64,000 bases of DNA, taken from Candidatus Lokiarchaeota archaeon (GTDB lineage: Archaea > Asgardarchaeota > Thorarchaeia > Thorarchaeales > Thorarchaeaceae). The notes under the pieces were generated by a model. The model saw only the letters and a list, made by a program, of their open reading frames with translations, did not search any database and was not told the DNA's origin. This document shows, in pieces, positions 1 through 64,000 of this stretch. Location: the NCBI GenBank assembly GCA_014730275.1, contig WJIL01000096.1, positions 1 through 64,000 on the forward strand, read 5' to 3'. Made by a program: the position numbers and the translations under genes. Positions within the stretch are counted from its first letter, which is position 1; every line of letters begins with the position of its first letter.

Positions 1-535
1 CTTCAAACCCGGCATCGTCAAGCATCTGATTACCAAGTTCGACGTTGGCCTCGTAGTAGTGGTATGTCAACTCATCTTCAACAGAGAATGGGTTAACTTG
101 CGGTACACAGCTGTCCTGTGGATAGGACAGACCATCCCAAACGTCGTCAGAAATGGCTTGCTTGTCTACTGCGAAAGCAAGAGCCCTTCTGAACACGGTC
201 AGGTTCTGTGGATACGCATCATCTCTGCAGTTGATGGTTACATACCCGTATCCGTTTCTGAGATTATCCGCTGTCTCGATGTTGTCTGCCTCTTCAAGTT
301 CCTGCAAAAAGCTTGGGTCGACCATGTCACCGATCAAGTCGATTTCACCATCTTGCAGAGCGAGAACAGCCTGGTCTTCCTGCGAAATCACATCGTAGAC
401 GACCTTGTCTACATAGGGGCCAGTCTTGATATCGTCCACGTATTGTGCTTGCGTGAACAATGGTGAGACGGCCATAAATGTGAACGCAGTAACCAAGAGA
501 ACAGCGAGTATTCTCTTTGAACGACTGCTAAACAT
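1..535 (-). CDS. Peptide ABC transporter substrate-binding protein, 3' part outside window
   Basis: Extracytoplasmic solute receptor of the DppA/OppA type (SBP_bac_5), expected to deliver peptides to the permeases encoded just upstream. Only the first 178 residues are in the window. They begin with a clear signal peptide: basic SSRSKR, then a hydrophobic stretch, then an Ala/Gln-rich cleavage region near residues 28-32. The mature part has the family phrases LQDGEIDLIGD and FRRALAFAVDKQAI, the latter being the conserved helix of this family. A GGAGA ribosome binding site lies 8-12 bases before the ATG. The gene follows two DppB-like permeases on the same strand. The family call is firm, but the substrate cannot be read from sequence. 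Confidence 0.9.
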   Translation of the reverse strand, partial: MFSSRSKRILAVLLVTAFTFMAVSPLFTQAQYVDDIKTGPYVDKVVYDVISQEDQAVLALQDGEIDLIGDMVDPSFLQELEEADNIETADNLRNGYGYVTINCRDDAYPQNLTVFRRALAFAVDKQAISDDVWDGLSYPQDSCVPQVNPFSVEDELTYHYYEANVELGNQMLDDAGFE

Positions 536-742
536 TATATCTCTCTATCTCCTTTTCCGAGTCGAATCGGATAGTTGTGGCTAGTCAATATGCAATAAAA
601 GGGTTATGTTGGGAGTTGACACACAAAGAAAAATGCCGTGCTGCAGCTCGACATATGCCGTTACTGGAATAATGAATGGGATATCAAGAGAAAGATGAGG
701 TATGCCCTAATGCTATGAGCATCCTCATACTGGTTACATCGC

Positions 743-1792
743 TTAACTGTATTTGATTCGGGGATCTAGTACACCATAGAGTAAGTCTGCAATGAAATTT
801 GCTAGAATGGCTGTGATAGCGATAATCATGAAAATGGCCTGTACAACAGGATAGTCCAGAATAACCAAGCTCTTGTAGATATAACTACCCAGTCCGTACC
901 AATTGAACACAGTTTCTGTCAAGGTGGCTCCATTGATGAGAAAACCAAAGGTCATGGCTATGACCGTAACCATTGGCAACATAGCATTTTTGAGCCCATG
1001 TTTGTACAGAACTTGGTTTTCATTCAAACCTTTGGCATGAGCAGTCAATATGTAGTCCTCTGTCATCACATCAATCAGGTTGTTCCGCATGTAAAGGAAA
1101 TAGCCGCCATAGCCGCCAACTCCTAATGCAATAACAGGTAGTATCAGATGGCGAAGGATATCGGCTGCGACCATTAGGGCCCCAAATGGACTCTCCTTTG
1201 CAGCCACCCAGACATTATAGTCAATTGATCCCTTCAACGGAAATTCGACTAATCCACCGGTCATATTTGGCAAGTAATAGGAGAATACCATAATCAGCAT
1301 CATTCCAAACCAGAAGATAGGCAGCGAAGAAAGCAACAATGCAGAAGTTACTGCGCTAATATCCTTCTTCGAGCCTGGATTTGCAGCCACCTTGACGCCT
1401 GTCCAGATTCCAAGGGTGATGGAGACAATCGATGCTGTACCCATCAAGAGTAGGGTATTCGGAAGTCTCGCCATGATCTCGTCAATCACTGGCTTCTGAG
1501 TGACAAAAGAAATGCCGAAGTCGCCCGTAAACATGTTAACGAGATACCGCCAGAACATATAGATCCAATCAAAAATGTCAGGATCAGGAACAAGGCCGAA
1601 TCTCATGTATAACTCTTCAAGAGCCCCTTGCGTAAGGTTGCGCCGTAGATCCTCGTTTATCATAAGATCCACGGGGCTTACATTCAGAACCAACGTTGGA
1701 AGTCTGAATAGGAAAAAATTGAAACAAACAATGACAACTATAAGCAGAAGCATGTAAATAATCCGTCTAATAACATATTCACGCAATCCCAT
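743..1792 (-). CDS. Dipeptide/oligopeptide ABC permease, DppB-like, second copy
   Basis: Inner-membrane permease of 349 residues, the usual length for DppB/OppB. One transmembrane helix lies at residues 10-30, followed by a long external segment and about five helices. The cytoplasmic EAA-type loop reads TAHAKGLNENQVLYKHGLKNA near residue 250 and contacts the ATPase. The protein is almost a copy of the permease encoded at 2143-3192: I count about 37 differences in 349 residues, roughly 89% identity. The start is fixed by the same MGLREYVIRR beginning in both copies and by a GAGG-like site. A terminator-like hairpin before it suggests its own promoter. It could give an alternative permease pairing or extra dosage. 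Confidence 0.95.
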   Translation of the reverse strand: MGLREYVIRRIIYMLLLIVVIVCFNFFLFRLPTLVLNVSPVDLMINEDLRRNLTQGALEELYMRFGLVPDPDIFDWIYMFWRYLVNMFTGDFGISFVTQKPVIDEIMARLPNTLLLMGTASIVSITLGIWTGVKVAANPGSKKDISAVTSALLLSSLPIFWFGMMLIMVFSYYLPNMTGGLVEFPLKGSIDYNVWVAAKESPFGALMVAADILRHLILPVIALGVGGYGGYFLYMRNNLIDVMTEDYILTAHAKGLNENQVLYKHGLKNAMLPMVTVIAMTFGFLINGATLTETVFNWYGLGSYIYKSLVILDYPVVQAIFMIIAITAILANFIADLLYGVLDPRIKYS

Positions 1793-2081
1793 TTCTAAAC
1801 CTCGTTCGAATATTGATTAGCTGCATCCGATATCAGCGGCTAAGCTAACCAATTAATGAGTTGTTTATTGATTATAATAAGCCTCAAGTTGTCCGCTGCT
1901 GAGTTTAAAGAACTTATATCATCAAATCATTGAATTTGTGGGATAAGAAAGGAAACTTAGCCAATAATTATCATTTCCAAAATCAGTCTCGAATTTTGGT
2001 TGTATTCCCAAATTCACAAATTGATCGAAATGAGTTCTGTGTGAGCTGGTTAGTATTTGAAGAAATCTAAGAAAAGACAAT
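1793..2081. other. Gap between the two permease copies
   Basis: No convincing gene in either strand. The part nearest the downstream permease is A/T-rich and, read on the minus strand, contains TATA-like runs around 1871-1882 and 1911-1920 that could promote the second permease copy. The sequences upstream of the two copies do not resemble each other, so the duplication seems to cover the coding region only. Confidence 0.5.
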
Positions 2082-2120
2082 CAAAAAAAAGAAAAATAGG
2101 AGCGCCTCGGTATCCGAGGC
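2082..2120 (-). terminator. Hairpin plus T-tract after the first DppB-like permease
   Basis: Perfect 7-bp stem at 2104-2110 and 2114-2120 (GCCTCGG/CCGAGGC) with a 3-base loop. On the minus strand it is followed by a T-rich run (2082-2098) containing eight consecutive T. It lies 23 bases past the stop of the permease ending at 2143. Confidence 0.75.
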
Positions 2121-2142
2121 ATTCTCCTCATCCATTTATCAA

Positions 2143-3192
2143 CTACGTATACTTGATTCTCGGGTCTAGTACACCATAGAGTAGGTCTGCAACGAAGTTG
2201 GCCAGAATCGCCGTGATAGCGATGATCATGAAAATGGCCTGTACAACAGGATAGTCCAAGATGATTAAGCTGCTGTAGATATACCGTCCCAGCCCATACC
2301 AATTGAACACCGTTTCCGTCAAAGTAGCTCCATTGATGAGGAAACCAAATGTCATGGCGATGATGGTAACCATCGGTAACATGGCATTCTTGAGGCCATG
2401 CTTGTATAGAACTTGATTCTCATTCAGACCCTTAGCACGCGCTGTCAGGATATAGTCCTCTGTCATGACATCGATTAGATTGTTCCGCATGTAGAGGAAG
2501 TATCCACCATAGCCGCCAACACCCAACGCAATAACAGGTAAAATAAGGTGTCGTAAAATATCCGCTGCAACCATAAGAGCTCCAAAGGGGCTCTCCTTTG
2601 CAGCCACCCAAACGGCGTAGTCAATCGTTCCTTTCAACGGAAATTCGATTAGTCCACCCGTCATGTTGGGCAAATAGTAGGCAAATATCATGAGCAGCAT
2701 CATACCAAACCAGAAAATTGGTAACGAGTATATGAACAACGCCACAGTTACTGCGCCAACGTCCTTCTTGGAACCAGGATCAGAAGCGACTCTTACTCCT
2801 GTCCAAATGCCCAATACAATGGAGACGATTGAAGCTGTACCCATCAAGAGAAGTGTATTTGGAAGTCTCGCCATAATCTCCTTCATCACTTTCGTCTGTG
2901 TGACGAACGAAATGCCGAAATTCCCTGTAAACATATTGACGAGATATCGCCAGAACATGTAAATCCAGTCAAAGATGTCCGGATCTGGAACTAGGCCAAA
3001 TCGCATATACAACTCTTCAAGCGCTTTCTGTGTAAGGTTGCGTCGTAACTCGTCGCTTATCATGAGGTCTACCGGGCTCACGTTCAGAACCAAAGTTGGA
3101 AGTCTGAATAGGAAGAAGTTGAAACAAACAACGGCAACTACAAGCAGGAACATGTAAATGGCCCGTCTTATAACGTATTCACGCAATCCCAT
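2143..3192 (-). CDS. Dipeptide/oligopeptide ABC permease, DppB-like, first copy
   Basis: Inner-membrane permease of 349 residues, with an N-terminal helix, a large external loop and a C-terminal BPD_transp_1 domain. Its EAA-type loop reads TARAKGLNENQVLYKHGLKNA. The start is the ATG opening MGLREYVIRR, preceded by AAGGAGAA, rather than an earlier in-frame start 20 codons upstream that lacks a ribosome binding site. It is about 89% identical to the permease at 743-1792. It lies downstream of the DppC-like gene, with a terminator-like hairpin between them. The differences cluster in the first helix and in residues 145-175, so the copies may have begun to diverge. Confidence 0.95.
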   Translation of the reverse strand: MGLREYVIRRAIYMFLLVVAVVCFNFFLFRLPTLVLNVSPVDLMISDELRRNLTQKALEELYMRFGLVPDPDIFDWIYMFWRYLVNMFTGNFGISFVTQTKVMKEIMARLPNTLLLMGTASIVSIVLGIWTGVRVASDPGSKKDVGAVTVALFIYSLPIFWFGMMLLMIFAYYLPNMTGGLIEFPLKGTIDYAVWVAAKESPFGALMVAADILRHLILPVIALGVGGYGGYFLYMRNNLIDVMTEDYILTARAKGLNENQVLYKHGLKNAMLPMVTIIAMTFGFLINGATLTETVFNWYGLGRYIYSSLIILDYPVVQAIFMIIAITAILANFVADLLYGVLDPRIKYT

Positions 3193-3338
3193 TTCTAGTT
3201 CTCCTTGAATTGTTGATTTGCCATACCTAGCATTGCTAGGTAGAGCATTCAATTATGGAGAGACATACTGACGGTAATAAAGCTGGCGTTGTACGCTAAG
3301 ATATCGTATTGAAAATCAGTTTCCCAGAAATTAGGTGC

Positions 3339-3391
3339 AAAAAAAAAGAAGCGAAGAAATGGCACGATCCAAAAGATGGACCTGTGCCATT
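3339..3391 (-). terminator. Hairpin plus T-tract after the DppC-like gene
   Basis: Eight-bp stem AATGGCAC/GTGCCATT at 3358-3365 and 3384-3391. A smaller TCCA/TGGA stem sits inside the loop. On the minus strand a run of nine T follows at about 3340-3348. It is just past the stop at 3401, so the DppC and DppB genes may be separate transcription units or partly attenuated. Confidence 0.7.
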
Positions 3392-3400
3392 CTCCTGATA

Positions 3401-4918
3401 CTATCGTTCTCTCAATTTTGGATTGAGTATCTGATCCAGTGTGTGACCAACGAAAGTGAATGCCAAGGACAGGGTAGTAATGGTCACACCAGGGAATATC
3501 ACAAGCCACCAAGCGCCATTTGCGAAAGCTCCTGAAGCTTGGGCATCTGCAAGCATACGACCCCAGCTGGGAAGTTGGGGATCGGTAAGACCAAGGAAAG
3601 CAAGCCCAGACTCAGACAGGATAGCTCCAACTACACCAAGTGTAATATTCGCAAAGAGAATCGGGGTGACGTTCGGTAGGATGTGGCGGAACATAATGTA
3701 CGTGTCGGACGCACCAATAGCACGGGCGGATTCAACATATGCTTTGTTCTTCTCCGCCAGAACCTGAGAGCGAATCAGCCGAGATGTTCCGGTCCACCCG
3801 AGTATTGCAATTACAACAATGATATTCTCCACGCTTCTACCGAGGAAAGCTGCAAGAACCATCATCAAAGGTAGACTCGGAATCACCAGCAAGAAGTCGA
3901 CAACTCTCATCAACGCCTCATCAACTTTCCCACCGAAATACCCTGCAGTAAGACCCACTATCACACCAACAGCAGTAGAAAGCGCCGTGGCCATAACACC
4001 AACAATTAGAGAGACTCGGGAACCGAAAACGAGCTGGCTCCATGCGTCTGCACCCTTGTCAGTAGATCCCAAGATTCCGAAGTAGTCACCATATACTTGC
4101 ATACTAAGCCTCGTAACTGTGACGTTAACAGCACCAGTCCAATCCTCCTGAGGTGACATACCACCATATGACAGGAATTTTTCGCTTGGTGAAAGAACAC
4201 AGGCAACTTTCAATTCATCATTTGGGTCCTCTTGGCTGCCGTCTTCCTCAACCATCCCTTCCCAGCCTTCAAGAACATCCCAGTAGCTCAAGTCGATTCT
4301 CCTGCTCTGGAGATTTGGGTTGTATGGGGGATAGGATTCGTAGACTCGCCACCAGTTATCAGAACTATCTACCAGATAGAGAAAGACTTTGAACATCAAT
4401 CCACCCTCTTCTTGACTCGCAAAATCTCCCGAAAGTTCAGTGGCGTAGTCAAATGTCATGTTGACATCACCGGGCAGATTCTCAAATGGCCAATCCAAGC
4501 TCTGAGTGAAATAGACATAGTCGTTACACGCAGGTCCATTTTCTGTATTCCGGGGTAGAGGCTCAGGCCAACTCATATTTCCAGGCGTATGTTCCCATAT
4601 CATTTCGACCTTAGATTTATTGGCACCCGAAGCGGCTCGATGATCATACGAAAACTCATCGGTATTGGTTCCTTCCACAGTAAATGCTGGCTCCTCGTAC
4701 AGATATTGATCTGGCATATACTCATCTGTTACTACACCTTCAGGGTCAAATACAGATACCCATGAAGGAGCTCTGAAAGTTGGTGCTACCTTGTTGTTAG
4801 TCTTCGGATCATGTGTAGCGAGTGCGGGCGCGAAAACCGCCATACCAACATAGAACAACAGAATAACGATGCCGACGAATCCTATTTTGTGTCGCCGGAA
4901 CTCTTTCCAGAAACCCAT
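3401..4918 (-). CDS. Dipeptide/oligopeptide ABC permease, DppC-like, with large external insertion
   Basis: Partner permease of the importer. Transmembrane helix 1 is at residues 13-33 (IGFVGIVILLFYVGMAVFAP). The BPD_transp_1 domain occupies about residues 285-500, with the EAA-type loop SARAIGASDTYIMFRHILPN. At 505 residues it is about 200 longer than typical DppC proteins. The excess is one block, about residues 45-275, between helix 1 and the permease domain. That block is acidic and aromatic-rich with few charged helices, as in an extracytoplasmic beta domain (WWRVYESYPPYNP, EDWTGAVNVTVTRLS). The reading frame is continuous, so this is an insertion, not two fused fragments. The inserted domain may hold the binding protein or substrate outside the cell. 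Confidence 0.92.
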   Translation of the reverse strand: MGFWKEFRRHKIGFVGIVILLFYVGMAVFAPALATHDPKTNNKVAPTFRAPSWVSVFDPEGVVTDEYMPDQYLYEEPAFTVEGTNTDEFSYDHRAASGANKSKVEMIWEHTPGNMSWPEPLPRNTENGPACNDYVYFTQSLDWPFENLPGDVNMTFDYATELSGDFASQEEGGLMFKVFLYLVDSSDNWWRVYESYPPYNPNLQSRRIDLSYWDVLEGWEGMVEEDGSQEDPNDELKVACVLSPSEKFLSYGGMSPQEDWTGAVNVTVTRLSMQVYGDYFGILGSTDKGADAWSQLVFGSRVSLIVGVMATALSTAVGVIVGLTAGYFGGKVDEALMRVVDFLLVIPSLPLMMVLAAFLGRSVENIIVVIAILGWTGTSRLIRSQVLAEKNKAYVESARAIGASDTYIMFRHILPNVTPILFANITLGVVGAILSESGLAFLGLTDPQLPSWGRMLADAQASGAFANGAWWLVIFPGVTITTLSLAFTFVGHTLDQILNPKLRER

Positions 4919-5095
4919 AAACGAGACATACCAGCCTGAATCCTTCCAACTGGCTTTGTTTTTTTCTGAAATAATTGTGACCTCCTTTGTTCAGGCGCAA
5001 CAAAGAAACTCGATACCATACTAATTCAAACACTCGAGTTGCTCAGTGTACCTGACTGGTAATGATACTCACGAACAATCGCGGGGAGTGTGCCC

Positions 5096-5124
5096 TAAAA
5101 AAAGATTCTGTCTACGTAGAATCT
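5096..5124 (-). terminator. Hairpin plus T-tract after small membrane protein gene
   Basis: Stem AGATTCT/AGAATCT at 5103-5109 and 5118-5124 with an 8-base loop. On the minus strand it is followed by TTTTTTT. It is about 64 bases beyond the stop at 5188 and upstream of nothing else on that strand. Confidence 0.6.
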
Positions 5125-5187
5125 ATTTGCAGGATGTAGAAAAAACCTAGATTGCCTACGCCATCAGATTATGTTGAAGGGTATAGG

Positions 5188-5517
5188 CTAGAATTCCTCT
5201 TCCTCCGAATTCCTGCTCTCGTCTCCTACGAGTTCAACAAAGGGGTCATCCAACTCTTCCTCAGCAATTTTTTTCTCTCGTTCCTCTCGTGCCTTGATAA
5301 TATCCTTCGTTCTTCTTGAGGAGGCCCAAAGGTCTGCAAAGACCATACCGACCAAGAATATAGTCAATGTTCCAGTAAAGGCGAGGATGATGCCAATGAA
5401 TCTGAGAGCAGGGTGAAGATTCGCAAAAAGGAACCCCGCTAGTATCAAAATTACAGGAATTAGCAGAATCCGCTTGCGTGGTTCCTCTCTTGACTTCGGA
5501 AAAGATCGTATCTTCAT
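5188..5517 (-). CDS. Small two-helix membrane protein of unknown function
   Basis: A 109-residue protein with a basic N-terminus, two transmembrane segments (about residues 18-34 and 36-58, separated by ANLHPALR) and a cytoplasmic tail of about 45 residues rich in Glu, Asp and Lys. No family was recognised. It is divergent from the ATPase genes of the peptide importer and upstream, on the same strand, of the DppC-like gene, with a hairpin terminator in between. It may be an accessory protein of the importer, but nothing in its sequence says so. Confidence 0.7.
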   Translation of the reverse strand: MKIRSFPKSREEPRKRILLIPVILILAGFLFANLHPALRFIGIILAFTGTLTIFLVGMVFADLWASSRRTKDIIKAREEREKKIAEEELDDPFVELVGDESRNSEEEEF

Positions 5518-5823
5518 CTCTGGTATTTGCTGTTCGTTTCTAGCCTTTTACGATTTTCGGCTAACGCCCTGAAGCATCTCTTTTCCAGTTTTGGGAATTT
5601 AGAATTGTGTTTTGAGTAAGGAATAGATTCCTCCTTCCTTGGTTGCTGGCAAAGGAAAATGCGAAAGCAGTCAAAAAATCTTCGAACCATAAAGAATAAG
5701 TAAAGCACGAACTTTGGGTCGAAGTGTTGATTACACTCTATGCTTCAAGAAGAAGGTATTTAAGAAAATACCAAGGTCCCCCCAATCGATACGCATAGGG
5801 ATGTTCCGCCGGAGTGCGACAAA
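5518..5823. promoter_or_regulatory. Divergent promoter region; inverted repeat upstream of the ATPase genes
   Basis: No convincing gene. An inverted repeat GGTATTT-AAGA-AAATACC at 5755-5772 includes a TATA-like TATTTAAGAAAATA, about 52 bases before the ATPase start. It could be a promoter with an overlapping operator. The GGAG ahead of the ATG at 5824 is the likely ribosome binding site. The remaining 200 bases toward the small membrane protein gene show nothing recognisable. Confidence 0.5.
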
Positions 5824-6813
5824 ATGACCTTACTTGACGTTCGTAACCTGCGCATGTATTACCAGACTCAAACTGGCTTGGTAAAAGCCGTTGACAATGT
5901 TTCGATGGAATTAGATTCTGGCGAGTCCTTGGGACTTGCAGGAGAAAGCGGCTGTGGTAAGAGCAGCCTAGCATATTCCATTATGCAACTTCTTCCGCCA
6001 GCAGCCAATATCGTCGGAGGAAATGTATACTTCAAGGGTACTGATTTACTCAGAAAGTCGGCACGAGAAATGAGGGATATCCGTTGGAAGAATGTAGCAA
6101 TTGTATTCCAAGGAGCCATGAATGCCCTCAATCCAGTGTTCGAGATTGGTGAGCAGATAGCCGAAGCAATTCTAATGCACGAAAACGTGACTGAGGAAGA
6201 AGCCCTTGATCGGTGTGCTAAGCTCTTTGAAATGGTTGGCCTTGATCCTGGCAGAATCCATAACTATCCACACGAATTTTCGGGAGGGATGAGGCAGAGA
6301 GCGATGATTGCTATGGCGTTAGCGTGTAACCCCGACTTAGTTATCGCTGACGAGCCGACAACTGCTCTCGACGTTACAATCCAAGCCCAAATTCTGAAGC
6401 TCATGCAGAAACTGCAAAAGGACCTTGGTCTCTCACTCATCCTTATCACTCACGACCTCAGCGTCATTGCAGAAACTTGTGACAAAACAGCAATCATGTA
6501 CGCGGGGAGAATAGCGGAGCTAGCAGATGTTGTGTCCGTTTACAAGGATCCTATTCATCCATACACAACCGGCTTGGTTGGAGCCATTCCAAGCATGGTC
6601 AAAGCGGAAAGGAAGAAGCTTACTTCAATTCCCGGAATTCCACCAGACCTTGTTAATCCACCAACTGGTTGTAGGTTCCACCCGCGTTGTCCATATGCTC
6701 AGGATATATGCACACGAGAAGAACCTGGTTTCGATGAAATAGAACCAGGTAGATTTGTGCATTGTCACTTCGCTGAGCAGCTCAAAGGTGAACTGAAACT
6801 GGATCTAGAATAA
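5824..6813 (+). CDS. Oligopeptide/dipeptide ABC transporter ATPase, DppD-like
   Basis: Cytoplasmic ATPase of 329 residues driving peptide import. It has Walker A GESGCGKS, signature FSGGMRQRA, Walker B LVIADEPTTALD and the H-loop LITHDLSV. The C-terminal oligo_HPY extension carries the family's cysteine pattern, here [15 protein letters not shown] followed by a late Cys. GGAG precedes the ATG by 10 bases. It is followed after 13 bases by the second ATPase. The DppD and DppF halves usually form a heterodimer under DppB and DppC, here encoded on the opposite strand next door. Confidence 0.96.
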   Translation: MTLLDVRNLRMYYQTQTGLVKAVDNVSMELDSGESLGLAGESGCGKSSLAYSIMQLLPPAANIVGGNVYFKGTDLLRKSAREMRDIRWKNVAIVFQGAMNALNPVFEIGEQIAEAILMHENVTEEEALDRCAKLFEMVGLDPGRIHNYPHEFSGGMRQRAMIAMALACNPDLVIADEPTTALDVTIQAQILKLMQKLQKDLGLSLILITHDLSVIAETCDKTAIMYAGRIAELADVVSVYKDPIHPYTTGLVGAIPSMVKAERKKLTSIPGIPPDLVNPPTGCRFHPRCPYAQDICTREEPGFDEIEPGRFVHCHFAEQLKGELKLDLE

Positions 6814-6826
6814 GGAGGGCTGAATA

Positions 6827-7873
6827 ATGTCTATTGAACAAGTAGAAACACAATTGGAAACCGACGAAATAAAGAAAGGTGAACCATTGATTCAAATCCG
6901 CAATATGAAAAAATGGTTCCCTGTCAACACAGGCTTTCTTTCCTCACTACTCTATAAGCAAGAGCTCTACGTCAAAGCTGTAGATGGTGTCACTTTTGAC
7001 ATCAAAAAAGGAGAAGTCCTTGTTCTTGCAGGAGAGTCCGGCTGTGGAAAAACCACTGCGGGTAGAACGATACTCCATCTTGACGAACCCACTGACGGTG
7101 AAATCATCTACGCGGGTCAAAGACTCTCTGGTCTCGATCGGAACGAAATGAAGGAACTACGCAAGAGAATGCAAATTACGTTCCAAGATCCATACGAGAG
7201 CCTTAACCCAAAGCAAAATGTGTATGGCATAGTAAAGGAACCACTTGAAGTACATAATTTGCCTCTAACACCTAGTCAAAAGAGGCAGCGAGTACTGGAC
7301 GCTCTTGAAAGCGTAGCCATGACTCCCGCTACAGACTTCATTGACAGGTTCCCACACGAGCTTTCGGGAGGACAGCGTCAGCGTGTCTCAGTTGCAAGAG
7401 CACTTATTCTGCATCCAGATTTCATGGTTGCAGACGAACCAGTATCAATGCTTGACGTGTCTATTCGTGCAGAGATTCTCAATCTGTTACTGAATCTCAG
7501 AGAGGAAATGGGCCTGACATACCTGTTTATCACCCACGACCTTGCTGTTGCAACATACATCGCTGATAGGATTGCAATCATGTATCTCGGAAAAATTATG
7601 GAGATAGGACCTGCTCATGATGTTGCCTTTGAGCCAATGCATCCATACACCAAGGCGCTCATTTCTGCAGTTCCAACAGGAGATCCAACAGTCAAGAAGC
7701 GAGTAGAATCTCTCAAGGGAGAACCACCAAGCCCAATCAATGTTCCCTCGGGATGCAGATTCCATCCAAGATGTCCTTATGCTGAAGAAATCTGCACGAA
7801 AGAGGTTCCTGAAGAGAGAGAAATGGGCGAGGACCACTACGTCGCCTGCCACTTTGCAGGAGATCTTTGGTAG
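6827..7873 (+). CDS. Oligopeptide/dipeptide ABC transporter ATPase, DppF-like
   Basis: Second ATPase, 348 residues. It has Walker [12 protein letters not shown], signature [15 protein letters not shown], Walker [13 protein letters not shown] and H-loop FITHDLAV. The C-terminal extension again has the cysteine pattern ([15 protein letters not shown]). AAGGAGG lies 8 bases before the ATG. As in other DppF proteins, the region between strand 1 and Walker A is longer than in DppD ([16 protein letters not shown]). It is translated with the preceding ATPase as a pair. Confidence 0.96.
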
Positions 7874-7948
7874 ATAAGCAACCCCGCAATCAACTGACAG
7901 CAGAAACCAATCGAGCTATCCGTGGTAGCGAGGGGTGGAGGGAGAGTT

Positions 7949-8392
7949 TTGTCAGTGTCAGATAATTTGAATCGAGAAACCATTCTCCGAGCCATCAAGA
8001 AATGTCTTTCTGACAGTTATGGTCATTTTCAAGAGGCAATGGATATCCTTGATGAGATTGGGAGAGGGTCACTTGGCGCCAGCGTAACACCCCTTGTTGG
8101 CGGCTATGCCATGAAGGATCCAAAGGAAATCTACAGGAAGGCCCTCATAGAAGTTGACGCTGGAGAGAAGGCTCTCCGTCCACTTTCAAAACGCTTTCAA
8201 GAAGGAATTGTGAATTCCAGTCACTTCGATGATGATGAAGCACTAGTCTTGCTCAAGGATATTGTAGAGTATGATTATGATCTTCTCGTGGACAAACTTG
8301 CAAATCGACGAAGTCGAGAAAGCGTCTGGTACAAACTTGATGAGATGAGTAAGAAAATACGCAAGGTCTTTGGACAGGTTAGTGGTTCCTAG
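7949..8392 (+). CDS. Helical protein of unknown function downstream of the peptide ATPases
   Basis: About 147 residues, mostly helical, with a Gly-rich turn (GRGSLGASVTPLVGGYAMKD) near residue 45. No known family was recognised. I place the start at the TTG preceded six bases upstream by GGAGGG; an earlier in-frame GTG at 7922 would place that site inside the gene. It begins 75 bases after the DppF stop and may be read through from the ATPase operon. Confidence 0.65.
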   Translation: MSVSDNLNRETILRAIKKCLSDSYGHFQEAMDILDEIGRGSLGASVTPLVGGYAMKDPKEIYRKALIEVDAGEKALRPLSKRFQEGIVNSSHFDDDEALVLLKDIVEYDYDLLVDKLANRRSRESVWYKLDEMSKKIRKVFGQVSGS

Positions 8393-8639
8393 TAGCCTTA
8401 TGGTATCAGAAAACCCACTGCTTTTGCGCAAAACCCATTCGAATATTGGTAATTTACCGAAAGAGGATTCGACGATTCACTTTATCAATGCCAAAGCTAT
8501 AATAAGGATAATCACCGGGGCTTTTTAGTAACAAGAAGCATCTTACTATGAAATGATATATGCTGATAGAACTGCTCACGCTTGGTTGTCACAAGAACAG
8601 CAATGAATACGCATCATCGATGCATGGACGTGGAAATGG

Positions 8640-9554
8640 ATGTTTGCATATGAACTCGCAACACACCCAGTAGTCTCGGGTCTATTACTCATGGGCTTGA
8701 TTGGTCTACTGAGTTACAAGTTGGGTTTTGTTGACGTATCAGGATTAATCAGTGCTTTCGTTGTTGGATTCACTGTATGGTATACAGGAGGTCCGGCTGC
8801 TTTCAGCATACTACTGTTCTTCTTTATCAGCGCTGGCCTGGCAACCAAGTTTAAGTATAAGGCAAAAGCCGAGAAAGGAGTCGCTCAAGAATCGAAAGGG
8901 AAACGGTCTTACAGGAATGTCCTAGCAAGCGGTATCATTCCAATGTTCTTCTCAATCGGCATGTACCTTTCACCTCTTTTTGGAGTTAATCCCTATTGGA
9001 TGCTTGGCGGGTTTGTAGGTGCTGTTGGGACAACTTCAGCCGATACACTCGCGAGCGAAATAGGCGTTTTCAGTAAGCGCAAGCCGAGACTTATTACAAA
9101 TCTGAGACGTAAGGTTCCCAGTGGAACAATCGGAGCTGTCTCTCTGCTTGGAGAGGCGGTAGCAGCTTTATCCGGTCTAGCCATTGGTATCATAGTTGCT
9201 CTTTTTGCCTTCATCACTCCAGGTTCAGTACCGATTGCAGGTACCTTCGAACTGGTTATGATTATCCCACTTTCAATCCTTACTGCCTTCATCGGGTGTA
9301 ATCTCGATAGCTTCATTGGAGCCGTTGTACAAGACAAGTACGTTTGTGAAATATGCGGCGCAATAACCGACCGGGAGTTCCACTGCGATTATGAGACCAA
9401 GCACATCGGAGGGCACAAACAGTTCACCAATGTTCATGTCAACCTCGGCTCATCAGGTATGGGTGCAACACTTGGCATCGTACTCGGCGCTGGACTGTTC
9501 ATATGGATCCTTGGTGGACTCTTCTTCTGGATTCTGGCTTCTTCGAGTAACTAG
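8640..9554 (+). CDS. DUF92 family membrane protein
   Basis: Integral membrane protein of 304 residues with about seven helices. The DUF92 core is visible: GAVGTTSADTLASEIG near residue 125, then PRLITNLRRKVPSGTIGAVS. Before the last helix is a cytoplasmic loop with CEICG and a later Cys/His set, also seen in archaeal members. DUF92 includes the plant phytyl-phosphate kinase VTE6, so an isoprenoid-phosphate kinase role is possible, but this is inference from the family. The start is the ATG that gives an immediate hydrophobic N-terminus; the upstream site is weak. Confidence 0.88.
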   Translation: MFAYELATHPVVSGLLLMGLIGLLSYKLGFVDVSGLISAFVVGFTVWYTGGPAAFSILLFFFISAGLATKFKYKAKAEKGVAQESKGKRSYRNVLASGIIPMFFSIGMYLSPLFGVNPYWMLGGFVGAVGTTSADTLASEIGVFSKRKPRLITNLRRKVPSGTIGAVSLLGEAVAALSGLAIGIIVALFAFITPGSVPIAGTFELVMIIPLSILTAFIGCNLDSFIGAVVQDKYVCEICGAITDREFHCDYETKHIGGHKQFTNVHVNLGSSGMGATLGIVLGAGLFIWILGGLFFWILASSSN

Positions 9555-9697
9555 GTGGCATCAGCTCCACGATAGTATAGACATCGAGGCCTGTTTTGTG
9601 GAATTAATCAATCACAGTTTGCACAAAGCTTAACGGGGATACACGCCTAAGACGGTAGTACGTCATCACCAGTGATGGATACTAGAAGGACTACCCA

Positions 9698-10456
9698 ATG
9701 GCAGACACGAAAACCTACGAATGGGCGCTCACAGGTATTTTCGCATCTTTTCATCTTGTTCTATCTATGGTTCCTCTTTATCTCCTGGGAATGGGTGGCG
9801 GCTTCATTTCATGGGGGCTTATCTCTGCACTAATTGTAGGCTTTCTGCTCGGTCCGTTCTATGGACTCATCTCCGTTGCAATCGGGTCGATTCTCGGTAC
9901 CGTTTTCTTCAACATCGGTGGAATTCTGGGACCAATAATCCCAGTTTTTGCACCCATGACAAGCGCCCTCGTATCAGGATGCATCCGTTTCAAGAGGTAT
10001 CGTGTTATACCGCCTGTATTTCTTCTTGGCATAGTTGTTTATCTAGCTGGTCCGATAGGTCTCATTACAATACCGTATCTCTGGTTGCATCTTATTGCTG
10101 CGCTTTTGTCGTTTTCATTATTGATACCCATCGTGAAACGACGCTTGGATAAGCTCCTTCAGGCATCTGACAAAAGCCCTGAACCAACATCATCTGTCTT
10201 TGTGTGGTTAACTGGCTTCTTCGCATTGATGGCAGACCACCTAATTGGAGCTACTATGTCTCAATACTACTTCTTCTACGTTCTTGGCTTTGAGGCAAAC
10301 GCTCTTGCAGCCTCATACTTGGCCACAGTCTTTGTGTATCCAATCGAAAGAATCCTAGCGTCCATCATCATTGGATTCATCCTTGTTCTCCTTACAGTTG
10401 CTATTTCACACGGAGATATTCCGCTCCCAGAAAGCCCAGATGCAGAGGCTGTTTGA
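9698..10456 (+). CDS. Multi-pass membrane protein, ECF transporter S-component-like
   Basis: A 252-residue hydrophobic protein with about seven helices and short loops. The Gly-rich start of the second helix pair (GFLLGPFYGLISVAIGSILG) and the size resemble substrate-binding S components of ECF vitamin transporters. No ECF ATPase or T component is in the window, so it would have to use shared modules elsewhere. The substrate cannot be told. GAAGGA lies before the ATG. The call as an S component is tentative; it is certainly an integral membrane protein. Confidence 0.6.
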   Translation: MADTKTYEWALTGIFASFHLVLSMVPLYLLGMGGGFISWGLISALIVGFLLGPFYGLISVAIGSILGTVFFNIGGILGPIIPVFAPMTSALVSGCIRFKRYRVIPPVFLLGIVVYLAGPIGLITIPYLWLHLIAALLSFSLLIPIVKRRLDKLLQASDKSPEPTSSVFVWLTGFFALMADHLIGATMSQYYFFYVLGFEANALAASYLATVFVYPIERILASIIIGFILVLLTVAISHGDIPLPESPDAEAV

Positions 10457-10541
10457 ACGAAGGTTCTTATACACAAATCTACAGTAATTGCTCGGAGGAG
10501 CTGTTTTTCAGCGAATTCAAACAAAAGGAGTACGAAACATA

Positions 10542-11372
10542 TTGCAAGCAATTAACATGTTTTTTCTTACGTTAACACTCATAGTCGGAGTATTCTTTCT
10601 CTTGATGTTCGTAGCTAGCGGCATCAAAGTGCTCAAGGAGTGGGAACGTGTGGCCGTTCTTCGGCTTGGGAAGTTCAGGCATATTCGGGGTCCAGGTGTT
10701 ATCTGGGTCACTCCGTTCATTGACAAGGTTGCCATGAAGGTCTCACTTCGTCTGCAGACCTATGCGTTCAAAACTGAACGATCTTTGACCAAGGACAACG
10801 TACCCGTCGTAGTTGACGCGGTCATGTATTTCCGGGTCATCGATGTCGAGAAAGCCATTCTCAGCGTCGAGCGGTACACTGTAGCTGTTGAACTCGCAGC
10901 ACAGACAACACTCAGAGAAACTACTGGTAAAGTCACCCTAGATGAACTGCTATCAGAGAGGGATGCTATCGCATCACACTTACAGGAGTTAATCGATGAG
11001 AAAACCGAACACTGGGGTGTCAAAACCTCCGCTATTGAAATCAGGGACGTCGTTATACCCTCACAGCTGCAGGACGCCATGAGCAGAGAAGCTCAGGCCG
11101 AGAGAGAACGCCGTGCCAGGAAGACTCTGGCTCAGGCTGAACTCGAAGCGTCCAAGGCCATGGAAGAAGCTGCTGAAGTATACCGCGATTCCAAATATGG
11201 CTTTGTCCTCCGCACGTGGAATATCATGCAGGAAATAAGTAAGAACGCTAACCTCATCATCATGGTCCCGACAAACATTCCTGAAGTGGGAACAGCTGCA
11301 GCGACATCGGTTGCGATGCAAGCTGGGACGGGTGGGTTGAAGGTGCCAAAGGACAAGGGTACCGTGGAGTAG
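10542..11372 (+). CDS. SPFH-domain protein, slipin/stomatin family
   Basis: Membrane-anchored scaffold protein of about 276 residues. An N-terminal hydrophobic hairpin (FFLTLTLIVGVFFLLMFVA) is followed by the SPFH/band-7 domain with the family phrases EWERVAVLRLGKF, GPGVIWVTPFID and VDAVMYFRV. A charged coiled coil (AQAERERRARKTLAQAELEASK) and a C-terminal tail end the protein. The TTG start is chosen because AAAGGAG lies 11 bases upstream; an ATG eight codons later is also possible. The NfeD partner gene follows after 26 bases, the classic slipin-NfeD pair. Confidence 0.93.
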   Translation: MQAINMFFLTLTLIVGVFFLLMFVASGIKVLKEWERVAVLRLGKFRHIRGPGVIWVTPFIDKVAMKVSLRLQTYAFKTERSLTKDNVPVVVDAVMYFRVIDVEKAILSVERYTVAVELAAQTTLRETTGKVTLDELLSERDAIASHLQELIDEKTEHWGVKTSAIEIRDVVIPSQLQDAMSREAQAERERRARKTLAQAELEASKAMEEAAEVYRDSKYGFVLRTWNIMQEISKNANLIIMVPTNIPEVGTAAATSVAMQAGTGGLKVPKDKGTVE

Positions 11373-11398
11373 AAGCGAGGTAAAGGTGAGAGAATACA

Positions 11399-12106
11399 AT
11401 GGAAGCCTGGATAAAGATTTTCATCGTGCTGATTCTCTTTTCAGCACTGAGTGTGGTCATCAACTACATGTTCTATGATCCGTTTCTGGGACTTATCTTG
11501 CTGGGCGTTTTGTTGACGCTTTTGATACTGTCCCTAGAACCGGCCACTGGGAAGGCCATGGCACAGGTAGTAGTGCCACTTACAATCATCCTGTTCGTCT
11601 TCCAAGTTCTGCTCACTCCGGGTTACGATTTCAGTTTGTGGACGCTCGTTGTCATTGGAGCGATCATGTACCTGATGTTTGCCATGTTCACTGGTGGTGG
11701 GGGTTTCATCGAAGGTGGGTTCATAGATGCGAAAGTAACACTGAAGCTTTTCCCGATTTTTGGTGTTGCCATCTTCCTGTCTATGCTCGCCGACCCATCC
11801 TACCGAACCACGGTTTATATTATGGCAGGCACAATACTTGGGCTGATGGCACTCTACTTCGTGTTCCTCCGTGGATACGAAGACTGGCCTGAAGTCGAGT
11901 ATACTGGACCAAAAATGGCCACAGCAATCACGGATATAGATCCTGAGGGCAAGGTCAAAAGCGGTGCTGAAATCTGGTGGGCGAAAACTCGTGGTCCTGC
12001 CATAGAGGAAGGCGAAGAAGTAGTGGTCCGGGGTGTCATGGGACTGACTATGATAGTTTCAAAGGCTGAAGACGTTTCAAGGCCAACCCCAGAACCTATA
12101 GAGTAG
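11399..12106 (+). CDS. NfeD family membrane protein, partner of slipin
   Basis: A 235-residue protein with about five transmembrane helices (residues 1-160) and a C-terminal OB-fold domain. The OB region shows the NfeD pattern: AITDIDPEGKVKSGAEIWWAK, then EEGEEVVVRGVMGLTMIV. There is no protease domain, so this is the short NfeD type, expected to assemble with the preceding slipin in membrane microdomains. AAAGGTGAG precedes the ATG. Confidence 0.92.
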   Translation: MEAWIKIFIVLILFSALSVVINYMFYDPFLGLILLGVLLTLLILSLEPATGKAMAQVVVPLTIILFVFQVLLTPGYDFSLWTLVVIGAIMYLMFAMFTGGGGFIEGGFIDAKVTLKLFPIFGVAIFLSMLADPSYRTTVYIMAGTILGLMALYFVFLRGYEDWPEVEYTGPKMATAITDIDPEGKVKSGAEIWWAKTRGPAIEEGEEVVVRGVMGLTMIVSKAEDVSRPTPEPIE

Positions 12107-12107
12107 T

Positions 12108-12971
12108 TCAATCCAGAGGCGGGTTTATCCCGCCTGTTTCATCTTTTTTCTGTTTGAAATTCAACAATAACCACGCGACAGCTAAACCGACTAGAAATGC
12201 CGGAATAGTGGTAATACCCCATTCGATCTGAAACAATGCGGGGTTTTCGACCGGCTCCGTTGGGAAAACTGGGAATGCAACATAGGCAATAATATTCCAT
12301 GCAAAATGAAACCCAATAGGAGCCCATAATTTTCTTCCAGAGAGGAAATACATGAGACTCAGCACAATGCCGCCAAGAAACAGATTGAAGCTAAACAACA
12401 AGATAAGATGCAAGGGAACAACACCTAGTGGAACCCACCAGCTGTAATGAAGCAGAGAAAAGACAATTGAACTCAAGATGATTCCAAATGGTTTCCCCAA
12501 AACAAGCTTGGAAGAACGTGTCAATAGGTAGCCACGATATGCGAGTTCTTCTACATAGGAAACCAGTACTGTAACGATAGCATTTCCAAGTACCAGACCT
12601 GGCGTGATTTCTGCTATTGGCCTCAATTGACCATCAAATACAAGAGCCAGAAAGACTACCATACCTGAGCCTGCAATTCCCGCGACAAGACCAATTATCA
12701 AATCAAGAACAGTGTGCTCATGAATGTCGCCACCCAGCTCAGCTATGGATGTATTACCCTCCCATCGCAAGAAAATAATAACCGCGGCGTACATCAAGGG
12801 ATAAACAAGTAAGGAAAGCAGCGATGCAACCATCAAACCAATATCGGGTTCAGCAATAAACCGTTTAGCGGCATTTGGCAGTTCTATAAGAAGGTACATG
12901 ATAACAATGAACAGGACGACGTGTAGAATTCTCCGTAGTACATTTCGTTTCAAAGCGAGACCCGATGACAA
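12108..12971 (-). CDS. CPBP family intramembrane metalloprotease
   Basis: Predicted eight-helix membrane protease of the CAAX/Abi (CPBP) family, 287 residues. All three motifs are present: EELAYR (EExxxR), FSLLH (FxxxH) and HFAWN (HxxxN), the set that binds the metal. It is convergent with NfeD, with one base between the stops, and stands alone on its strand. Its substrates are unknown; family members process prenylated proteins or bacteriocin-like peptides. Confidence 0.9.
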   Translation of the reverse strand: MSSGLALKRNVLRRILHVVLFIVIMYLLIELPNAAKRFIAEPDIGLMVASLLSLLVYPLMYAAVIIFLRWEGNTSIAELGGDIHEHTVLDLIIGLVAGIAGSGMVVFLALVFDGQLRPIAEITPGLVLGNAIVTVLVSYVEELAYRGYLLTRSSKLVLGKPFGIILSSIVFSLLHYSWWVPLGVVPLHLILLFSFNLFLGGIVLSLMYFLSGRKLWAPIGFHFAWNIIAYVAFPVFPTEPVENPALFQIEWGITTIPAFLVGLAVAWLLLNFKQKKDETGGINPPLD

Positions 12972-13194
12972 GAATGCAAGGCTATGCTAAATCTGTTTTC
13001 CAAAGCTGTTCCTACTGGAGTGATAGCCCACAAAAGCTGAGCGTACAAGAACTACCTTTATCAGGAATCGTTGGAACCATGATGAACATACAACTCAATA
13101 ACACACAGAATATAGTCATAAAGGTCCGATACAAACATAAGGCCGAGCCATAAGACCACAATAAGGAGTTGCGGATTGCTGTTGAAAGCCCGAG

Positions 13195-14574
13195 GTGAGA
13201 GGAACCTTGAATACAAGAAGCCTTCTACTAGAATTCAAGATTGAAGAAGTCGGAAGGCAAGCACGTGAAGATGCTTCTGTCAGAAAGGATCTTTTGCGCG
13301 CATTCGAAGATTCATCTGAAATCGTGAGGGAACGGGCATTACTTGCAGCTATCGAACTGACTGATCCCTATATAGTAGAAGAAGCCAAGAAGCTTCTTGA
13401 TGATGAGAATGAGGATGTCAGAATAGCAGCAGCTCAGGTTCTAGCCTGGTATCATCAGCCCCGGACCATTCCTGATATGCTTGAAGGGTTAAAGGATTCC
13501 AGCACGTGGGTTCGTTCTCACTGTGCAAAAGGCCTTTCGAAATTGATTCATGGTCCAATTTGGGCTCGAGTTGACGAAGAGAAAGTAGATACGATGTTGT
13601 CTGATTTCCCAAACATGAGTGAAGAAGAAATCAGGATGTTTCTAAGGGAGATTGAACTTACCTCTCAGGCAATCGACGACTACTTCAGATTGCGAGAGGA
13701 AGATTTCGACGTCGAGATTGATTTGAGCTCATTTGTTGACGAACTTGAAGGAAAACCGATTATTTTGGAAGGAGTCTCTGATGTTGAAGCAGAGATTGAA
13801 GCCAAAGGCCTTGCACCGGCAGAGACAAGAGAAGGTATACCCAAAGAAGTCGCAAAGATAATCGACGAACTACCACCTGATGTGCGAGAATCACTGCCTA
13901 TCGAGGACTTGAGAAGGCTTACACCTGAAACCGCTAGAGAGTTGGTTGACTCTCTTAAACCAGATACACCTCCAGAAGAAGAACTGGAAAGCGAAGCAAA
14001 GCCAAGCCTTGACGATATTCAAGGTGTTGGACCAAAGCTCAGCGCCAGCATCCGAGATGCAGGATATGATTCGGTTGAGGCACTTGCCCAAGCAGATCCA
14101 AAGGAACTATCCGAGAAAGTCAATGGCATAAGTGAAGAAAGCGCTAAAGATATGATTTCAGCCTCGAAATCAATGCTTCCACCTCCAAGGAAGAAGAAAG
14201 TCCGACGCGTTAGAAAAGTGAAGAAAGTTCGGAAGAAGGATAAACGAGAAGAACTGCTTGACCGTATCCCTGAAGAAGTCCTAGATGCCATGGCACCTGA
14301 GGAGCTGGAGAATCTTTCAATTGATGAATTGGAGGCCATTGCACTTTCAACCTCGGGGATCACTGAAGAACCAACCGAAGCCACTGTGGAGGAAAAAACT
14401 CCAGCAGAGGAACAAGAAGGCGATTCTCGGCTTAAGGAATTGACCGAAAAGTACGGAAAGGAGAAGGGGCAGCTACTAGCACTTATCCCACCTGAAATGC
14501 TTTCAGATATTCCTGATGAGCAAATAGAGGAGATGGATCTTGAGACAATTAGAAGTCTTACGCAGGCACTATGA
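13195..14574 (+). CDS. HEAT-repeat and helix-hairpin-helix protein with a repeated C-terminal motif
   Basis: About 459 residues. Residues 30-120 form two to three HEAT-like repeats (VRERALLAAIEL, DVRIAAAQVLAW, WVRSHCAKGLSKL). Residues 270-327 form a helix-hairpin-helix domain (IQGVGPKLSASIRDAGYDSVEAL) of the DNA-binding type. A Lys/Arg-rich patch spans 331-349. A 32-residue motif occurs three times, at about 222-253, 353-384 and 426-457, with the pattern I-P-x-E/D-V/M-L...L-x-x-L. The start is uncertain: GTG at 13195 or TTG at 13207. It looks like a nucleic-acid-associated scaffold. No named family was recognised. Confidence 0.8.
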   Translation: MRGTLNTRSLLLEFKIEEVGRQAREDASVRKDLLRAFEDSSEIVRERALLAAIELTDPYIVEEAKKLLDDENEDVRIAAAQVLAWYHQPRTIPDMLEGLKDSSTWVRSHCAKGLSKLIHGPIWARVDEEKVDTMLSDFPNMSEEEIRMFLREIELTSQAIDDYFRLREEDFDVEIDLSSFVDELEGKPIILEGVSDVEAEIEAKGLAPAETREGIPKEVAKIIDELPPDVRESLPIEDLRRLTPETARELVDSLKPDTPPEEELESEAKPSLDDIQGVGPKLSASIRDAGYDSVEALAQADPKELSEKVNGISEESAKDMISASKSMLPPPRKKKVRRVRKVKKVRKKDKREELLDRIPEEVLDAMAPEELENLSIDELEAIALSTSGITEEPTEATVEEKTPAEEQEGDSRLKELTEKYGKEKGQLLALIPPEMLSDIPDEQIEEMDLETIRSLTQAL

Positions 14575-14711
14575 ATCATAGAAGAAACCGGATTACATGA
14601 AATGAGAGAAGTGCAGCGGAACAATACTATTTTAGGTCTATATGTCATACTCCCCGAGTGAAACTGAGTGTTTTCGAACACGTTAGTGGAATGAGCGAGT
14701 TGACGTTATAA

Positions 14712-15095
14712 ATGAACGAAAGCGAAACCCAAATTGCTATCGAGTTTGAAAACGGGACAATCCTCAATGGCGTAATTGATAGGGTGAAAGCGCCGCTAAT
14801 CACAGAAGAAATTGTAGCGAGGTTGCCAATCCAAACCAGAGCCGCAATGATGCGAGGGGAGATGCGAATCAGTCTAGAGATTGGGAAAGGTAACGTAAAA
14901 CCCACAAAGGAGGTAAACAGAGGAGATATCGCGTATATGCCCTTGGGGGATTCGCTAGTAATCTACCTGAAGGATTCTAAGACATTCAGTAAGGTAAACA
15001 TCATCGGTAGCATTGAAGCAAGCAACCACGAGACATTAGATAAACTGAAGGATGTTAGAAGGGGAAGCCAAGTTATACTGAGAGTTCCTTCCTAA
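14712..15095 (+). CDS. Cyclophilin-like fold protein
   Basis: A 127-residue cytoplasmic protein resembling the small archaeal/bacterial cyclophilin-like family (PF04126, TM1367 type). The key phrase is RGDIAYMPLGDSLVIYLKDS, the usual GDI-x-Y-x-P-x-G-x-x-x-x-I-F/Y strand pair. The members lack known prolyl-isomerase residues, so enzymatic activity should not be assumed. The 3' end overlaps the convergent E2F/DP-like gene by four bases. No clear ribosome binding site precedes the ATG, so the message may be leaderless. Confidence 0.8.
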   Translation: MNESETQIAIEFENGTILNGVIDRVKAPLITEEIVARLPIQTRAAMMRGEMRISLEIGKGNVKPTKEVNRGDIAYMPLGDSLVIYLKDSKTFSKVNIIGSIEASNHETLDKLKDVRRGSQVILRVPS

Positions 15096-15643
15096 AGCCG
15101 TTGGATATTTCGAAGAATTGCTTCGTTTTGGTCAACCTCTTTCTCCGTAGGATCTACAACAAGCCCAGATTCTTTGCATTCAATCACAACTTCCATCCCA
15201 GAGTCCTTTACAGCCTTGAACCCACTATTCGATAGGGGCCTAACTCTGAGCTGTGTGGTATCGAATTCTATACGGTTTTGAGCCTGCTGAATCTCAGTAT
15301 CCCTTCGGATCTTAGATTTTGCAATACGAAGCTGTTGTTTAAGCTGAGCAACCTCAACTTGAAGCTCTTTCTTTTGCGCTACTACGTTCTCCAGTTCCTC
15401 TTTTGTTGCATCAAATTTCTCCTTTGCAACGTACCGCTCTGATTCATCAACCCAAGTTATCGTAGTTCCATCAAAACGACGATTGGTTTCAACTTTGCCC
15501 ATCGCTTTCAAAATAGCAAGAACATCATATATTCTCCTCTTTGGAGTCTCCAACCGTTCAGCAAGACGATCACTACGTATACCATCTTCGCCTTCGTCTT
15601 TTATCACGTCAATGCTGCGTTCAGCGATTTCCACTAGTTTCAC
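15092..15643 (-). CDS. E2F/DP-like winged-helix transcription factor with coiled coil
   Basis: A 183-residue protein. Residues 1-66 form a winged helix whose recognition helix carries PKRRIYDVLAILKAMGKVE. RRIYD is the DNA-contacting signature of eukaryotic E2F/DP factors (E2F1: QKRRIYDITNVLEGI), and the following wing ends in TITWVD, comparable to HIQWLG. Residues 75-120 form a long coiled coil (heptads through EELENVVAQKKELQVEVAQL), and 125-165 form a beta-rich tail. This order matches the E2F layout: DNA binding, leucine zipper, marked box. The resemblance is by eye. Target genes are unknown; a homodimer is likely, since no DP-like partner is nearby. Confidence 0.82.
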   Translation of the reverse strand: MKLVEIAERSIDVIKDEGEDGIRSDRLAERLETPKRRIYDVLAILKAMGKVETNRRFDGTTITWVDESERYVAKEKFDATKEELENVVAQKKELQVEVAQLKQQLRIAKSKIRRDTEIQQAQNRIEFDTTQLRVRPLSNSGFKAVKDSGMEVVIECKESGLVVDPTEKEVDQNEAILRNIQRL

Positions 15644-15903
15644 ATATCCACCCCAAGCGCGGACAGAGTATTACCTAAGCAATATCTCTCGTATTATCTC
15701 CCAGCCGCATATTTAATGGTTTGTATTGTTATTCCGATTTTTCGAGCCTGTAAATGCTTGTTCGATAAAAGCAGTAGTTAGCTACTCTTTCAAAAAATCG
15801 AAAGGTGATCCTGTAAATACCTCAAAAAACCAGTCTTTGCTGTATCGAAGATTATTAATGGTAGCCCGAACTTCTAACAAGTGAAGTTTTCCACACCCGT
15901 TTT

Positions 15904-17259
15904 ATGGTGGTTCCAATGAGTGAAAAAGAAAAAATCAAAGTAATCATTATGGGTGCGGCTGGACGCGATTTTCATAATTTCAATAGCCACTTTAGAGGCA
16001 ACACAAATTATGAAGTAGTCGCTTTCACTGCACAGCAGATTCCTGGAATTGGAGATAGGAAATACCCGCCCGAGCTTTCAGGCGATTTATACCCTGATGG
16101 CATTGAGATTTATCCGGAAGAGAAGTTGCCTGAGCTGGTTGAGAAATTCGATGTTGATCAATGTATTCTATCATACAGTGATCTTTCGTACGATTATGTA
16201 GGTCACAAGATTGCTTGGGTAAATTCTCTTGGTCCAGATATACGTTTCATGGGCCCAGATCTCACAATGTATGAGAGTGAGAAGCCAGTGGTAGCAGTTT
16301 GTGCTGTTAGAACTGGATGTGGCAAGAGTCAGACGTCGCGACGGGTTAATCAGATATTCGTAGATATGGGATTGACTCCTATCAACATCCGTCACCCCAT
16401 GCCATACGATCCTGATTTGACCATGCAGATTGCCCAGAGATATGAGAAGCTCGAGGACATGGACAAGTATCGGTGTACGATTGAAGAGCGAGAAGAATAC
16501 GAACCAATGATCAATATGGGCGTCACTCTTTATGCAGGTGTTGACTATGAGAAAATCATTCGGCAGGCAGAGGATGAAGATCCAGATGTCATTACCTGGG
16601 ATGGTGGCAACAACGACTTTCCGTTCTACAAACCTGACCTGCTCATCGTCCTAACAGACCCACACAGAGCAGGCCATGAAATCTCTTACTACCCAGGAGA
16701 AACCAACCTCCAGATGGCTGATGTTGTTATCATTAACAAGGTCGAGACTGCAGACTATGACGATGTTCAGACGGTTAGAAAGAATATCAGAGAAGTGAAC
16801 CCTGAAGCCACGATAATCGAGGCTGCATCACCAATATCTGTTGAAGAGCCTGACAAAATCAAGGGTAAAAGAGTCATCGTCGTGGAAGACGGCCCCACAG
16901 TCACACACGGCAACATGCCTTACGGTGCAGGTTATGTAGCAGCCCAGAGATTCGGAGCAGAGATAGTCGATCCAAGACCATTTGCAGTCGGGAGTATCCA
17001 AGATACTTTCGAGAAGTACACTCATCTTGAGAACGTCCTGCCAGCAATGGGTTATGGCGAGGAACAGATGAAGGAACTACAGAAGACTATCGAAAAGGCT
17101 GATGTTGACGCTGTTGTCGTAGGTACACCTATCGACCTAGCGAGACTCATTGACATCGGTAAGCCTAACACACGGGTCAAGTATGATCTTCAAGAAATAG
17201 GCAAGCCGGACCTCGAAGACATACTCGGGGAATTCGTCAAAGAGCAAGGCATTAAGTAG
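15904..17259 (+). CDS. Cyclic 2,3-diphosphoglycerate synthetase family protein (COG2403)
   Basis: Cytoplasmic protein of about 450 residues. The N-terminal Rossmann-like domain (IIMGAAGRDFHNFN) is followed by a P-loop domain (AVRTGCGKSQTSRR). Then come metal/nucleotide segments WDGGNNDFPFYKPDLLIVLTD and DVVIINKVE, plus VVVEDGPTVTHGNMPYGAG. These are the hallmarks of the family whose characterised member makes the archaeal osmolyte cyclic 2,3-diphosphoglycerate from 2,3-DPG and ATP. Asgard members have not to my knowledge been tested, so the reaction is inferred. The start may be the ATG at 15904 or the one at 15916. It is a single-gene unit ending at a hairpin terminator. Confidence 0.88.
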   Translation: MVVPMSEKEKIKVIIMGAAGRDFHNFNSHFRGNTNYEVVAFTAQQIPGIGDRKYPPELSGDLYPDGIEIYPEEKLPELVEKFDVDQCILSYSDLSYDYVGHKIAWVNSLGPDIRFMGPDLTMYESEKPVVAVCAVRTGCGKSQTSRRVNQIFVDMGLTPINIRHPMPYDPDLTMQIAQRYEKLEDMDKYRCTIEEREEYEPMINMGVTLYAGVDYEKIIRQAEDEDPDVITWDGGNNDFPFYKPDLLIVLTDPHRAGHEISYYPGETNLQMADVVIINKVETADYDDVQTVRKNIREVNPEATIIEAASPISVEEPDKIKGKRVIVVEDGPTVTHGNMPYGAGYVAAQRFGAEIVDPRPFAVGSIQDTFEKYTHLENVLPAMGYGEEQMKELQKTIEKADVDAVVVGTPIDLARLIDIGKPNTRVKYDLQEIGKPDLEDILGEFVKEQGIK

Positions 17260-17280
17260 AGTACGGCCCAGCAGACATGG

Positions 17281-17325
17281 GGGCAGGGAAATCCTGTCCT
17301 CTTGTTCCTTCTATCTTTTTCTTTT
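17281..17325 (+). terminator. Hairpin plus pyrimidine-rich tract
   Basis: A seven-pair stem with one G-T pair (17281-17287 with 17293-17299) and a five-base loop, followed by a T/C-rich run with TTTTTCTTTT. It lies 21 bases after the stop at 17259. Confidence 0.65.
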
Positions 17326-17405
17326 GTATCTTTCAATCAGTCTGGACAAACATCCTTTTAACAAAAGATTTTCACAGCACAATAAAGTTTGAGGGCATCA
17401 TCATA

Positions 17406-17777
17406 ATGACTGAAATTCCGCTCGCTGATACAGAAATCGCAAGTGATGACGAAGAACGCCCACTTGGAGTGATGATTCTATCAGTTTTACAGATAATTGG
17501 TGGATTCGTTGTTCTGGGCATGGGTGGATTAATTTTCGCAGTCGCATACAGCTTCTATGGCTTAATTGGCATTGGTCTCATCATTATGGGGCTCATAACC
17601 TGTTATGTTGGCTATGGTCTATGGAGTATGCAATCATGGGCATGGAAATGGGCAATGGTTGTGAACGGCATCAGTATAGTCCTCTATTTGGTTACGATGG
17701 TTTGGCCGGGACTCATTCTTCCAATCATCATTGTCATATACTTGAATCAGGGACATGTTAAACGTCGCTTCAGCTAG
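17406..17777 (+). CDS. Small four-helix membrane protein, first of a tandem pair
   Basis: A 123-residue membrane protein: a short polar N-terminus (TEIPLADTEI...ERPLGV), then about four helices with a Gly-rich loop and the shared phrase CYVGYGLWSMQSWAWKWAMVVNGISIVL. The C-terminus is basic. The start is set by the parallel N-terminus of the next gene; a longer frame upstream crosses the terminator region and is unlikely. It is related over its whole length to the protein encoded 112 bases downstream. The function is unknown. Confidence 0.85.
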   Translation: MTEIPLADTEIASDDEERPLGVMILSVLQIIGGFVVLGMGGLIFAVAYSFYGLIGIGLIIMGLITCYVGYGLWSMQSWAWKWAMVVNGISIVLYLVTMVWPGLILPIIIVIYLNQGHVKRRFS

Positions 17778-17889
17778 TCATGGCACAAGAGAGTATCTTG
17801 CCAAAATGATAAGAAAGAACAACCTAGGCACGATACACTTTTAGAGGAGAATTCTATCAGTCTTAGTAAATTGGATGAGGTAACAAACT

Positions 17890-18270
17890 ATGTCAGAGAT
17901 ACCGATGGCAGATCAGCAGGTATCTGTTGGAGGCCAGGAACGCCCACTTGGAATAGCGATACTGGCAATTCTACAGATACTCGGTGCAATATTTGTACTC
18001 GTTGCAGGTGTGGGAATGATAGCTCTGGGAGCGTTCTCACCGTTCCTAGCAATTCTAGGCGGGATTATGTTGCTCTTTGGTTTCATTTCGTTCTATGTTG
18101 GCTATGGCCTTTGGAACATGAAATCATGGGCTTGGAAAGTAGCAATTATAGTGAACATAATTAGCATAGTGCTCAACATTATTCCACCTATAAACTGGTT
18201 TGGGCTGATTATCCCAATTATAATTGTGGTTTATCTTCAGCAAGAAGACATCAAGAAGCGGTTCAAATAG
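17890..18270 (+). CDS. Small four-helix membrane protein, second of a tandem pair
   Basis: A 126-residue membrane protein that begins SEIPMADQQV...ERPLGIAIL, like its upstream neighbour, and shares FYVGYGLWNMKSWAWKVAIIVNIISIVL and the basic tail (DIKKRFK). It is a tandem duplicate by whole-length similarity, though clearly diverged. GAGG-like bases precede the ATG (GGATGAGGTAAC). A strong hairpin terminator follows. No family name can be given with confidence. Confidence 0.85.
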   Translation: MSEIPMADQQVSVGGQERPLGIAILAILQILGAIFVLVAGVGMIALGAFSPFLAILGGIMLLFGFISFYVGYGLWNMKSWAWKVAIIVNIISIVLNIIPPINWFGLIIPIIIVVYLQQEDIKKRFK

Positions 18271-18294
18271 GCCAAGCACTTGAATAGGTTTATA

Positions 18295-18323
18295 CCGGGC
18301 GAAAAGCCCGGTCTCACTTTTTT
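18295..18323 (+). terminator. Strong hairpin terminator
   Basis: Perfect six-bp stem CCGGGC/GCCCGG (18295-18300, 18306-18311) with loop GAAAA, then TCTCAC and TTTTTT. It is placed 25 bases after the stop of the second small membrane protein. Confidence 0.8.
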
Positions 18324-18422
18324 CTCTTATTCCCAACAGTAGCAAGTACTGCTAGACAATCATACTCATTGTGTAGAGAGCTGCTTTTTCCCTAAAACAG
18401 GAGAAATCTTTCTCAAGAGGGT

Positions 18423-20015
18423 TCAAGCCGGCTTTGGTCGTACATCTTGTACTTCCATGAATTTCATCCCGCCAGCTTTCTCCATCAATTCCTCAAAGGC
18501 AAGCACAAACACACGAGGGGTGACTTCTGTTGAGTTCTTCGTGACAGTCTGTATCTCGGATATCAAAGCCTGTTCATTGACCTGTTCTTTTTCCTTTGGT
18601 GCCACGTAGAGATTGAGAACATCCATGCTGTAAGGATCATCCATATCTTCTTTGGCAACTTCCACCTGAACCTCATCAACTTGAGGAAGGGACAACAGGT
18701 CACTTCGCAAAGCGGTAAGGTTCACAGTTGCTCCTTTCACTTTCTTCTCACTCAGGCCCATTATGTCAAGTTGTGCCCGAGCATCATTCTCTCTACCAAT
18801 GTCCCAGAAGAATGGCCCATCGAATCCACAGTGTGGACATTGTCCTCGTTCATGTTCAGAAGCAACATCACCCAGCAAGAATCCCTCGACAACAGTACCT
18901 GTGCCGTCAAGATGAAACAGTGTCACATGTCCTGGTTCGCCTTCACTGACAAAATCATAGGTACCGTCATCGTTGAAAGCAGTGTACCTGAAAGCTAACA
19001 TCAAAGGAGAAACATTGTGATACGGGCCATCTAAACCGCATTGCACAGCGAACGAAATCTTGGTTTCTGAAGAAGCATAACCTCCAACAACCCGTACCTC
19101 CTTCGCACCCTTCTCTTTCAAGATGCGAATCATGTCTTCAACTACGGGGCGGTAGATTTTCTCTCCCGCCAAAAGAATTACAACTTTCTCTGGGGCAGTA
19201 TAATCCGATTCCTCCATAGCCTTGAAGAAACGATTTCGGAGATAGCTAGGCATTCCAGCAAAACCATTGGCTTTGAAGACCTTTGCCATTTCTACCAGTT
19301 TTTGACTCGGGATGGCCCCTCCAGCACTTGTCGCCAGATAAAACTTAGACATCTGCTTCAGTCCTCTATTCACAGCGTGCCAACCAAGATGAGGAGCATA
19401 AGGAAACAGATTCATACTCACGAGCTCCCACCCACTATCTATCCAGGGATCAACCGCCATTTGACCGACCTTGACACAATTCTTCTGGAGAAGTTCATTG
19501 TCATGCCGAGTCAGGAACACAGGGGAGGGCAACCCGGATGATCTACCTGAACTCAACCAAAACTGCAGGGGTGCATACGTTTCTGTTAGATGTTCTTTGA
19601 TTCTTTCTTCAGCGTCATCCTTTCCTATGTGGAGCTTAACCCGAATTCCATTATTTCTCAAAGCCTTGTATTTGTCATCATAGCCTGCAGCCTTGTAGTA
19701 GTCCATCAGATTGCGCACTATTTCAGAAGGTTCACGTTCCTCGCCATCGACTTCCGACGGATTCAGTACAAAGGAACGGAGATTGTCTTTGTATTCCCGT
19801 TTTCTAACTAGTGGCAGTTGATATTTGGCCCAGTCATCGATGCAAGTTATATCCCATGGATCTACATCATGTTCCTTGAACATCCTGCGATAATAGGGAT
19901 GGTTAGGCCAAACTTGATAGCGAATGAAAGCTTTGAATTTCTTTTCCTGCATTCGCTGAATTTCCTTATGATCCGTTTTCTTTAATTCTTCAAATGTGAA
20001 CGTACTGCGTGTCAT
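18423..20015 (-). CDS. AMP-binding enzyme, phenylacetate-CoA ligase (PaaK)-like
   Basis: A 530-residue adenylate-forming protein of the PaaK group. The nucleotide loop is LSSGRSSGLPSPVF and the A5-like region is VRVVGGYASSETKI. The C-terminal lobe (GLSEKKVKGATVNLTALRSDLLSLPQV) resembles the PaaK C-terminal domain, and the protein ends EELMEKAGGMKFMEVQDVRP. It has a CPHCG pair near residue 405 that may bind zinc. It would activate an aryl or acyl acid to CoA or another acceptor; the substrate is not readable. It is transcribed alone. Confidence 0.85.
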   Translation of the reverse strand: MTRSTFTFEELKKTDHKEIQRMQEKKFKAFIRYQVWPNHPYYRRMFKEHDVDPWDITCIDDWAKYQLPLVRKREYKDNLRSFVLNPSEVDGEEREPSEIVRNLMDYYKAAGYDDKYKALRNNGIRVKLHIGKDDAEERIKEHLTETYAPLQFWLSSGRSSGLPSPVFLTRHDNELLQKNCVKVGQMAVDPWIDSGWELVSMNLFPYAPHLGWHAVNRGLKQMSKFYLATSAGGAIPSQKLVEMAKVFKANGFAGMPSYLRNRFFKAMEESDYTAPEKVVILLAGEKIYRPVVEDMIRILKEKGAKEVRVVGGYASSETKISFAVQCGLDGPYHNVSPLMLAFRYTAFNDDGTYDFVSEGEPGHVTLFHLDGTGTVVEGFLLGDVASEHERGQCPHCGFDGPFFWDIGRENDARAQLDIMGLSEKKVKGATVNLTALRSDLLSLPQVDEVQVEVAKEDMDDPYSMDVLNLYVAPKEKEQVNEQALISEIQTVTKNSTEVTPRVFVLAFEELMEKAGGMKFMEVQDVRPKPA

Positions 20016-20223
20016 TGTTCGACAAGCTCCGAAAGTTTTTTCGTCAAGGTTGAGGGTTGATTTATTTAGTGAAAATAAAGATTACGTGCAAGCATTTATT
20101 CATTTTTGCATAATTGTGCATATGGTATTTTGAATGTATCTTTCACAATCATCATGATGAACACGAATAATATAAGAACTCTGCCTACTTGTTAGAAGGT
20201 AGGTTTACTTTAGGAGGAATTGC
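20016..20223. other. Divergent intergenic region
   Basis: A/T-rich spacer between the PaaK-like gene and the next plus-strand genes. It contains TATA-like stretches (for example around 20166-20175) and an AGGAGG just before 20220. No gene was seen in this part. Confidence 0.5.
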
Positions 20224-20349
20224 GTGTATAAGGAGTCTGAAAGCAAAGAGAAATGGCAGGCAAATCTCACATTGCATCCGCACTATAATACAGAAACTCA
20301 TAATAGGTGTGGAAAATATCTAACCATAAGCATTCACAGGGGCGATTAA
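20224..20349 (+). CDS. Possible 41-residue protein
   Basis: A short GTG-started frame with a consensus AGGAGG six bases upstream. It ends three bases before the TTG of the following gene, as in translational coupling. The product is polar with several His and one Cys (NLTLHPHYNTETHNRCGKYL). There is no family and no second copy to compare, so coding is suggested only by the ribosome binding site and spacing. Alternatively the AGGAGG may belong to a leader of the next gene. Confidence 0.35.
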   Translation: MYKESESKEKWQANLTLHPHYNTETHNRCGKYLTISIHRGD

Positions 20350-20352
20350 TCA

Positions 20353-20781
20353 TTGTCCACGAGCGATGAAAAGTTACAGAACGCGATAATTCAGCTGGAT
20401 CAGGGTAATGATAAGAAGGCGTTCAAGCTATTCAAGGAAGTCTACGAGGAAAGGCACGACAAGCTGATTTCAAAGGTGCAGGAAAATCCAAAGTCGCCGA
20501 CTCTCATGCTGGACTCCCTGTATATGATTCACGCCCTAGTCTGGCTTAGAGTAGCAGAAGCAGGAGTCCATAAGGACAAAAGTGTGGAACTTCTGGGCAA
20601 AGCTGTTGGAACCATTGAATCAGCCAGGAGTGCCTTTGGACCGCTCGTTACAGGTTTGGCTCAATGGGCTCAGGAAAAGAACATACAAGTTGTACACAAG
20701 AAAGCTAGAAGCCTGCTTGAAATTACAAAAGATCTTGAAGATATGACTAAGAAGGCACTCGAAGCTCGACGCAAGATGTAG
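20353..20781 (+). CDS. Helical TPR-like protein of unknown function
   Basis: A 142-residue all-helical protein. The N-terminus (LQNAIIQLDQGNDKKAFKLFKEVYEE) is like a TPR hairpin. The rest forms long amphipathic helices (LDSLYMIHALVWLRVAEAGVHKDKS) ending in a charged tail. It starts at TTG with AGGGGCG upstream. It lies directly after the possible small protein and before a stand-alone RAM-domain gene. No family was recognised. Confidence 0.7.
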   Translation: MSTSDEKLQNAIIQLDQGNDKKAFKLFKEVYEERHDKLISKVQENPKSPTLMLDSLYMIHALVWLRVAEAGVHKDKSVELLGKAVGTIESARSAFGPLVTGLAQWAQEKNIQVVHKKARSLLEITKDLEDMTKKALEARRKM

Positions 20782-20886
20782 TTCCCTAAGGAGAATCTGC
20801 ATACCTGGAGAGCTGACGCGCTTTCACAAAGTCCATAAATAAAAGGTAAGCGCACAATTAAATGTTTGAAGAATGGAGGAACACAT

Positions 20887-21135
20887 TTGATAACAGCTTT
20901 TGTCAGTATGTCAGTAACTCCCGGTTCTGACGAGGAACTGATTACCGAATTGGCGAGGGACAACATCGTTTCAGAGGCATGGCTAACAACAGGAGAATAC
21001 GATGTACTTCTCATTTTGAAGGCAGAAGACCAAGAGGAAGTTAATAGTTATGTCAACAATTCGGTGAGGAATATCGAAGATGTAATCAGAGTTGTTGTAG
21101 CCTTCGGCATCGAATCAATAACAGATACTGACTAG
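20887..21135 (+). CDS. Stand-alone Lrp/AsnC ligand-binding (RAM) domain protein
   Basis: An 82-residue protein matching only the effector-binding half of Lrp/AsnC regulators: ITAFVSMSVTPGSDEELITELA, then EAWLTTGEYDVLLILKAEDQEEV, with the G-E/D-YD turn that binds amino acids at dimer interfaces. The DNA-binding half is absent. The TTG start has GGAGG seven bases upstream; an earlier in-frame TTG would bury that site. Such stand-alone RAM proteins occur in archaea and may sense amino acids for another partner. Confidence 0.88.
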   Translation: MITAFVSMSVTPGSDEELITELARDNIVSEAWLTTGEYDVLLILKAEDQEEVNSYVNNSVRNIEDVIRVVVAFGIESITDTD

Positions 21136-21470
21136 AGACGCTCCATATACTCACTCCACGCATCTGCAGGGAATCTTTCTCTCATGATTTCAAATTCTGC
21201 AGAAAAGGAATTCTCCAAATCAATATCAAAATGATTGGCGAGCTGAACAAATAATGACAGAACCTGAGCGAATTCACGGCTAATCTCATTCTTGTCAGGT
21301 TCATCATGGCCAAGGCCTGTTGCCTTGTAGCCTTCCTCAACGAGTATGTAATCAGATAGTTCCCCAAGCTCCTCCAGAAGATGCGTGATAACCAAAGATG
21401 CTGGGAATTTATCCCAACCGCGCTCTGTATGGAACTTCCTCAAAACCTGTTGAATCTCCCGTAGATGCAA
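21132..21470 (-). CDS. MazG-like nucleotide pyrophosphohydrolase
   Basis: A 112-residue all-alpha enzyme of the MazG/all-alpha NTP-PPase group. The metal-binding ExxE element is LLEELGELSDYI, and the second acidic helix is ISREFAQVLSLFVQLANHFDIDLE. It would hydrolyse (d)NTPs to NMP and pyrophosphate, possibly housecleaning. It follows immediately, on the same strand, the gene at 21471 (adjacent stop and start), so the two are co-translated. It overlaps the convergent RAM gene by four bases. Confidence 0.88.
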   Translation of the reverse strand: MHLREIQQVLRKFHTERGWDKFPASLVITHLLEELGELSDYILVEEGYKATGLGHDEPDKNEISREFAQVLSLFVQLANHFDIDLENSFSAEFEIMRERFPADAWSEYMERL

Positions 21471-22175
21471 TCACTTCACCTTCTTTGTAATATTGAGTAC
21501 TTGAGCTCGTGCTTGGTCAAGAACCTCATCAGGTGGATTCTCCAGTCTTCCTAAAGGTGTATCTTCCGAAAACGGTGATTTATGAAGAAACATGGCTTCA
21601 CTTACGCGATTCATTAATTCTGTTGGGGGTAGTACTCCAATGGCCATCTTCAATCCCGAATCCATAGAAACAATATTGGTAAGGACCTCCCAAATGCGAC
21701 CACCATCACTACATCGACATGCAGTAAGAGTATCAGATTCTTCTACTCTGGAAATTTTCGTTATTTCCACACATAGAATGTCAATTGCAAATGCAGGATC
21801 AGATGGATAGCGAAGACGATTGCGAAAACCAAAAATCGTCCTGAAGGCATATTCTGTTTCAGCTATCAGTCTTTTTTGACTTGTGTTTTCCGGTTTGAAA
21901 GCACGCTCCTCTACGGCCGTTCTATAAATATCCTCGAATTGCCTAATGGCAGAAACTAGTGCTTCCAAGGACTGACTGGATTTGATTTCCTCAGGTTCGT
22001 GATACGAGTATTTTATTCCATAATAGGCCTCCTTAGCCTGATCATATAACTCAAGGAGGCGTTTGTAATCCACTTGAAAACGCAAGAGTCTCTTGGAGAA
22101 TATGTTCTGTAGACGTCTCAGTGCGTCTTCGAGCACCAGAATCCGTGCATCCTTTGCGGTATCCAAGAAATACAC
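21471..22175 (-). CDS. Probable tRNA-binding (EMAP-II-like OB fold) protein with helical N-terminus
   Basis: A 234-residue protein. Residues 1-125 are helical and charged. Residues 130-205 resemble the EMAP/tRBD OB fold: DILCVEITKISRVEESDTLTACRC takes the place of the usual VG-I/V...hp-AD-L strand, then IWEVLTNIVSMDSGLKMAIGVLPP and SEAMFLHKSPF match the T/SN...G...A..P...G..S-E-G-M-F segment. Identity is modest. The Lys and Ser found at classic RNA contacts are only partly kept. It is co-transcribed with the MazG-like enzyme. The domain call is tentative; the gene itself is solid. Confidence 0.55.
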   Translation of the reverse strand: MYFLDTAKDARILVLEDALRRLQNIFSKRLLRFQVDYKRLLELYDQAKEAYYGIKYSYHEPEEIKSSQSLEALVSAIRQFEDIYRTAVEERAFKPENTSQKRLIAETEYAFRTIFGFRNRLRYPSDPAFAIDILCVEITKISRVEESDTLTACRCSDGGRIWEVLTNIVSMDSGLKMAIGVLPPTELMNRVSEAMFLHKSPFSEDTPLGRLENPPDEVLDQARAQVLNITKKVK

Positions 22176-22393
22176 CAGAACAGGTGTTTAGAATCGGAGG
22201 TAAAAAGGCTATCTTCGGGCGAATAGCCCTAGAAAGCAGGCCAGTGATAGTCGCTCGCATCCTCGAATATAGAGAGAATCGTCTACAAATTCGTATCTTA
22301 GCATATAATATATGGCGTAAACCTATCCGGGCAAGTGATATATAGCCAAGAGAATAATCCTATTCAGACACAGGCAACTGGAGATAAACTGAC

Positions 22394-23011
22394 ATGATGC
22401 AAGCTGTGTATGTCTTGGTGGCTGACAGCGGCCTCTGCGTGCTGGATCGTAAATACGGCACTGCAGAAATGGATCCCAACTTAATCAGCGGATTTCTTAC
22501 TGCTCTGATACAGTTTGGAGAAGAACTAAGCTCAGGAAACCGTGTACATGTAATTGATTTTGCCAATTTCGACATATGCCTATCCTTGAGGAACAACATA
22601 ATGGTTGCCGCTGCTATTGATAAAACCGATGACGGAAATGCCGCCATGGCGCTACTTGCAGACATCAACAATGCCTTTGTAAACAAGTACTCCGATGTGC
22701 TTGAGGGTTGGGATGGTAACTTAGAACCATTTCAAGATTTCACTGAAACTATAGATGAAATAACCGAGAGAGGAAAGGCTTCAGAGAAGAAGGTCATGGT
22801 GCCAGTTCTTGATGGAAGAGTTTCGCCTATGTTGGTCAGACTGGGACAAATGGAACAGGCCACATACGATGTGGCCTCGATGTGTGAAGGAAACCTGACC
22901 CCCAGAGCTATAGCAGATCAGCTTGGGGTCAAATTGAAAGAAGTACAAAAGAGTCTGCATAAGCTCGAAGACATGGATATGCTCAAGTGGGTGGAAATAG
23001 GCGGAGAATAA
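22394..23011 (+). CDS. Longin-like domain protein with winged helix
   Basis: A 205-residue cytoplasmic protein. Residues 1-125 look like a longin fold: the opening strand AVYVLVADSGLCVLDRKYG, helix ISGFLTALIQFGEELS, strands RVHVIDFANFDICLS and NIMVAAAIDKTDDG, then helix ALLADINNAFVNKYSDVL. Residues 145-205 form a winged helix (LTPRAIADQLGVKLKEVQKSLHKLEDMDMLKWV). Longin proteins linked to small GTPases are greatly expanded in Asgard archaea. The DNA-binding-type tail is odd for a trafficking role and may serve protein binding instead. GGAG lies 11 bases before the ATG. Confidence 0.8.
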   Translation: MMQAVYVLVADSGLCVLDRKYGTAEMDPNLISGFLTALIQFGEELSSGNRVHVIDFANFDICLSLRNNIMVAAAIDKTDDGNAAMALLADINNAFVNKYSDVLEGWDGNLEPFQDFTETIDEITERGKASEKKVMVPVLDGRVSPMLVRLGQMEQATYDVASMCEGNLTPRAIADQLGVKLKEVQKSLHKLEDMDMLKWVEIGGE

Positions 23012-23079
23012 ACATCTAGCGCCTGCACCTAACACCGTTATTACTACATAACGTGTTCTGCTTTGTTAGGAATTATCGA

Positions 23080-23883
23080 TTACTGTGCTTGACCCCATTC
23101 ATTACCTGTCGCAATGAGAATCAGGCCTATGACAATCAGCCCAGGTGCCAGTACGCCAGGGATGGTATAGGATCCGAAAATCACATCCATCAGGAAATGT
23201 CGTCCTGCATGTACCACCCTTCCCGCAAACAGGACCATGAATCCCAACCCAAGCAAGAAATTGGACTTGCGAAGCATACCCCCAGAGACCCAGGCAAGGT
23301 ACCAGAAAAGAAGTGGGATGAAAAGCGCGTATATTCCTCCGGCCGCACCAGAGAGCAGGAATCTCTGTATAGGTGTCAAAGGATAAAATGCCAGCACAAA
23401 ACCGATGATGACAGCGGGGATAGCAAACAGAGCCTCCGCCCATCTCTGACCGAAAATCATGAAGCCTGCGGTTGCTGAAAGTATTGCTAAAGCCATCCAC
23501 TGGAAGAAAGCACCAACACTAATCCACGGTGAAAGCTCCGGAAGAAACGGATTCAAACCAAGGTCAGGCAAACCACCATACAAAGAAGTCGGATCTGCGT
23601 AGAAATCACCTACAAAATAAAAACATCTGCCTAATGCAAGCAAGAGAAAGAAAAGCGCCATTGCCAGCTGAAATGGATTCCTGCTGTGGCGGTATCGGAA
23701 GGCGGCTAGAAAGATAAAGACGAAGAAGTAATAGCCGACGACGAGGAACCAAAGGCCCACATGTACTTCGCGTATAATCATGTCAATAGTCTGCAGCAAT
23801 GTATTGTTCTCTCCATATTTGTGGATCAGGCCGGCTGTTTGGCAAGTACTACTGTATACACTCTGATGTAGTGAAGGTTCCAA
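23080..23883 (-). CDS. Seven-helix membrane protein of unknown function
   Basis: A protein of up to 267 residues with about seven transmembrane helices. The first 33 residues are polar, and an internal ATG (MIIREVHVGLWFLV) may be the true start. Features are FRYRHSRNPFQLAMALFFLLLALGR near the second helix, a long external loop with PDLGLNPFLPELSPW, and a last helix without the Lys that would mark a rhodopsin. No transporter or receptor family was recognised. It is convergent with the longin protein and divergent from the next gene. Confidence 0.75.
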   Translation of the reverse strand: MEPSLHQSVYSSTCQTAGLIHKYGENNTLLQTIDMIIREVHVGLWFLVVGYYFFVFIFLAAFRYRHSRNPFQLAMALFFLLLALGRCFYFVGDFYADPTSLYGGLPDLGLNPFLPELSPWISVGAFFQWMALAILSATAGFMIFGQRWAEALFAIPAVIIGFVLAFYPLTPIQRFLLSGAAGGIYALFIPLLFWYLAWVSGGMLRKSNFLLGLGFMVLFAGRVVHAGRHFLMDVIFGSYTIPGVLAPGLIVIGLILIATGNEWGQAQ

Positions 23884-23969
23884 ATAAAGATATTCTCTCT
23901 GGGGTGTTCACGCAAAGAACCCATATATTATGACCACACGAAATCTGTATTGGTGTCAGCTTGAGCGGA

Positions 23970-24371
23970 ATGAGCCTGTGGAAACTAAAAAGTGCAAACA
24001 ATGTCAAGAGTTTTCATGATATCCGCATGAAAGTAGGAAACAAAGTCATTCGCGCATATCTGCTTGATGGATGCTTCGAGGAAAACCGTATTGAGAAAAA
24101 GAAGCTATCTCTGAGGGGGCCGAAGGATGAGTTCTTTGACGCAGCAAAATTCCTAGTACTGAAGGTAGGAACAAACGAAGAAGAATATGCCTTCTTGATT
24201 CAAGCTGGAGTTTATTCCAACCTTAGGATAGTTGGTGTTGATAAAGACAACATCGTCGACTCGGAACCGGATGAAATAGTTGATATGGTTACGGAGCCAC
24301 TTGAAAACCCATCAGAATATGATTCCCGGATAGTTCTCAGTGATGATACAAAAATAACTGGTTCTAATTGA
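23970..24371 (+). CDS. Small beta-rich protein of unknown function
   Basis: About 133 residues, beginning MSLWKLKSANNVKSFHDIRM; a TTG three codons earlier is the other candidate start. The sequence alternates strands and turns (KVGNKVIRAYLLDGCFEEN, YAFLIQAGVYSNLRIVGVD) and ends in an acidic tail. No signal peptide, membrane helix or known motif is present. It precedes by 37 bases a gene for a small Cys-containing protein, so they probably form an operon. Confidence 0.65.
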   Translation: MSLWKLKSANNVKSFHDIRMKVGNKVIRAYLLDGCFEENRIEKKKLSLRGPKDEFFDAAKFLVLKVGTNEEEYAFLIQAGVYSNLRIVGVDKDNIVDSEPDEIVDMVTEPLENPSEYDSRIVLSDDTKITGSN

Positions 24372-24408
24372 CTGAAGGCACACCAATAGGGAATAGGAGA
24401 GAAGTACA

Positions 24409-24603
24409 ATGCTGAGACGGGTCAGATGTCCGGTTTGTTCAGTAATAATGGAGCTGTCAATAACTAGGGACATGGTTCAAGATAAGAAAGAGTTCCCCGT
24501 GAGCGTGCGGATTGATCACGAGGACCATCATTTCTATGTGAATCTTGATAGCGAAGGCTCAATTACCGACATTCTGCATCCAGATTTGTGTGAACCGGAT
24601 TAG
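24409..24603 (+). CDS. Small CxxC protein with a His-rich HHFYVNLD motif
   Basis: A 64-residue protein. The N-terminal CPVC pair could be half a zinc site; a lone Cys lies near the end. The middle reads FPVSVRIDHEDHHFYVNLDSEG, with four potential His/Asp metal ligands followed by a strand. AGGAGAG precedes the ATG. The protein overlaps the convergent PAC2 gene by four bases. I cannot name the family. A metal-binding adaptor role is only a guess from Cys and His content. Confidence 0.7.
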   Translation: MLRRVRCPVCSVIMELSITRDMVQDKKEFPVSVRIDHEDHHFYVNLDSEGSITDILHPDLCEPD

Positions 24604-25394
24604 CCGATGTATCTATCTGGTGGGCTCTCGTCGATTTCTCCAGAGGAAATTTCACGTTGAGATAGCTCTTCTTCCGCCCATTCAATCAATTCTTCTACAC
24701 GCTTGGCTTTCTCCTCAAGAATACTGAAATCAGCCTTTAGACCCACTAAATCACTGAATCGTTCCACTAGCGCCTTAGACGACCGATAATCAAGCTTCAC
24801 AACACCGAGCGTCTCACCTAGAAGACAAGCTCCTTCCATATCATACATTGTCGCGCCCCAGGAGGGGATAACACCATTGGCTCCCGTGATAACACCATTC
24901 TCAGTGGCCACGGCACCGGGCAGTTCCATTATTTCATCAAGTAGTATATCTGAGCTAGCAGAAGCAAATATGCGCGGGGGGTTCGGGTAGTGAGCAAAGA
25001 AATTCTTGTATTCCTGTTCATAAGCTGCAAGCGCATACACCCTAGAAACCCCCATCTTTGTGAACTCTTGAATCACGAAGTCGGCATACTCCAATACGCC
25101 ACCCTCTGACTGCGGCTGAAAATCACCGGTTAATATGATGAGGTCATGACCTTCGTCAGGGGCTGATCTATACAGATGCATTGACGATCGGGGAAAATGG
25201 GACTTGCCATTCCGAACTAGAATTTTCGGAGGAAAGTATTTGCTGAAGAAATCAGCTATATGTCTTGCATCAAGAACTTGCCGTAGTGTTTCCACGGATA
25301 TTTTGCCAACAGCGCCTATCCCAGGCAGTCCTACCACAGCAATCGGATTACTTAGTGAATCAGCATCTATATCCATAAAATAACGGCTAAACAT
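24600..25394 (-). CDS. PAC2 family protein (proteasome-assembly-chaperone-like)
   Basis: A 264-residue cytoplasmic protein of the archaeal PAC2 family (COG2047 type). It shows NPIAVVGLPGIGAVGKISVETL at the start, then HDLIILTGDFQPQSEGG, VYALAAYEQ and ITGANGVIPSWGA, and ends in a charged helical tail (EELIEWAEEELSQ). Eukaryotic relatives help build the 20S proteasome; archaeal members are mostly uncharacterised. It lies last in a minus-strand run after PDCD5 and TatD. Confidence 0.88.
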   Translation of the reverse strand: MFSRYFMDIDADSLSNPIAVVGLPGIGAVGKISVETLRQVLDARHIADFFSKYFPPKILVRNGKSHFPRSSMHLYRSAPDEGHDLIILTGDFQPQSEGGVLEYADFVIQEFTKMGVSRVYALAAYEQEYKNFFAHYPNPPRIFASASSDILLDEIMELPGAVATENGVITGANGVIPSWGATMYDMEGACLLGETLGVVKLDYRSSKALVERFSDLVGLKADFSILEEKAKRVEELIEWAEEELSQREISSGEIDESPPDRYIG

Positions 25395-25455
25395 CTCTTT
25401 GTAGCACCATCACATTACATGGTAATCAGATGCTTTTGGCACTATTGGTGTCGTG

Positions 25456-26208
25456 TTAGAGACGGTAGAAATCGGTTGCATTGCGGGTAGTGCTTTCTGC
25501 GACGTCTTTCTCGGACATATCCAGATGATTTGCGAGCTTCTCACAACCGATTCTTATGTTTGCAGGTTCGTTTCGATCATCGGTTGGTGATAGATAAGGA
25601 CCATCAGTTTCAAGCATGATTTGATCCACGGTCATAATCTCCGCAGCTTTCCGTCTCTTGTGGTATTTGTCGAAATTAGCAGGCAGGGTGATGTACCAAC
25701 CGTTATCCCGAACACGTCTAGCTACTTCAGGACTGCCCTCAAAACAATGCATGAGGACTTCGCCATCAAAATGGTCTTCCAAAATATCCGTAGCATCTGC
25801 CTCTGCCTCCCGGGAGTGAATAACCAACGGAAGATCGAGTTCTTTAGCCAAATCTATGAAATCAAGGAATAATTCTTTCTGGAGTTCGCGTTTGTTCTCG
25901 TCCTTGACCCAGTGATAATCCAAACCAACTTCTCCAACCGCCACAATATCATCGGCGTATTTCTTAGTCATATCGATTATTGAATTGGCTTCATCTCTCG
26001 TAAGGCGGCTCACTTGTGTGCCGGGACTATGGTACACGAATCCGGAGTATTTCTTGAGTAAACCCAGTGTTCGCCGAAATGAGCCAGTACCGATAGAACA
26101 GGTGACCATACCAATAAGTCCTGCTTCTTTTGCCCGTTTGACAACTCTATCACGGTCGTGTCGATAATGACGCATGTCAAGATGGGTATGCGCATCAAAA
26201 AACTCCAT
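25456..26208 (-). CDS. TatD family metal-dependent hydrolase
   Basis: A 250-residue TIM-barrel amidohydrolase-superfamily enzyme. Metal ligands can be followed in order: AHTHLD at the start, EVGLDYHW near 95, VIHSRE near 130, MHCFEG near 155 and LETDGPYLSP near 205. Family members act as DNases in nucleic-acid repair or as D-aminoacyl hydrolases. The gene follows PDCD5 by 32 bases on the same strand. Confidence 0.93.
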   Translation of the reverse strand: MEFFDAHTHLDMRHYRHDRDRVVKRAKEAGLIGMVTCSIGTGSFRRTLGLLKKYSGFVYHSPGTQVSRLTRDEANSIIDMTKKYADDIVAVGEVGLDYHWVKDENKRELQKELFLDFIDLAKELDLPLVIHSREAEADATDILEDHFDGEVLMHCFEGSPEVARRVRDNGWYITLPANFDKYHKRRKAAEIMTVDQIMLETDGPYLSPTDDRNEPANIRIGCEKLANHLDMSEKDVAESTTRNATDFYRL

Positions 26209-26240
26209 TGGGGTATCCTCAGTGATATGTTTGATATGGG

Positions 26241-26657
26241 CTAAGGATTGGACTCCTCATCCTTTTTGATTGCCTTGCGGACATAGCTGCCGAAATCAGA
26301 GGTTTCACCATCACGTTGGATCTTTATTTTCGGCCCTTCGCCCTTCAGACGGCGTTCGATGTATCGAATTTCTTGTTGGCCGATTTGCCTTCTGAGCCCT
26401 CTATATACTATGATAGACAAAACGATGTTTTCGATTCTGGAACCGATGGAAGGTTGCTCTTGCTTGAGTGACTCAAGATATGAGAGAGCATTAGGTGAGA
26501 GGTATTTTTGCAGTATACGTGTTCTTTCTGCCTGGCTTTTCTGTTGACGCTCTTTCTGTTCCTTGAGTTTCTTCTCGCGAGCAATCATCTTGGCCATCTT
26601 TTTTCGCCTAAGCATGGCCAATTCAGGATCTTCAGGCTCATCTTCATCCATTGCCAC
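26241..26657 (-). CDS. PDCD5 family DNA-binding protein
   Basis: A 138-residue protein with the PDCD5 layout: an acidic start, a long basic coiled helix (MIAREKKLKEQKERQQKSQ), then a compact helical core (RILQKYLSPNALSYLESLKQEQP, IENIVLSIIVYRG) and a short strand with KIKIQRDGET. Archaeal members bind DNA and the family is shared by archaea and eukaryotes. Position 2-3 offers a second Met as start. It leads a three-gene run with TatD and PAC2. Confidence 0.93.
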   Translation of the reverse strand: MAMDEDEPEDPELAMLRRKKMAKMIAREKKLKEQKERQQKSQAERTRILQKYLSPNALSYLESLKQEQPSIGSRIENIVLSIIVYRGLRRQIGQQEIRYIERRLKGEGPKIKIQRDGETSDFGSYVRKAIKKDEESNP

Positions 26658-26868
26658 GACCTCGAAGCAACCCTCTAGATTAGCCTGAAAAGGCTACCGA
26701 TAGGGAGGTCTTTGCTATAGAACAATAAATGAAACTAGAAAAGGAATGCAACACACAAATCATCGCTAGTTAGGTACCTCATTAGAAACAGGTTATACAA
26801 CCAAAAATTCCTTTTTAGGGCCTTCTAGATGACAGAATCAGTTGAGAACTACTCCCCGGAGAATGAGA

Positions 26869-27804
26869 ATGCCTGAAAATCAGAGATGCAAGTGGTTAGA
26901 TAGGATCAAGAAGGGATATGCCTGCAAAGTCCGTAAGCAAGTGCTACCCCTTGCTGAAGTAACCTCAAAATGCTCGAAAGCCGATTCATCTAAGCTCTGT
27001 CTAGATGCCTATGAAGCATTGACGGAGGGAGAAGAAGCTAGACAAAACCAAAGCACTGATGCTTTTCCATGGTTCCTCCAGGCAGCACATAACTTCCAAG
27101 AACTAGACGAGAAAGATAACGCGATTCTGGCTTTTCGAAGGGGAGTAGACTTCGCAGCAGAAATGGGGCTCGTTGGAAGAGGATACAACTTTTTCCGGCA
27201 AGCAAGAGAGATATTTGAAAGCGGAATAGATGCCCCCGAAGAAACCATCGAAGAGATAAAAGAGAAACTTGCTGATTCTGGATGGGAGCTGATTGACTCC
27301 GCTGAAAGAGCCTCGGAAAGAGATATGCAAGCAGATCTACAAGCAGAACTGAAAGCAAGCATTATGGAAGGACTTAATCTGAAGAAGGTTGAGCGGGAAG
27401 AAGGAGAGCATTTTGTCGTTGTAGATAGGGGGAAACTGTATGCAAAGAAATCAGAAGAGTATCGTGAAGGTGCTCAGAAATACTTGGAATCAGGTATTGA
27501 TCATAACGCTATTCTTTTTGCTTGCATGGCTGCAGTTGCAGATTTGATGATGGGGAATGCGAAACGTGGTCTTGATTATCTTAGGAATTTCGCGAAAGCC
27601 CAAGGACTTAGACAGAAGATACGGAATAATGTGAGCTTCACATGGGCTAAGCTGCTGTTCAAAGGAGCAATAGAGCGTGATGTGGAGGCACTAGATCAAG
27701 CAAGAAAGATTTTCTTGCAGGTGCCATTTGGTTTTAAGGATGATAGAGAATTTGGCAGGCGTGTAATGGATTCGATATACAGTGAAGTTACTGGGGAATC
27801 CTAA
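26869..27804 (+). CDS. TPR/alpha-SNAP-like helical protein with Cys-containing N-terminus
   Basis: About 311 residues. Residues 1-50 hold four cysteines (RCKW, ACKV, KCSK, LCLD) that could bind zinc. The rest is a chain of helical hairpins such as FPWFLQAAHNFQELDEKDNAIL, GYNFFRQAREIFESG and EYREGAQKYLESGIDHNAILF, which look like TPR or alpha-SNAP-type repeats. The ATG is chosen because GGAG lies seven bases before it; in-frame starts at 26842 and 26863 are less well placed. The 3' end overlaps the convergent methyltransferase gene. No specific partner is indicated. Confidence 0.75.
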   Translation: MPENQRCKWLDRIKKGYACKVRKQVLPLAEVTSKCSKADSSKLCLDAYEALTEGEEARQNQSTDAFPWFLQAAHNFQELDEKDNAILAFRRGVDFAAEMGLVGRGYNFFRQAREIFESGIDAPEETIEEIKEKLADSGWELIDSAERASERDMQADLQAELKASIMEGLNLKKVEREEGEHFVVVDRGKLYAKKSEEYREGAQKYLESGIDHNAILFACMAAVADLMMGNAKRGLDYLRNFAKAQGLRQKIRNNVSFTWAKLLFKGAIERDVEALDQARKIFLQVPFGFKDDREFGRRVMDSIYSEVTGES

Positions 27805-29137
27805 GCTTAGAAATGAAGAAGGCATTTGTCTTGTCAGTATGAGGGAAAAGACGCCGCACACCACTACTGCACTTGAACCCGTTGTACCCTCTCGAGAATT
27901 TCAAATCGAGATCCACCAATTCCACATCCCGTGACTGGAGAATAGAGTCTATTTGCGATTCTCCTTCATGCGGTAGCAGGGAGCAGGTAGCGTATACAAT
28001 CTCAACACCAGGGGAGTTTTGGAAAGCTGTTACAATGGAATCAAGGATTTTGTGCTGAACAGTCATCATGGCTGAAAGGTACTGCTTGTTAAGGCGCCAT
28101 TTGTAAGATGGATCCCGTTGGAGAATACCAGTCGATGTACAGGGAGCGTCAATCAGGATTTTGTCACTATCCCGAATAGGTGGATAAGAGGCGTCAGCCA
28201 GAAGCCATTCTGATAGGCCACATCCCATCTTCTTGCACCGTCTGACGCCCAGACGAACACGGTCGCGATAGACATCGCTAGCCACCAATCTCCCACTCGA
28301 CCTAAGGTTTTCAGCGATGAGTTGTGTTTTCATTCCAGGAGCCGCGCATGCATCCCAGATAGTGTCGTTCTCGCTTGGCGATAGAGCATCTACTGTAGCC
28401 ACACTTGCTTTATCATGAATCAACAAGCCCCCGCTTTCAAAGGGTTCGGACTCGATTATTGTGTCAATGCCTTCAGTTACATGATACAGACCGTCGTAAT
28501 CTTCATCCGGTATCAGCTCTGCATCAATATCATTCAACAAATCAAGTTCTTCTTCATCCGAGACGAGTAACCTGTTCAGTCGAATGTAATGCTCAGGAGA
28601 GGAGTTGTTCGTTTTCATAAGATCGATGGCTTGTTCATCAGACATGTTCTCAAGGAGAGTCTCAACCATGAAAGTGGGATGCGAGAGCATGATACTCAGC
28701 TGTCCCACACGGTCAAAGCCTGCAATTGATTCTTCAAGATTCAAATCGAGAGCTCTTCGAATGGTTGGCATCACCGGCCTTTCAGTTCTTGGATGTTCTT
28801 CTTGAATGGAGCTGAAAGAAACACCTAACCATCTGCCCTCAAAAATAGCCAAGCGCAATGCTGCTTTTCTAGTGAATGATAGAGATGCGGGACTTCGATT
28901 CTTGAGAACCCGTGCGATAATGAAATCAATTGTGTTGAGGCGCTTGATTACACCAAGAACAAGCATGTTCAATGAGGCTGTATCTTCTCCAGAAAGACTG
29001 GTCTCCTTAGCTGTTTCTCTTAGTATAGCTCTTGCAGAAGATGAAATCCGCTCATATCTTGAAAGGACTGAAATAGCGAGTTTTCGAATTCGAGAGCTAA
29101 CGCGGTTTGCATTCATTCTCAACTTGGTCACATTCAC
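27788..29137 (-). CDS. RNA (cytosine-5) methyltransferase, RsmB/NOL1/NSUN family
   Basis: A 449-residue SAM-dependent enzyme. An N-terminal helical NusB-like region (about 1-130) is followed by a Rossmann methyltransferase. Its SAM motif is IWDACAAPGMKTQLIAE, catalytic motif IV is IDAPCTSTGILQRDP and motif VI is YATCSLLPHEGE; the two Cys (in PC and TCS) are the known catalytic pair. It forms m5C in rRNA or tRNA; the target cannot be told. The start overlaps the end of the aldehyde dehydrogenase gene by four bases, so it is the last gene of a long run. Confidence 0.93.
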   Translation of the reverse strand: MNVTKLRMNANRVSSRIRKLAISVLSRYERISSSARAILRETAKETSLSGEDTASLNMLVLGVIKRLNTIDFIIARVLKNRSPASLSFTRKAALRLAIFEGRWLGVSFSSIQEEHPRTERPVMPTIRRALDLNLEESIAGFDRVGQLSIMLSHPTFMVETLLENMSDEQAIDLMKTNNSSPEHYIRLNRLLVSDEEELDLLNDIDAELIPDEDYDGLYHVTEGIDTIIESEPFESGGLLIHDKASVATVDALSPSENDTIWDACAAPGMKTQLIAENLRSSGRLVASDVYRDRVRLGVRRCKKMGCGLSEWLLADASYPPIRDSDKILIDAPCTSTGILQRDPSYKWRLNKQYLSAMMTVQHKILDSIVTAFQNSPGVEIVYATCSLLPHEGESQIDSILQSRDVELVDLDLKFSRGYNGFKCSSGVRRLFPHTDKTNAFFISKLRIPQ

Positions 29138-30801
29138 ATGGTAGGACTACTGGGGCCTGCATGTACATATTTCATACGTGAAAGCATGACAGGGAAGAAT
29201 TTACCACCAATAATTCCAGAATCCTTGTATCCTCCCAGATGGGGCATATTAGGATCAAAATACAAGTGATCTTGATTAATAGTCACACCGGCTGCCTCTA
29301 CGCCTTTAGTCCATTGCTGAACTACCGATTGGTCTTCAGTGAACACCGATGATCGTAGTCCGAAACGTGAAGCATTGGCGATAGATATCGCCTCATCAAC
29401 ACTATCGACAGACAGAACTGGTAAAGCGGGGGCAAATACCTCCTCCCGCATGATAGCCATATCCGGATTGACATTGGTAAGCACGGTTGGTTCATAAAAT
29501 AGCCCCGCCGGGTCTTCATTGCCAAGATAATCCAAACGGCGGCCGCCAGTGACAACTTCGGCACCCTTAGCCCGTGCTTCTTTCATCTGATCCAACAGGC
29601 CATATAGAGCATTAATACCAACAGGGGGCAAGTCAGTCTCTGGATCTGAGGGGCGACCCACATTCAGTTTCCTTGCCTCCTCTATAACAAGTTCAACCAA
29701 ATCATCGTGTAGATTCTCTTGTACAAGCAATCGCTTGATGGCCATACAAGCTTGGCCACTTCCAAGATACCTCCCTTTTACAATCATCTTGGCCGCAAAA
29801 TCGAGGTCTACGTCTCGTCCCCAAACAAGACAAGCATCACTTCCGGCCAATTCAGGAGCCATCTGTATTCTTCTAGACAGAGCTTTGGACCAGAGCTGGA
29901 TGCCAGTATCACTGTCCCCATACCATACTATGGCACTTGTTCGGGAATCATTCATGAAACGCCTCATAAGCTTCTTCCCGCCACCTGTCAGAACCTGTAC
30001 CATAGCTTTTGGAAATCCCATTTCTAGGAAACGATTCATGAACACACGCCCCAAGAGAATAGTGCTCAATGGTACTTTGCTTGGGGGTTTGATGATTGTC
30101 GCATTTCCAGCCAGAATCGATGAAGTTATACTCAGGATTCCTAAAGCGAGTGGTGAGTTGTAAGGAGTAAAGAGGCATGCTACACCAAAGGGTTCTCTAA
30201 AGCGGTAGTTTTGGCCACCGTCACGACCTGGGTCTTCTTGGACATCAAGCTGCTCCGCCCAAATCTCGAAAGTCTCACGTTCGAGATATTCGGTGAACAT
30301 GTTCCATGTCCATTCAAATGTCTTGATGGGAACCCCTTCTTTGATAGAAACTTCGCGAACCTCTTCGAACTTGTCCTGGACATCAAGTCCCGCTTTGTAA
30401 AGTCCATCGACTCTGTCATCAATGGTCAAACCGTTGCCTGAAATTTTGAGGGGGTTGAAGAGGTCAAGATGGTCACGAACACCTGCAGCTAGGGCTTCAT
30501 CTATGTCCTTTTCACGGGATAGAGACACTTGGGCGTACGTTATGTCCTCAAGTTCGTCTTTCGAGTATTCCGGTACACCATGATGTTTTCGGTAATCACG
30601 AAGATACCTCATGGCACCGTGATCTGAAGGAATAAGCCAAGGTAGTCTTGTGAAGGCTAATCTCTCTAATGTTGAAGCTTCACGTAGCTGGAGCGCTATA
30701 GCCAAGCCAGGATTTGCCACAACTGCATCCATATCGGGAAATGATAGATATTCGCCTGTGTCACGTTCTTCTGCATCAACCAAAATGGGATAAACACTCA
30801 T
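29134..30801 (-). CDS. Aldehyde dehydrogenase family protein with long N-terminal extension
   Basis: A 555-residue NAD(P)-dependent dehydrogenase. Catalytic elements are Asn215 (FTPYNSPLA), Glu317 (MAPELAGSDACL) and the nucleophile Cys352 (GSGQACMAIK). The C-terminal part has FYEPTVLTNVNPD and REEVFAPALPV, as is usual. Typical members have 470-500 residues; here about 60-80 extra residues precede the core. The phrase GQACM replaces the common GQxCT. The gene sits between a GNAT and a methyltransferase gene in a run led by glycerol genes. Glyceraldehyde or a related aldehyde is one possible substrate, but this is only contextual. Confidence 0.9.
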   Translation of the reverse strand: MSVYPILVDAEERDTGEYLSFPDMDAVVANPGLAIALQLREASTLERLAFTRLPWLIPSDHGAMRYLRDYRKHHGVPEYSKDELEDITYAQVSLSREKDIDEALAAGVRDHLDLFNPLKISGNGLTIDDRVDGLYKAGLDVQDKFEEVREVSIKEGVPIKTFEWTWNMFTEYLERETFEIWAEQLDVQEDPGRDGGQNYRFREPFGVACLFTPYNSPLALGILSITSSILAGNATIIKPPSKVPLSTILLGRVFMNRFLEMGFPKAMVQVLTGGGKKLMRRFMNDSRTSAIVWYGDSDTGIQLWSKALSRRIQMAPELAGSDACLVWGRDVDLDFAAKMIVKGRYLGSGQACMAIKRLLVQENLHDDLVELVIEEARKLNVGRPSDPETDLPPVGINALYGLLDQMKEARAKGAEVVTGGRRLDYLGNEDPAGLFYEPTVLTNVNPDMAIMREEVFAPALPVLSVDSVDEAISIANASRFGLRSSVFTEDQSVVQQWTKGVEAAGVTINQDHLYFDPNMPHLGGYKDSGIIGGKFFPVMLSRMKYVHAGPSSPTM

Positions 30802-30865
30802 CGATAATCCTCGTGCAGCTTCTTAAGTCACAATGGCCACACGACAGCTCTAAGAACATTTCGGC

Positions 30866-31405
30866 CTAGACCAACGGTCTCTTGTACATCTGAACTAGCA
30901 TTCCATCTGCTTGTTCATAGGGCTCTCCCCATGGTTCGAACCCAAATTTCTCCATCAAGCGTTCTCCAACTTCATAATCTGCAAGAATGTTGCAATAATT
31001 GCGTTTACAGCCATGTTCGCGTCCATAATCGGCGAATTGTTTGTACATAGCAGACGCCAAGCCGGAGCCACGGCATTGCGGGGCAACAGTTTGATGTTCC
31101 CCGTAAAGCCCTTTATCGGTAATCTTGGCCTTGTACACACCCACTATCTTGCCTTTCAACCTACTACCGAAGTAATGGTATCCTTGACGCATCTCGGCAA
31201 TGATATCTTCCGGTTCATATGCTCGTGATTCCCGCCAATGCTTTGGATAAGCCTTTGCAGTCGGCCATACTTCTTTGAAGAGCTCAGAGATTTCTTCGGC
31301 ATCCTCTTCATTGAATTCAACTATCACGATATCCTCTGCCGGAATGTGAGCCATGGGAATCTGTCTCTCCCACTCATCATGAGTGAGGATTCTTTCATAA
31401 ATCAA
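30866..31405 (-). CDS. GNAT family N-acetyltransferase
   Basis: A 179-residue acetyltransferase. The acetyl-CoA loop (motif A) is TVAPQCRGSGLASAMYKQF, equivalent to Q/R-x-x-G-x-G/A; motif B includes YCNILADYEVGERLMEKFGFEPWG. The acceptor is unknown. It is transcribed 12 bases after the radical SAM gene, so both are probably co-expressed. A radical SAM plus GNAT pairing is also found in nitrilase-type (Nit1/MSMEG_0567-0568) clusters, but no nitrilase is in the window. Confidence 0.88.
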   Translation of the reverse strand: MIYERILTHDEWERQIPMAHIPAEDIVIVEFNEEDAEEISELFKEVWPTAKAYPKHWRESRAYEPEDIIAEMRQGYHYFGSRLKGKIVGVYKAKITDKGLYGEHQTVAPQCRGSGLASAMYKQFADYGREHGCKRNYCNILADYEVGERLMEKFGFEPWGEPYEQADGMLVQMYKRPLV

Positions 31406-31417
31406 ATGGAACTGGAA

Positions 31418-32542
31418 CTATGAACAGGATTCTGCCCAATTATATGCTTCTTGGATAGGGGTACAGGCACCGCATTTATGGCATCCAGCAACGGTATCGT
31501 TCGGGTTAAGATTATGCTTGAGAAGAATGTTCCCTACACTCTTGTAGAACTCTATGGTTTCATCAAGATGTGAAACATAGGAGGGGGTGTAATCTGTTAG
31601 TTCACTCCGCGAAGCTGGGCGAACAGGAGCAACAACAGGAAGTACACCCTTCGCGGCAATTTTCTCCATGAATTGAAGGGTAGTTTCATGATTCTCCCCA
31701 AAGCCATGTAGGATGAACGTACTTACATGCCCTTGTTCAAAATACTTCAATGCATACTCCCAACTATCGATATACAGCTTCACAGATCCATGTTCGGCCT
31801 TTCCAGGGCAAATCCGTTGCCGGAGTTCCTCATCTGCTATTTCAATATGCATACCAATAGCATCAGCCCCCGCCTCAGAAACACGAGCTATGTACGATTT
31901 CTCTTGGGGTGGTTCAAACTGTACACCTATGGGAATATCACTAATTTCACGAATTGCTTGAATCGTATTCTCCATTCGTAGCGCACCCATATCATCAGAC
32001 GGAGGTGTGCCAGTCGTTAGGAGAACATCTTCTGCTACTCCTTCCTCCTCGGCCACGGCCACAACTTCGGCTAATTTAGAAGGCTTTTTTTCCAAAAGGG
32101 TCCTACCATTGCGATACGATAGCGGAATGGTACAGAATCGGCACTGAGTACCACATTCCCAATATCTGCAGGTCTGATAGAGTGTGGTAGCTAGGGTTCC
32201 TTTGCCATGCAGCAGTGCTATCTTCTTGTAGGAAATTCCGTCATCTGTCTCTTTGTCGTAGAAACGCGGTTGCGGAACCATTTGCAGTTCAACCGTATCG
32301 TCATAGACCCATACCGTTGGGTCTTCAGTTGGCTCCAAAGGTGCTGAACCGTATTTTTTTGCCTCGGCCCCACGGCGTATTGGAATCCCACAAACTGTCC
32401 CCGTAGGCAGTATGAAATACCGGGCCCGGACCGGACCAGCCCCACCACTTCTCCCAGCGTATTCTTCGGATGGAAGCACAGCACCCTCAGTAAGAAGCCG
32501 TGCTTTCAGCCAAAGTACGCTTTCTGAATCCATTCTCGTCAC
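31418..32542 (-). CDS. Radical SAM protein, probably MSMEG_0568-like
   Basis: A 374-residue iron-sulfur enzyme. The cluster motif is CGTQCRFC (CxxxCxxC), preceded by TCRYWE. The protein begins with a region containing GGAGPVRARYF and ends CHKCGACTPIQEA, a Cys-rich tail that may hold another metal. The N-terminal and core phrases are reminiscent of the MSMEG_0568 family found beside nitrilases and acetyltransferases; this placement is from memory and not tested. The reaction is unknown. It follows the Fe-S/CCG protein gene by 22 bases and precedes the GNAT. Confidence 0.85.
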   Translation of the reverse strand: MTRMDSESVLWLKARLLTEGAVLPSEEYAGRSGGAGPVRARYFILPTGTVCGIPIRRGAEAKKYGSAPLEPTEDPTVWVYDDTVELQMVPQPRFYDKETDDGISYKKIALLHGKGTLATTLYQTCRYWECGTQCRFCTIPLSYRNGRTLLEKKPSKLAEVVAVAEEEGVAEDVLLTTGTPPSDDMGALRMENTIQAIREISDIPIGVQFEPPQEKSYIARVSEAGADAIGMHIEIADEELRQRICPGKAEHGSVKLYIDSWEYALKYFEQGHVSTFILHGFGENHETTLQFMEKIAAKGVLPVVAPVRPASRSELTDYTPSYVSHLDETIEFYKSVGNILLKHNLNPNDTVAGCHKCGACTPIQEAYNWAESCS

Positions 32543-32564
32543 ACAGTCTTTTGATATTCTCTTC

Positions 32565-33698
32565 CTAATCTCTCTTGGTGTCCCGACTATTAGACCGATT
32601 ATTTATAGATTCAAGTATGATTTCTGGCAAATCGAGAACCTTAATGCCCTCGCCAGCCTGTTTTGCCAGCATGTTTTTGCAGAAAGGGCAAGCCGTAACC
32701 AGTACATCAGCTCCAGTCATGACAGCTTCAGAAACTCGCTCCTGACCAATATCGGCTGCGTGATCTGAAAAGAGAGTCCTCAATCCCGCACCGTTGCCAC
32801 AACACAAAGAATCCTCACGATTACGTTCCATTTCTCGGAGGCTTTCTTTACTAACAGCTTCAAGAACCTGCCTAGGCTCTTCGTAGACGTTCATGTGTCG
32901 ACCTAAATGACAGGGATCATGATATGTAAGAAGAACATCCCTTAGCTGAGTGTCAGCTTTCTCCATATTTTCAGATAGAAACTGGCTGATATGCTGCACA
33001 GGTTTGTTCAGCTCATATCCCTCTTCGGCATAATCAACAGTAAGGGCTTTGTAGCAACCAGGACAGGTTACTACTATAGCTGAAGCATCAATCTTGTTCA
33101 GAACTTCAACATTGTGTTCTGCTTGGTCAAGCGCCTTATTTCTGAAACCGGTTCTGAAAAGTGGAGACGCACAGCACCATTCATCCTCAGGAACTATGAC
33201 CTCATAATCTAAGTGTGAAAGGAGCTCCACTGTTGCCTCGGCAATTTCCTTTTCTCGATATGCAGCAGTGCAACCGGTGAAGTAGATAATGCGTTCCTGT
33301 CCATTTTCCTGGGATCGAAGCCAATCATTGCGTTCAACGTGTGGTTCACCAAATGGATTATGCTCCTTTACAACAGCCTCTACCATCGAGTCGAGAGCAG
33401 GGGGATAACGTTCTTGATCTACCAGTTCGGTTCGTACCTTCTCTACGATATCCGCTATGTCAATCTCAGGCAAGCACCATGTAAGGCAATTCGAACACTC
33501 CAAACATTGATACAATACTTCGATGCCGCGGTCATCCAAAGAACGGGTTCCTGTAACATGTTGATGGATGAGAAGAGCTCTTCCGTGAGGAGTTGGTGAA
33601 TCCGAACGCCATGAAATGAAAGTCGGACAAGCATGTCTGCAGAGTTTGGGACATGCTGCACACATCCGAACGTCTTCCTGGAGTTCGTCTGATAACAT
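32565..33698 (-). CDS. Fe-S oxidoreductase with CCG domains, HdrD/GlpC-like
   Basis: A 377-residue protein. Two N-terminal 4Fe-4S motifs (CAACPKLCRHACP and CLECSNCLTWC) are followed by two cysteine-rich CCG-type domains. The first has the variant WCCASP in place of CCG, and the second has SLCCGNGAG, as in HdrB/HdrD, GlpC and GlcF. The role is electron transfer from the neighbouring flavoprotein to a quinone-like carrier or other Fe-S partner. The ATG overlaps the stop of the GlcD-type gene (TGATG), showing tight coupling. Confidence 0.9.
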   Translation of the reverse strand: MLSDELQEDVRMCAACPKLCRHACPTFISWRSDSPTPHGRALLIHQHVTGTRSLDDRGIEVLYQCLECSNCLTWCLPEIDIADIVEKVRTELVDQERYPPALDSMVEAVVKEHNPFGEPHVERNDWLRSQENGQERIIYFTGCTAAYREKEIAEATVELLSHLDYEVIVPEDEWCCASPLFRTGFRNKALDQAEHNVEVLNKIDASAIVVTCPGCYKALTVDYAEEGYELNKPVQHISQFLSENMEKADTQLRDVLLTYHDPCHLGRHMNVYEEPRQVLEAVSKESLREMERNREDSLCCGNGAGLRTLFSDHAADIGQERVSEAVMTGADVLVTACPFCKNMLAKQAGEGIKVLDLPEIILESINNRSNSRDTKRD

Positions 33699-35122
33699 CA
33701 GCGCACCCCCAGTCCCAGCTTGCCAGGATTCATGATACCATTCGGGTCAAGTTTATCCTTTATCTTTTTCAACACTCCAAAACTTGCCCCTAATTCTTCC
33801 TCAACATACGTGCTCCGTAGTGTTCCAACACCGTGCTGATGGCTCATCGTTCCGCCATGCTCTAAACATGCTTCAACGCCGTCATCCCAGATTTTCTTAT
33901 ACGTATTCCAAGCTGTCTCTGCATCAGGCTGTGAAGTGAAGAAAATCATGTAAATGGAACCACCATTTTCATACATGTGACTAAAGTGTGAAAGAACAAA
34001 TGCCCCGTGTTGCTCCATAGCTTCTTTCATTGCGTGGTAGACATCTTCAAGACGATCATAAGTGGCAACAATGTCTATTGTATCGCCTATAGAATAGCCA
34101 CCAGTGGTGAGCTTGGTAGGGTAGTACATATCGTATCGATGGTCCCACCAATATTGAGAGGGTTCAACACCGAAGTCTTTGCCCCCTTCTCGTAGGCAAA
34201 TATCTAAGCAAATCTGCTCATCAAGCTCAACCTGTTTTGAGCTTCCATCGAATGCAAGCAGAAGCATGCAGTCCCCCTCGGGTACTTCAAAACGTGTAGA
34301 AATATGCATTGCTGTATCTTCGGGGTCATATAATCGAACTACTGATGGCTTAACATCGGCCCTGAAAATGCCTTTGATTGCCTCTAGGCCGCTATGGACA
34401 TCTGGAAATGACACACTCCGAAAGCGTCTTTCGTCCGGTTTTGGAAAAATCTTCACTGTAGCCTCGGTTATGACCCCCAGTGTTCCCTCAGACCCGATGA
34501 ACAACTCGCGCAGATCGGGCCCGACAGAATGTCTGGGAACCGCCTTACATCTTGTTATGGTACCATCCGGAAGAACAACCTTCAGACCTAATGTCAAGTC
34601 CTCGATTTTTCCGTATTTCGATGACATGGAGCCCCCAGATCTCGTGGCGACAAACCCGCCGAGATTGGATGCTCTCAGTGAAGTTGGAGTATGACCAGTA
34701 ATGTAACCGTGACGATTGATTTCCCGCTCCAATTCGATTCCTACGATTCCAGCTTGCGCGGTAACCAACATAGATTCCTCATCGATTTTGAGAATCTTGT
34801 TCATTCTCTTCAAATCGAGCTGAATACCACCATAGATAGGTAGAGTGCCACCACATGTACCAGCACCGCCCCCTACTGGAATCACAGGTATTCTCATCTC
34901 ATTGGCTAGTTTCAATATATCCGTTATTTCTTCGTCATTTGCAGGAAACACAACGAAGTCTGCCTTGGGGAGTATTTCCCCAGCACGAATCTTCGCTTCA
35001 CTCAAGGGCCAAGCATCATGAGCATTAAGAATCGCATCTGTTTCCTGAGGATATACATGTGCCTTACCAACTACGTCGATAAGAGCATTGAAAGCTTGGT
35101 TCTTCTTCTCTGCATCAATCAT
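33698..35122 (-). CDS. FAD-linked oxidase, GlcD/D-lactate dehydrogenase type
   Basis: A 474-residue flavoprotein. The PP-loop FAD domain reads FVVFPANDEEITDILKLANE, IPVIPVGGGAGTCGG and GGFVATRSGGSMSSKYGKIEDL. The C-terminal FAD-oxidase domain ends SHQHGVGTLRS...LDPNGIMNPGKLGLG. Family members oxidise D-lactate, glycolate, 2-hydroxyglutarate or alkyl-glycerone phosphate synthase substrates. The start is the ATG that begins MIDAEKKNQ; a TTG 12 codons earlier lies inside the GlpC gene and lacks a site. Gene order puts it between two CCG Fe-S proteins, the arrangement of glycolate/lactate oxidase complexes. Confidence 0.93.
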   Translation of the reverse strand: MIDAEKKNQAFNALIDVVGKAHVYPQETDAILNAHDAWPLSEAKIRAGEILPKADFVVFPANDEEITDILKLANEMRIPVIPVGGGAGTCGGTLPIYGGIQLDLKRMNKILKIDEESMLVTAQAGIVGIELEREINRHGYITGHTPTSLRASNLGGFVATRSGGSMSSKYGKIEDLTLGLKVVLPDGTITRCKAVPRHSVGPDLRELFIGSEGTLGVITEATVKIFPKPDERRFRSVSFPDVHSGLEAIKGIFRADVKPSVVRLYDPEDTAMHISTRFEVPEGDCMLLLAFDGSSKQVELDEQICLDICLREGGKDFGVEPSQYWWDHRYDMYYPTKLTTGGYSIGDTIDIVATYDRLEDVYHAMKEAMEQHGAFVLSHFSHMYENGGSIYMIFFTSQPDAETAWNTYKKIWDDGVEACLEHGGTMSHQHGVGTLRSTYVEEELGASFGVLKKIKDKLDPNGIMNPGKLGLGVR

Positions 35123-36371
35123 TGGAAGTCTTCTCCTCAAAAGGCAAGTATTTGGCAACGAACACGCTCAAATCATCCACATCGATGGATGAGCCACTCT
35201 TGAAAAGGCGTGTTTCTAATTGTGAAGTGCATAGAGGGCAAGGAGTAACAACTCGATCAGCATCAGTATTCTTTATGCCTTCCACATTCTCCTGCGTAAC
35301 AGCATCCGCAATAGCACTGGAATGATAGGCCACGAGACCTCCCCCACCGCAACATGAGTCTTCGACTTCTGAAACAGAAACCTCCACACCGGGTAAGCAA
35401 TCAAGAATCTCGAGAGCTTCATTCATGAGCTGTCTCGAAGTGTGTCGAATAAGATGGCATGGATCGTGGACGGTAACAACCACTTTGCTTCCGGAGGTTT
35501 CTTGTTTTGCTGCTTCCTTCAACTTCTCAAGCCCAATAACCTCTCTAAAATACTCAACTAGGTGATAGACCGGCATATTCCAATCATCACGAGACGCCAA
35601 ATATGATAGATTAGAAGTACATCCAGCACAGGTCGTCACAATCTTGTTGACACCTAATTCATCGAGTTTTGCCTTTAGCTCATCAGCTAGTTCTCGGGCG
35701 GTTTGATCATCCCCCATTAATCTAGATGGAAGACCACAACAATTCAGTTCATCGAGCAATGTATAGTCGACTTCAAAGAATTCCAAAACGGCCTTTCCAG
35801 CTTCTTTCACTTCTTGGGCTACCTCTTCTGCTTGACAGCCAGGATAAAACAGTACTTCGGCATCTCTTACGACACGGTCGGGGATAACGGGTAATCCAAA
35901 ACGTTCGCGTCGCATATCACGGCTTGCTTCTTTCTCCTCTTCATCATCCCATGGTTCAAACGCAAGATGATGCTCCAGGATAGTCTCTCGTACGGTATGT
36001 AGGCCTTTAGGTACCAAATCAGGACGATGCTCGAAAATCCTAGCTCTAATTAGGTTGACTATTTCGGGGATATCGACATTCTTTGGACACACTTCACGAC
36101 AAGTCCCGCAACCCGTACAGAGATAGACCATGTCACCCGCACTCCAGTATTCCGGGGGTGACCTGCTCAGCTCAACAGCAATACTTCGGGGACCTGAGAA
36201 ACGGTTGATTCCCACTGCAGCGACAACAGGACAATGGTTGATGCAGGTTCCGCAATTAATGCAATTTTCGATACTTGCGACCACGTCAAGTTCATCAGGC
36301 TTGTAAGGAGATATACCCTCTTCCTTTAGCGTCTGTTTAACAGTCTCATATGCTTCTTCCTCACTCATCAT
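35115..36371 (-). CDS. glpC: Glycerol-3-phosphate dehydrogenase Fe-S subunit, GlpC-like
   Basis: A 418-residue Fe-S protein with two 4Fe-4S motifs (CINCGTCINHCP, CTGCGTCREVCP) and two CCG domains (LNCCGLPSRLMG, DSCCGGGGLV). It would pass electrons from the GlpA/GlpB flavoproteins toward the membrane. A Met pair opens the protein. It overlaps the GlpB gene by four bases and the following oxidase gene by eight. GlpC is the best fit by context; the sequence alone does not separate it from other HdrD-like proteins. No membrane helix is obvious. Confidence 0.82.
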   Translation of the reverse strand: MMSEEEAYETVKQTLKEEGISPYKPDELDVVASIENCINCGTCINHCPVVAAVGINRFSGPRSIAVELSRSPPEYWSAGDMVYLCTGCGTCREVCPKNVDIPEIVNLIRARIFEHRPDLVPKGLHTVRETILEHHLAFEPWDDEEEKEASRDMRRERFGLPVIPDRVVRDAEVLFYPGCQAEEVAQEVKEAGKAVLEFFEVDYTLLDELNCCGLPSRLMGDDQTARELADELKAKLDELGVNKIVTTCAGCTSNLSYLASRDDWNMPVYHLVEYFREVIGLEKLKEAAKQETSGSKVVVTVHDPCHLIRHTSRQLMNEALEILDCLPGVEVSVSEVEDSCCGGGGLVAYHSSAIADAVTQENVEGIKNTDADRVVTPCPLCTSQLETRLFKSGSSIDVDDLSVFVAKYLPFEEKTSND

Positions 36372-37741
36372 TCTGCACCTCGCAAGTACTGAGATACATG
36401 CTTCCCCGCTAGACTCCCAGATAATAGAGCAACTCCTAAACCACTCTTCTCTGTTGGATATCTGTAACCTGCTATTGCAGAACCTGCGCAGAATATGTTC
36501 TCAGCAACTGTTTTTCCGTTTCTTCCAACCGGCTTCAAAGAACCGTCCACGGGTACACCACATCCGTAGATTGCGTGGCCATCCTGAGATATAGCAATAC
36601 GTTTTGTGAGTTCTCTTGGGGGAATATTCCGTGCTGATTCATACTGTTCCGTGACGACGGGTATATCAAAAACCGTCTCTCTAAGGCCATCTTTCTTGCC
36701 AGCCACTCCTCCGCCGATGAATTTCCCAGTTGCCAGCACAATCGCTTTCGTTTCAATAGTAAGAGAGCGAGCTGGCCCCCTAACCTGAAGTGAATTGATG
36801 TCAGTATCACTCAGGGCTTTTGGTTGACATTCATAGCCAATCATCAATGAACCACCACTGTTCTTGAAGACTTTCTCAAGAGAGCGTTGAAGACGCATCC
36901 CGGGTATTGAAGGCGGCAAGGCGAGCAATTCGAAGACAGTAGTTCCCGTAGCCTGCTCCAAGGCTTCTCGGATTCTTTGAGGATGATGGAGGCCCAAGAC
37001 AGGAGGGAAAGCGATGTGAGTGGCACCCACGGATTCTGCTTCATGGGTCAAATCATCAAGCATAGGTTCCATTTCGTCACCACCATGGTCAAAATGACGT
37101 GCCAATTCGATGGAAGAAATATTCTGTTTGGAACCATGAGGTGAGACGGATAATTTACAGTGACCAACTTTGCGTGGAGGAGTCTTATCCGATAGTTGAT
37201 TATCAACAAATGTGCGAGCTGCTACCTCAGCATCGAAATCCTGATGACCAGGAAAGCCCACGAATAATAAGCAGCTATCAGGGTCAGACATAAGGTTACC
37301 AGGGTTCATGCTTTTCTGGAGAAGGCAAGTTGGTTTTGTCGTGCCCAGCATAGTGATAGATTCGATATTCTTGTCAAGCGATCCATGCAAGGACGCAGGA
37401 GTTTCCTCAAGTCCATCTTTTAGCCATGATATGGCCTCGCCCATATGGTACTTCGATAGTTCAGTCTCCTCAATGACAGCTGAAGACACATCTTCGAGGA
37501 ATCCGTACGGATGAAAAGCATGAGAATTAGCCAGTGAAATCATTCCTTCAATAGGAGACGCAAAAGGATAGCATGATCCAGGCATATACCCAGCAACATC
37601 GATAGCTCCAGAAGAATACGCAGTTGCGCTTTGTCCTTTTCTCAATACTGTGACATCAAAACCCGATTCTGATGCAATACTACCTGCAACTAAGCCGGCC
37701 ATGCCACCGCCGATAACTACCAAGTCGCTCTCGAGGTCCAT
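36368..37741 (-). CDS. glpB: Anaerobic glycerol-3-phosphate dehydrogenase subunit B-like flavoprotein
   Basis: A 457-residue FAD protein. The dinucleotide-binding start is DLVVIGGGMAGLVAGSIASESG; later segments KAIVLATGKFIGGGVAGK and NIFCAGSAIAGYRYPTEKSGLGVAL are typical of GlpB. In bacteria GlpB joins GlpA and GlpC in the anaerobic enzyme that oxidises sn-glycerol 3-phosphate to dihydroxyacetone phosphate. The ATG opening MDLES is chosen because GGGAGG precedes it and it overlaps the GlpA stop by one base (TGATG); an upstream in-frame ATG lies within GlpA. Confidence 0.88.
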   Translation of the reverse strand: MDLESDLVVIGGGMAGLVAGSIASESGFDVTVLRKGQSATAYSSGAIDVAGYMPGSCYPFASPIEGMISLANSHAFHPYGFLEDVSSAVIEETELSKYHMGEAISWLKDGLEETPASLHGSLDKNIESITMLGTTKPTCLLQKSMNPGNLMSDPDSCLLFVGFPGHQDFDAEVAARTFVDNQLSDKTPPRKVGHCKLSVSPHGSKQNISSIELARHFDHGGDEMEPMLDDLTHEAESVGATHIAFPPVLGLHHPQRIREALEQATGTTVFELLALPPSIPGMRLQRSLEKVFKNSGGSLMIGYECQPKALSDTDINSLQVRGPARSLTIETKAIVLATGKFIGGGVAGKKDGLRETVFDIPVVTEQYESARNIPPRELTKRIAISQDGHAIYGCGVPVDGSLKPVGRNGKTVAENIFCAGSAIAGYRYPTEKSGLGVALLSGSLAGKHVSQYLRGAE

Positions 37742-39393
37742 CAGCAAATTCCCTCCCATGGCTTTCGTTGATACTCTGCATCAGACTGGTCAATATTGCC
37801 TACACAGGAGTATATTCCCTGCATCAGCTCCTCTTGGCTCAGTTGCTCGCCTCTCAACGATGGGCGCTTTCCTTTCCAACGTTCAGCTAAGTAGTCCATG
37901 ATTTCAAGTTGATAATCGATACCAGACCAGTCAAGTTCCTTTGTAAGAATGGCTGAGGCTTTGTATGTACAGAAAGTACCTTGGCAAGGGCCAGTACCCA
38001 ATCTTACTCGCCTTCGTAGGTCATTTAGGGAACGGGGGAATTCCTCTTGTATCGAGTATCTCAATTCAGCTTCCATTATAGGTTCACATGTGCATACAGT
38101 AGTCTTCCATTCAGGGTGGGCATCGGCTAGCTCAAGCACTTGTTCAGCCTCAGTCCCGTGGCGAGTGCGCATGCGCTCAACCATATGCTGTGAAACACCA
38201 TATTTCTTGGAAAGCGCTAGAACATCAACATCACCATCCATTCCTGGCAGAGGCTGCATATGGGTGTCACATGTTTTATCTACTCCAAGCCATTCGCAAA
38301 CCATATCAGTAACAGATTCAGCCATGTGACGACACATCACAAGCTTTCCTCCGACGAAACTGAAGATACCAGGAGCGTCATCCTCATGGGCGAGTATATC
38401 ATAGCCACGGGTCACATCATCTTCTGGTTTCTTCCAATCAGCAACCAGCGGGCGAACACCCTCCATTGTTCGAATGATTCTTGCTTCGCGAACAGAGGGA
38501 ACAACCCACTCCATGCTTTTCAGAAGATACTCAATTTCATCGCTGCTAGCCACAAGCTTGTCGGGATCCTCCCAAGTGTCGAGAGCAGTTGTTCCCAACA
38601 AAGCTGTATTCTCGTGAGGGAATAAGTAAATCATCCGGCCGTCGACAGCCTTTGCAATGATACCTACATTCACGACTCGTCGGTCAAGAATAACATGCGC
38701 TCCTTTGTTTGGCCGTATCTCCACATTCGCTGAAGCCATATCAGCTACTTCATCAGCCCATGGTCCCGTTGCGTTCACAACGCAATCTGCTACAACGGAT
38801 TCAGTCTTTCGAGAGACTCTATCAAAGAAAGTAACCTGATTCCCACCCCCGTCCAAGTTTTCGATGTCATGAACCTCACAGTATGTCCTTACAGACGCAC
38901 CATTTCGCTGTGCATCTAGTGCCTGCAAAAGACACAAGCGGAAGGGGGAAATGAAGTATTCCTCGAAATAAATTGAAGCAATGATATTCGGATTCAGCGT
39001 TGGCTCTATCTCGAGCGCGTCCTCAGGAGTCAAGAACAGAACCGGTGGAACATCTCTTGTCTCTGCACGTTTCGAATACTCTTCAGCGAAATTTCCACCC
39101 GTAGAAACATCACTCATCTGCATCAAAGGTGTAAGAATAGGATTCTTCATAATGAGGTGTCGTGCAATTCGTCTGAAGTGAACGACCTCTTCAGAACACA
39201 TATCGACAATGTCAGGTTCATCCATATACTTCAGACCTGACGAAATCATTCCTGCACATGTCCCAACAGTTGCAGAAGCGATGTCATCCCGTTCAAGCAG
39301 TAGTGTTTCGAGTCCTCTCATGGCACAATCGCGTGCCACTGCTGTTCCTGTGCTGCCGCCACCAATGACGACAACGTCATAATCATAGGCCAT
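37741..39393 (-). CDS. glpA: Anaerobic glycerol-3-phosphate dehydrogenase subunit A
   Basis: A 550-residue flavoprotein, the catalytic subunit. FAD binding: YDVVVIGGGSTGTAVARD. Substrate domain: CVVNATGPWADEVADMA, with PNKGAHVILDRRVV and MEGVRPLVADW. The C-terminal extension holds a BFD-like [2Fe-2S] site (TCTCEP and GTGPCQGTFC, four Cys), found in GlpA but not aerobic GlpD. It oxidises sn-glycerol 3-phosphate. GlpA-like enzymes in archaea matter because archaeal lipids use glycerol 1-phosphate. Confidence 0.92.
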   Translation of the reverse strand: MAYDYDVVVIGGGSTGTAVARDCAMRGLETLLLERDDIASATVGTCAGMISSGLKYMDEPDIVDMCSEEVVHFRRIARHLIMKNPILTPLMQMSDVSTGGNFAEEYSKRAETRDVPPVLFLTPEDALEIEPTLNPNIIASIYFEEYFISPFRLCLLQALDAQRNGASVRTYCEVHDIENLDGGGNQVTFFDRVSRKTESVVADCVVNATGPWADEVADMASANVEIRPNKGAHVILDRRVVNVGIIAKAVDGRMIYLFPHENTALLGTTALDTWEDPDKLVASSDEIEYLLKSMEWVVPSVREARIIRTMEGVRPLVADWKKPEDDVTRGYDILAHEDDAPGIFSFVGGKLVMCRHMAESVTDMVCEWLGVDKTCDTHMQPLPGMDGDVDVLALSKKYGVSQHMVERMRTRHGTEAEQVLELADAHPEWKTTVCTCEPIMEAELRYSIQEEFPRSLNDLRRRVRLGTGPCQGTFCTYKASAILTKELDWSGIDYQLEIMDYLAERWKGKRPSLRGEQLSQEELMQGIYSCVGNIDQSDAEYQRKPWEGIC

Positions 39394-39496
39394 TCTTGCT
39401 CATTTCTCCAATCATGGATTCGGACTTTTGTCTGGATTATCAAAGGTGCCTTTTCATCATCAGATACAAGGGTTTCGAAATGTCGAAACCTTTGAA

Positions 39497-40954
39497 CTAG
39501 GATATCAATTCCATGATTTCGTCCATTTCGGCCATCATTAATTTGTTGAAGGTGGCGAATCGCCGCATGTATACCTCAACATGCTCGGGTATTGGCTCTC
39601 GGCGTTCGTCGATATGAAACATGTTGTCAACAGCTTCTTCGTAGTCTCCATAGAGCTTGGTACCAACAGCTGCGAGCATTGCCGCTCCAATGACTGTAGA
39701 ATCACGAGAGCGCGGAAGAACTGTTTCTTTGTTTGTACAATCAGCTTGAATTTGTCGCCATAATGGAGAATTGGTTCCACCTCCATCAATCCTGAGTTCC
39801 TCAAATTCCATTTCAAGCATTCCCTCCATCATCTGTACATAGGATTGAATACCATAACCATTGGCCTCCATGATGGCACGCGCTACATGTGCTCGAGTAT
39901 GATTGAAACCGAAATTGTAGAATATACCTTTCTGATATGCCATGAAGGGAAACACAACTAGGCCATCGCTCCCAGCAGGTACAGATTCTGCAGATTCGCA
40001 AATAAGATCGTATACATCCTGATCCGTTTGGTCAGCTAAACGTCGTTCTCTCTCACAGAACTGGTCACGGTACCAGCGGAATGCTAGACCGGTTCCGGGG
40101 ATAACACCTTCAAGAATCCATTCCCCGGGTATCGCCGAAGGATTACTGAACATCACGTAGGGATCTTCAATGAAACCATCAGTTGGAGTAGTGACGAACG
40201 TCCCAGTACCAGTTGTGGCTTTCACCAATCCGGACCTTGTAGTACCCGTTCCCAAGGCGGAACATTGCTGATCTCCACTGCCCATAATAACGGGGGTTCC
40301 GGCTTTTAGAGATGTCCGTTTTTCAGCGTAAGCAGAAACTTCGCCTATCAGAGTTCCAGGTGTGACAATTTCCACAAGCTTCGATTGTGGTATACCTGTT
40401 TCTTCGCAAAGCTCATCAGACCATCGAAGAGTATCATGGTCGATAGGTCCGTAGCGTGCATTGGCTGGTTCACTCACCAACCTACCACATAACTTGCTGT
40501 TGATGTAAGCATCGAGATGAACAAACTTAGCTGCCTTTTCGAAGATTGTGGGTTCGTTTTCTTTGAACCAGAGTATCTTGTTAACACTCTTCCGTGGTCC
40601 AATCTGGTCGGCAATCTCCTTGGCCTTCTCTGATGACCGATTATCAACCCAAGTTACAGTTGGCGAAAGGGGTTCTTGTTCCTTATCAAGAGGTGTTATG
40701 CAGTCCCTAGTTGTAGTTGCTATAGCTGCTACAACACCCTCGGGGCCATGTTCATAGGCGGCCACTGCACGTTGCATAGTGTTTCCTGCTGCTCTCCAAA
40801 ACGCCTCCGGAACCTGTTCGTGCGTTTTCAATCTGCGTGGTTTTGCAGGATATTCCTCATAGGCCCTGCTCAATTCATTTCCTTCTTCATCAACAAGAAC
40901 CGACCGGGCACCAGTAGTTCCGATATCAAAAACAGCAAAGACTCTGTCACTCAT
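39497..40954 (-). CDS. glpK: FGGY family carbohydrate kinase, probably glycerol kinase
   Basis: A 485-residue cytoplasmic kinase. FGGY_N start: AVFDIGTTGARSVLVDEEGN. The substrate region is TTTRDCITPLDKEQ and TVTWVDNRS, and the FGGY_C ATP segment is RIDGGGTNSPLWRQIQADC. GGGTGAT lies before the ATG used here; an ATG eight codons upstream is less likely. FGGY sequences do not give substrate easily, and some features resemble xylulokinases, but its place ahead of glpABC favours glycerol. A gap of 103 bases separates it from glpA. Confidence 0.82.
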   Translation of the reverse strand: MSDRVFAVFDIGTTGARSVLVDEEGNELSRAYEEYPAKPRRLKTHEQVPEAFWRAAGNTMQRAVAAYEHGPEGVVAAIATTTRDCITPLDKEQEPLSPTVTWVDNRSSEKAKEIADQIGPRKSVNKILWFKENEPTIFEKAAKFVHLDAYINSKLCGRLVSEPANARYGPIDHDTLRWSDELCEETGIPQSKLVEIVTPGTLIGEVSAYAEKRTSLKAGTPVIMGSGDQQCSALGTGTTRSGLVKATTGTGTFVTTPTDGFIEDPYVMFSNPSAIPGEWILEGVIPGTGLAFRWYRDQFCERERRLADQTDQDVYDLICESAESVPAGSDGLVVFPFMAYQKGIFYNFGFNHTRAHVARAIMEANGYGIQSYVQMMEGMLEMEFEELRIDGGGTNSPLWRQIQADCTNKETVLPRSRDSTVIGAAMLAAVGTKLYGDYEEAVDNMFHIDERREPIPEHVEVYMRRFATFNKLMMAEMDEIMELIS

Positions 40955-41037
40955 ACAATCACCCATGTTAGAGAACATATTGCTTGGTGTAGAAGTACCA
41001 TAAGACTCCTTCGCCAGTAGTATTATGAGGGATAGAA

Positions 41038-41994
41038 ATGGCAGAAAGCAAAATGAATGACAGAGCAGTCATGACGAAGATTGCAGACCATTTCTACTTG
41101 ATTAGAGGAGACAATCGGTCCCGCTTTCCCGAAGCAAACTGTGTTCTTGTTGATGATAAGATTTTGACGCTAATCGATGCCGGTGCCTCCCTCAACAACA
41201 TCAAGCAAGGACTTGCGGTATTAGATTATGCAATCGAAGATCTTGATAGAATAGTCCTTAGCCATTTCCATATCGACCACAAAGGGTATGCCAATCACAT
41301 TCATGAAATTACGAATTGCGAAGTAATCTGTCACAAACTAGCAGACAAAGGAGTACAAACGTTTGAGGGGATGGTCGATTACTATGGCATAGATGGGCAT
41401 AGATTCTATGATGATTGGGGTCGGTTCTTGAAACAGAGATTACCCCACGTAACGAGAGAATACAACGTTACAGGTCATTTTACAGACGACACACCTATCG
41501 ACTGCGGCCAAACACAAGTAATACCACTCCATACACCGGGGCATACTATTGATCACACATGCTTTGGGCTTGGCGGTTACGAAAAGCTAATGCTAGTAGA
41601 TATTGACTTGACTGGTTTTGGCCCATGGTACGGCAACGAAGTAAGTGATGTTGATGAATTCAGAGCATCAATCAGACGTATACGAAGACTCAAGCCAAAG
41701 ATTGTAGTAAGCGGTCACTTACAGAAACCAATCAGTAGGAACATAGAACACAAACTGAAACTCTACCTCAACAAAATAGATGAGCGAGACAATGAAATAT
41801 TGAGATTGGTGTCGAAGGGTTACGATACAGTTCAGAAACTGGCTAATAGGCCTACAATCTACCCTCGAATACCCAGAGATCTCTTTCTAGTTTTCGAGGA
41901 ATTCATGTTGCAGAAACATATCGAATCCCTCGAGGCCAAGGGGCTGCTCAGTAGATCTGAAGAGGGGACTCTTCGAGCTGAATCCCCTCAGTAA
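41038..41994 (+). CDS. Metallo-beta-lactamase fold hydrolase
   Basis: A 318-residue MBL-fold protein. The metal motif is LSHFHIDHKGYANH (HxHxDH), a later ligand region is IPLHTPGHTIDHTC, and a distal His is in VVSGHLQKP. The C-terminal about 70 residues are helical and resemble the extra region of thiolesterase-like MBL proteins. GAGGGAT precedes the ATG. It is divergent from the kinase gene, with 83 bases between starts. The substrate is unknown; glyoxalase II-like or thioester hydrolysis is possible. Confidence 0.9.
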   Translation: MAESKMNDRAVMTKIADHFYLIRGDNRSRFPEANCVLVDDKILTLIDAGASLNNIKQGLAVLDYAIEDLDRIVLSHFHIDHKGYANHIHEITNCEVICHKLADKGVQTFEGMVDYYGIDGHRFYDDWGRFLKQRLPHVTREYNVTGHFTDDTPIDCGQTQVIPLHTPGHTIDHTCFGLGGYEKLMLVDIDLTGFGPWYGNEVSDVDEFRASIRRIRRLKPKIVVSGHLQKPISRNIEHKLKLYLNKIDERDNEILRLVSKGYDTVQKLANRPTIYPRIPRDLFLVFEEFMLQKHIESLEAKGLLSRSEEGTLRAESPQ

Positions 41995-42015
41995 CAGTAA
42001 TCAGAATACGAACTA

Positions 42016-42801
42016 TTATTCGTGCTGAAATTCTGGTTTCCGCTTTGATAGAAACGCGTCTACCCCTTCTTCTTGATCCTTGGTGTCGAAAGTCTTGCAG
42101 AATGCATCCTTCTCGAATTCAAGATTTTTGTCTAGTGGGTCTGTCCATGCTCGGTTCAACGACCGCTTCGCCAGGTCAATTGCCACACCAGGTTTCTTTG
42201 CTAGCTTTTGGGCTAGGGCCTTTGCCTCCTCCTTAACCTGAGTGACAGAATCGAAAAGCATGTTCACAAGTCCATGTGAGCAAGCATGACCTGCATCAAT
42301 GTGGTCTCCTGTGAAAATCATCTCTTTAGCAAGTCCAAGGCCGATAAGGCGAGGTAATCGAACAGTACCGCCGAATCCCGGAATAATCCCAAGATTGATC
42401 TCCGGTTGACCAAACTTCGCATTCTCAGAAGCATATCGGATATCACAAGCCATCGCGATTTCACAGCCACCACCAAGAGCGAACCCATTTACTGCTGCAA
42501 TTACAGGTTTGCTCATTGATTCAATATATGTACAAAGCTCTTGCCCATTTTCCGCTAGCTCTCGAACAGTCTCGGAATTCCTGCCTTGGAATTCACTGAT
42601 GTCAGCACCGGCGGCAAATGCTTTTTCGCCTGCTCCGGTTAGTACAACTGCCCTGATTTTGTCATCCTCCTCTGCCTGTTCGAATAGCTCGCGCATTCGA
42701 AAAACAACAGCAGAATTAAGCGCATTCAGTTTCTTAGGACGGTTGATTGTGATTATCGCCACACCTTCGTTAGTATGGTATAGTACATCCTCATCAGACA
42801 T
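42016..42801 (-). CDS. Enoyl-CoA hydratase/isomerase family protein
   Basis: A 261-residue crotonase. The oxyanion-hole phrase is GAGEKAFAAGADISEFQ and the core is FALGGGCEIAMACDIRYASENAKF. The catalytic pair of Glu lies in GGGCE and QPEINLGIIPGFGG. It hydrates trans-2-enoyl-CoA in acyl-CoA breakdown. A second crotonase is encoded at 48399-49211. It is convergent with the MBL-fold gene. Confidence 0.93.
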   Translation of the reverse strand: MSDEDVLYHTNEGVAIITINRPKKLNALNSAVVFRMRELFEQAEEDDKIRAVVLTGAGEKAFAAGADISEFQGRNSETVRELAENGQELCTYIESMSKPVIAAVNGFALGGGCEIAMACDIRYASENAKFGQPEINLGIIPGFGGTVRLPRLIGLGLAKEMIFTGDHIDAGHACSHGLVNMLFDSVTQVKEEAKALAQKLAKKPGVAIDLAKRSLNRAWTDPLDKNLEFEKDAFCKTFDTKDQEEGVDAFLSKRKPEFQHE

Positions 42802-42959
42802 TGTATTCCTCTCCAGATGAACTCAGTATCTAAAATAGAGGCGGGTATCATGGTAATAAGCATCCGGGTCAACTTCCAAGAACAAGTGAATTGGAGCCCT
42901 CTTTGTTTGTTCCAATAGCCTTTTGTACCTGAATTAACTATAATTATTATTGAGAGGAA

Positions 42960-44174
42960 ATGAGAAGAGCTTGGCGAATAGCATCCGAAGATGAAATAAG
43001 GGAAGGCAAAACCACGGATGTTTACTTTGATCGAACTGTCGAGATACTTGAAGCAGAGAATGTGAACCCAATAGTGCACGCTGAATTCACGGTATCAAGT
43101 ATACCTAAGAACTATGAATGGGGCGTTACTGGTGGAATTGATGATGCGCTCAAGCTCTTGGAAGGGAAAGAAATAGACGTATATGGCCTTCCGGAGGGAA
43201 CTGTATTCTGGGCAAGAGGAAGTAATGGTGTTCGAACCCCAGTTCTTGCGATAGAAGGCCACTATAGAGAATTTACTGCAATGGAGACACCTGTGCTCGG
43301 GTTCATATGTCATACTTCTGGAATGGTTACAAAAACAGCACATGTGCGGCTGGCCGCTGGCGACAAGCTCTTGTTATCCTTCGGTGCCAGAAGAACACAT
43401 CCAGCCATTACGCCCCAAGTGGCATATGCGGGATACGTAGGTGGATGCGACGGGGTTTCATGTGTCTTAGGTGGGGAGCTGCTGGGCATTGAACCATCGG
43501 GAACCATGCCTCATGCACTGATTATTTCGTTCCAAGACCATAGAAAGGCGTGGGAAAGCTACGACAAACACGTTGACAAAGATGCTGCCAGAGTAGCCCT
43601 TGTTGATACCTACTTGGACGAAGTAAAGGAGTCAATCATGGCTGCAGAAACGATTGAAGACCTAGATGGGGTTAGACTGGACACACCCAGCAGCCGCAGA
43701 GGTAGTATGAAGAGAATTCTACAAGAAGTGCGATGGGAACTTGATGCACGGGGATTCGAAGACGTTGAGATTTTTGTTAGTGGAGGGCTTGATGTTGATT
43801 CGGTCACAGCATTAAGAAAGGTTGGAGCTGATGGTTTCGGCGTGGGAGGGGCAATAAGCAATGCACCAGCTGTGGACTTTGCAATGGATATTGTGTCCAT
43901 GATTTCGGATGACGAATGGATTCCTGTTGCGAAGCGAGGTAAATTCTCTGGCAGAAAACGGGTTTGGCGATGCAATGACTGTCTGCGAACACAATCAAGC
44001 CTTCTAGATTCAAATCCTGGAGTGTGTCCAGTTTGTGGGGGGAAAATGGAGAAACTGACTGTCAAATTGATGGAGGATGGCGAGATTCTTCAGGCACCAA
44101 AATCGCCAGATGAAATTAGAGATTCAGTACTGAAACAGATTAGGAGATTTGATGATATTGGTAGACACGATTGA
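42960..44174 (+). CDS. Nicotinate phosphoribosyltransferase, archaeal type
   Basis: A 404-residue enzyme converting nicotinate and PRPP to nicotinate mononucleotide. The barrel half shows FICHTSGMVTKTAHVRLAAGDK, SFGARRTHPAI and EIFVSGGLDVDSVTAL. The C-terminal module has four cysteines in two CxxC pairs (WRCNDCLR, VCPVCGGK), which bind zinc in the Thermoplasma homologue. GAGAGGAA directly precedes the ATG. The gene overlaps the nicotinamidase-like gene by 23 bases, so the two form an NAD salvage pair. Confidence 0.92.
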   Translation: MRRAWRIASEDEIREGKTTDVYFDRTVEILEAENVNPIVHAEFTVSSIPKNYEWGVTGGIDDALKLLEGKEIDVYGLPEGTVFWARGSNGVRTPVLAIEGHYREFTAMETPVLGFICHTSGMVTKTAHVRLAAGDKLLLSFGARRTHPAITPQVAYAGYVGGCDGVSCVLGGELLGIEPSGTMPHALIISFQDHRKAWESYDKHVDKDAARVALVDTYLDEVKESIMAAETIEDLDGVRLDTPSSRRGSMKRILQEVRWELDARGFEDVEIFVSGGLDVDSVTALRKVGADGFGVGGAISNAPAVDFAMDIVSMISDDEWIPVAKRGKFSGRKRVWRCNDCLRTQSSLLDSNPGVCPVCGGKMEKLTVKLMEDGEILQAPKSPDEIRDSVLKQIRRFDDIGRHD

Positions 44175-44724
44175 TGCAGATAAGACAGCCGTAATCATTG
44201 TAGATATGCTCAACGACTTTGTGAGGCCAGACGGTGCTCTTCCTGTGCCGGGAGCCGAAGACCTGATTCCAAACCAACAGCGAATTCTTGAGAAGGCAAG
44301 GGAAGAGGGGCTTTTTGTTGTATATGTTGCTGATCACCACATGCCAGATGACGAAGAATTCGATGTGTGGGGCGCGCATGCAGTCGAAGGTACTGAAGGT
44401 GCACAGGTTATTGACGAAATAGCACCCAAGGGAAATGAAAAGGTAATTCCAAAACGAAGATACTCGGGATTCTTCGGGACAGACTTGGATTTGACACTCC
44501 GTGAACATAACATTGAGAAGGTCATTATCTTTGGCGTACTGACCGATATATGTGTCAACTATACTTCTGCTGGAGCAACAGCGCGGGGGTATGATGCAGT
44601 TGTTGTCAGTGACGCAGTCTCCAGTAATGATGAAGAGGATCACAAATTCGCACTGAAGCACATGCAGAAAGTCCACGATACCGAAGTGGAGACCACTGAA
44701 GAAATCCTATCTGCCTTGAACTGA
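44152..44724 (+). CDS. Isochorismatase-fold hydrolase, probable nicotinamidase
   Basis: A 190-residue cysteine hydrolase. The catalytic Asp is in AVIIVDMLNDF, a basic residue is in VIPKRRYSGFFGT, and the nucleophile Cys is in GVLTDICVNYT; these form the isochorismatase-family triad. Overlap with nicotinate phosphoribosyltransferase strongly suggests nicotinamide to nicotinate conversion (PncA role). TAGGAG lies five bases before the ATG; a TTG one codon upstream is not needed. Metal ligands (ADHHMPDDEEF) resemble the PncA metal loop. Confidence 0.88.
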   Translation: MILVDTIDADKTAVIIVDMLNDFVRPDGALPVPGAEDLIPNQQRILEKAREEGLFVVYVADHHMPDDEEFDVWGAHAVEGTEGAQVIDEIAPKGNEKVIPKRRYSGFFGTDLDLTLREHNIEKVIIFGVLTDICVNYTSAGATARGYDAVVVSDAVSSNDEEDHKFALKHMQKVHDTEVETTEEILSALN

Positions 44725-44769
44725 TAGAATGGCGCGTTTTATGAGAATGTTGTTACTCAATATTGAGTA

Positions 44770-45165
44770 TTGAAGAAGTTTTATGTAGTAGAACGTTCTG
44801 CACCTATAGAGACAGTTAGCAGGGCTGAACAGAACATGAATGTCGAAGCATGGAAGAAATCACTTGAATCTATGAAATCTTCTCTACTTCTCAACTTCCG
44901 TGCACGCTCACTAATTCTCCAAGAAGTAGCACTAGATCAAGCTCGAAAAGAAGGCAAGGATGTTCAGTTTGTTGGTTGGCATGAGAACGAAGGCCGCCGA
45001 CGAATTCAAGATATCAAAGAAATAATCGATGATGCTTTAGCTCAAATCGATGAATCGGACTACAAATCAGCCGCTAGAGTGTATCATGATACCCTTCAAG
45101 ACGTAGCTCGTTTAGCTAGATGGACTAAGTTGCTGGAAGAAACTGTAAAGCATTCTGGGAGCTGA
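44770..45165 (+). CDS. Small helical protein of unknown function
   Basis: Up to 131 residues, nearly all helical (VEAWKKSLESMKSSLLLN, RARSLILQEVALDQARKEGKD) with a middle VGWHENEGRRR. It starts at TTG, or at an ATG 22 codons on; neither has a clear ribosome binding site. It follows the nicotinamidase by 45 bases and ends before a bidirectional hairpin. No homology recognised. Confidence 0.55.
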   Translation: MKKFYVVERSAPIETVSRAEQNMNVEAWKKSLESMKSSLLLNFRARSLILQEVALDQARKEGKDVQFVGWHENEGRRRIQDIKEIIDDALAQIDESDYKSAARVYHDTLQDVARLARWTKLLEETVKHSGS

Positions 45166-45170
45166 AACAA

Positions 45171-45200
45171 AAAGAAAGAGGGCAGAATTGCCCTCCTTTT
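45171..45200. terminator. Hairpin between convergent genes, usable on both strands
   Basis: Stem GAGGGCA/TGCCCTC at 45178-45184 and 45189-45195 with loop GAAT. The plus strand continues CTTTTG; the minus strand continues with CTTTCTTTTTG. It lies between the stops at 45165 and 45209. Confidence 0.75.
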
Positions 45201-45208
45201 GTTCTATG

Positions 45209-45625
45209 TTAGACTAGCCATTTGTAAGTAACGAGTCGTTCGTCCACCTCATCAAAGGCTAGTTTCATATCCATACCGATTTCAGGCACACTCATCAAGT
45301 TCGTGATATGAGCTGTAAGGCGGAGTCCGGATGGGAATTCTCCAATTCCGACCACATAGGGAGCCTTTGAAGAGAGGGTTTCAGGAGCAAAATCAACTAT
45401 AGTATAACTATAGAGTTTGGCCTCCCGTTCCTCAAACTCCTCAAGCTCGCATTTGCTCAGGTCGTCCTGGCAATGCTCCCTTGGAGGAAGGTACTCTCTC
45501 CCGCATTCTGTACAAACGCTCTTCATCAAGGTCCCTTCTGCAAGTGCGTCCAAGAAGTCCCTGAGGAAAGGTGTTGTCGCTTCATCTGTTGTGTATCCAA
45601 GATATACTTCGTCTGTTGCCGCCAT
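45209..45625 (-). CDS. DUF35 OB-fold protein with zinc ribbon, thiolase partner
   Basis: A 138-residue protein. The N-terminal helix (TPFLRDFLDALAEG) is followed by a rubredoxin-like zinc half with CTECGREYLPPREHCQ; the usual fourth Cys is seen as KCELEE. The OB fold contains LYSYTIVDFAPETLSSKAPYVVGIGEF. In archaea such proteins bind thiolases and channel acyl-CoA intermediates. It follows the thiolase stop by four bases. A longer N-terminus of 20 residues is possible but reads into the thiolase gene. Confidence 0.9.
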   Translation of the reverse strand: MAATDEVYLGYTTDEATTPFLRDFLDALAEGTLMKSVCTECGREYLPPREHCQDDLSKCELEEFEEREAKLYSYTIVDFAPETLSSKAPYVVGIGEFPSGLRLTAHITNLMSVPEIGMDMKLAFDEVDERLVTYKWLV

Positions 45626-45629
45626 AGTT

Positions 45630-46799
45630 TTACCAACCCCGCTCAAGAATGAAGACGTTAACGAATTGTCCGCTCTGCCCAACATTATGTGCTAGACCGA
45701 TCTGGACATCATCGATTTGCCGTGAAGGTTCTCTAGCTTCGCCGCGCATCTGGCTATATATTTCATAAACCATACTCACTCCCGTTGCTCCTAGTGGGTG
45801 CCCTTTACTTTTCAGGCCGCCATCACAGTTGACGGGAATCGAACCATCGTGATATACCTCTTTGTTCTCGATGAGCTCGCGACCTTTACCTGGTTCAGCG
45901 AACCCGAGGTCCTCATAGGCAATAAGTTCTGCAATAGTGAAGCAATCATGTACCTGAGCCATATCGATGTCCTCTGGCCCCACACCTGCCATATCGTAAG
46001 CAGCCTTTGCCGCAGATTTCGCTCCAGGTATTGAAGTAAGGCTTTCACGATCCTGAATCATCATACTCGACGCTCCGGCCCCAATACCTTTGATCCACAT
46101 TGGTTCATCAGTAAATTCCTTGGCCTTTTCTTCCGCAGCGATTACAATGGCTGCGGCTCCGTCGGAAATAAGTGAACAATCATAGAGATTTAGAGGGCGC
46201 GTTATTGGTACTGAATTATGTGCTTCCTCTACTGTCACCGTCCTTGGTAAATGTGCATATGGGTTTTGAGCACCATAGTGATGGCTCTTGACTGAAATCT
46301 TCGATAGGACTTCATGAGGTAAATCATATTCAGCCATGTACCGCGAAGCCATCAATGCGTAGAATGCAGGAAAACTAATACCATATGGGTATTCCCAACG
46401 CATATCACCAGCTTGGGACATGTATTCCGTCGCCTTTGCTGAAGACACCCGGTTCATCTGCTCTACTCCTAGCACTAACATAGTATCGTACAGACCAGCT
46501 GAAACCATTCCCCAGGCAGCCCTTAAGGACGCCGTACCCGTCGTACATGCAGATTCTACCCTGAGGTGTGGTTTTTCATGTAGTCCCAGGTAATCTGCAA
46601 TAAGGGCGGAACCTGCACCTTGCCCTGAAAACTGGGAAGCCGCGTAGGACAATACCGTTGCGTCAATCATGTCCTGAGTTATACCCGCATCGTATATGGG
46701 CTTGTACGCCTCAGCACTAAGCTCTCTCATTGTCGCGTCTAGCCGTTTACCAAACTTCGCGTGGCCAGCTGCGACTACACCAACTTTTCTCGCCATCAT
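45630..46799 (-). CDS. Acetyl-CoA acetyltransferase (thiolase), SCP-x-like
   Basis: A 389-residue thiolase. The nucleophile Cys is in ESACTTGTASLRAAWG, and the active-site His is in SKGHPLGATGVSM. The third motif reads AHNVGQSGQFVNVF, like archaeal SCP-x-type thiolases, instead of the bacterial CGGGP. The ATG is chosen because GAGG lies seven bases upstream; the first Met of the longer frame has no site. Together with the DUF35 protein it may cleave or condense acetoacetyl-CoA, either in beta-oxidation or in the mevalonate pathway; the neighbouring crotonase genes favour beta-oxidation. Confidence 0.92.
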   Translation of the reverse strand: MMARKVGVVAAGHAKFGKRLDATMRELSAEAYKPIYDAGITQDMIDATVLSYAASQFSGQGAGSALIADYLGLHEKPHLRVESACTTGTASLRAAWGMVSAGLYDTMLVLGVEQMNRVSSAKATEYMSQAGDMRWEYPYGISFPAFYALMASRYMAEYDLPHEVLSKISVKSHHYGAQNPYAHLPRTVTVEEAHNSVPITRPLNLYDCSLISDGAAAIVIAAEEKAKEFTDEPMWIKGIGAGASSMMIQDRESLTSIPGAKSAAKAAYDMAGVGPEDIDMAQVHDCFTIAELIAYEDLGFAEPGKGRELIENKEVYHDGSIPVNCDGGLKSKGHPLGATGVSMVYEIYSQMRGEAREPSRQIDDVQIGLAHNVGQSGQFVNVFILERGW

Positions 46800-46920
46800 T
46801 GAAAACCTCATTTTTCGAATATCTAGGTTGCGGCACATTAACGAGGGTAGTCTTAAGCTTGACGATTGCATAAAATCTCAATTAAAGGAAATCTCGCTTA
46901 TGCACTTCATGTAATGCGAT

Positions 46921-47079
46921 CTACTTCACTTCTTTTGCCAGCTTGGGATGCTCGTTCTCAAGATGATCACGATATTCTTCATAAGAATCAAATTCTTTCT
47001 TACAAAGTTCACAAGTCCATTTATCGTTAATTGGAATTCCCTCCGTAGAAAAAAAGGAAACTAAACGGATAAGCATCAT
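46921..47079 (-). CDS. C2H2 zinc-finger microprotein
   Basis: A 52-residue protein with one complete C2H2 finger: WTCELCKKEFDSYEEYRDH, then LENEH, that is C-x2-C-x12-H-x4-H with the usual Phe and a Leu-like core position. The tail HPKLAKEVK resembles the microprotein encoded 46 bases away. The start is the first of two ATG; a GGAGG-like site lies inside the gene, so an alternative later start is possible. Single-finger proteins of this kind are known in archaea, but the partner is unknown. Confidence 0.72.
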   Translation of the reverse strand: MMLIRLVSFFSTEGIPINDKWTCELCKKEFDSYEEYRDHLENEHPKLAKEVK

Positions 47080-47124
47080 GTTTTCGGAATATAGTAGATT
47101 GGTGTTCTAAGAAATTCGCAATCA

Positions 47125-47256
47125 TCACTCAATAGTAAGCTGTTTTGCAAGCCGGGGATGTTTTTCTTTCAGGTGGCGATCATACTCGTCACGGGATGCG
47201 AACACCATCCCACATTCTTCACATTTCCATTCGTCAGTAATCTTTCTAACCTCCAT
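47125..47256 (-). CDS. C2H2 zinc-finger microprotein
   Basis: A 43-residue protein made of one C2H2 finger: EWKCEECGMVFASRDEYDRH then LKEKH, again C-x2-C-x12-H-x4-H, followed by HPRLAKQLTIE. It is similar to the microprotein at 46921-47079, so the two are tandem paralogues. No good ribosome binding site lies before the ATG, so translation may be leaderless. Finger spacing matches eukaryotic C2H2 modules. Its role is probably DNA, RNA or protein binding. Confidence 0.75.
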   Translation of the reverse strand: MEVRKITDEWKCEECGMVFASRDEYDRHLKEKHPRLAKQLTIE

Positions 47257-47309
47257 TCTATTCTAATCAAAGAACTCATTTTGTCTATTTCAAATCGAAG
47301 ATGGGGGGT

Positions 47310-48233
47310 TCATGCTTTCCTAAGGAATGAATCCATCTCCCCAAATTTCTCGACTAGGATATCGAATTCTTCATTATCATAGAACCTGCAGGAGCCAGCT
47401 GTGAATGCTATTGCTGTTTCCACGCAAAAGCGTGCTGCCGCCTCTACTCCATATACATAATTTGCCCCACCACCACTTCCAGGAACCGGGACATTGGCAG
47501 TGGTTGCTACACCAACTAATGGTGATGAGGACATAATCCAAGGTTGCATAATCGAGTTGATGTGGTAAACACCACTTCCGTAGGGAGTTATGTCTTGCAT
47601 CGTTATTGGAACAACAGCTACGGATTTTCCCATAACTCTCTCGTAGATGTCAATTAGGTCGTTGCTAACCTTCAGAATCCATCCGTTTTTCACGGTAGGA
47701 GTGATAGCGAACCCCTCAGTCTTAATAACACGATTGCCCTTAGTTGCATCTATCGAAAGTATAGCATCCATGTTGTCATCGACTAGATGGCGTAACAAGT
47801 CCTTACTTGGTACTGGTGAAATCATAAATGGTACTGGATCATGAGGTCGTATAGGGGCATCCGGAGCTATATGGGTAGTGATAATGACATCTCCGTCAAG
47901 TACGTCACCACGCTTGGCAGAAGCTGCTAATTTCATAGAAACAGCAAGTGCAACAATAGCTCCATCAGCATCTGATACTAGACCAAGAACTTCAGGTCTG
48001 GCTCCGATACCACCCAACTGTCCGATGATACCGAGAGTCGGAGCATTGCCCCCCGTGGTTTTTCCTTTTGTTCCAGGTATGACAACCCTCACAACATCTG
48101 TCTTCCCGCCTTCTGCAGAAATGGTTTCGATGGTAATGTCTTCAACACCGGATTCGGCCAAGAAACTACCAACATCCCCGCCATCAACTTCTGCACTGTC
48201 TAAAATGTCAGAAACTTCGATTATCTGTTTCAA
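47310..48233 (-). CDS. DUF1177 family protein
   Basis: A 307-residue protein. Key phrases are GTKGKTTGGNAPTLGIIGQLGGIGARP, SDADGAIVALAVSMKL, GDVIITTHIAPDAPIRPHDPVPFM and GVATTANVPVPGSGGGANYV. These match DUF1177, which is widespread in bacteria and archaea but has no proven function. It has a TTG start with GGAGG about 20 bases before it, unusually far. It is transcribed between the crotonase/dehydrogenase genes and the zinc-finger microproteins. Confidence 0.86.
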   Translation of the reverse strand: MKQIIEVSDILDSAEVDGGDVGSFLAESGVEDITIETISAEGGKTDVVRVVIPGTKGKTTGGNAPTLGIIGQLGGIGARPEVLGLVSDADGAIVALAVSMKLAASAKRGDVLDGDVIITTHIAPDAPIRPHDPVPFMISPVPSKDLLRHLVDDNMDAILSIDATKGNRVIKTEGFAITPTVKNGWILKVSNDLIDIYERVMGKSVAVVPITMQDITPYGSGVYHINSIMQPWIMSSSPLVGVATTANVPVPGSGGGANYVYGVEAAARFCVETAIAFTAGSCRFYDNEEFDILVEKFGEMDSFLRKA

Positions 48234-48344
48234 GCACGACGTTTTCTTCTAACCTCCTTCTTGAGACAAATTTCCACCTACTCCATGACAGGTATTTGAA
48301 TCGCAATGAAATCATCAAATTTGCAATAGATGCAGTTCGAGCTT

Positions 48345-48390
48345 TATTTTCCAAAAAAAAAAGGAAATGCAGAGTACCGGATGGTACTCT
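48345..48390 (-). terminator. Hairpin plus long T-tract after crotonase gene
   Basis: Eight-bp stem AGAGTACC/GGTACTCT (48371-48378, 48383-48390) with loop GGAT. On the minus strand it is followed, after GCATTTCC, by a run of ten or more T. It lies nine bases past the stop at 48399. Confidence 0.8.
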
Positions 48391-48398
48391 GAACTTGA

Positions 48399-49211
48399 TT
48401 ATTCTCCTTTGAACTTGCCTCGCCGTTTTTCGAAGACTGCTTGGATACCTTCTGCGAGATCCTCAGTCTGGAAGCATTCGTATGCCGCTTCAACTTGGAA
48501 TTCAAGGTTGTCCTCGTAATCCTCTTCAAAGGCCATATGCACAGCTTTCTTTGCGAGCTTCAAAGCGATTGGGGCGTTTCCACCTAGTTTGGCTCCGTAC
48601 CACATCGCCTGACTCATGAGCTCCTCCTCCGAAGTCACCTTACTTACGAGTCCGATTTCCAAAGCTTCGTCGGCACTTACCTGACCACCAGTCAAAACGA
48701 GTTCCATCGCTTTGCCCAGTCCAACAACACGTGGCAACCTTACACAGCCACCCCATGCAGGAATAAGGCCAAGACTCACTTCAGGAGTGCCTATCTTCGC
48801 GGTCTCATCTGCAATTCGAATATCACAAGCAAGCGCAATTTCCGTTCCACCACCCAAACACAAACCGTGAATGGCGGCGATAACCGGCTTCTCCAGTTTT
48901 GCAATCTTGTCGAGTGCCTGTTGTCCTTGAGAAACTAACTCCTTGACCTCCTCAGGAGTCTCAAGCAGTCCCTGGGCCATTTTCAGGTCTGCACCTGTAC
49001 AAAAGACCTTCTCGTGTGCTGTTGCAAGTACAACTGAACGAATCTCATCGTCCTTCTCTGCTTCATCAAGCGCATCACTCAAATCTTGGATGAACTGATC
49101 ATTGATAGCGTTCATCGCATCAATTCGATTGAACTTGATTACAGCAGTGTTTTTTACTGGTGAAAGAAAACTGCCTTCTTTACTATATAACATAGTTTCG
49201 TACTCTGGCAT
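48399..49211 (-). CDS. Enoyl-CoA hydratase/isomerase family protein, second copy
   Basis: A 270-residue crotonase: EKVFCTGADLKMAQ, GLCLGGGTEIALACDIRIADE and GTPEVSLGLIPAWGG hold the oxyanion hole and the two Glu. It is distinct from the crotonase at 42016-42801 (for example TPEV instead of QPEI), so they are paralogues with possibly different chain-length use. Downstream of the 3-hydroxyacyl-CoA dehydrogenase gene on the same strand, with a hairpin between. Confidence 0.93.
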   Translation of the reverse strand: MPEYETMLYSKEGSFLSPVKNTAVIKFNRIDAMNAINDQFIQDLSDALDEAEKDDEIRSVVLATAHEKVFCTGADLKMAQGLLETPEEVKELVSQGQQALDKIAKLEKPVIAAIHGLCLGGGTEIALACDIRIADETAKIGTPEVSLGLIPAWGGCVRLPRVVGLGKAMELVLTGGQVSADEALEIGLVSKVTSEEELMSQAMWYGAKLGGNAPIALKLAKKAVHMAFEEDYEDNLEFQVEAAYECFQTEDLAEGIQAVFEKRRGKFKGE

Positions 49212-49300
49212 TTTTTAACCCCTACAAATCCGTTTATCGAGGTAGAACGAATACTGACTTATAAAGTCGTTTCCGAAAGTGTGGAATGAAAGAATCAGAG

Positions 49301-49324
49301 GGGCGACCTGAAAGTCGGCCGCCC
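49301..49324 (-). terminator. Hairpin after 3-hydroxyacyl-CoA dehydrogenase gene
   Basis: Nested stems GGGCG/CGCCC and CGAC/GTCG around TGAAA. On the minus strand it is followed by CTCTGATTCTTTC, only moderately T-rich. It is 15 bases past the stop at 49339. Confidence 0.5.
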
Positions 49325-49338
49325 TGTAAATGAACTGT

Positions 49339-50469
49339 TTACTTGAGCATGTCTGGAACCGAGTAGCACTCACCGTGTTCCTCTTCTAGTTCTTCAAGTT
49401 CCGCTTTGACTGTATCTCTGCCTATATCCTCAAGCATTTCGAATGGGCCCTTCGGGAAATTCGCACCCAGCTTCATGGCTTTGTCGATGTCTTTCTTTGA
49501 CGCAATACCTTCATCTACGAGAATCATTGCCTCCCGAATCACGGGCACACTAATCCTCTTGACTAACCATTCGGGCTCAACACCCTTCGGTTCCTCTTCC
49601 TCCTCTGACTTGCCAGAGTAATCATAGAAGCCTTGTTGAGTTTTGGTTCCTAAATGGCCTGCGTCAACCAGTTTCTTCAGACTATCAGGTGGCTTGAAAC
49701 AATCTCCAAGCTCGCGATACAGGGTATCCATTGTGTGGTATGCGATGTCTAGGCCCACGAAGTCACCAAGAGCAAAGGGTCCAGCTGGGAATTTGCCTAT
49801 AGTCGTCATGGCGTTGTCAATTTCCTCTTTTGTGGCTACGCCATTTTCCTCCAAGAGAATGGCTTCCCGAAGCACCGGCATGAGTATTCGGTTCACGATG
49901 AAACCAGGGCTATCTTTTGCAGTGACAGGCTGCTTGCCTTGCCTCTTGCCAACAGCCTTTGCTGTTTCAATGGTCTCTTCGCTTGTTTTATCGCCCACCA
50001 CAACCTCTAGTAGCTTCATGGCAGCAACAGGTGAGAAATAGTGCATACCGATGAATTTCTCCGGTCGTTCTGTAGCGCTGGCAATCTCATTAATACTGAG
50101 AGATGACGTGTTAGTTGCCAGAATGGTGTGATCAGGGGCAAAGGAATCGACATCGGAAAAGACCTTCTTCTTGACGTCCATCTTCTCGAATATAGCCTCG
50201 ATGACTAGGTCAGCATCTTTGACAGCTTTTTCTGTATCAGTGGTGTGATCAATACGCCCCATCAAATCCTGAGCCTCTGAAAGGGACATCTTTCCCTTAT
50301 CAACACCTGTCATCACGTCACTGCGAATTCGTTCCATCGCCTTATCGAGAGCCTCCTGCTCGATGTCCACCAAGTGTACATCAAAGCCGTGCCACGCTGA
50401 GACATAGGCAATGCCCGAGCCCATTAGACCTGAGCCGATTATCGCAATTTTGTTGACTTCCAACGACAT
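49339..50469 (-). CDS. 3-Hydroxyacyl-CoA dehydrogenase with duplicated C-terminal domain
   Basis: A 376-residue NAD-dependent dehydrogenase. Rossmann start IAIIGSGLMGSGIAYVSAWHG; catalytic region ILATNTSSLSINEIA and FIGMHYFSPVAAMKLLEVV (His in MHYF). The first C-terminal helical domain is PGFIVNRILMPVLREAILLEENGVA. A second one is WLVKRISVPVIREAMILVDEGIA, so the dimerisation domain is duplicated. Typical short enzymes have about 280 residues; archaeal ones with two such domains are known. It oxidises 3-hydroxyacyl-CoA to 3-ketoacyl-CoA. Six bases separate it from the SCP2-like gene. Confidence 0.94.
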   Translation of the reverse strand: MSLEVNKIAIIGSGLMGSGIAYVSAWHGFDVHLVDIEQEALDKAMERIRSDVMTGVDKGKMSLSEAQDLMGRIDHTTDTEKAVKDADLVIEAIFEKMDVKKKVFSDVDSFAPDHTILATNTSSLSINEIASATERPEKFIGMHYFSPVAAMKLLEVVVGDKTSEETIETAKAVGKRQGKQPVTAKDSPGFIVNRILMPVLREAILLEENGVATKEEIDNAMTTIGKFPAGPFALGDFVGLDIAYHTMDTLYRELGDCFKPPDSLKKLVDAGHLGTKTQQGFYDYSGKSEEEEEPKGVEPEWLVKRISVPVIREAMILVDEGIASKKDIDKAMKLGANFPKGPFEMLEDIGRDTVKAELEELEEEHGECYSVPDMLK

Positions 50470-50475
50470 GACCCC

Positions 50476-50841
50476 CTACATCGCGCTCGTCATAGCTTCG
50501 AGGATCAGATTCGCAAGCGGATCACTTTCATGGGCATTTCCGATTACTTCTAGCCGCCTATCTTTCATCGCTTGCCTGAAGTCGATATCACCTGTGAAGA
50601 TACCAAGGAGAATCTCAGCATCAGCTTTGTAGATGACATCAGGACTGGGATATTCTCCTTCACGGAGCTCCATACCCTTCTTCGTTACTACGATGTATTG
50701 TGGTCCAGCCTCGGGTGTGTAAACCTGTAGTATCTTTCCATCATAGGGACCTACCCACTCCTTTACTCTCTCCTTTAGGCTATCCTTTTCGTTCACTTGA
50801 TGTAGGAAGAAGTTGAAAAACTCTTGTAGTCGTTCTGCCAT
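50476..50841 (-). CDS. SCP2 sterol-binding-domain-like protein
   Basis: A 121-residue protein resembling the SCP2 lipid-transfer fold: GKILQVYTPEAGPQYIVVTKKG, then SPDVIYKADAEILLGIFTGDIDFRQAMKDRRLEVIG, the hydrophobic tunnel helix usual in SCP2. It would bind acyl or isoprenoid chains. GGAGG precedes the ATG used here. It is directly upstream of the hydroxyacyl-CoA dehydrogenase, consistent with acyl-CoA handling. Confidence 0.82.
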   Translation of the reverse strand: MAERLQEFFNFFLHQVNEKDSLKERVKEWVGPYDGKILQVYTPEAGPQYIVVTKKGMELREGEYPSPDVIYKADAEILLGIFTGDIDFRQAMKDRRLEVIGNAHESDPLANLILEAMTSAM

Positions 50842-50843
50842 GT

Positions 50844-51119
50844 TTAGTCCTCCTCTTTTGCAATCCACTCATCAATAGCCTCGTGCATGGCTTCATCAAC
50901 TGACGAAGCCCATATGTTTCCCTTCCGTTCACGGACCGTTTCCAAGAACTTGTCGTACTTCTCGCCTTTCATTAGGACAACTACTCGTCCTTTGCGATCG
51001 TCGACAAAAGCCTGATGAGCCATTTTCTTACTGGTCCAGTACTCATGTTCCACATCATCTTTTTCAAGCCGTGGATAAAAGGGCCATTCACCACTTGGAT
51101 GATCTCTGTATTTCGCCAT
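50844..51119 (-). CDS. Small protein of unknown function in acyl-CoA cluster
   Basis: A 91-residue protein with a basic, aromatic first half (YRDHPSGEWPFYPRLEKDDVEHEYWTS) and a second half resembling a small helix-strand unit (GRVVVLMKGEKYDKFLETVRE). No family recognised. The ATG follows the TAA of the previous gene (TAATG), with GGAGG 8 bases before it, so the two are coupled. Confidence 0.75.
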   Translation of the reverse strand: MAKYRDHPSGEWPFYPRLEKDDVEHEYWTSKKMAHQAFVDDRKGRVVVLMKGEKYDKFLETVRERKGNIWASSVDEAMHEAIDEWIAKEED

Positions 51120-51379
51120 TAGCTCAACCTCCATCTCTTTACTAAATCGCCTTCTGCCTCTATGAAACCTGGCATGAACGGCCATTGCACAACATATCTC
51201 ATGCCTTTAACGCCGTCAACTTCACCACTAGACCATCTTCCAGTGTACACGCGGCCTCCAGTTCCAGAAACCCATCTGCCCATAACAACCTCGATTAGAC
51301 CCTGTAAGCTCAGATTGGCTTCTTCAGCCCGTTCTTCCAGTTTCTCTTTCATTTCCTTGTCAAAATCTACTTCTACCAT
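51119..51379 (-). CDS. Small protein of unknown function, partner of next gene
   Basis: An 86-residue protein beginning with a helical EMKEKLEERAEEANLSLQGLIEVV, which recalls the helices of a ribbon-helix-helix protein, followed by a Gly/Trp-rich beta part (GRWVSGTGGRVYTGRW). Its TAA overlaps the next ATG. Context is the acyl-CoA run, just after the nitroreductase. No function can be assigned. Confidence 0.72.
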   Translation of the reverse strand: MVEVDFDKEMKEKLEERAEEANLSLQGLIEVVMGRWVSGTGGRVYTGRWSSGEVDGVKGMRYVVQWPFMPGFIEAEGDLVKRWRLS

Positions 51380-51381
51380 CT

Positions 51382-52158
51382 TTACTCCTCCCTGAATGCG
51401 AGCCGAGTGTAGGGATTACCCCACCGCTCGTCGTACATTAGACCTTCAAGCGGAGGTCTACTTGGGCCTAGCTCTCTCATCCTCTCAGGTACACCCAAAC
51501 TGAAGGCGGTCAGTGGTTTCCATATTGGCGGAATACCCAACCGATCCCGTACCAGTTCTGCATGTCTTGGGTCTGAACAGACAAGGGCGTCATAGGCACA
51601 ACAATAACCCAGTTCGGTTGCAACTAGCCACATGTTCTGAATAGCCATTCCTGCCACGACAGAACCAAACAAATCCAGTGGATAGGTATAGTTCGCATCG
51701 TGCCAAGCCTCACTTGCACAAACGATTATAGTAACGTCACTATCCTCGGGGTAACGGAATAGTTCACCATCACGAAGCCTGCTGTAGACTGATGCGCGAT
51801 AGGGATCATTGATGAACCAGTTTCTTCCGCTTGTAAGCTCGAACGGGGCTCCTCCAAAGGCTGTCTGCGCCATTTCCTGAGCGATATCGGCCAAGAATTC
51901 CTTTGTTTCTTGATCATCTCGGATGACGATAAACCGAATCATAAGCATGTTCTCTGGGCTTGGAGCATGTCTTGCTGCATCCAAGATCAATTCGACGTGC
52001 TCATCCGGGATGCGCTCGTCCTTTTTCATACGCCGTATAGATCGGCGTTTTTTGATTATTTCTACGGCACTGAGCTTCTCCATGGTTTCAGGAGATTCTT
52101 CGGACTCAGCAGCCGCATCGAATTTCTCTGCTGCACTTCCTGCCATTCTTTTACACAT
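51382..52158 (-). CDS. Nitroreductase family flavoprotein
   Basis: A protein of about 258 residues (or 254 from the second ATG). The FMN-binding pattern is EIIKKRRSIRRMKKDERIP at the start, then LILDAARHAPSPENMLMIRFIVI, and VVAGMAIQNMWLVATELGYCCAYDALV. It uses NAD(P)H to reduce an unknown acceptor. It has an acidic N-terminal extension of about 25 residues (AAAESEESPETMEK). First gene of the run ending at 48399 or beyond. Confidence 0.9.
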   Translation of the reverse strand: MCKRMAGSAAEKFDAAAESEESPETMEKLSAVEIIKKRRSIRRMKKDERIPDEHVELILDAARHAPSPENMLMIRFIVIRDDQETKEFLADIAQEMAQTAFGGAPFELTSGRNWFINDPYRASVYSRLRDGELFRYPEDSDVTIIVCASEAWHDANYTYPLDLFGSVVAGMAIQNMWLVATELGYCCAYDALVCSDPRHAELVRDRLGIPPIWKPLTAFSLGVPERMRELGPSRPPLEGLMYDERWGNPYTRLAFREE

Positions 52159-52299
52159 CCTGTTTGTGATTCTTGTCTTGCTGTATTGTTATATGGCCGT
52201 TTAAATCTATTACGAGAATAGTGGAATCAGTCTCAAATGTGGAAGATTATGAGTCAATTAGTCTCTCTTCCTCGACAAAAAAGAGGGAAGAAAATGTAA

Positions 52300-52788
52300 C
52301 TAAAACAGCTTAATCAAGTATGTTCGTAGACTAAGTGTAATGTCCACAGTATATCCTGATGCTGGATTGTCTCGTTCAATCCAAAACACGAAAACATAGG
52401 ACCCAACCGGTAATTCTTCGTGAGGGTCAAGTGGGAATCCGATGTCATTTGCCTGCCATCCCCCCCAATAACCATCAAGGCTTTCTTTGGACTCCGAGAT
52501 GTTGAAGGATTCTTGGAAGTCTTCAAGGGTTTTATTGTAGAGGCGCCAAGAAATGAGATGCGAGCCGCTTTCGATTGGACGTTCGACATCGATATCGATG
52601 ATAAGCTCGGGATGGTTATACGTAGGTTTGATAGTGAAGTTGGTCACATAGTATTCAGGGTAGAAATCAAAATCAGAATAGTCCTCTTGATGAATCACTT
52701 GCACCCGGGGCATACTAGCCAAAAAGAGTCCGACTACAACGATGATTAGAATACCCGAACTAATGAGAATTGCATGTTTTCTGTTCAA
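52300..52788 (-). CDS. Membrane-anchored extracytoplasmic protein of unknown function
   Basis: A 162-residue protein with an N-terminal transmembrane anchor (ILISSGILIIVVVGLFLAS, about residues 7-25) after a basic start. The outer part is beta-rich with aromatic residues (DFDFYPEYYVTNFTIKP, GYWGGWQANDIGFPLDPHEELP, GSYVFVFWIERDN) and possible N-glycosylation sequons (NFT, NKT, NIS). No family recognised. It stands alone. Confidence 0.75.
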   Translation of the reverse strand: MNRKHAILISSGILIIVVVGLFLASMPRVQVIHQEDYSDFDFYPEYYVTNFTIKPTYNHPELIIDIDVERPIESGSHLISWRLYNKTLEDFQESFNISESKESLDGYWGGWQANDIGFPLDPHEELPVGSYVFVFWIERDNPASGYTVDITLSLRTYLIKLF

Positions 52789-53097
52789 CGAAAACCTCGC
52801 CCATAGATTACATTCTATCTAAAGCATACCTGATTCTCTATATTAGTATGTCTACGGGCAGAATAGCATAAACGTTTGTAGGTGAAAGGGGTTAGCTTTA
52901 AAGTGCAGTGAGTATTAGCCCAAGAACCCTGTGTGTATTTACCAGATATTCGCCTTACCACACAAGCTCACTTATGCCGTGTGAGTGTCTCGAGGATGAA
53001 GCGCTGGTATTCTCCCGGAACGCATAGCGCTTCACTCGTTCTGGAGAGGAGCGGAAACGCTCCTTTTCACCCTATTCAACATAATATCTCCGTCAAT
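52789..53097. other. Gene-free segment before the DRTGG-protein stop
   Basis: No convincing protein gene. Near 52890-52900 is GTTAGCTTTAAAGTGC, resembling an archaeal promoter with BRE and TATA elements. The second half holds several inverted repeats, described under the candidate non-coding RNA. Confidence 0.55.
52959..53067 (+). ncRNA. Candidate structured non-coding RNA
   Basis: Three hairpins follow each other. The first is CTCAC/GTGAG (52967-52971, 52981-52985). The second is a long one, CGAG-gat-GAAGCGCT pairing with AGCGCTTC-a-CTCG (52991-53005, 53026-53038, 20-base loop). The third is AGGAGCG-GAAA-CGCTCCT followed by TTTC (53047-53067). A TATA-like TTTAAA lies upstream near 52896. 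The segment lies between a minus-strand gene start and a minus-strand gene end, so plus-strand transcription is plausible. I do not recognise a known RNA family. The strand rests on the T-run and the promoter; the third hairpin could alone be a terminator. Confidence 0.4.
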
Positions 53098-54165
53098 CTA
53101 CAGGCCGATACATTCTAGATTGATATTCTCGCCGATTATTTTCTCTACTGCACGAATCTTCTTCTTGTTTTCAGCGGTAACTGTTCCCACCAAATCGTCA
53201 ACGATTTTCCCGGTTGTGTATGTATCGTGAGCTGTCATCATGATGGGCACGCCCTCTTCTTTTGCCTTGGAGATAGTCCGAATATCGGGTCCAAGCCCGC
53301 CGGTCAAAATCAACAGATTTGTATCAGTTTCCAAAGCAGCCAAGCATATGTCAGACCGATCACCACCAGCAATGACAGCCTTGTCCTTGGCACGTCTGAA
53401 CCATTTCAGCGCATGCTGGTAGCCCATAGATCCAATCTGAAATTGATCAATCAATATATCTTTCTTCTCTTCACCAATCAACATCTCGCCATCAAGTGCA
53501 CGTTTTATCTCTCCAAGACTGGGACTGAAAAGCTCGCGGTGTTTGTATACAACGCCACAGAAGTCCACTCCTTTTTCTTTGAGAAACGGTATGATGTCTT
53601 CTGTTACAGCGGATTTCAACATTGGCGGAACCATGTTCAAGACGACACTTATCGATTCGATACCGTGTTGTCTGAAAAGATCCCGCTGAAGAAGGACATC
53701 GTCAATTGCTGAAACATCAGGAAAGTTTACCAAACAAATAACTCGACAGTTGAAATCTTTAGCAAGCTGGGGCGTTGAAAGGCCTACATGGAGCAGATGC
53801 CATGGTGCTTTCGTTCCTTCCAGCAAAACGTACTCTTTGTCCTTAGCTGCTTTCTTGTAACAATTCTGTATTTTAGTCAGGAGCTCATCATGACCAATCC
53901 TCAGGAATTCATCATAGCTTGACTGGGTTCGTACTACTGGACAAATACAGCCCAAGTCTGTCGAAAGGTCAAGAACATCCTTCATGACGAGAGCGTCCTC
54001 GTCAACATCCACATCGTAATCGTGACTTCGCTCGAAACTCTTCTTGCCAACAGGTTTGAAATATCCAACAGAAATGCCTCTTTCACGTAGCTTAGAGGCT
54101 ATCGCAATAGCAACCATAGTCTTACCACTAAGAGTTTCACCGCTAATCATGATGTTTTCTGTCAT
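53098..54165 (-). CDS. P-loop (BioD-like) and DRTGG domain protein
   Basis: A 355-residue cytoplasmic protein. The N-terminal AAA_26/BioD-like domain has the P-loop ISGETLSGKTMVAIAI, DVDEDALVMKD and VLLEGTKAPWHL. The second half has a DRTGG domain (GGDRSDICLAALETDTNLLILTGGLGP...MMTAHDTYTTGKIV). This two-domain unit resembles the regulatory part of long phosphate acetyltransferases and occurs in archaea beside ADP-forming acyl-CoA synthetases, as here. It is encoded four bases after that synthetase. It may sense a nucleotide or CoA state. The ATG has AGGGTGATC before it. Confidence 0.86.
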   Translation of the reverse strand: MTENIMISGETLSGKTMVAIAIASKLRERGISVGYFKPVGKKSFERSHDYDVDVDEDALVMKDVLDLSTDLGCICPVVRTQSSYDEFLRIGHDELLTKIQNCYKKAAKDKEYVLLEGTKAPWHLLHVGLSTPQLAKDFNCRVICLVNFPDVSAIDDVLLQRDLFRQHGIESISVVLNMVPPMLKSAVTEDIIPFLKEKGVDFCGVVYKHRELFSPSLGEIKRALDGEMLIGEEKKDILIDQFQIGSMGYQHALKWFRRAKDKAVIAGGDRSDICLAALETDTNLLILTGGLGPDIRTISKAKEEGVPIMMTAHDTYTTGKIVDDLVGTVTAENKKKIRAVEKIIGENINLECIGL

Positions 54166-54169
54166 GTGA

Positions 54170-56284
54170 TCACCCTGAGATTGTGATTTTGACGTCAACA
54201 GCTGACACTCCTTCGTTTTGCTCATATGCAAAGACTGGATTGATATCTAGCTCAACAATATCACTGAAATCAGTTACTAGTTGGCTTATACGTAGAATGG
54301 TATCCTCAAGGGCCTTTACATCGCTTGGTGGCTCACCCCTGACACCCTTGAGCAAGGTAGATATCTTCGTTTCATCAATCAGAGCCTTGGCGTCGGTCCG
54401 TGTCATTGGAGCTAATCTGAAAGCCACATCCTCCAAGAAATTCACATAAACTCCTCCGGCTCCAAACATGATGAGGGGGCCAAATTGAACGTCCCGAGAA
54501 CAGCCAACTATCAGTTCTTTGCCTGCTTCAGCCATTTCTTGTACGTCAACACCGTAGATAATTGCTTTAGGTCGTCCGTCCCGGGCGTTCTCCACAATCC
54601 GCAAGAAGGCTTCTTCGACCTCTTCTGGTGTCTGCAAGCCAATTTCGATACCACCAACATCGCTCTTATGGACTATATCGGGACTGGCTATTTTGAGGAC
54701 TACGGGATACCCAAGTTCCTCCGCGATCTGCTTTGCTTCTTCCGAACTTGTTGCCAGCTCAATCTTAGCCACCGGGATACCATAAGCCTCCGCAATCGCG
54801 TGGGCTTCGTGTCCAAGTAGAACTCTTCGCTCGTCTTCCCGAACTTCCCTGATGATTTTTTGAACCGTGTCTTTATCTACATCAAATTTCGGCGGAGTTT
54901 CATCCTTCAGGCTGTCACGCAACACTGTGTAATGATAGAGCTCAGCAATGGCATTGACGGCTCGTTCGGGAAAATCGAATACAGGAATGCCTGCTTCATT
55001 CAGTACAATTCGTGGATAAACCATCGAATTCCCGCCCATAAAGACCGTAACGATGGGTTTCTCCGGAAATTTCTGGTGAGTATCGACCACTGCTTGTGCT
55101 GTCTCTGCTTCCTTTGTCATGGCCTGCGGTGTCAAAAGCACAATGAGTGAGTCAACATTCGGGTCCCGGAGAGCCGCTTCCATGCATACAGTATAATCCT
55201 CTGGCTGAGCCGTTCCTAATGCATCAATTGGATTGTAAAGTGCAGCTGCAGGAGGAAGGCGTTCTTTTAGATAATCTATCGTATCTGAAGAAAACTGTGC
55301 TACCTCAAGTCCCATACCTTCACAAGCATCCGTGGTGATAATCCCAGGGCCGCCGGCATTTGTAATAATTGCGACACGATTGCCAGCTGGCAAGCCCATA
55401 TCATCATAGACATTAGCGATATCGAATAGCTCAGATATGCTTTCAGCGCGGATTACACCACATTGTTTGAAAGCCACAGTATAGGCGGTATCACTTCCAG
55501 CAAGTGAACCGGTATGAGAAGATGCAGCTCGAGCGCCAGCTTCGCTTACTCCAGATTTCACTACAAAAACTGGTTTCTTCTTGACAACTTCCTTTGCGAC
55601 CTCCATGAACTGTTTCCCATCAGTCACATTCTCAATGTAGAGTAGGATGAAATGTGAATCGGGATCATTGCCGAAGGCCTTGAGGAAATCAGATTCATCT
55701 AGCAGTGCTTTGTTGCCCAGACTCACGAATTTCGAGAATCCAATCTTTTCCATCAATGAATAGTCGAGAATCCCAGTCATGAGCGCACCAGATTGAGACG
55801 CGAAAGCGATTATACCTTTCTCAGGTGTTCCAGCAGCAAATGAGGCATTGTAGGGTTCACTTGTATTGATGATTCCTAGACAGTTCGGCCCCTGCACAAT
55901 CATATCGTATTGCTTGGCTATCTCAACCATCTTACGCTCGGCTTCTTGACCTTCATGTCCTACTTCTTTGAAACCAGCAGTTATGACAACAAGAGCTTCA
56001 ACTCCTTTCTCACCGCACTCTTCTACAACCTCTAGTACGAATCTTGCGGGAATTACTATGACTGCAATATCCACATCTCCAGGAATATCACCAACTGACC
56101 TGAAAACCTGAAGACCCAGTATTTCGCCACCTTTTGGATTGACAGGATATATGCGGCCATCATAACCGCTATCAAGCAGGTTCCTTACGACCGAATTGCC
56201 CAGTTTACCCTTTGTAGCCGAAGCACCAATTACAGCTATGGAATTGGGACGGAATAGAGTTTCAATGCCTTTCTGCTTATCCAT
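54170..56284 (-). CDS. Acyl-CoA synthetase (ADP-forming), fused alpha-beta
   Basis: A 704-residue cytoplasmic enzyme that makes ATP from acyl-CoA, ADP and phosphate. Alpha part: CoA-binding Rossmann (SIAVIGASATKGKLGN) and a ligase domain, with the phosphohistidine at His257 (SSHTGSLAGSDTA), the position known for the archaeal enzymes. Beta part from about 480 is an ATP-grasp domain (GIPVAKIELATSSEEAKQIAEELGYPVVLKI; MFGAGGVYVNFLEDVAFRLAPM). In archaea the two may be separate or fused as here. Substrates may be acetyl-, branched-chain or aryl-CoA. The adjacent DRTGG protein supports a joint role. Confidence 0.95.
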   Translation of the reverse strand: MDKQKGIETLFRPNSIAVIGASATKGKLGNSVVRNLLDSGYDGRIYPVNPKGGEILGLQVFRSVGDIPGDVDIAVIVIPARFVLEVVEECGEKGVEALVVITAGFKEVGHEGQEAERKMVEIAKQYDMIVQGPNCLGIINTSEPYNASFAAGTPEKGIIAFASQSGALMTGILDYSLMEKIGFSKFVSLGNKALLDESDFLKAFGNDPDSHFILLYIENVTDGKQFMEVAKEVVKKKPVFVVKSGVSEAGARAASSHTGSLAGSDTAYTVAFKQCGVIRAESISELFDIANVYDDMGLPAGNRVAIITNAGGPGIITTDACEGMGLEVAQFSSDTIDYLKERLPPAAALYNPIDALGTAQPEDYTVCMEAALRDPNVDSLIVLLTPQAMTKEAETAQAVVDTHQKFPEKPIVTVFMGGNSMVYPRIVLNEAGIPVFDFPERAVNAIAELYHYTVLRDSLKDETPPKFDVDKDTVQKIIREVREDERRVLLGHEAHAIAEAYGIPVAKIELATSSEEAKQIAEELGYPVVLKIASPDIVHKSDVGGIEIGLQTPEEVEEAFLRIVENARDGRPKAIIYGVDVQEMAEAGKELIVGCSRDVQFGPLIMFGAGGVYVNFLEDVAFRLAPMTRTDAKALIDETKISTLLKGVRGEPPSDVKALEDTILRISQLVTDFSDIVELDINPVFAYEQNEGVSAVDVKITISG

Positions 56285-56432
56285 TAGTTTGGAACCACCT
56301 GTAGTGGTTTTCTTCAGGACTACTCGAGCGTTGATTATAGTTATAGCTTATGGAATAGCTTGGAATACCCCCCTTGTATTACTTACAGTCATATCCTCAC
56401 GATATCGATGTGTGTTCTAGGTGAATACCGAG

Positions 56433-56573
56433 ATGAAGTTAGTAACTCTACACGTTCCGGAAACATACATTGCTGGTTTAGAGAAGCTAGTGGATAGTCA
56501 GCTCTATCCGAATAGATCGGAAGCAATTCGAATTGCTATCCGTGATCTTCTCAAGCGCGAGCTTTGGGGTTGA
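56433..56573 (+). CDS. Ribbon-helix-helix DNA-binding protein
   Basis: A 46-residue protein with the full RHH pattern: strand KLVTLHVPETYIAGLE, a turn, then RSEAIRIAIRDLLKRELW. This is the CopG/NikR-type N-terminal fold found in small archaeal regulators. An in-frame GTG four codons upstream is a second start option. It lies after the divergent acyl-CoA synthetase start and 262 bases before the Cys-rich/coiled-coil pair. A perfect palindrome between is a possible operator. Confidence 0.82.
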   Translation: MKLVTLHVPETYIAGLEKLVDSQLYPNRSEAIRIAIRDLLKRELWG

Positions 56574-56677
56574 AGAACGCATTCGTGGCCGGTGCTCAGA
56601 AATAGTACTGTTGTTCACCGGACTATCCAATTGATATGTCTCCGCAGCATGAAAAATCATCATTAGTGTTAGCGATT

Positions 56678-56709
56678 CCTGGGCAATTGCCCAGGGAAGT
56701 CAATTTTTC
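56678..56709 (+). promoter_or_regulatory. Perfect palindrome with downstream T-run, operator or terminator
   Basis: An 18-base perfect palindrome CCTGGGCAATTGCCCAGG (56678-56695) with no loop, followed by GAAGTCAATTTTTC. With no loop bases it fits a protein-binding operator at least as well as a terminator. It lies between the RHH regulator and the Cys-rich protein pair. Confidence 0.5.
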
Positions 56710-56834
56710 TTTCCATTTGAGTATACTCAACTGTGAGAACTAGGTTATACGTAAGAAATGGTATTATAAGCTAGTTGAATGTTATAAGAATGAAGCTTCA
56801 GTAAACAGGAGCGTGCAGTCACATAGGTTCCGAT

Positions 56835-57800
56835 GTGCCCAGTAAATCTGATAATAGAGCTAATCTACTGGGAAAAAGGAACCAATCCGATGACTTGGTT
56901 AATGGTTGCCCTTGTTACAAGGAATTTGATGATGGGGAAAAGGTATGTCTGAATAATGATGACGTAGTAGAAATCAAACCAATTTCAATCGCCAAATCAT
57001 TCTTCAGCAGTATCGATTCTTTCGAGAATTTGCAGGATCTCAAAAGCGATAAAGAGAATGTTTGTTATTTACTGGTATATCTGGATGATGAGAAAAACGA
57101 GGCATACTGTGTTAGCAAGGGCGAGAAGCTGGTAATTAATGGAAATGATGTAAGAGCAGATGACCTTCGTGATGCTCTTAAATTTGTAAATCTCGGGGGA
57201 AAATCCACGGACGGCGAGATATGTTCCACCTGTATGTACAAGTATTTGATTACGCTGTCGGACATTTTTCAGGGTGTCATTTCAGAAGAGGAACGAACAG
57301 AAATTATTGCGATTTACATCAGAGAGATTGCCAACAGAATGGCACAGGATATGACGGGTGCAGAATCGGAAGAAGTAGAAGCTGCGAATCAGAAGGAGCA
57401 CATTAAGAATCGCATCGTGCAACTGATGGAGCAGAGGGCGAACTGGGAGGAGATAATCCGCCAGATGAAATCGCAGGGAGCCGCCGTCAAACAAGTGCAG
57501 CTTCTGGATAACTACAGGCAACTCAACAGGCTCGAAACAACCTTTCTATCACAAGTGCAAACAATGATGGAAGCTGATAACAACTTCATTGCGCTGAATG
57601 CATTGCGTATGATGATTGCAGTAGCTGAAAAGGCGACTAAAATCTGTAATCGCATTCGTAGCCTCACGCATGACCTAGAAGATGCTGGGAAGATGTCTGC
57701 CCAGTTGAGCTGCATATTGGAACCTCATGCTGAGCGTAGAAGGAAAATCGAGCATAGATTCGATAGAGTCGAACGTGTTCTAAGTGAAATGGAAGCTTAG
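56835..57800 (+). CDS. Cys-rich and coiled-coil protein, first of a tandem pair
   Basis: A 321-residue protein. The N-terminal about 135 residues hold seven cysteines: CPC at 25-27, C38, C77, C92 and the pair CSTC at 130-133. Conserved phrases are GCPCYKEFDD, ENVCYLLVYLDDEKN and AYCVSKGEKL. The remainder (about 150-321) is a long coiled coil (HIKNRIVQLMEQRANWEEII, RRKIEHRFDRVERVLSEME). It starts at GTG. Whole-length similarity to the next gene, also 321 codons. I know no named family; the Cys pattern suggests a metal-binding domain. Confidence 0.8.
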   Translation: MPSKSDNRANLLGKRNQSDDLVNGCPCYKEFDDGEKVCLNNDDVVEIKPISIAKSFFSSIDSFENLQDLKSDKENVCYLLVYLDDEKNEAYCVSKGEKLVINGNDVRADDLRDALKFVNLGGKSTDGEICSTCMYKYLITLSDIFQGVISEEERTEIIAIYIREIANRMAQDMTGAESEEVEAANQKEHIKNRIVQLMEQRANWEEIIRQMKSQGAAVKQVQLLDNYRQLNRLETTFLSQVQTMMEADNNFIALNALRMMIAVAEKATKICNRIRSLTHDLEDAGKMSAQLSCILEPHAERRRKIEHRFDRVERVLSEMEA

Positions 57801-57897
57801 ATGACTCTGCAAAGAAATGATTATCACAAAACAGAACATATTATACGGATGGATAATATAGAAGGACATAGATTCCATAGTCTGAGGGGCAGTATAG

Positions 57898-58863
57898 TTG
57901 AAATCAAAACAAATCGTCGGGAAGAAGGATAAGATTCAGGTTGTAAGGGGCTGTCCATGTTTCAAGCGGTTTGGTGATGAAACACTCTGTGTGAATGATG
58001 ACGACATTCTCGAAGTTGAAATGATTGAAGTCGATCCTTCCCTTTTTTCGTTCCATGAAACCAAAGAGGATATGGAGGAGGAAATCGCACCCGAAGACAA
58101 TGTATGCTACTGCTCAGTCTACATGAATCCCGAAGATAACCGAGTCTACTGTGTATCCCAAGGTTGGCCACTACGTATACACGGAAGGTATGTTCCTGCC
58201 GATGAGATGCGCGACGCGTTCCGATTCCTCTCTACGAAGGATCTATCTGCGCCCGCGGAGATTTGCTCAGAGTGCATCTACAAATTCCTGTTGACACTAA
58301 GTGACACATACTCGAGCGATATGAGTAAGCAAGAACAAACAGACGAAATCAAACGGTACGTAGACAAGTTCTCTCTTATGATAGCAGTGAAACTCAGTCA
58401 AATGGAAGGTATGGAAACCATAGGTACAGAGGATGACATAAACAAAGATGTAGATTACCTCGAATTCCTGCAAGGTTACATAATGCAGCTTCTTGAACAA
58501 CGTAGATTCTGGAAAAATCTGAAAGAGACGTTTGAGAAAGAAGAATCTGAAGAGTGGTTATTGGATATCATTGAGAAGCGTGTTAAGCTTGCCAGGCTTG
58601 AATACCAGTTCTATTCACAGACCATGCAACTGCATCATATCAACGACTTTCATCTCCTCATTCGGAATCTAGAATTCATTCTCAAGACTGCAGGAAGTAT
58701 ACTGAATCTGAATGAAGATATTCATGAGGTCATTAGATCTGACAAGTTTCGCGAAACGGCAAAAGATGATGAACGTCTCGAAAAACTTGTAGCCTATGGA
58801 GAGAAATGCAGGGCAATCGAACACAACTTCGCCAACATATTACAGATTCTGAGCAAATTATGA
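57898..58863 (+). CDS. Cys-rich and coiled-coil protein, second of a tandem pair
   Basis: A 321-residue paralogue of the preceding protein. It keeps seven cysteines at equivalent places: CPC at 19-21, C31, C70, C85 and CSEC at 123-126, plus an extra C72. Shared phrases are NVCYCSVYMNPEDNRVYCVSQG, ADEMRDAFRF and AEICSECIYKFLLTLSD. The coiled C-terminal half is much more diverged (YLEFLQGYIMQLLEQRRFWKNL). TTG start with GAGGGGC upstream, 97 bases after the first gene's stop. It ends convergent to an epimerase gene. Function unknown. Confidence 0.8.
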   Translation: MKSKQIVGKKDKIQVVRGCPCFKRFGDETLCVNDDDILEVEMIEVDPSLFSFHETKEDMEEEIAPEDNVCYCSVYMNPEDNRVYCVSQGWPLRIHGRYVPADEMRDAFRFLSTKDLSAPAEICSECIYKFLLTLSDTYSSDMSKQEQTDEIKRYVDKFSLMIAVKLSQMEGMETIGTEDDINKDVDYLEFLQGYIMQLLEQRRFWKNLKETFEKEESEEWLLDIIEKRVKLARLEYQFYSQTMQLHHINDFHLLIRNLEFILKTAGSILNLNEDIHEVIRSDKFRETAKDDERLEKLVAYGEKCRAIEHNFANILQILSKL

Positions 58864-58935
58864 AGCTACATAATTCAGGAGCAATCTGGGGCATTGCTGA
58901 TCAGAAGGGGCCTTGCTGGTTTCAATCCCGAGCAA

Positions 58936-59886
58936 TTACTTCACAGGGCCAAATCTATCATCAAGCCACTGAATGTACTCTCGTACGCCCTGCTCAAGAG
59001 GGACGTCTGGCTCCCACCCATATGATTTGAGTAAGCTGATATCGATATCAGTTACTACAACATCTCCGGCCCAACCCCTTTCAGAACCAGTATATTCAAT
59101 CGTGGCTTCTGGAACACCTGCGGCTTCGCGAACTAGTTCAGCTATCCTCGCCACTTTCAATCGTTCACCTGAGCCCACATTGACAGGCTGATATCCCTCA
59201 GTCATTTTCTCCGCGAGAAGCATGGTGGCATCAACAGTATCGCTGACATACATGTATGACTTCTCTTGCTGACCATCACCAAGCACTTCAAGGCGAGTAG
59301 GATCTCGCTTTAATTTCATATAGAAATCATACATTACACCGTGTGTTGAACGAGGACCTATGATATTTGCCAAGCGCATGCTTACTGAATCAATACCGTA
59401 TAATTCTGCGTAAGAAGACAAGTACATCTCAACAGCCCCTTTGGCAGCACCATAATTGCTGATAGGACGGAATGGAGTACTCTCAGGGGTGGGGAATACG
59501 TCTGTTTCTCCATATACCGTGCCTCCAGAACTCGCAAAGATGAAACGGTTGATATCTCGTTCCCGCATGCTTTCGAGGATGTTCATAGTTCCAACCACAT
59601 TGATTCGAAAATCAAACAGAGGCTGGTCCACACTCAATCTTACATCTGGTTGAGCGGCAAAATGGAGGACAGTATCTACACCTTCTAGGGCTGTATCAAC
59701 ATCTTCTTCGGCAGTAATAGACCCTTCAATAAAGCGGAAGTCTTCTTCACCCTCATGATGGGCAATATTCCGCCGGTCTCCTCCAGATAGGTCATCTAGA
59801 ACAACTACCTCGCATTCATCAAGCAGACGATCGACCAAGTGGCTGCCGATGAATCCTGCACCACCAGTAACTAGTACACGATTCAA
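58936..59886 (-). CDS. NAD-dependent nucleotide-sugar epimerase (UDP-glucose 4-epimerase-like)
   Basis: A 316-residue extended SDR. NAD motif VLVTGGAGFIGSHLVDRLL; FAAQPDVRLSV; active site SSGGTVYG and YGAAKGAVEMY (the Tyr and Lys of YxxxK). The C-terminal substrate half shows GDGQQEKSYMYVSDTVDATML and PVNVGSGERLKVA. It interconverts UDP-sugars, with the exact sugar unclear. It is separated by 51 bases from the next same-strand gene. Confidence 0.93.
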   Translation of the reverse strand: MNRVLVTGGAGFIGSHLVDRLLDECEVVVLDDLSGGDRRNIAHHEGEEDFRFIEGSITAEEDVDTALEGVDTVLHFAAQPDVRLSVDQPLFDFRINVVGTMNILESMRERDINRFIFASSGGTVYGETDVFPTPESTPFRPISNYGAAKGAVEMYLSSYAELYGIDSVSMRLANIIGPRSTHGVMYDFYMKLKRDPTRLEVLGDGQQEKSYMYVSDTVDATMLLAEKMTEGYQPVNVGSGERLKVARIAELVREAAGVPEATIEYTGSERGWAGDVVVTDIDISLLKSYGWEPDVPLEQGVREYIQWLDDRFGPVK

Positions 59887-59937
59887 GCGTAATCACAACA
59901 AATCCTGTCGTATCGGTCATAGGGATAAATGTTGTTG

Positions 59938-60561
59938 CTAGACGCTGAATCGAGGATCTGAAAGAACAGCTTTCAGAAATGAGAGAGCAGTAGGGTTCTC
60001 TTCAGTCCGATTCCATTCTTTTACGAATTCTTTGAATATCTCCATCTCTTCGGTTACTCGCTGACCAGTCTCTTGCAGTGTCGAGGCTTTTACGTAATCT
60101 CCCTTGCCCAATCCCTGACAGATGTGTTTCATCGCGTTCAAGCCCCAAGCCAGTTCACCGTTTTTCCGCCCAAATACAAACGGAAATGACTTGCACACAC
60201 CCGGGCGATAGGGATAAATCATGCATTTGTTCTCCTTAAGGAATATACACCCAGTATCTTCGAGTTTTTTGAGGGCAACATACGCCCTACCCTCCTCAGT
60301 TTCAACAGAAGGTATCTTTCTGAGGCCCCGTGGAACGCTTTCATTTTCAGATAGAACGTAGAAATCAATCGCCCTTAGCAGTTCCTTCGCATCTAAATCG
60401 AGCAGTTTTGCGATTCGCACAATATCGGTACCTGTAAGTGTCACAAGCATATTTTCTTGGGTACAACAGGCAGCACAACCTGTGCATTCGAACCGAATGT
60501 CGACAGTTGTACTTTCATCAGGTTGTTGCCTGCTGGTAGACATATCTGAGCTACAACTCAC
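59938..60561 (-). CDS. YkgJ family cysteine-cluster protein
   Basis: A 207-residue protein (201 from the internal ATG MSTSRQQ). The Cys pattern FECTGCAACCTQE, then TGCIFLKENKCMIYPYRPGVCKSFPFVFG, is that of the YkgJ/Fe-S or Zn cluster family. The function is unproven. Its GTG start overlaps the aminotransferase stop (GTGA), so the two are translationally coupled. Confidence 0.88.
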   Translation of the reverse strand: MSCSSDMSTSRQQPDESTTVDIRFECTGCAACCTQENMLVTLTGTDIVRIAKLLDLDAKELLRAIDFYVLSENESVPRGLRKIPSVETEEGRAYVALKKLEDTGCIFLKENKCMIYPYRPGVCKSFPFVFGRKNGELAWGLNAMKHICQGLGKGDYVKASTLQETGQRVTEEMEIFKEFVKEWNRTEENPTALSFLKAVLSDPRFSV

Positions 60562-61724
60562 ACTAGAGTTTGTAAGTATTCGCCTACCCGTGAGACTCCT
60601 TCTTCAATAGTATCCATATCTGTTGCAAAGCTGAAGCGTAGATTGCTATCATAGTCAGTGCCAAATACAGCTCCAGGAACTGATGTAACCCCAACCTTGA
60701 GAAGCAACATTTCTGCGAGTGTTGCACTGCTTATGCCATAATACGAGAAATCGGGGAAGACATAGAAAGCCCCTGCAGGATTCACGCAACCGACGCCTTC
60801 TATATCACAAAACATATCCACAATACGATTGCGTCTTTTCTGGTATGCTTTTCTCATTTTCTCGATGCCACTCTGATCACCTTCAAGAGCTTCAACACCG
60901 GCATATTGGACGAATGATGTTGCACAGGAAGTTGTATTTTGCTGGATACGAACCATGCTATCGATAGTTACCTCATTCCCAATAGCGTATCCAAGACGCC
61001 ATCCAGTCATTGCATAACTTTTGGAGAAACCATTAATGATGACAGTATGTTCCAGGGCAGGATCTATTTCCAGCATAGATGGCTGCTTGAATCCATCATA
61101 AACCAATTCTTCATAGATTTCATCTGAAAACACAACTATATCATGATCAATCGCGAGATCATGGATGAAACGAAGGTCGTCCTTGTTTATGACGCCACCT
61201 GTTGGATTATTTGGGCTGTTAATTACGAGTCCACGAACATCTTTGTTTAGGGCTGCTTTGAGAGATTCCCTATCAAGGCGATAATCAGAATCAGTCGAAA
61301 CATCAACGGGAATTCCACCAGCTGTCCTTGTGAGTACCCGGTATGTTGGCCAAGCAGGTGCCAGAACAAGAACATCATCTCCCCGATCAATCGTCGACAA
61401 TATAGCTCCAAAAAGGGCCATTTTTGCACCGGGAGTGACAATAACCTGTTTCTCCGGATCGAAATCCATTCCACGATTGGTATACATATCGGCTATTGCC
61501 TTTCGTAGTGGGGGATGACCTCTTGCGGAAATATACCGCGTGTGGCCAGCATCAAGTGCATTCTTAGCCGCCTTGATGATATTTTCGGGCGTATCGAAAT
61601 CAGGTTGGCCTACCTCGAAATGGTAGACTTTCTTGCCCTCGGCCTCCAACCTGTTAGCCAAGTCAAACATTTTCAAAGTTCCAGAAGCAGGGATGCGCTC
61701 CATGTGGTGCGATGGCCATGCCAT
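60558..61724 (-). CDS. Pyridoxal-phosphate aminotransferase, class I/II (aspartate type)
   Basis: A 388-residue PLP enzyme. Substrate/PLP region: HFEVGQPDFDTPENI, GHTRYISARGHPPLRKAI, LVINSPNNPTGGVIN, VFSDEIYEELVYDG. The Schiff-base Lys is in GFSKSYAMTGWRLGYAIG, and the carboxylate Arg is in NLRFSFATDMD. The amino donor cannot be told (aspartate, tyrosine or another). It precedes the YkgJ-type gene. Confidence 0.94.
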   Translation of the reverse strand: MAWPSHHMERIPASGTLKMFDLANRLEAEGKKVYHFEVGQPDFDTPENIIKAAKNALDAGHTRYISARGHPPLRKAIADMYTNRGMDFDPEKQVIVTPGAKMALFGAILSTIDRGDDVLVLAPAWPTYRVLTRTAGGIPVDVSTDSDYRLDRESLKAALNKDVRGLVINSPNNPTGGVINKDDLRFIHDLAIDHDIVVFSDEIYEELVYDGFKQPSMLEIDPALEHTVIINGFSKSYAMTGWRLGYAIGNEVTIDSMVRIQQNTTSCATSFVQYAGVEALEGDQSGIEKMRKAYQKRRNRIVDMFCDIEGVGCVNPAGAFYVFPDFSYYGISSATLAEMLLLKVGVTSVPGAVFGTDYDSNLRFSFATDMDTIEEGVSRVGEYLQTLV

Positions 61725-61791
61725 AATTCTTCACCTATCAATTGATACGGTCAGATACTACGGGGCGGTCACCAGTTCTTTATTACTATTT

Positions 61792-62658
61792 TCATAAGAA
61801 CTTCGAAAAAGCAGTCATCAGCTGCTCCTTCTGGTACTCGGTCCCGAGAACCTGTATTCTGTCAAGCATCCCCTCACCAATGCCTTCATGATAGGCACGA
61901 AGAATGTAATCAACGCCAAGTGGATCAAAACCATACAATCCAGCACAAAAGGCGTCCAAACCAACTATATCGAGACTAAGAGCAACACCCCCCAAATGTT
62001 TAGTTTCTCTGTTTTCTCGTGGGCCCATGATTATCTCGCCCAGATCCATGATGCTGAAATCCGGTTCAAAGACAAGAAGCAGATCCAAGAGAACATCAGA
62101 TAGCTGTTCATGATACACAGATTTGTCTTTTTCAGGTAACAAACCAAAGAGGTTCTTGATGGCGCCGCTATAAGTAGAAACTTCAGGCTCAATCTTTGGT
62201 ACTGCTAGATTAATCATGAAGGTATTCCCAGATAGTAATCGAGGCATTTCTTTCTGTTCAAAGAAGTTTCCAGGCATATCGACTGGAGCCAATTCGGCCT
62301 CGGAGAGATTAACAAGATTCACCCGGCTGGACTCGAGTTTGTCATATCCGCTTTCCGAAAAAGCCTCCCACGCGCTTCTAACTGGGTTATCGCTTTCCAG
62401 TATGTAAATAGGAGCAACTTGTTCAAAAGAATAGACGATTGCCTCAAGCAGCTCAAGCGAAGTGTTGCCGGGTAAATCAGGATTGTATACTGAGGGTTTT
62501 ATCAAAATCCGTTCCAACGGTCTCTGAAAGGGAAGAGGCTCAGAAAGCTTGGAAAGAGCTTTGTTCAATGTCTCTCGAGGATTTCTACGAACAGCGATAG
62601 CCACATGTGACCCGGAAATCATACCTCGATTAGGCCCAGAAGAACCCTTTAAGTTCAT
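61792..62658 (-). CDS. DUF362 family protein
   Basis: A 288-residue protein with the DUF362 core: SHVAIAVRRNPRETLNKAL, RILIKPSVYNPDLPGNTS, YILESDNPVRSAWEAF, NLAVPKIEPEVSTYSGAIKNLFGLLP and the tail DIVGLDAFCAGLYGFDP. Family proteins are related to Fe-S-containing oxidoreductases, but this one lacks a ferredoxin domain. A longer frame runs into the divergent adenylyltransferase gene, so the start is placed at the ATG beginning MNLKGSSG (another, MISGSHV, is possible). Function unproven. Confidence 0.82.
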   Translation of the reverse strand: MNLKGSSGPNRGMISGSHVAIAVRRNPRETLNKALSKLSEPLPFQRPLERILIKPSVYNPDLPGNTSLELLEAIVYSFEQVAPIYILESDNPVRSAWEAFSESGYDKLESSRVNLVNLSEAELAPVDMPGNFFEQKEMPRLLSGNTFMINLAVPKIEPEVSTYSGAIKNLFGLLPEKDKSVYHEQLSDVLLDLLLVFEPDFSIMDLGEIIMGPRENRETKHLGGVALSLDIVGLDAFCAGLYGFDPLGVDYILRAYHEGIGEGMLDRIQVLGTEYQKEQLMTAFSKFL

Positions 62659-62680
62659 GTTTTCATAGAGAAGAATCGTT

Positions 62681-63424
62681 ATGACCTTAAGTGCTGATGA
62701 ACGAGCCAGATATTCGAGAATGCTTTCATTGAGGGATTTTGACGAAAATAAGATGCAAGCAGTAAAAAACACACAAGTTGGCGTTGTAGGAGCTGGAGGA
62801 TTGGGATCCAATTCACTCAGATTGCTCACGTCATTGGGGTTTGGACGTATCAAGATAATCGACAAGGATGTTGTAGAGCTTTCAAATATCCAAAGGCAGA
62901 ATCTCTACCATACCGATGATATCGGAAAGCCCAAAGCTCGTACTGCAGCAAGGCGTCTTTCGAAATTCAACCCACATGTTGAACTGGAATATGAGAAGAC
63001 AGAAATCAACTCCAGTAATGCCTCAGAACTGCTGAAGGACACTGACTTAGTAATCGACGGGCTGGACTCTTTTGCCGCTCGGCGAATAGTGAATGAAGCC
63101 TGCTTTGAGTTAGGCAAATCATTTGTGTTTGCAGGGGCTGTCGGATACTACAGCAATCTGTCAACATTCGTGCCCGGAGAAACTTGCTGCTTTCATTGTG
63201 TGATGAAGGATGCTGAAGATCGTTCGGAGAACACTGTAGAGGAGGTCGGAGTAACCCCAGAACTGCTTCAGCTCGTAACAGCAATCCAAGTACGAGAAGC
63301 TGTGCTACTTGCCACATCGGGTGAGTCCAAACTCATGAATAAGCTAATGACCATAGATTTGGCGGCTTTGACCTTCGATACATTTGATATTGCACAAGAT
63401 TCCAACTGCAGAATCTGCTCGTGA
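62681..63424 (+). CDS. ThiF/MoeB/HesA-type E1-like adenylyltransferase
   Basis: A 247-residue ATP-dependent adenylyltransferase. Nucleotide site: VGVVGAGGLGSNSLRLLTSLGFGRI, Asp region IKIIDKDVVELSNIQRQNLY with the Arg finger, then DLVIDGLDSFAARR. Zinc Cys pairs are CCFHC near 172 and CRICS at the end. The Cys that would form a thioester is not obvious: its usual region reads SENTVEEVGVTPEL. Partner ubiquitin-like or sulfur-carrier proteins are not nearby. Divergent from DUF362 with only 22 bases between starts. Confidence 0.9.
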   Translation: MTLSADERARYSRMLSLRDFDENKMQAVKNTQVGVVGAGGLGSNSLRLLTSLGFGRIKIIDKDVVELSNIQRQNLYHTDDIGKPKARTAARRLSKFNPHVELEYEKTEINSSNASELLKDTDLVIDGLDSFAARRIVNEACFELGKSFVFAGAVGYYSNLSTFVPGETCCFHCVMKDAEDRSENTVEEVGVTPELLQLVTAIQVREAVLLATSGESKLMNKLMTIDLAALTFDTFDIAQDSNCRICS

Positions 63425-63436
63425 TGTGACTCAGGT

Positions 63437-64000
63437 TTAGGCTCCGAAGAACAGTCTTCGGGCTCTTTTTCTGCGCTCATCTTCGTCCTCTTCATCTTGA
63501 GGCGGAGGTGGCGGTGGAGGTTCGATAGATTTCCCTTTCTTCGAGGCTTCATCTTCCTCTTTTTCATCAGTTGGGGTTTCAACTGAGCTTGTTGATTCCG
63601 GTGGTGCCTCTTCCTCAACCGAGGGTTCGTCCAGTGGACTCCAAGTCTCATCCTCTTCTTCCTCCAGTTCGGCATCAGATTCTTTCTCGGCAGTACCATA
63701 CGGTGATGCTACTCGAGGTGTAAGAGCGTCTTCATAATCATCCCAGGTGAAGCTATCATCGCCTTCATCTCCTACGCTTTCATCAGATTCGGATGACTTG
63801 GGTTCTTCTGTTGTGTCCATTTCGGAAGCAACTGGTTCAGATGCCTCACTTTCAGTTGTATCGTCCTCATCGGACAGTTTGGATTCATGTCCCTCCGCGG
63901 CTTCATCCATGGATTCCGGTTCACCAATATGGAACTCAGCTTTGAAATCTTTGATGATCTCATCTGGTGATGCCTCTTCTTCAGCGGGTGGAATCTCCTC
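63437..64000 (-). CDS. Acidic, Pro/Glu-rich protein, 5' part outside window
   Basis: The visible 187 residues read through the right edge without a start, so the gene begins beyond it. Visible features: an early EIIKDFKAEFHI, then a long region rich in Glu, Asp, Ser and Pro (SEDDDTTES type), a run of seven Pro (EPPPPPPPQ) and a basic end RRKRARRLFFGA. This composition suggests a disordered linker or a C-terminal anchor of a larger protein. No domain is recognised in the part seen. Confidence 0.7.
   Translation of the reverse strand, partial: EEIPPAEEEASPDEIIKDFKAEFHIGEPESMDEAAEGHESKLSDEDDTTESEASEPVASEMDTTEEPKSSESDESVGDEGDDSFTWDDYEDALTPRVASPYGTAEKESDAELEEEEDETWSPLDEPSVEEEAPPESTSSVETPTDEKEEDEASKKGKSIEPPPPPPPQDEEDEDERRKRARRLFFGA

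Follow-up and report, generated by a model that had tools for sequence, protein, structure and literature searches.

The adjacent genes A and B of the window (the whole analyzed stretch of 64,000 nucleotides, from a member of Candidatus Thorarchaeota) are paralogs that separated long ago, are kept side by side and combine a Cys domain with a helical C-terminal half. The pair represents one of several uses of an Asgard domain with a broader distribution, which elsewhere is fused to Arf-like GTPases. According to the library searches and structural models described below, this domain is new as a protein family and as a predicted fold, not as a proven mechanism.

Both open reading frames of the preliminary description were found on the forward strand and encode 321 aa each: gene A (56835–57800) starts with GTG and gene B (57898–58863) with TTG. 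The two proteins were 30% identical over the full length (BLASTP, 158 bits, E = 1e-50), with the Cys domain at 44% identity and the helical part at 24%. The Cys domain spans residues of about 20–145 in A (56892–57269, forward) and residues 13–135 in B (57934–58302, forward). The seven common Cys were confirmed in the A/B alignment, C25, C27, C38, C77, C92, C130 and C133 of A corresponding to C19, C21, C31, C70, C85, C123 and C126 of B, and the NVCY and YCVS phrases were also present. The equal length of the two proteins, offered earlier as a sign of a heteromeric pair, was rejected as evidence and is best regarded as a coincidence, because the A/B alignment needs several gaps and the orthologs vary from about 300 to 350 aa. 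The helical halves (A, residues 146–321, 57270–57797; B, residues 144–320, 58327–58857; both forward) had been described as long, diverged coiled coils; in place of one long coiled coil, a compact, bundle-like set of helices was predicted, with the modeling done on B. Among the orthologs of A, the median identity in this half was 30%. Comparison with congener G001 gave dN/dS values of about 0.09 for A (0.085/0.98) and about 0.05 for B (0.031/0.67); both genes are under purifying selection and thus functional, B being the slower-evolving and A the faster-evolving partner.

The Cys are conserved far beyond the pair, since six of them were invariant among 40 diverse sequences (in B, C19, C31, C70, C85, C123 and C126, with C21 present in most), together with one Pro and nearly also one Tyr. 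The AlphaFold model of the Cys domain, built from the 40-sequence alignment, reached pLDDT values above 90 for roughly residues 11–110. Read from the predicted secondary structure, one beta-hairpin lies between C19 and C31 of B and another between C70 and C85, with C123xxC126 at the beginning of a helix; in comparison with treble-clef and zinc-ribbon folds, this position of the CxxC at a predicted helix start was noted, and the fold search gave no match. The helical half of B was modeled as five long helices of about 26–29 residues in a compact, bundle-like arrangement, with a pLDDT of about 90 for the greater part, also without a fold match in the PDB.

The earlier statement that no known family comes to mind was borne out in all libraries searched. 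The best matches of A and B in Pfam-A and NCBIfam were at chance level (E 0.006–0.1), far under the cut-offs, and the weak Pfam matches to CFAP47, DPC2, DUF4428 and SCO4226-like, as well as the NCBIfam match to YvyF, were discarded on that ground. Neither protein matched PADLOC, and a phage defence reading was rejected. The Foldseek search of the PDB gave a best E of 0.27 for the Cys domain and 0.39 for full B, no match was found in the profile search against PDB chains, and the model of the Cys domain had no fold match among viral models. PhoU-like, PX-BAR and pore-toxin folds were considered for the helical half and rejected (E of 0.39 or worse, low TM-scores). The domain was also not found in the literature searched on Asgard domains and GTPases, which consisted mainly of open-access papers.

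Profile searching detected the Cys domain in 88 of 228 Asgard genomes, spread over nine families, while the roughly 165 non-Asgard genomes within the 393-genome search of relatives yielded no match, so that its restriction to Asgard archaea holds for the sampled non-Asgard genomes, plasmids and viral contigs. Its neighbors differ among the Asgard families (labeled here f4 to f29). In f24, an Arf-like GTPase encoded by single ORFs in eight genomes carries it at the C-terminus; these fusions match Arf PF00025 at 133–152 bits against a cut-off of 22.3 and have an intact P-loop and DxGGQ (GIDNAGKTT/DMGGQ and GLSNAGKTT/DLGGQ). In the same family, another type of Arf-like GTPase, whose G4 (NKxD) is degenerate, likewise ends in the domain in three genomes, and a further gene shows the A/B-like layout of Cys domain and helical half. 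A multi-TM region of six to eight hydrophobic segments, as judged by hydropathy, precedes the Cys domain in f24 and f20, and a thioredoxin-like domain comes after it in f11 and f29. The f17 genomes encode it as a stand-alone gene, immediately preceded in 7/7 loci by a gene for a giant TrmB-wHTH coiled-coil protein, and in f11, f29 and f4 it adjoins large helical proteins related to this f17 neighbor. The latter (L144:2034-5813, L142:1441-5763), a TrmB-type regulator whose coiled coil spans roughly 1000 residues or more, always precedes the domain gene; its PADLOC matches to ZorA probably reflect coiled-coil similarity. In f4, a thioredoxin domain fused to V4R domains (L153:6547-7995) is encoded beside a stand-alone Cys-domain gene. 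No GTPase was noticed beside the A–B pair in the Thorarchaeota loci examined.

Within the family of the window, Ca. Thorarchaeota, 37 of 47 genomes searched carry A followed by B in tandem (tallied from a table of 99 relatives), so that, for this family, the question whether other Asgard genomes keep both genes side by side was answered positively. The Asgard host was likewise confirmed by the named relatives, nearly all of which are Candidatus Thorarchaeota (two records bear the label Lokiarchaeota, and the titles of two others say just 'archaeon'). Absence of the second gene from relatives, named beforehand as an observation against a paired system, was encountered in isolated cases: B is missing from G038 (99% complete, 7% contamination; L185), where A is immediately followed by the next conserved gene, and G012 (97% complete; L049) carries B but lacks A. 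Pairing of A with B is therefore not obligatory. Among the other exceptions, G002 has B followed by a third paralog, C, and lacks A, G022 holds fragments, G006 and G031 have C only, and the locus of G035 stops at a contig edge. None of the paralogs was found in G003, G010 and G036; since G003 and G010 also lack the neighbor gene 59938–60561, this stretch may be missing from their assemblies. As several of the counts come from MAGs, single absences may represent assembly gaps. In the tree, the A sequences were split from those of B and C by a branch with SH-aLRT 99, placing the A/B duplication, and the separation of the two proteins, before the divergence of the sampled genera. Across the genera of the family, the B orthologs were 53–63% identical to B of the window and the A orthologs 23–44% identical to its A. 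A mobile or viral origin was rejected: the chromosomal synteny of the pair is conserved, and no relatives were found in viral contigs (searched by peptide patterns) or plasmids.

Additional copies were also observed. The genome of the window encodes a third protein, which lacks the CxxC and joins the N-terminal part of the Cys domain to an unrelated C-terminal region, in two almost identical copies that are each truncated by a contig end (L003/L074, G000:C87:1-1023; L004/L075, G000:C69:1-486), as well as a 50-aa remnant of the C-terminal end of B (L005:1492-1644, G000:C52), and congener G001 has an intact second copy of B (L073).

Directly upstream of the pair and on the same strand in 21/21 loci examined lies a nearly invariant gene for a 46-aa CopG/RHH_1 protein (RHH; 56433–56573, forward), which persists in genomes that lack the left-hand genes (clusters c8/c9) or carry others in their place. 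The protein matches Pfam RHH_1 above the cut-off (3.7e-8), and its nearest NCBIfam model is CdrS (NF058555; 48.6 bits, E = 6e-13, below the cut-off of 100). The genome holds three clear RHH paralogs, including one that is 62% identical and directly upstream of ftsZ (L182:1501-2711; Pfam Tubulin 2e-48) and another divergent from a Ras-like GTPase (L183:1501-2395). In one genome (L046 and L076), the RHH gene is tandem-duplicated upstream of the pair. Between RHH and A, a perfect hairpin, CCTGGGCAATTGCCCAGG, is followed by a T-rich tract (56676–56697), and both stem and tract are kept in congener G001; it probably serves to terminate RHH transcription or as an operator. Further downstream, a highly conserved segment containing a TATA-like element, GGTATTATAAG (56738–56770), is the probable A–B promoter. 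Taken in this order, the two elements indicate that A–B probably has its own promoter in the window. No Rfam match was obtained for an RNA element upstream of A. To the right of the pair, a YkgJ-like gene and an aminotransferase gene are conserved in most loci. An NAD-dependent epimerase gene (58936–59886 in the window) is located between B and the YkgJ-like gene in 8/22 loci and is absent from the others.

Several known systems resemble the pair in part. Fusions of longin and roadblock to Asgard GTPases are known (PMC10933270, PMC4917890), and these are likewise small Asgard modules that are joined to Arf/Rag-like GTPases and also occur in other contexts; however, they have no sequence match to the Cys domain, no all-Cys core and another predicted secondary structure, so the likeness is one of use only. 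The YkgJ/CxxCxxCC family (PF03692) is also Cys-rich and presumed metal-binding, and is encoded near the pair by the gene at 59938–60561 (1.2e-11), but A and B do not match PF03692 and their Cys spacing is different. The V4R/TRAPPC3 domain, in which Zn is bound through four Cys, provides a further Asgard Cys-Zn domain, and the thioredoxin-V4R gene adjoins the stand-alone Cys domain in f4; only this neighbor in L153 matches V4R (PF02830), however, while A and B have neither a Pfam V4R match nor a fold match. The resemblance to CdrS concerns the neighbor and not A or B: a CopG-type RHH of 46 aa precedes the pair, and its paralog immediately precedes ftsZ, an arrangement shared with other archaea, but the RHH in question is upstream of A–B instead of ftsZ and scores below the NCBIfam cut-off.

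The best overall explanation, held tentatively and with slightly less than even confidence, is a new Asgard all-Cys docking module, with A and B as partner subunits. The Asgard-specific domain of ~120 residues, with its two Cys-bracketed beta-hairpins and the CxxC at a helix start, would form an all-Cys metal site, probably for zinc, that stabilizes a small docking module. Across Asgard archaea, this module would be used in the manner of longin and roadblock, attached to or encoded beside signaling proteins, namely Arf-like GTPases, multi-TM proteins, a thioredoxin-like domain and the TrmB-type giant coiled coil. A metal site is the most likely role of the invariant Cys: fusion to a cytosolic GTPase would put them in a reducing compartment, which favors metal over disulfides, and their invariance even in such fusions, together with the modular re-use beside signaling proteins, argues for a metal-stabilized docking or regulatory module. 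That the domain might instead be a thiol/redox sensor whose fused modules pass the signal on is quite improbable; the fusion to a thioredoxin-like domain and the thioredoxin-V4R neighbor in f4 would suit such a sensor, but the fused domain has retained just one of the two Cys that normally make up the CxxC (APYC in L071, APHC in L069) and is thus probably not redox-active, and the invariance of all six Cys is what a metal site would predict.

In Thorarchaeota, the A and B subunits are probably joined via their helical bundles into a B-centered adaptor, B being the conserved subunit and A the variable one. The homology of the two proteins, the invariant Cys, the tandem order, the fusions, the RHH linkage and the purifying selection are demonstrated, whereas we infer the metal binding, the A–B complex and its role as an adaptor or regulator; the locus of the pathway concerned would be linked to the CdrS-like RHH regulator. 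Against this reading stand the lack of A in G012 and G002 and of B in G038, the identity of only 24% between the helical halves, the absence of any noticed GTPase beside the pair in the Thorarchaeota loci, and neighbors that vary from one Asgard family to another and thus point to no single pathway. An A–B heteromer is plausible on the basis of co-occurrence, though not an obligatory one. The paralogs could also be sub-functionalized and act separately, for instance as homodimers, with the tandem order merely inherited from the duplication. This is rather unlikely, yet it would account for B alone in G012, A alone in G038 and C in place of A in G002, as well as for the differing rates of A and B; against it, the A–B order behind the same RHH has been kept in 37 genomes (the RHH being checked in 21 loci) despite rearrangement of the left side in several. 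The constancy of the RHH gene beside the pair, its affinity to CdrS, which controls ftsZ2 in haloarchaea (PMC7439475), and the positions of its paralogs at ftsZ and at the Ras-like GTPase gene could instead point to a cell-division or cell-cycle program to which the pair would belong. Such membership has a low probability, given that the match reaches less than half of the CdrS cut-off, that a terminator-like hairpin parts RHH from A in the genome of the window, that regulators need not act on their neighbors, and that the Asgard loci of other families showed no such RHH. An extended version of the docking-module reading, in which the Cys domain would be a third small-GTPase signaling module beside longin and roadblock, and A–B would act in Thorarchaeota as a complex that regulates GTPases or serves as their effector, with its locus under a CdrS-like cell-cycle regulator, is speculative and must be considered unlikely.

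Asgard archaea, the closest relatives of eukaryotes, are studied for the origin of eukaryotic GTPase signaling and membrane biology. A conserved domain that has no match in the libraries searched, is confined to Asgard genomes in the sample and is attached to Arf-like GTPases offers a concrete new component to test in this context, and the Cys domain looks like an unrecognized part of the Asgard signaling machinery.
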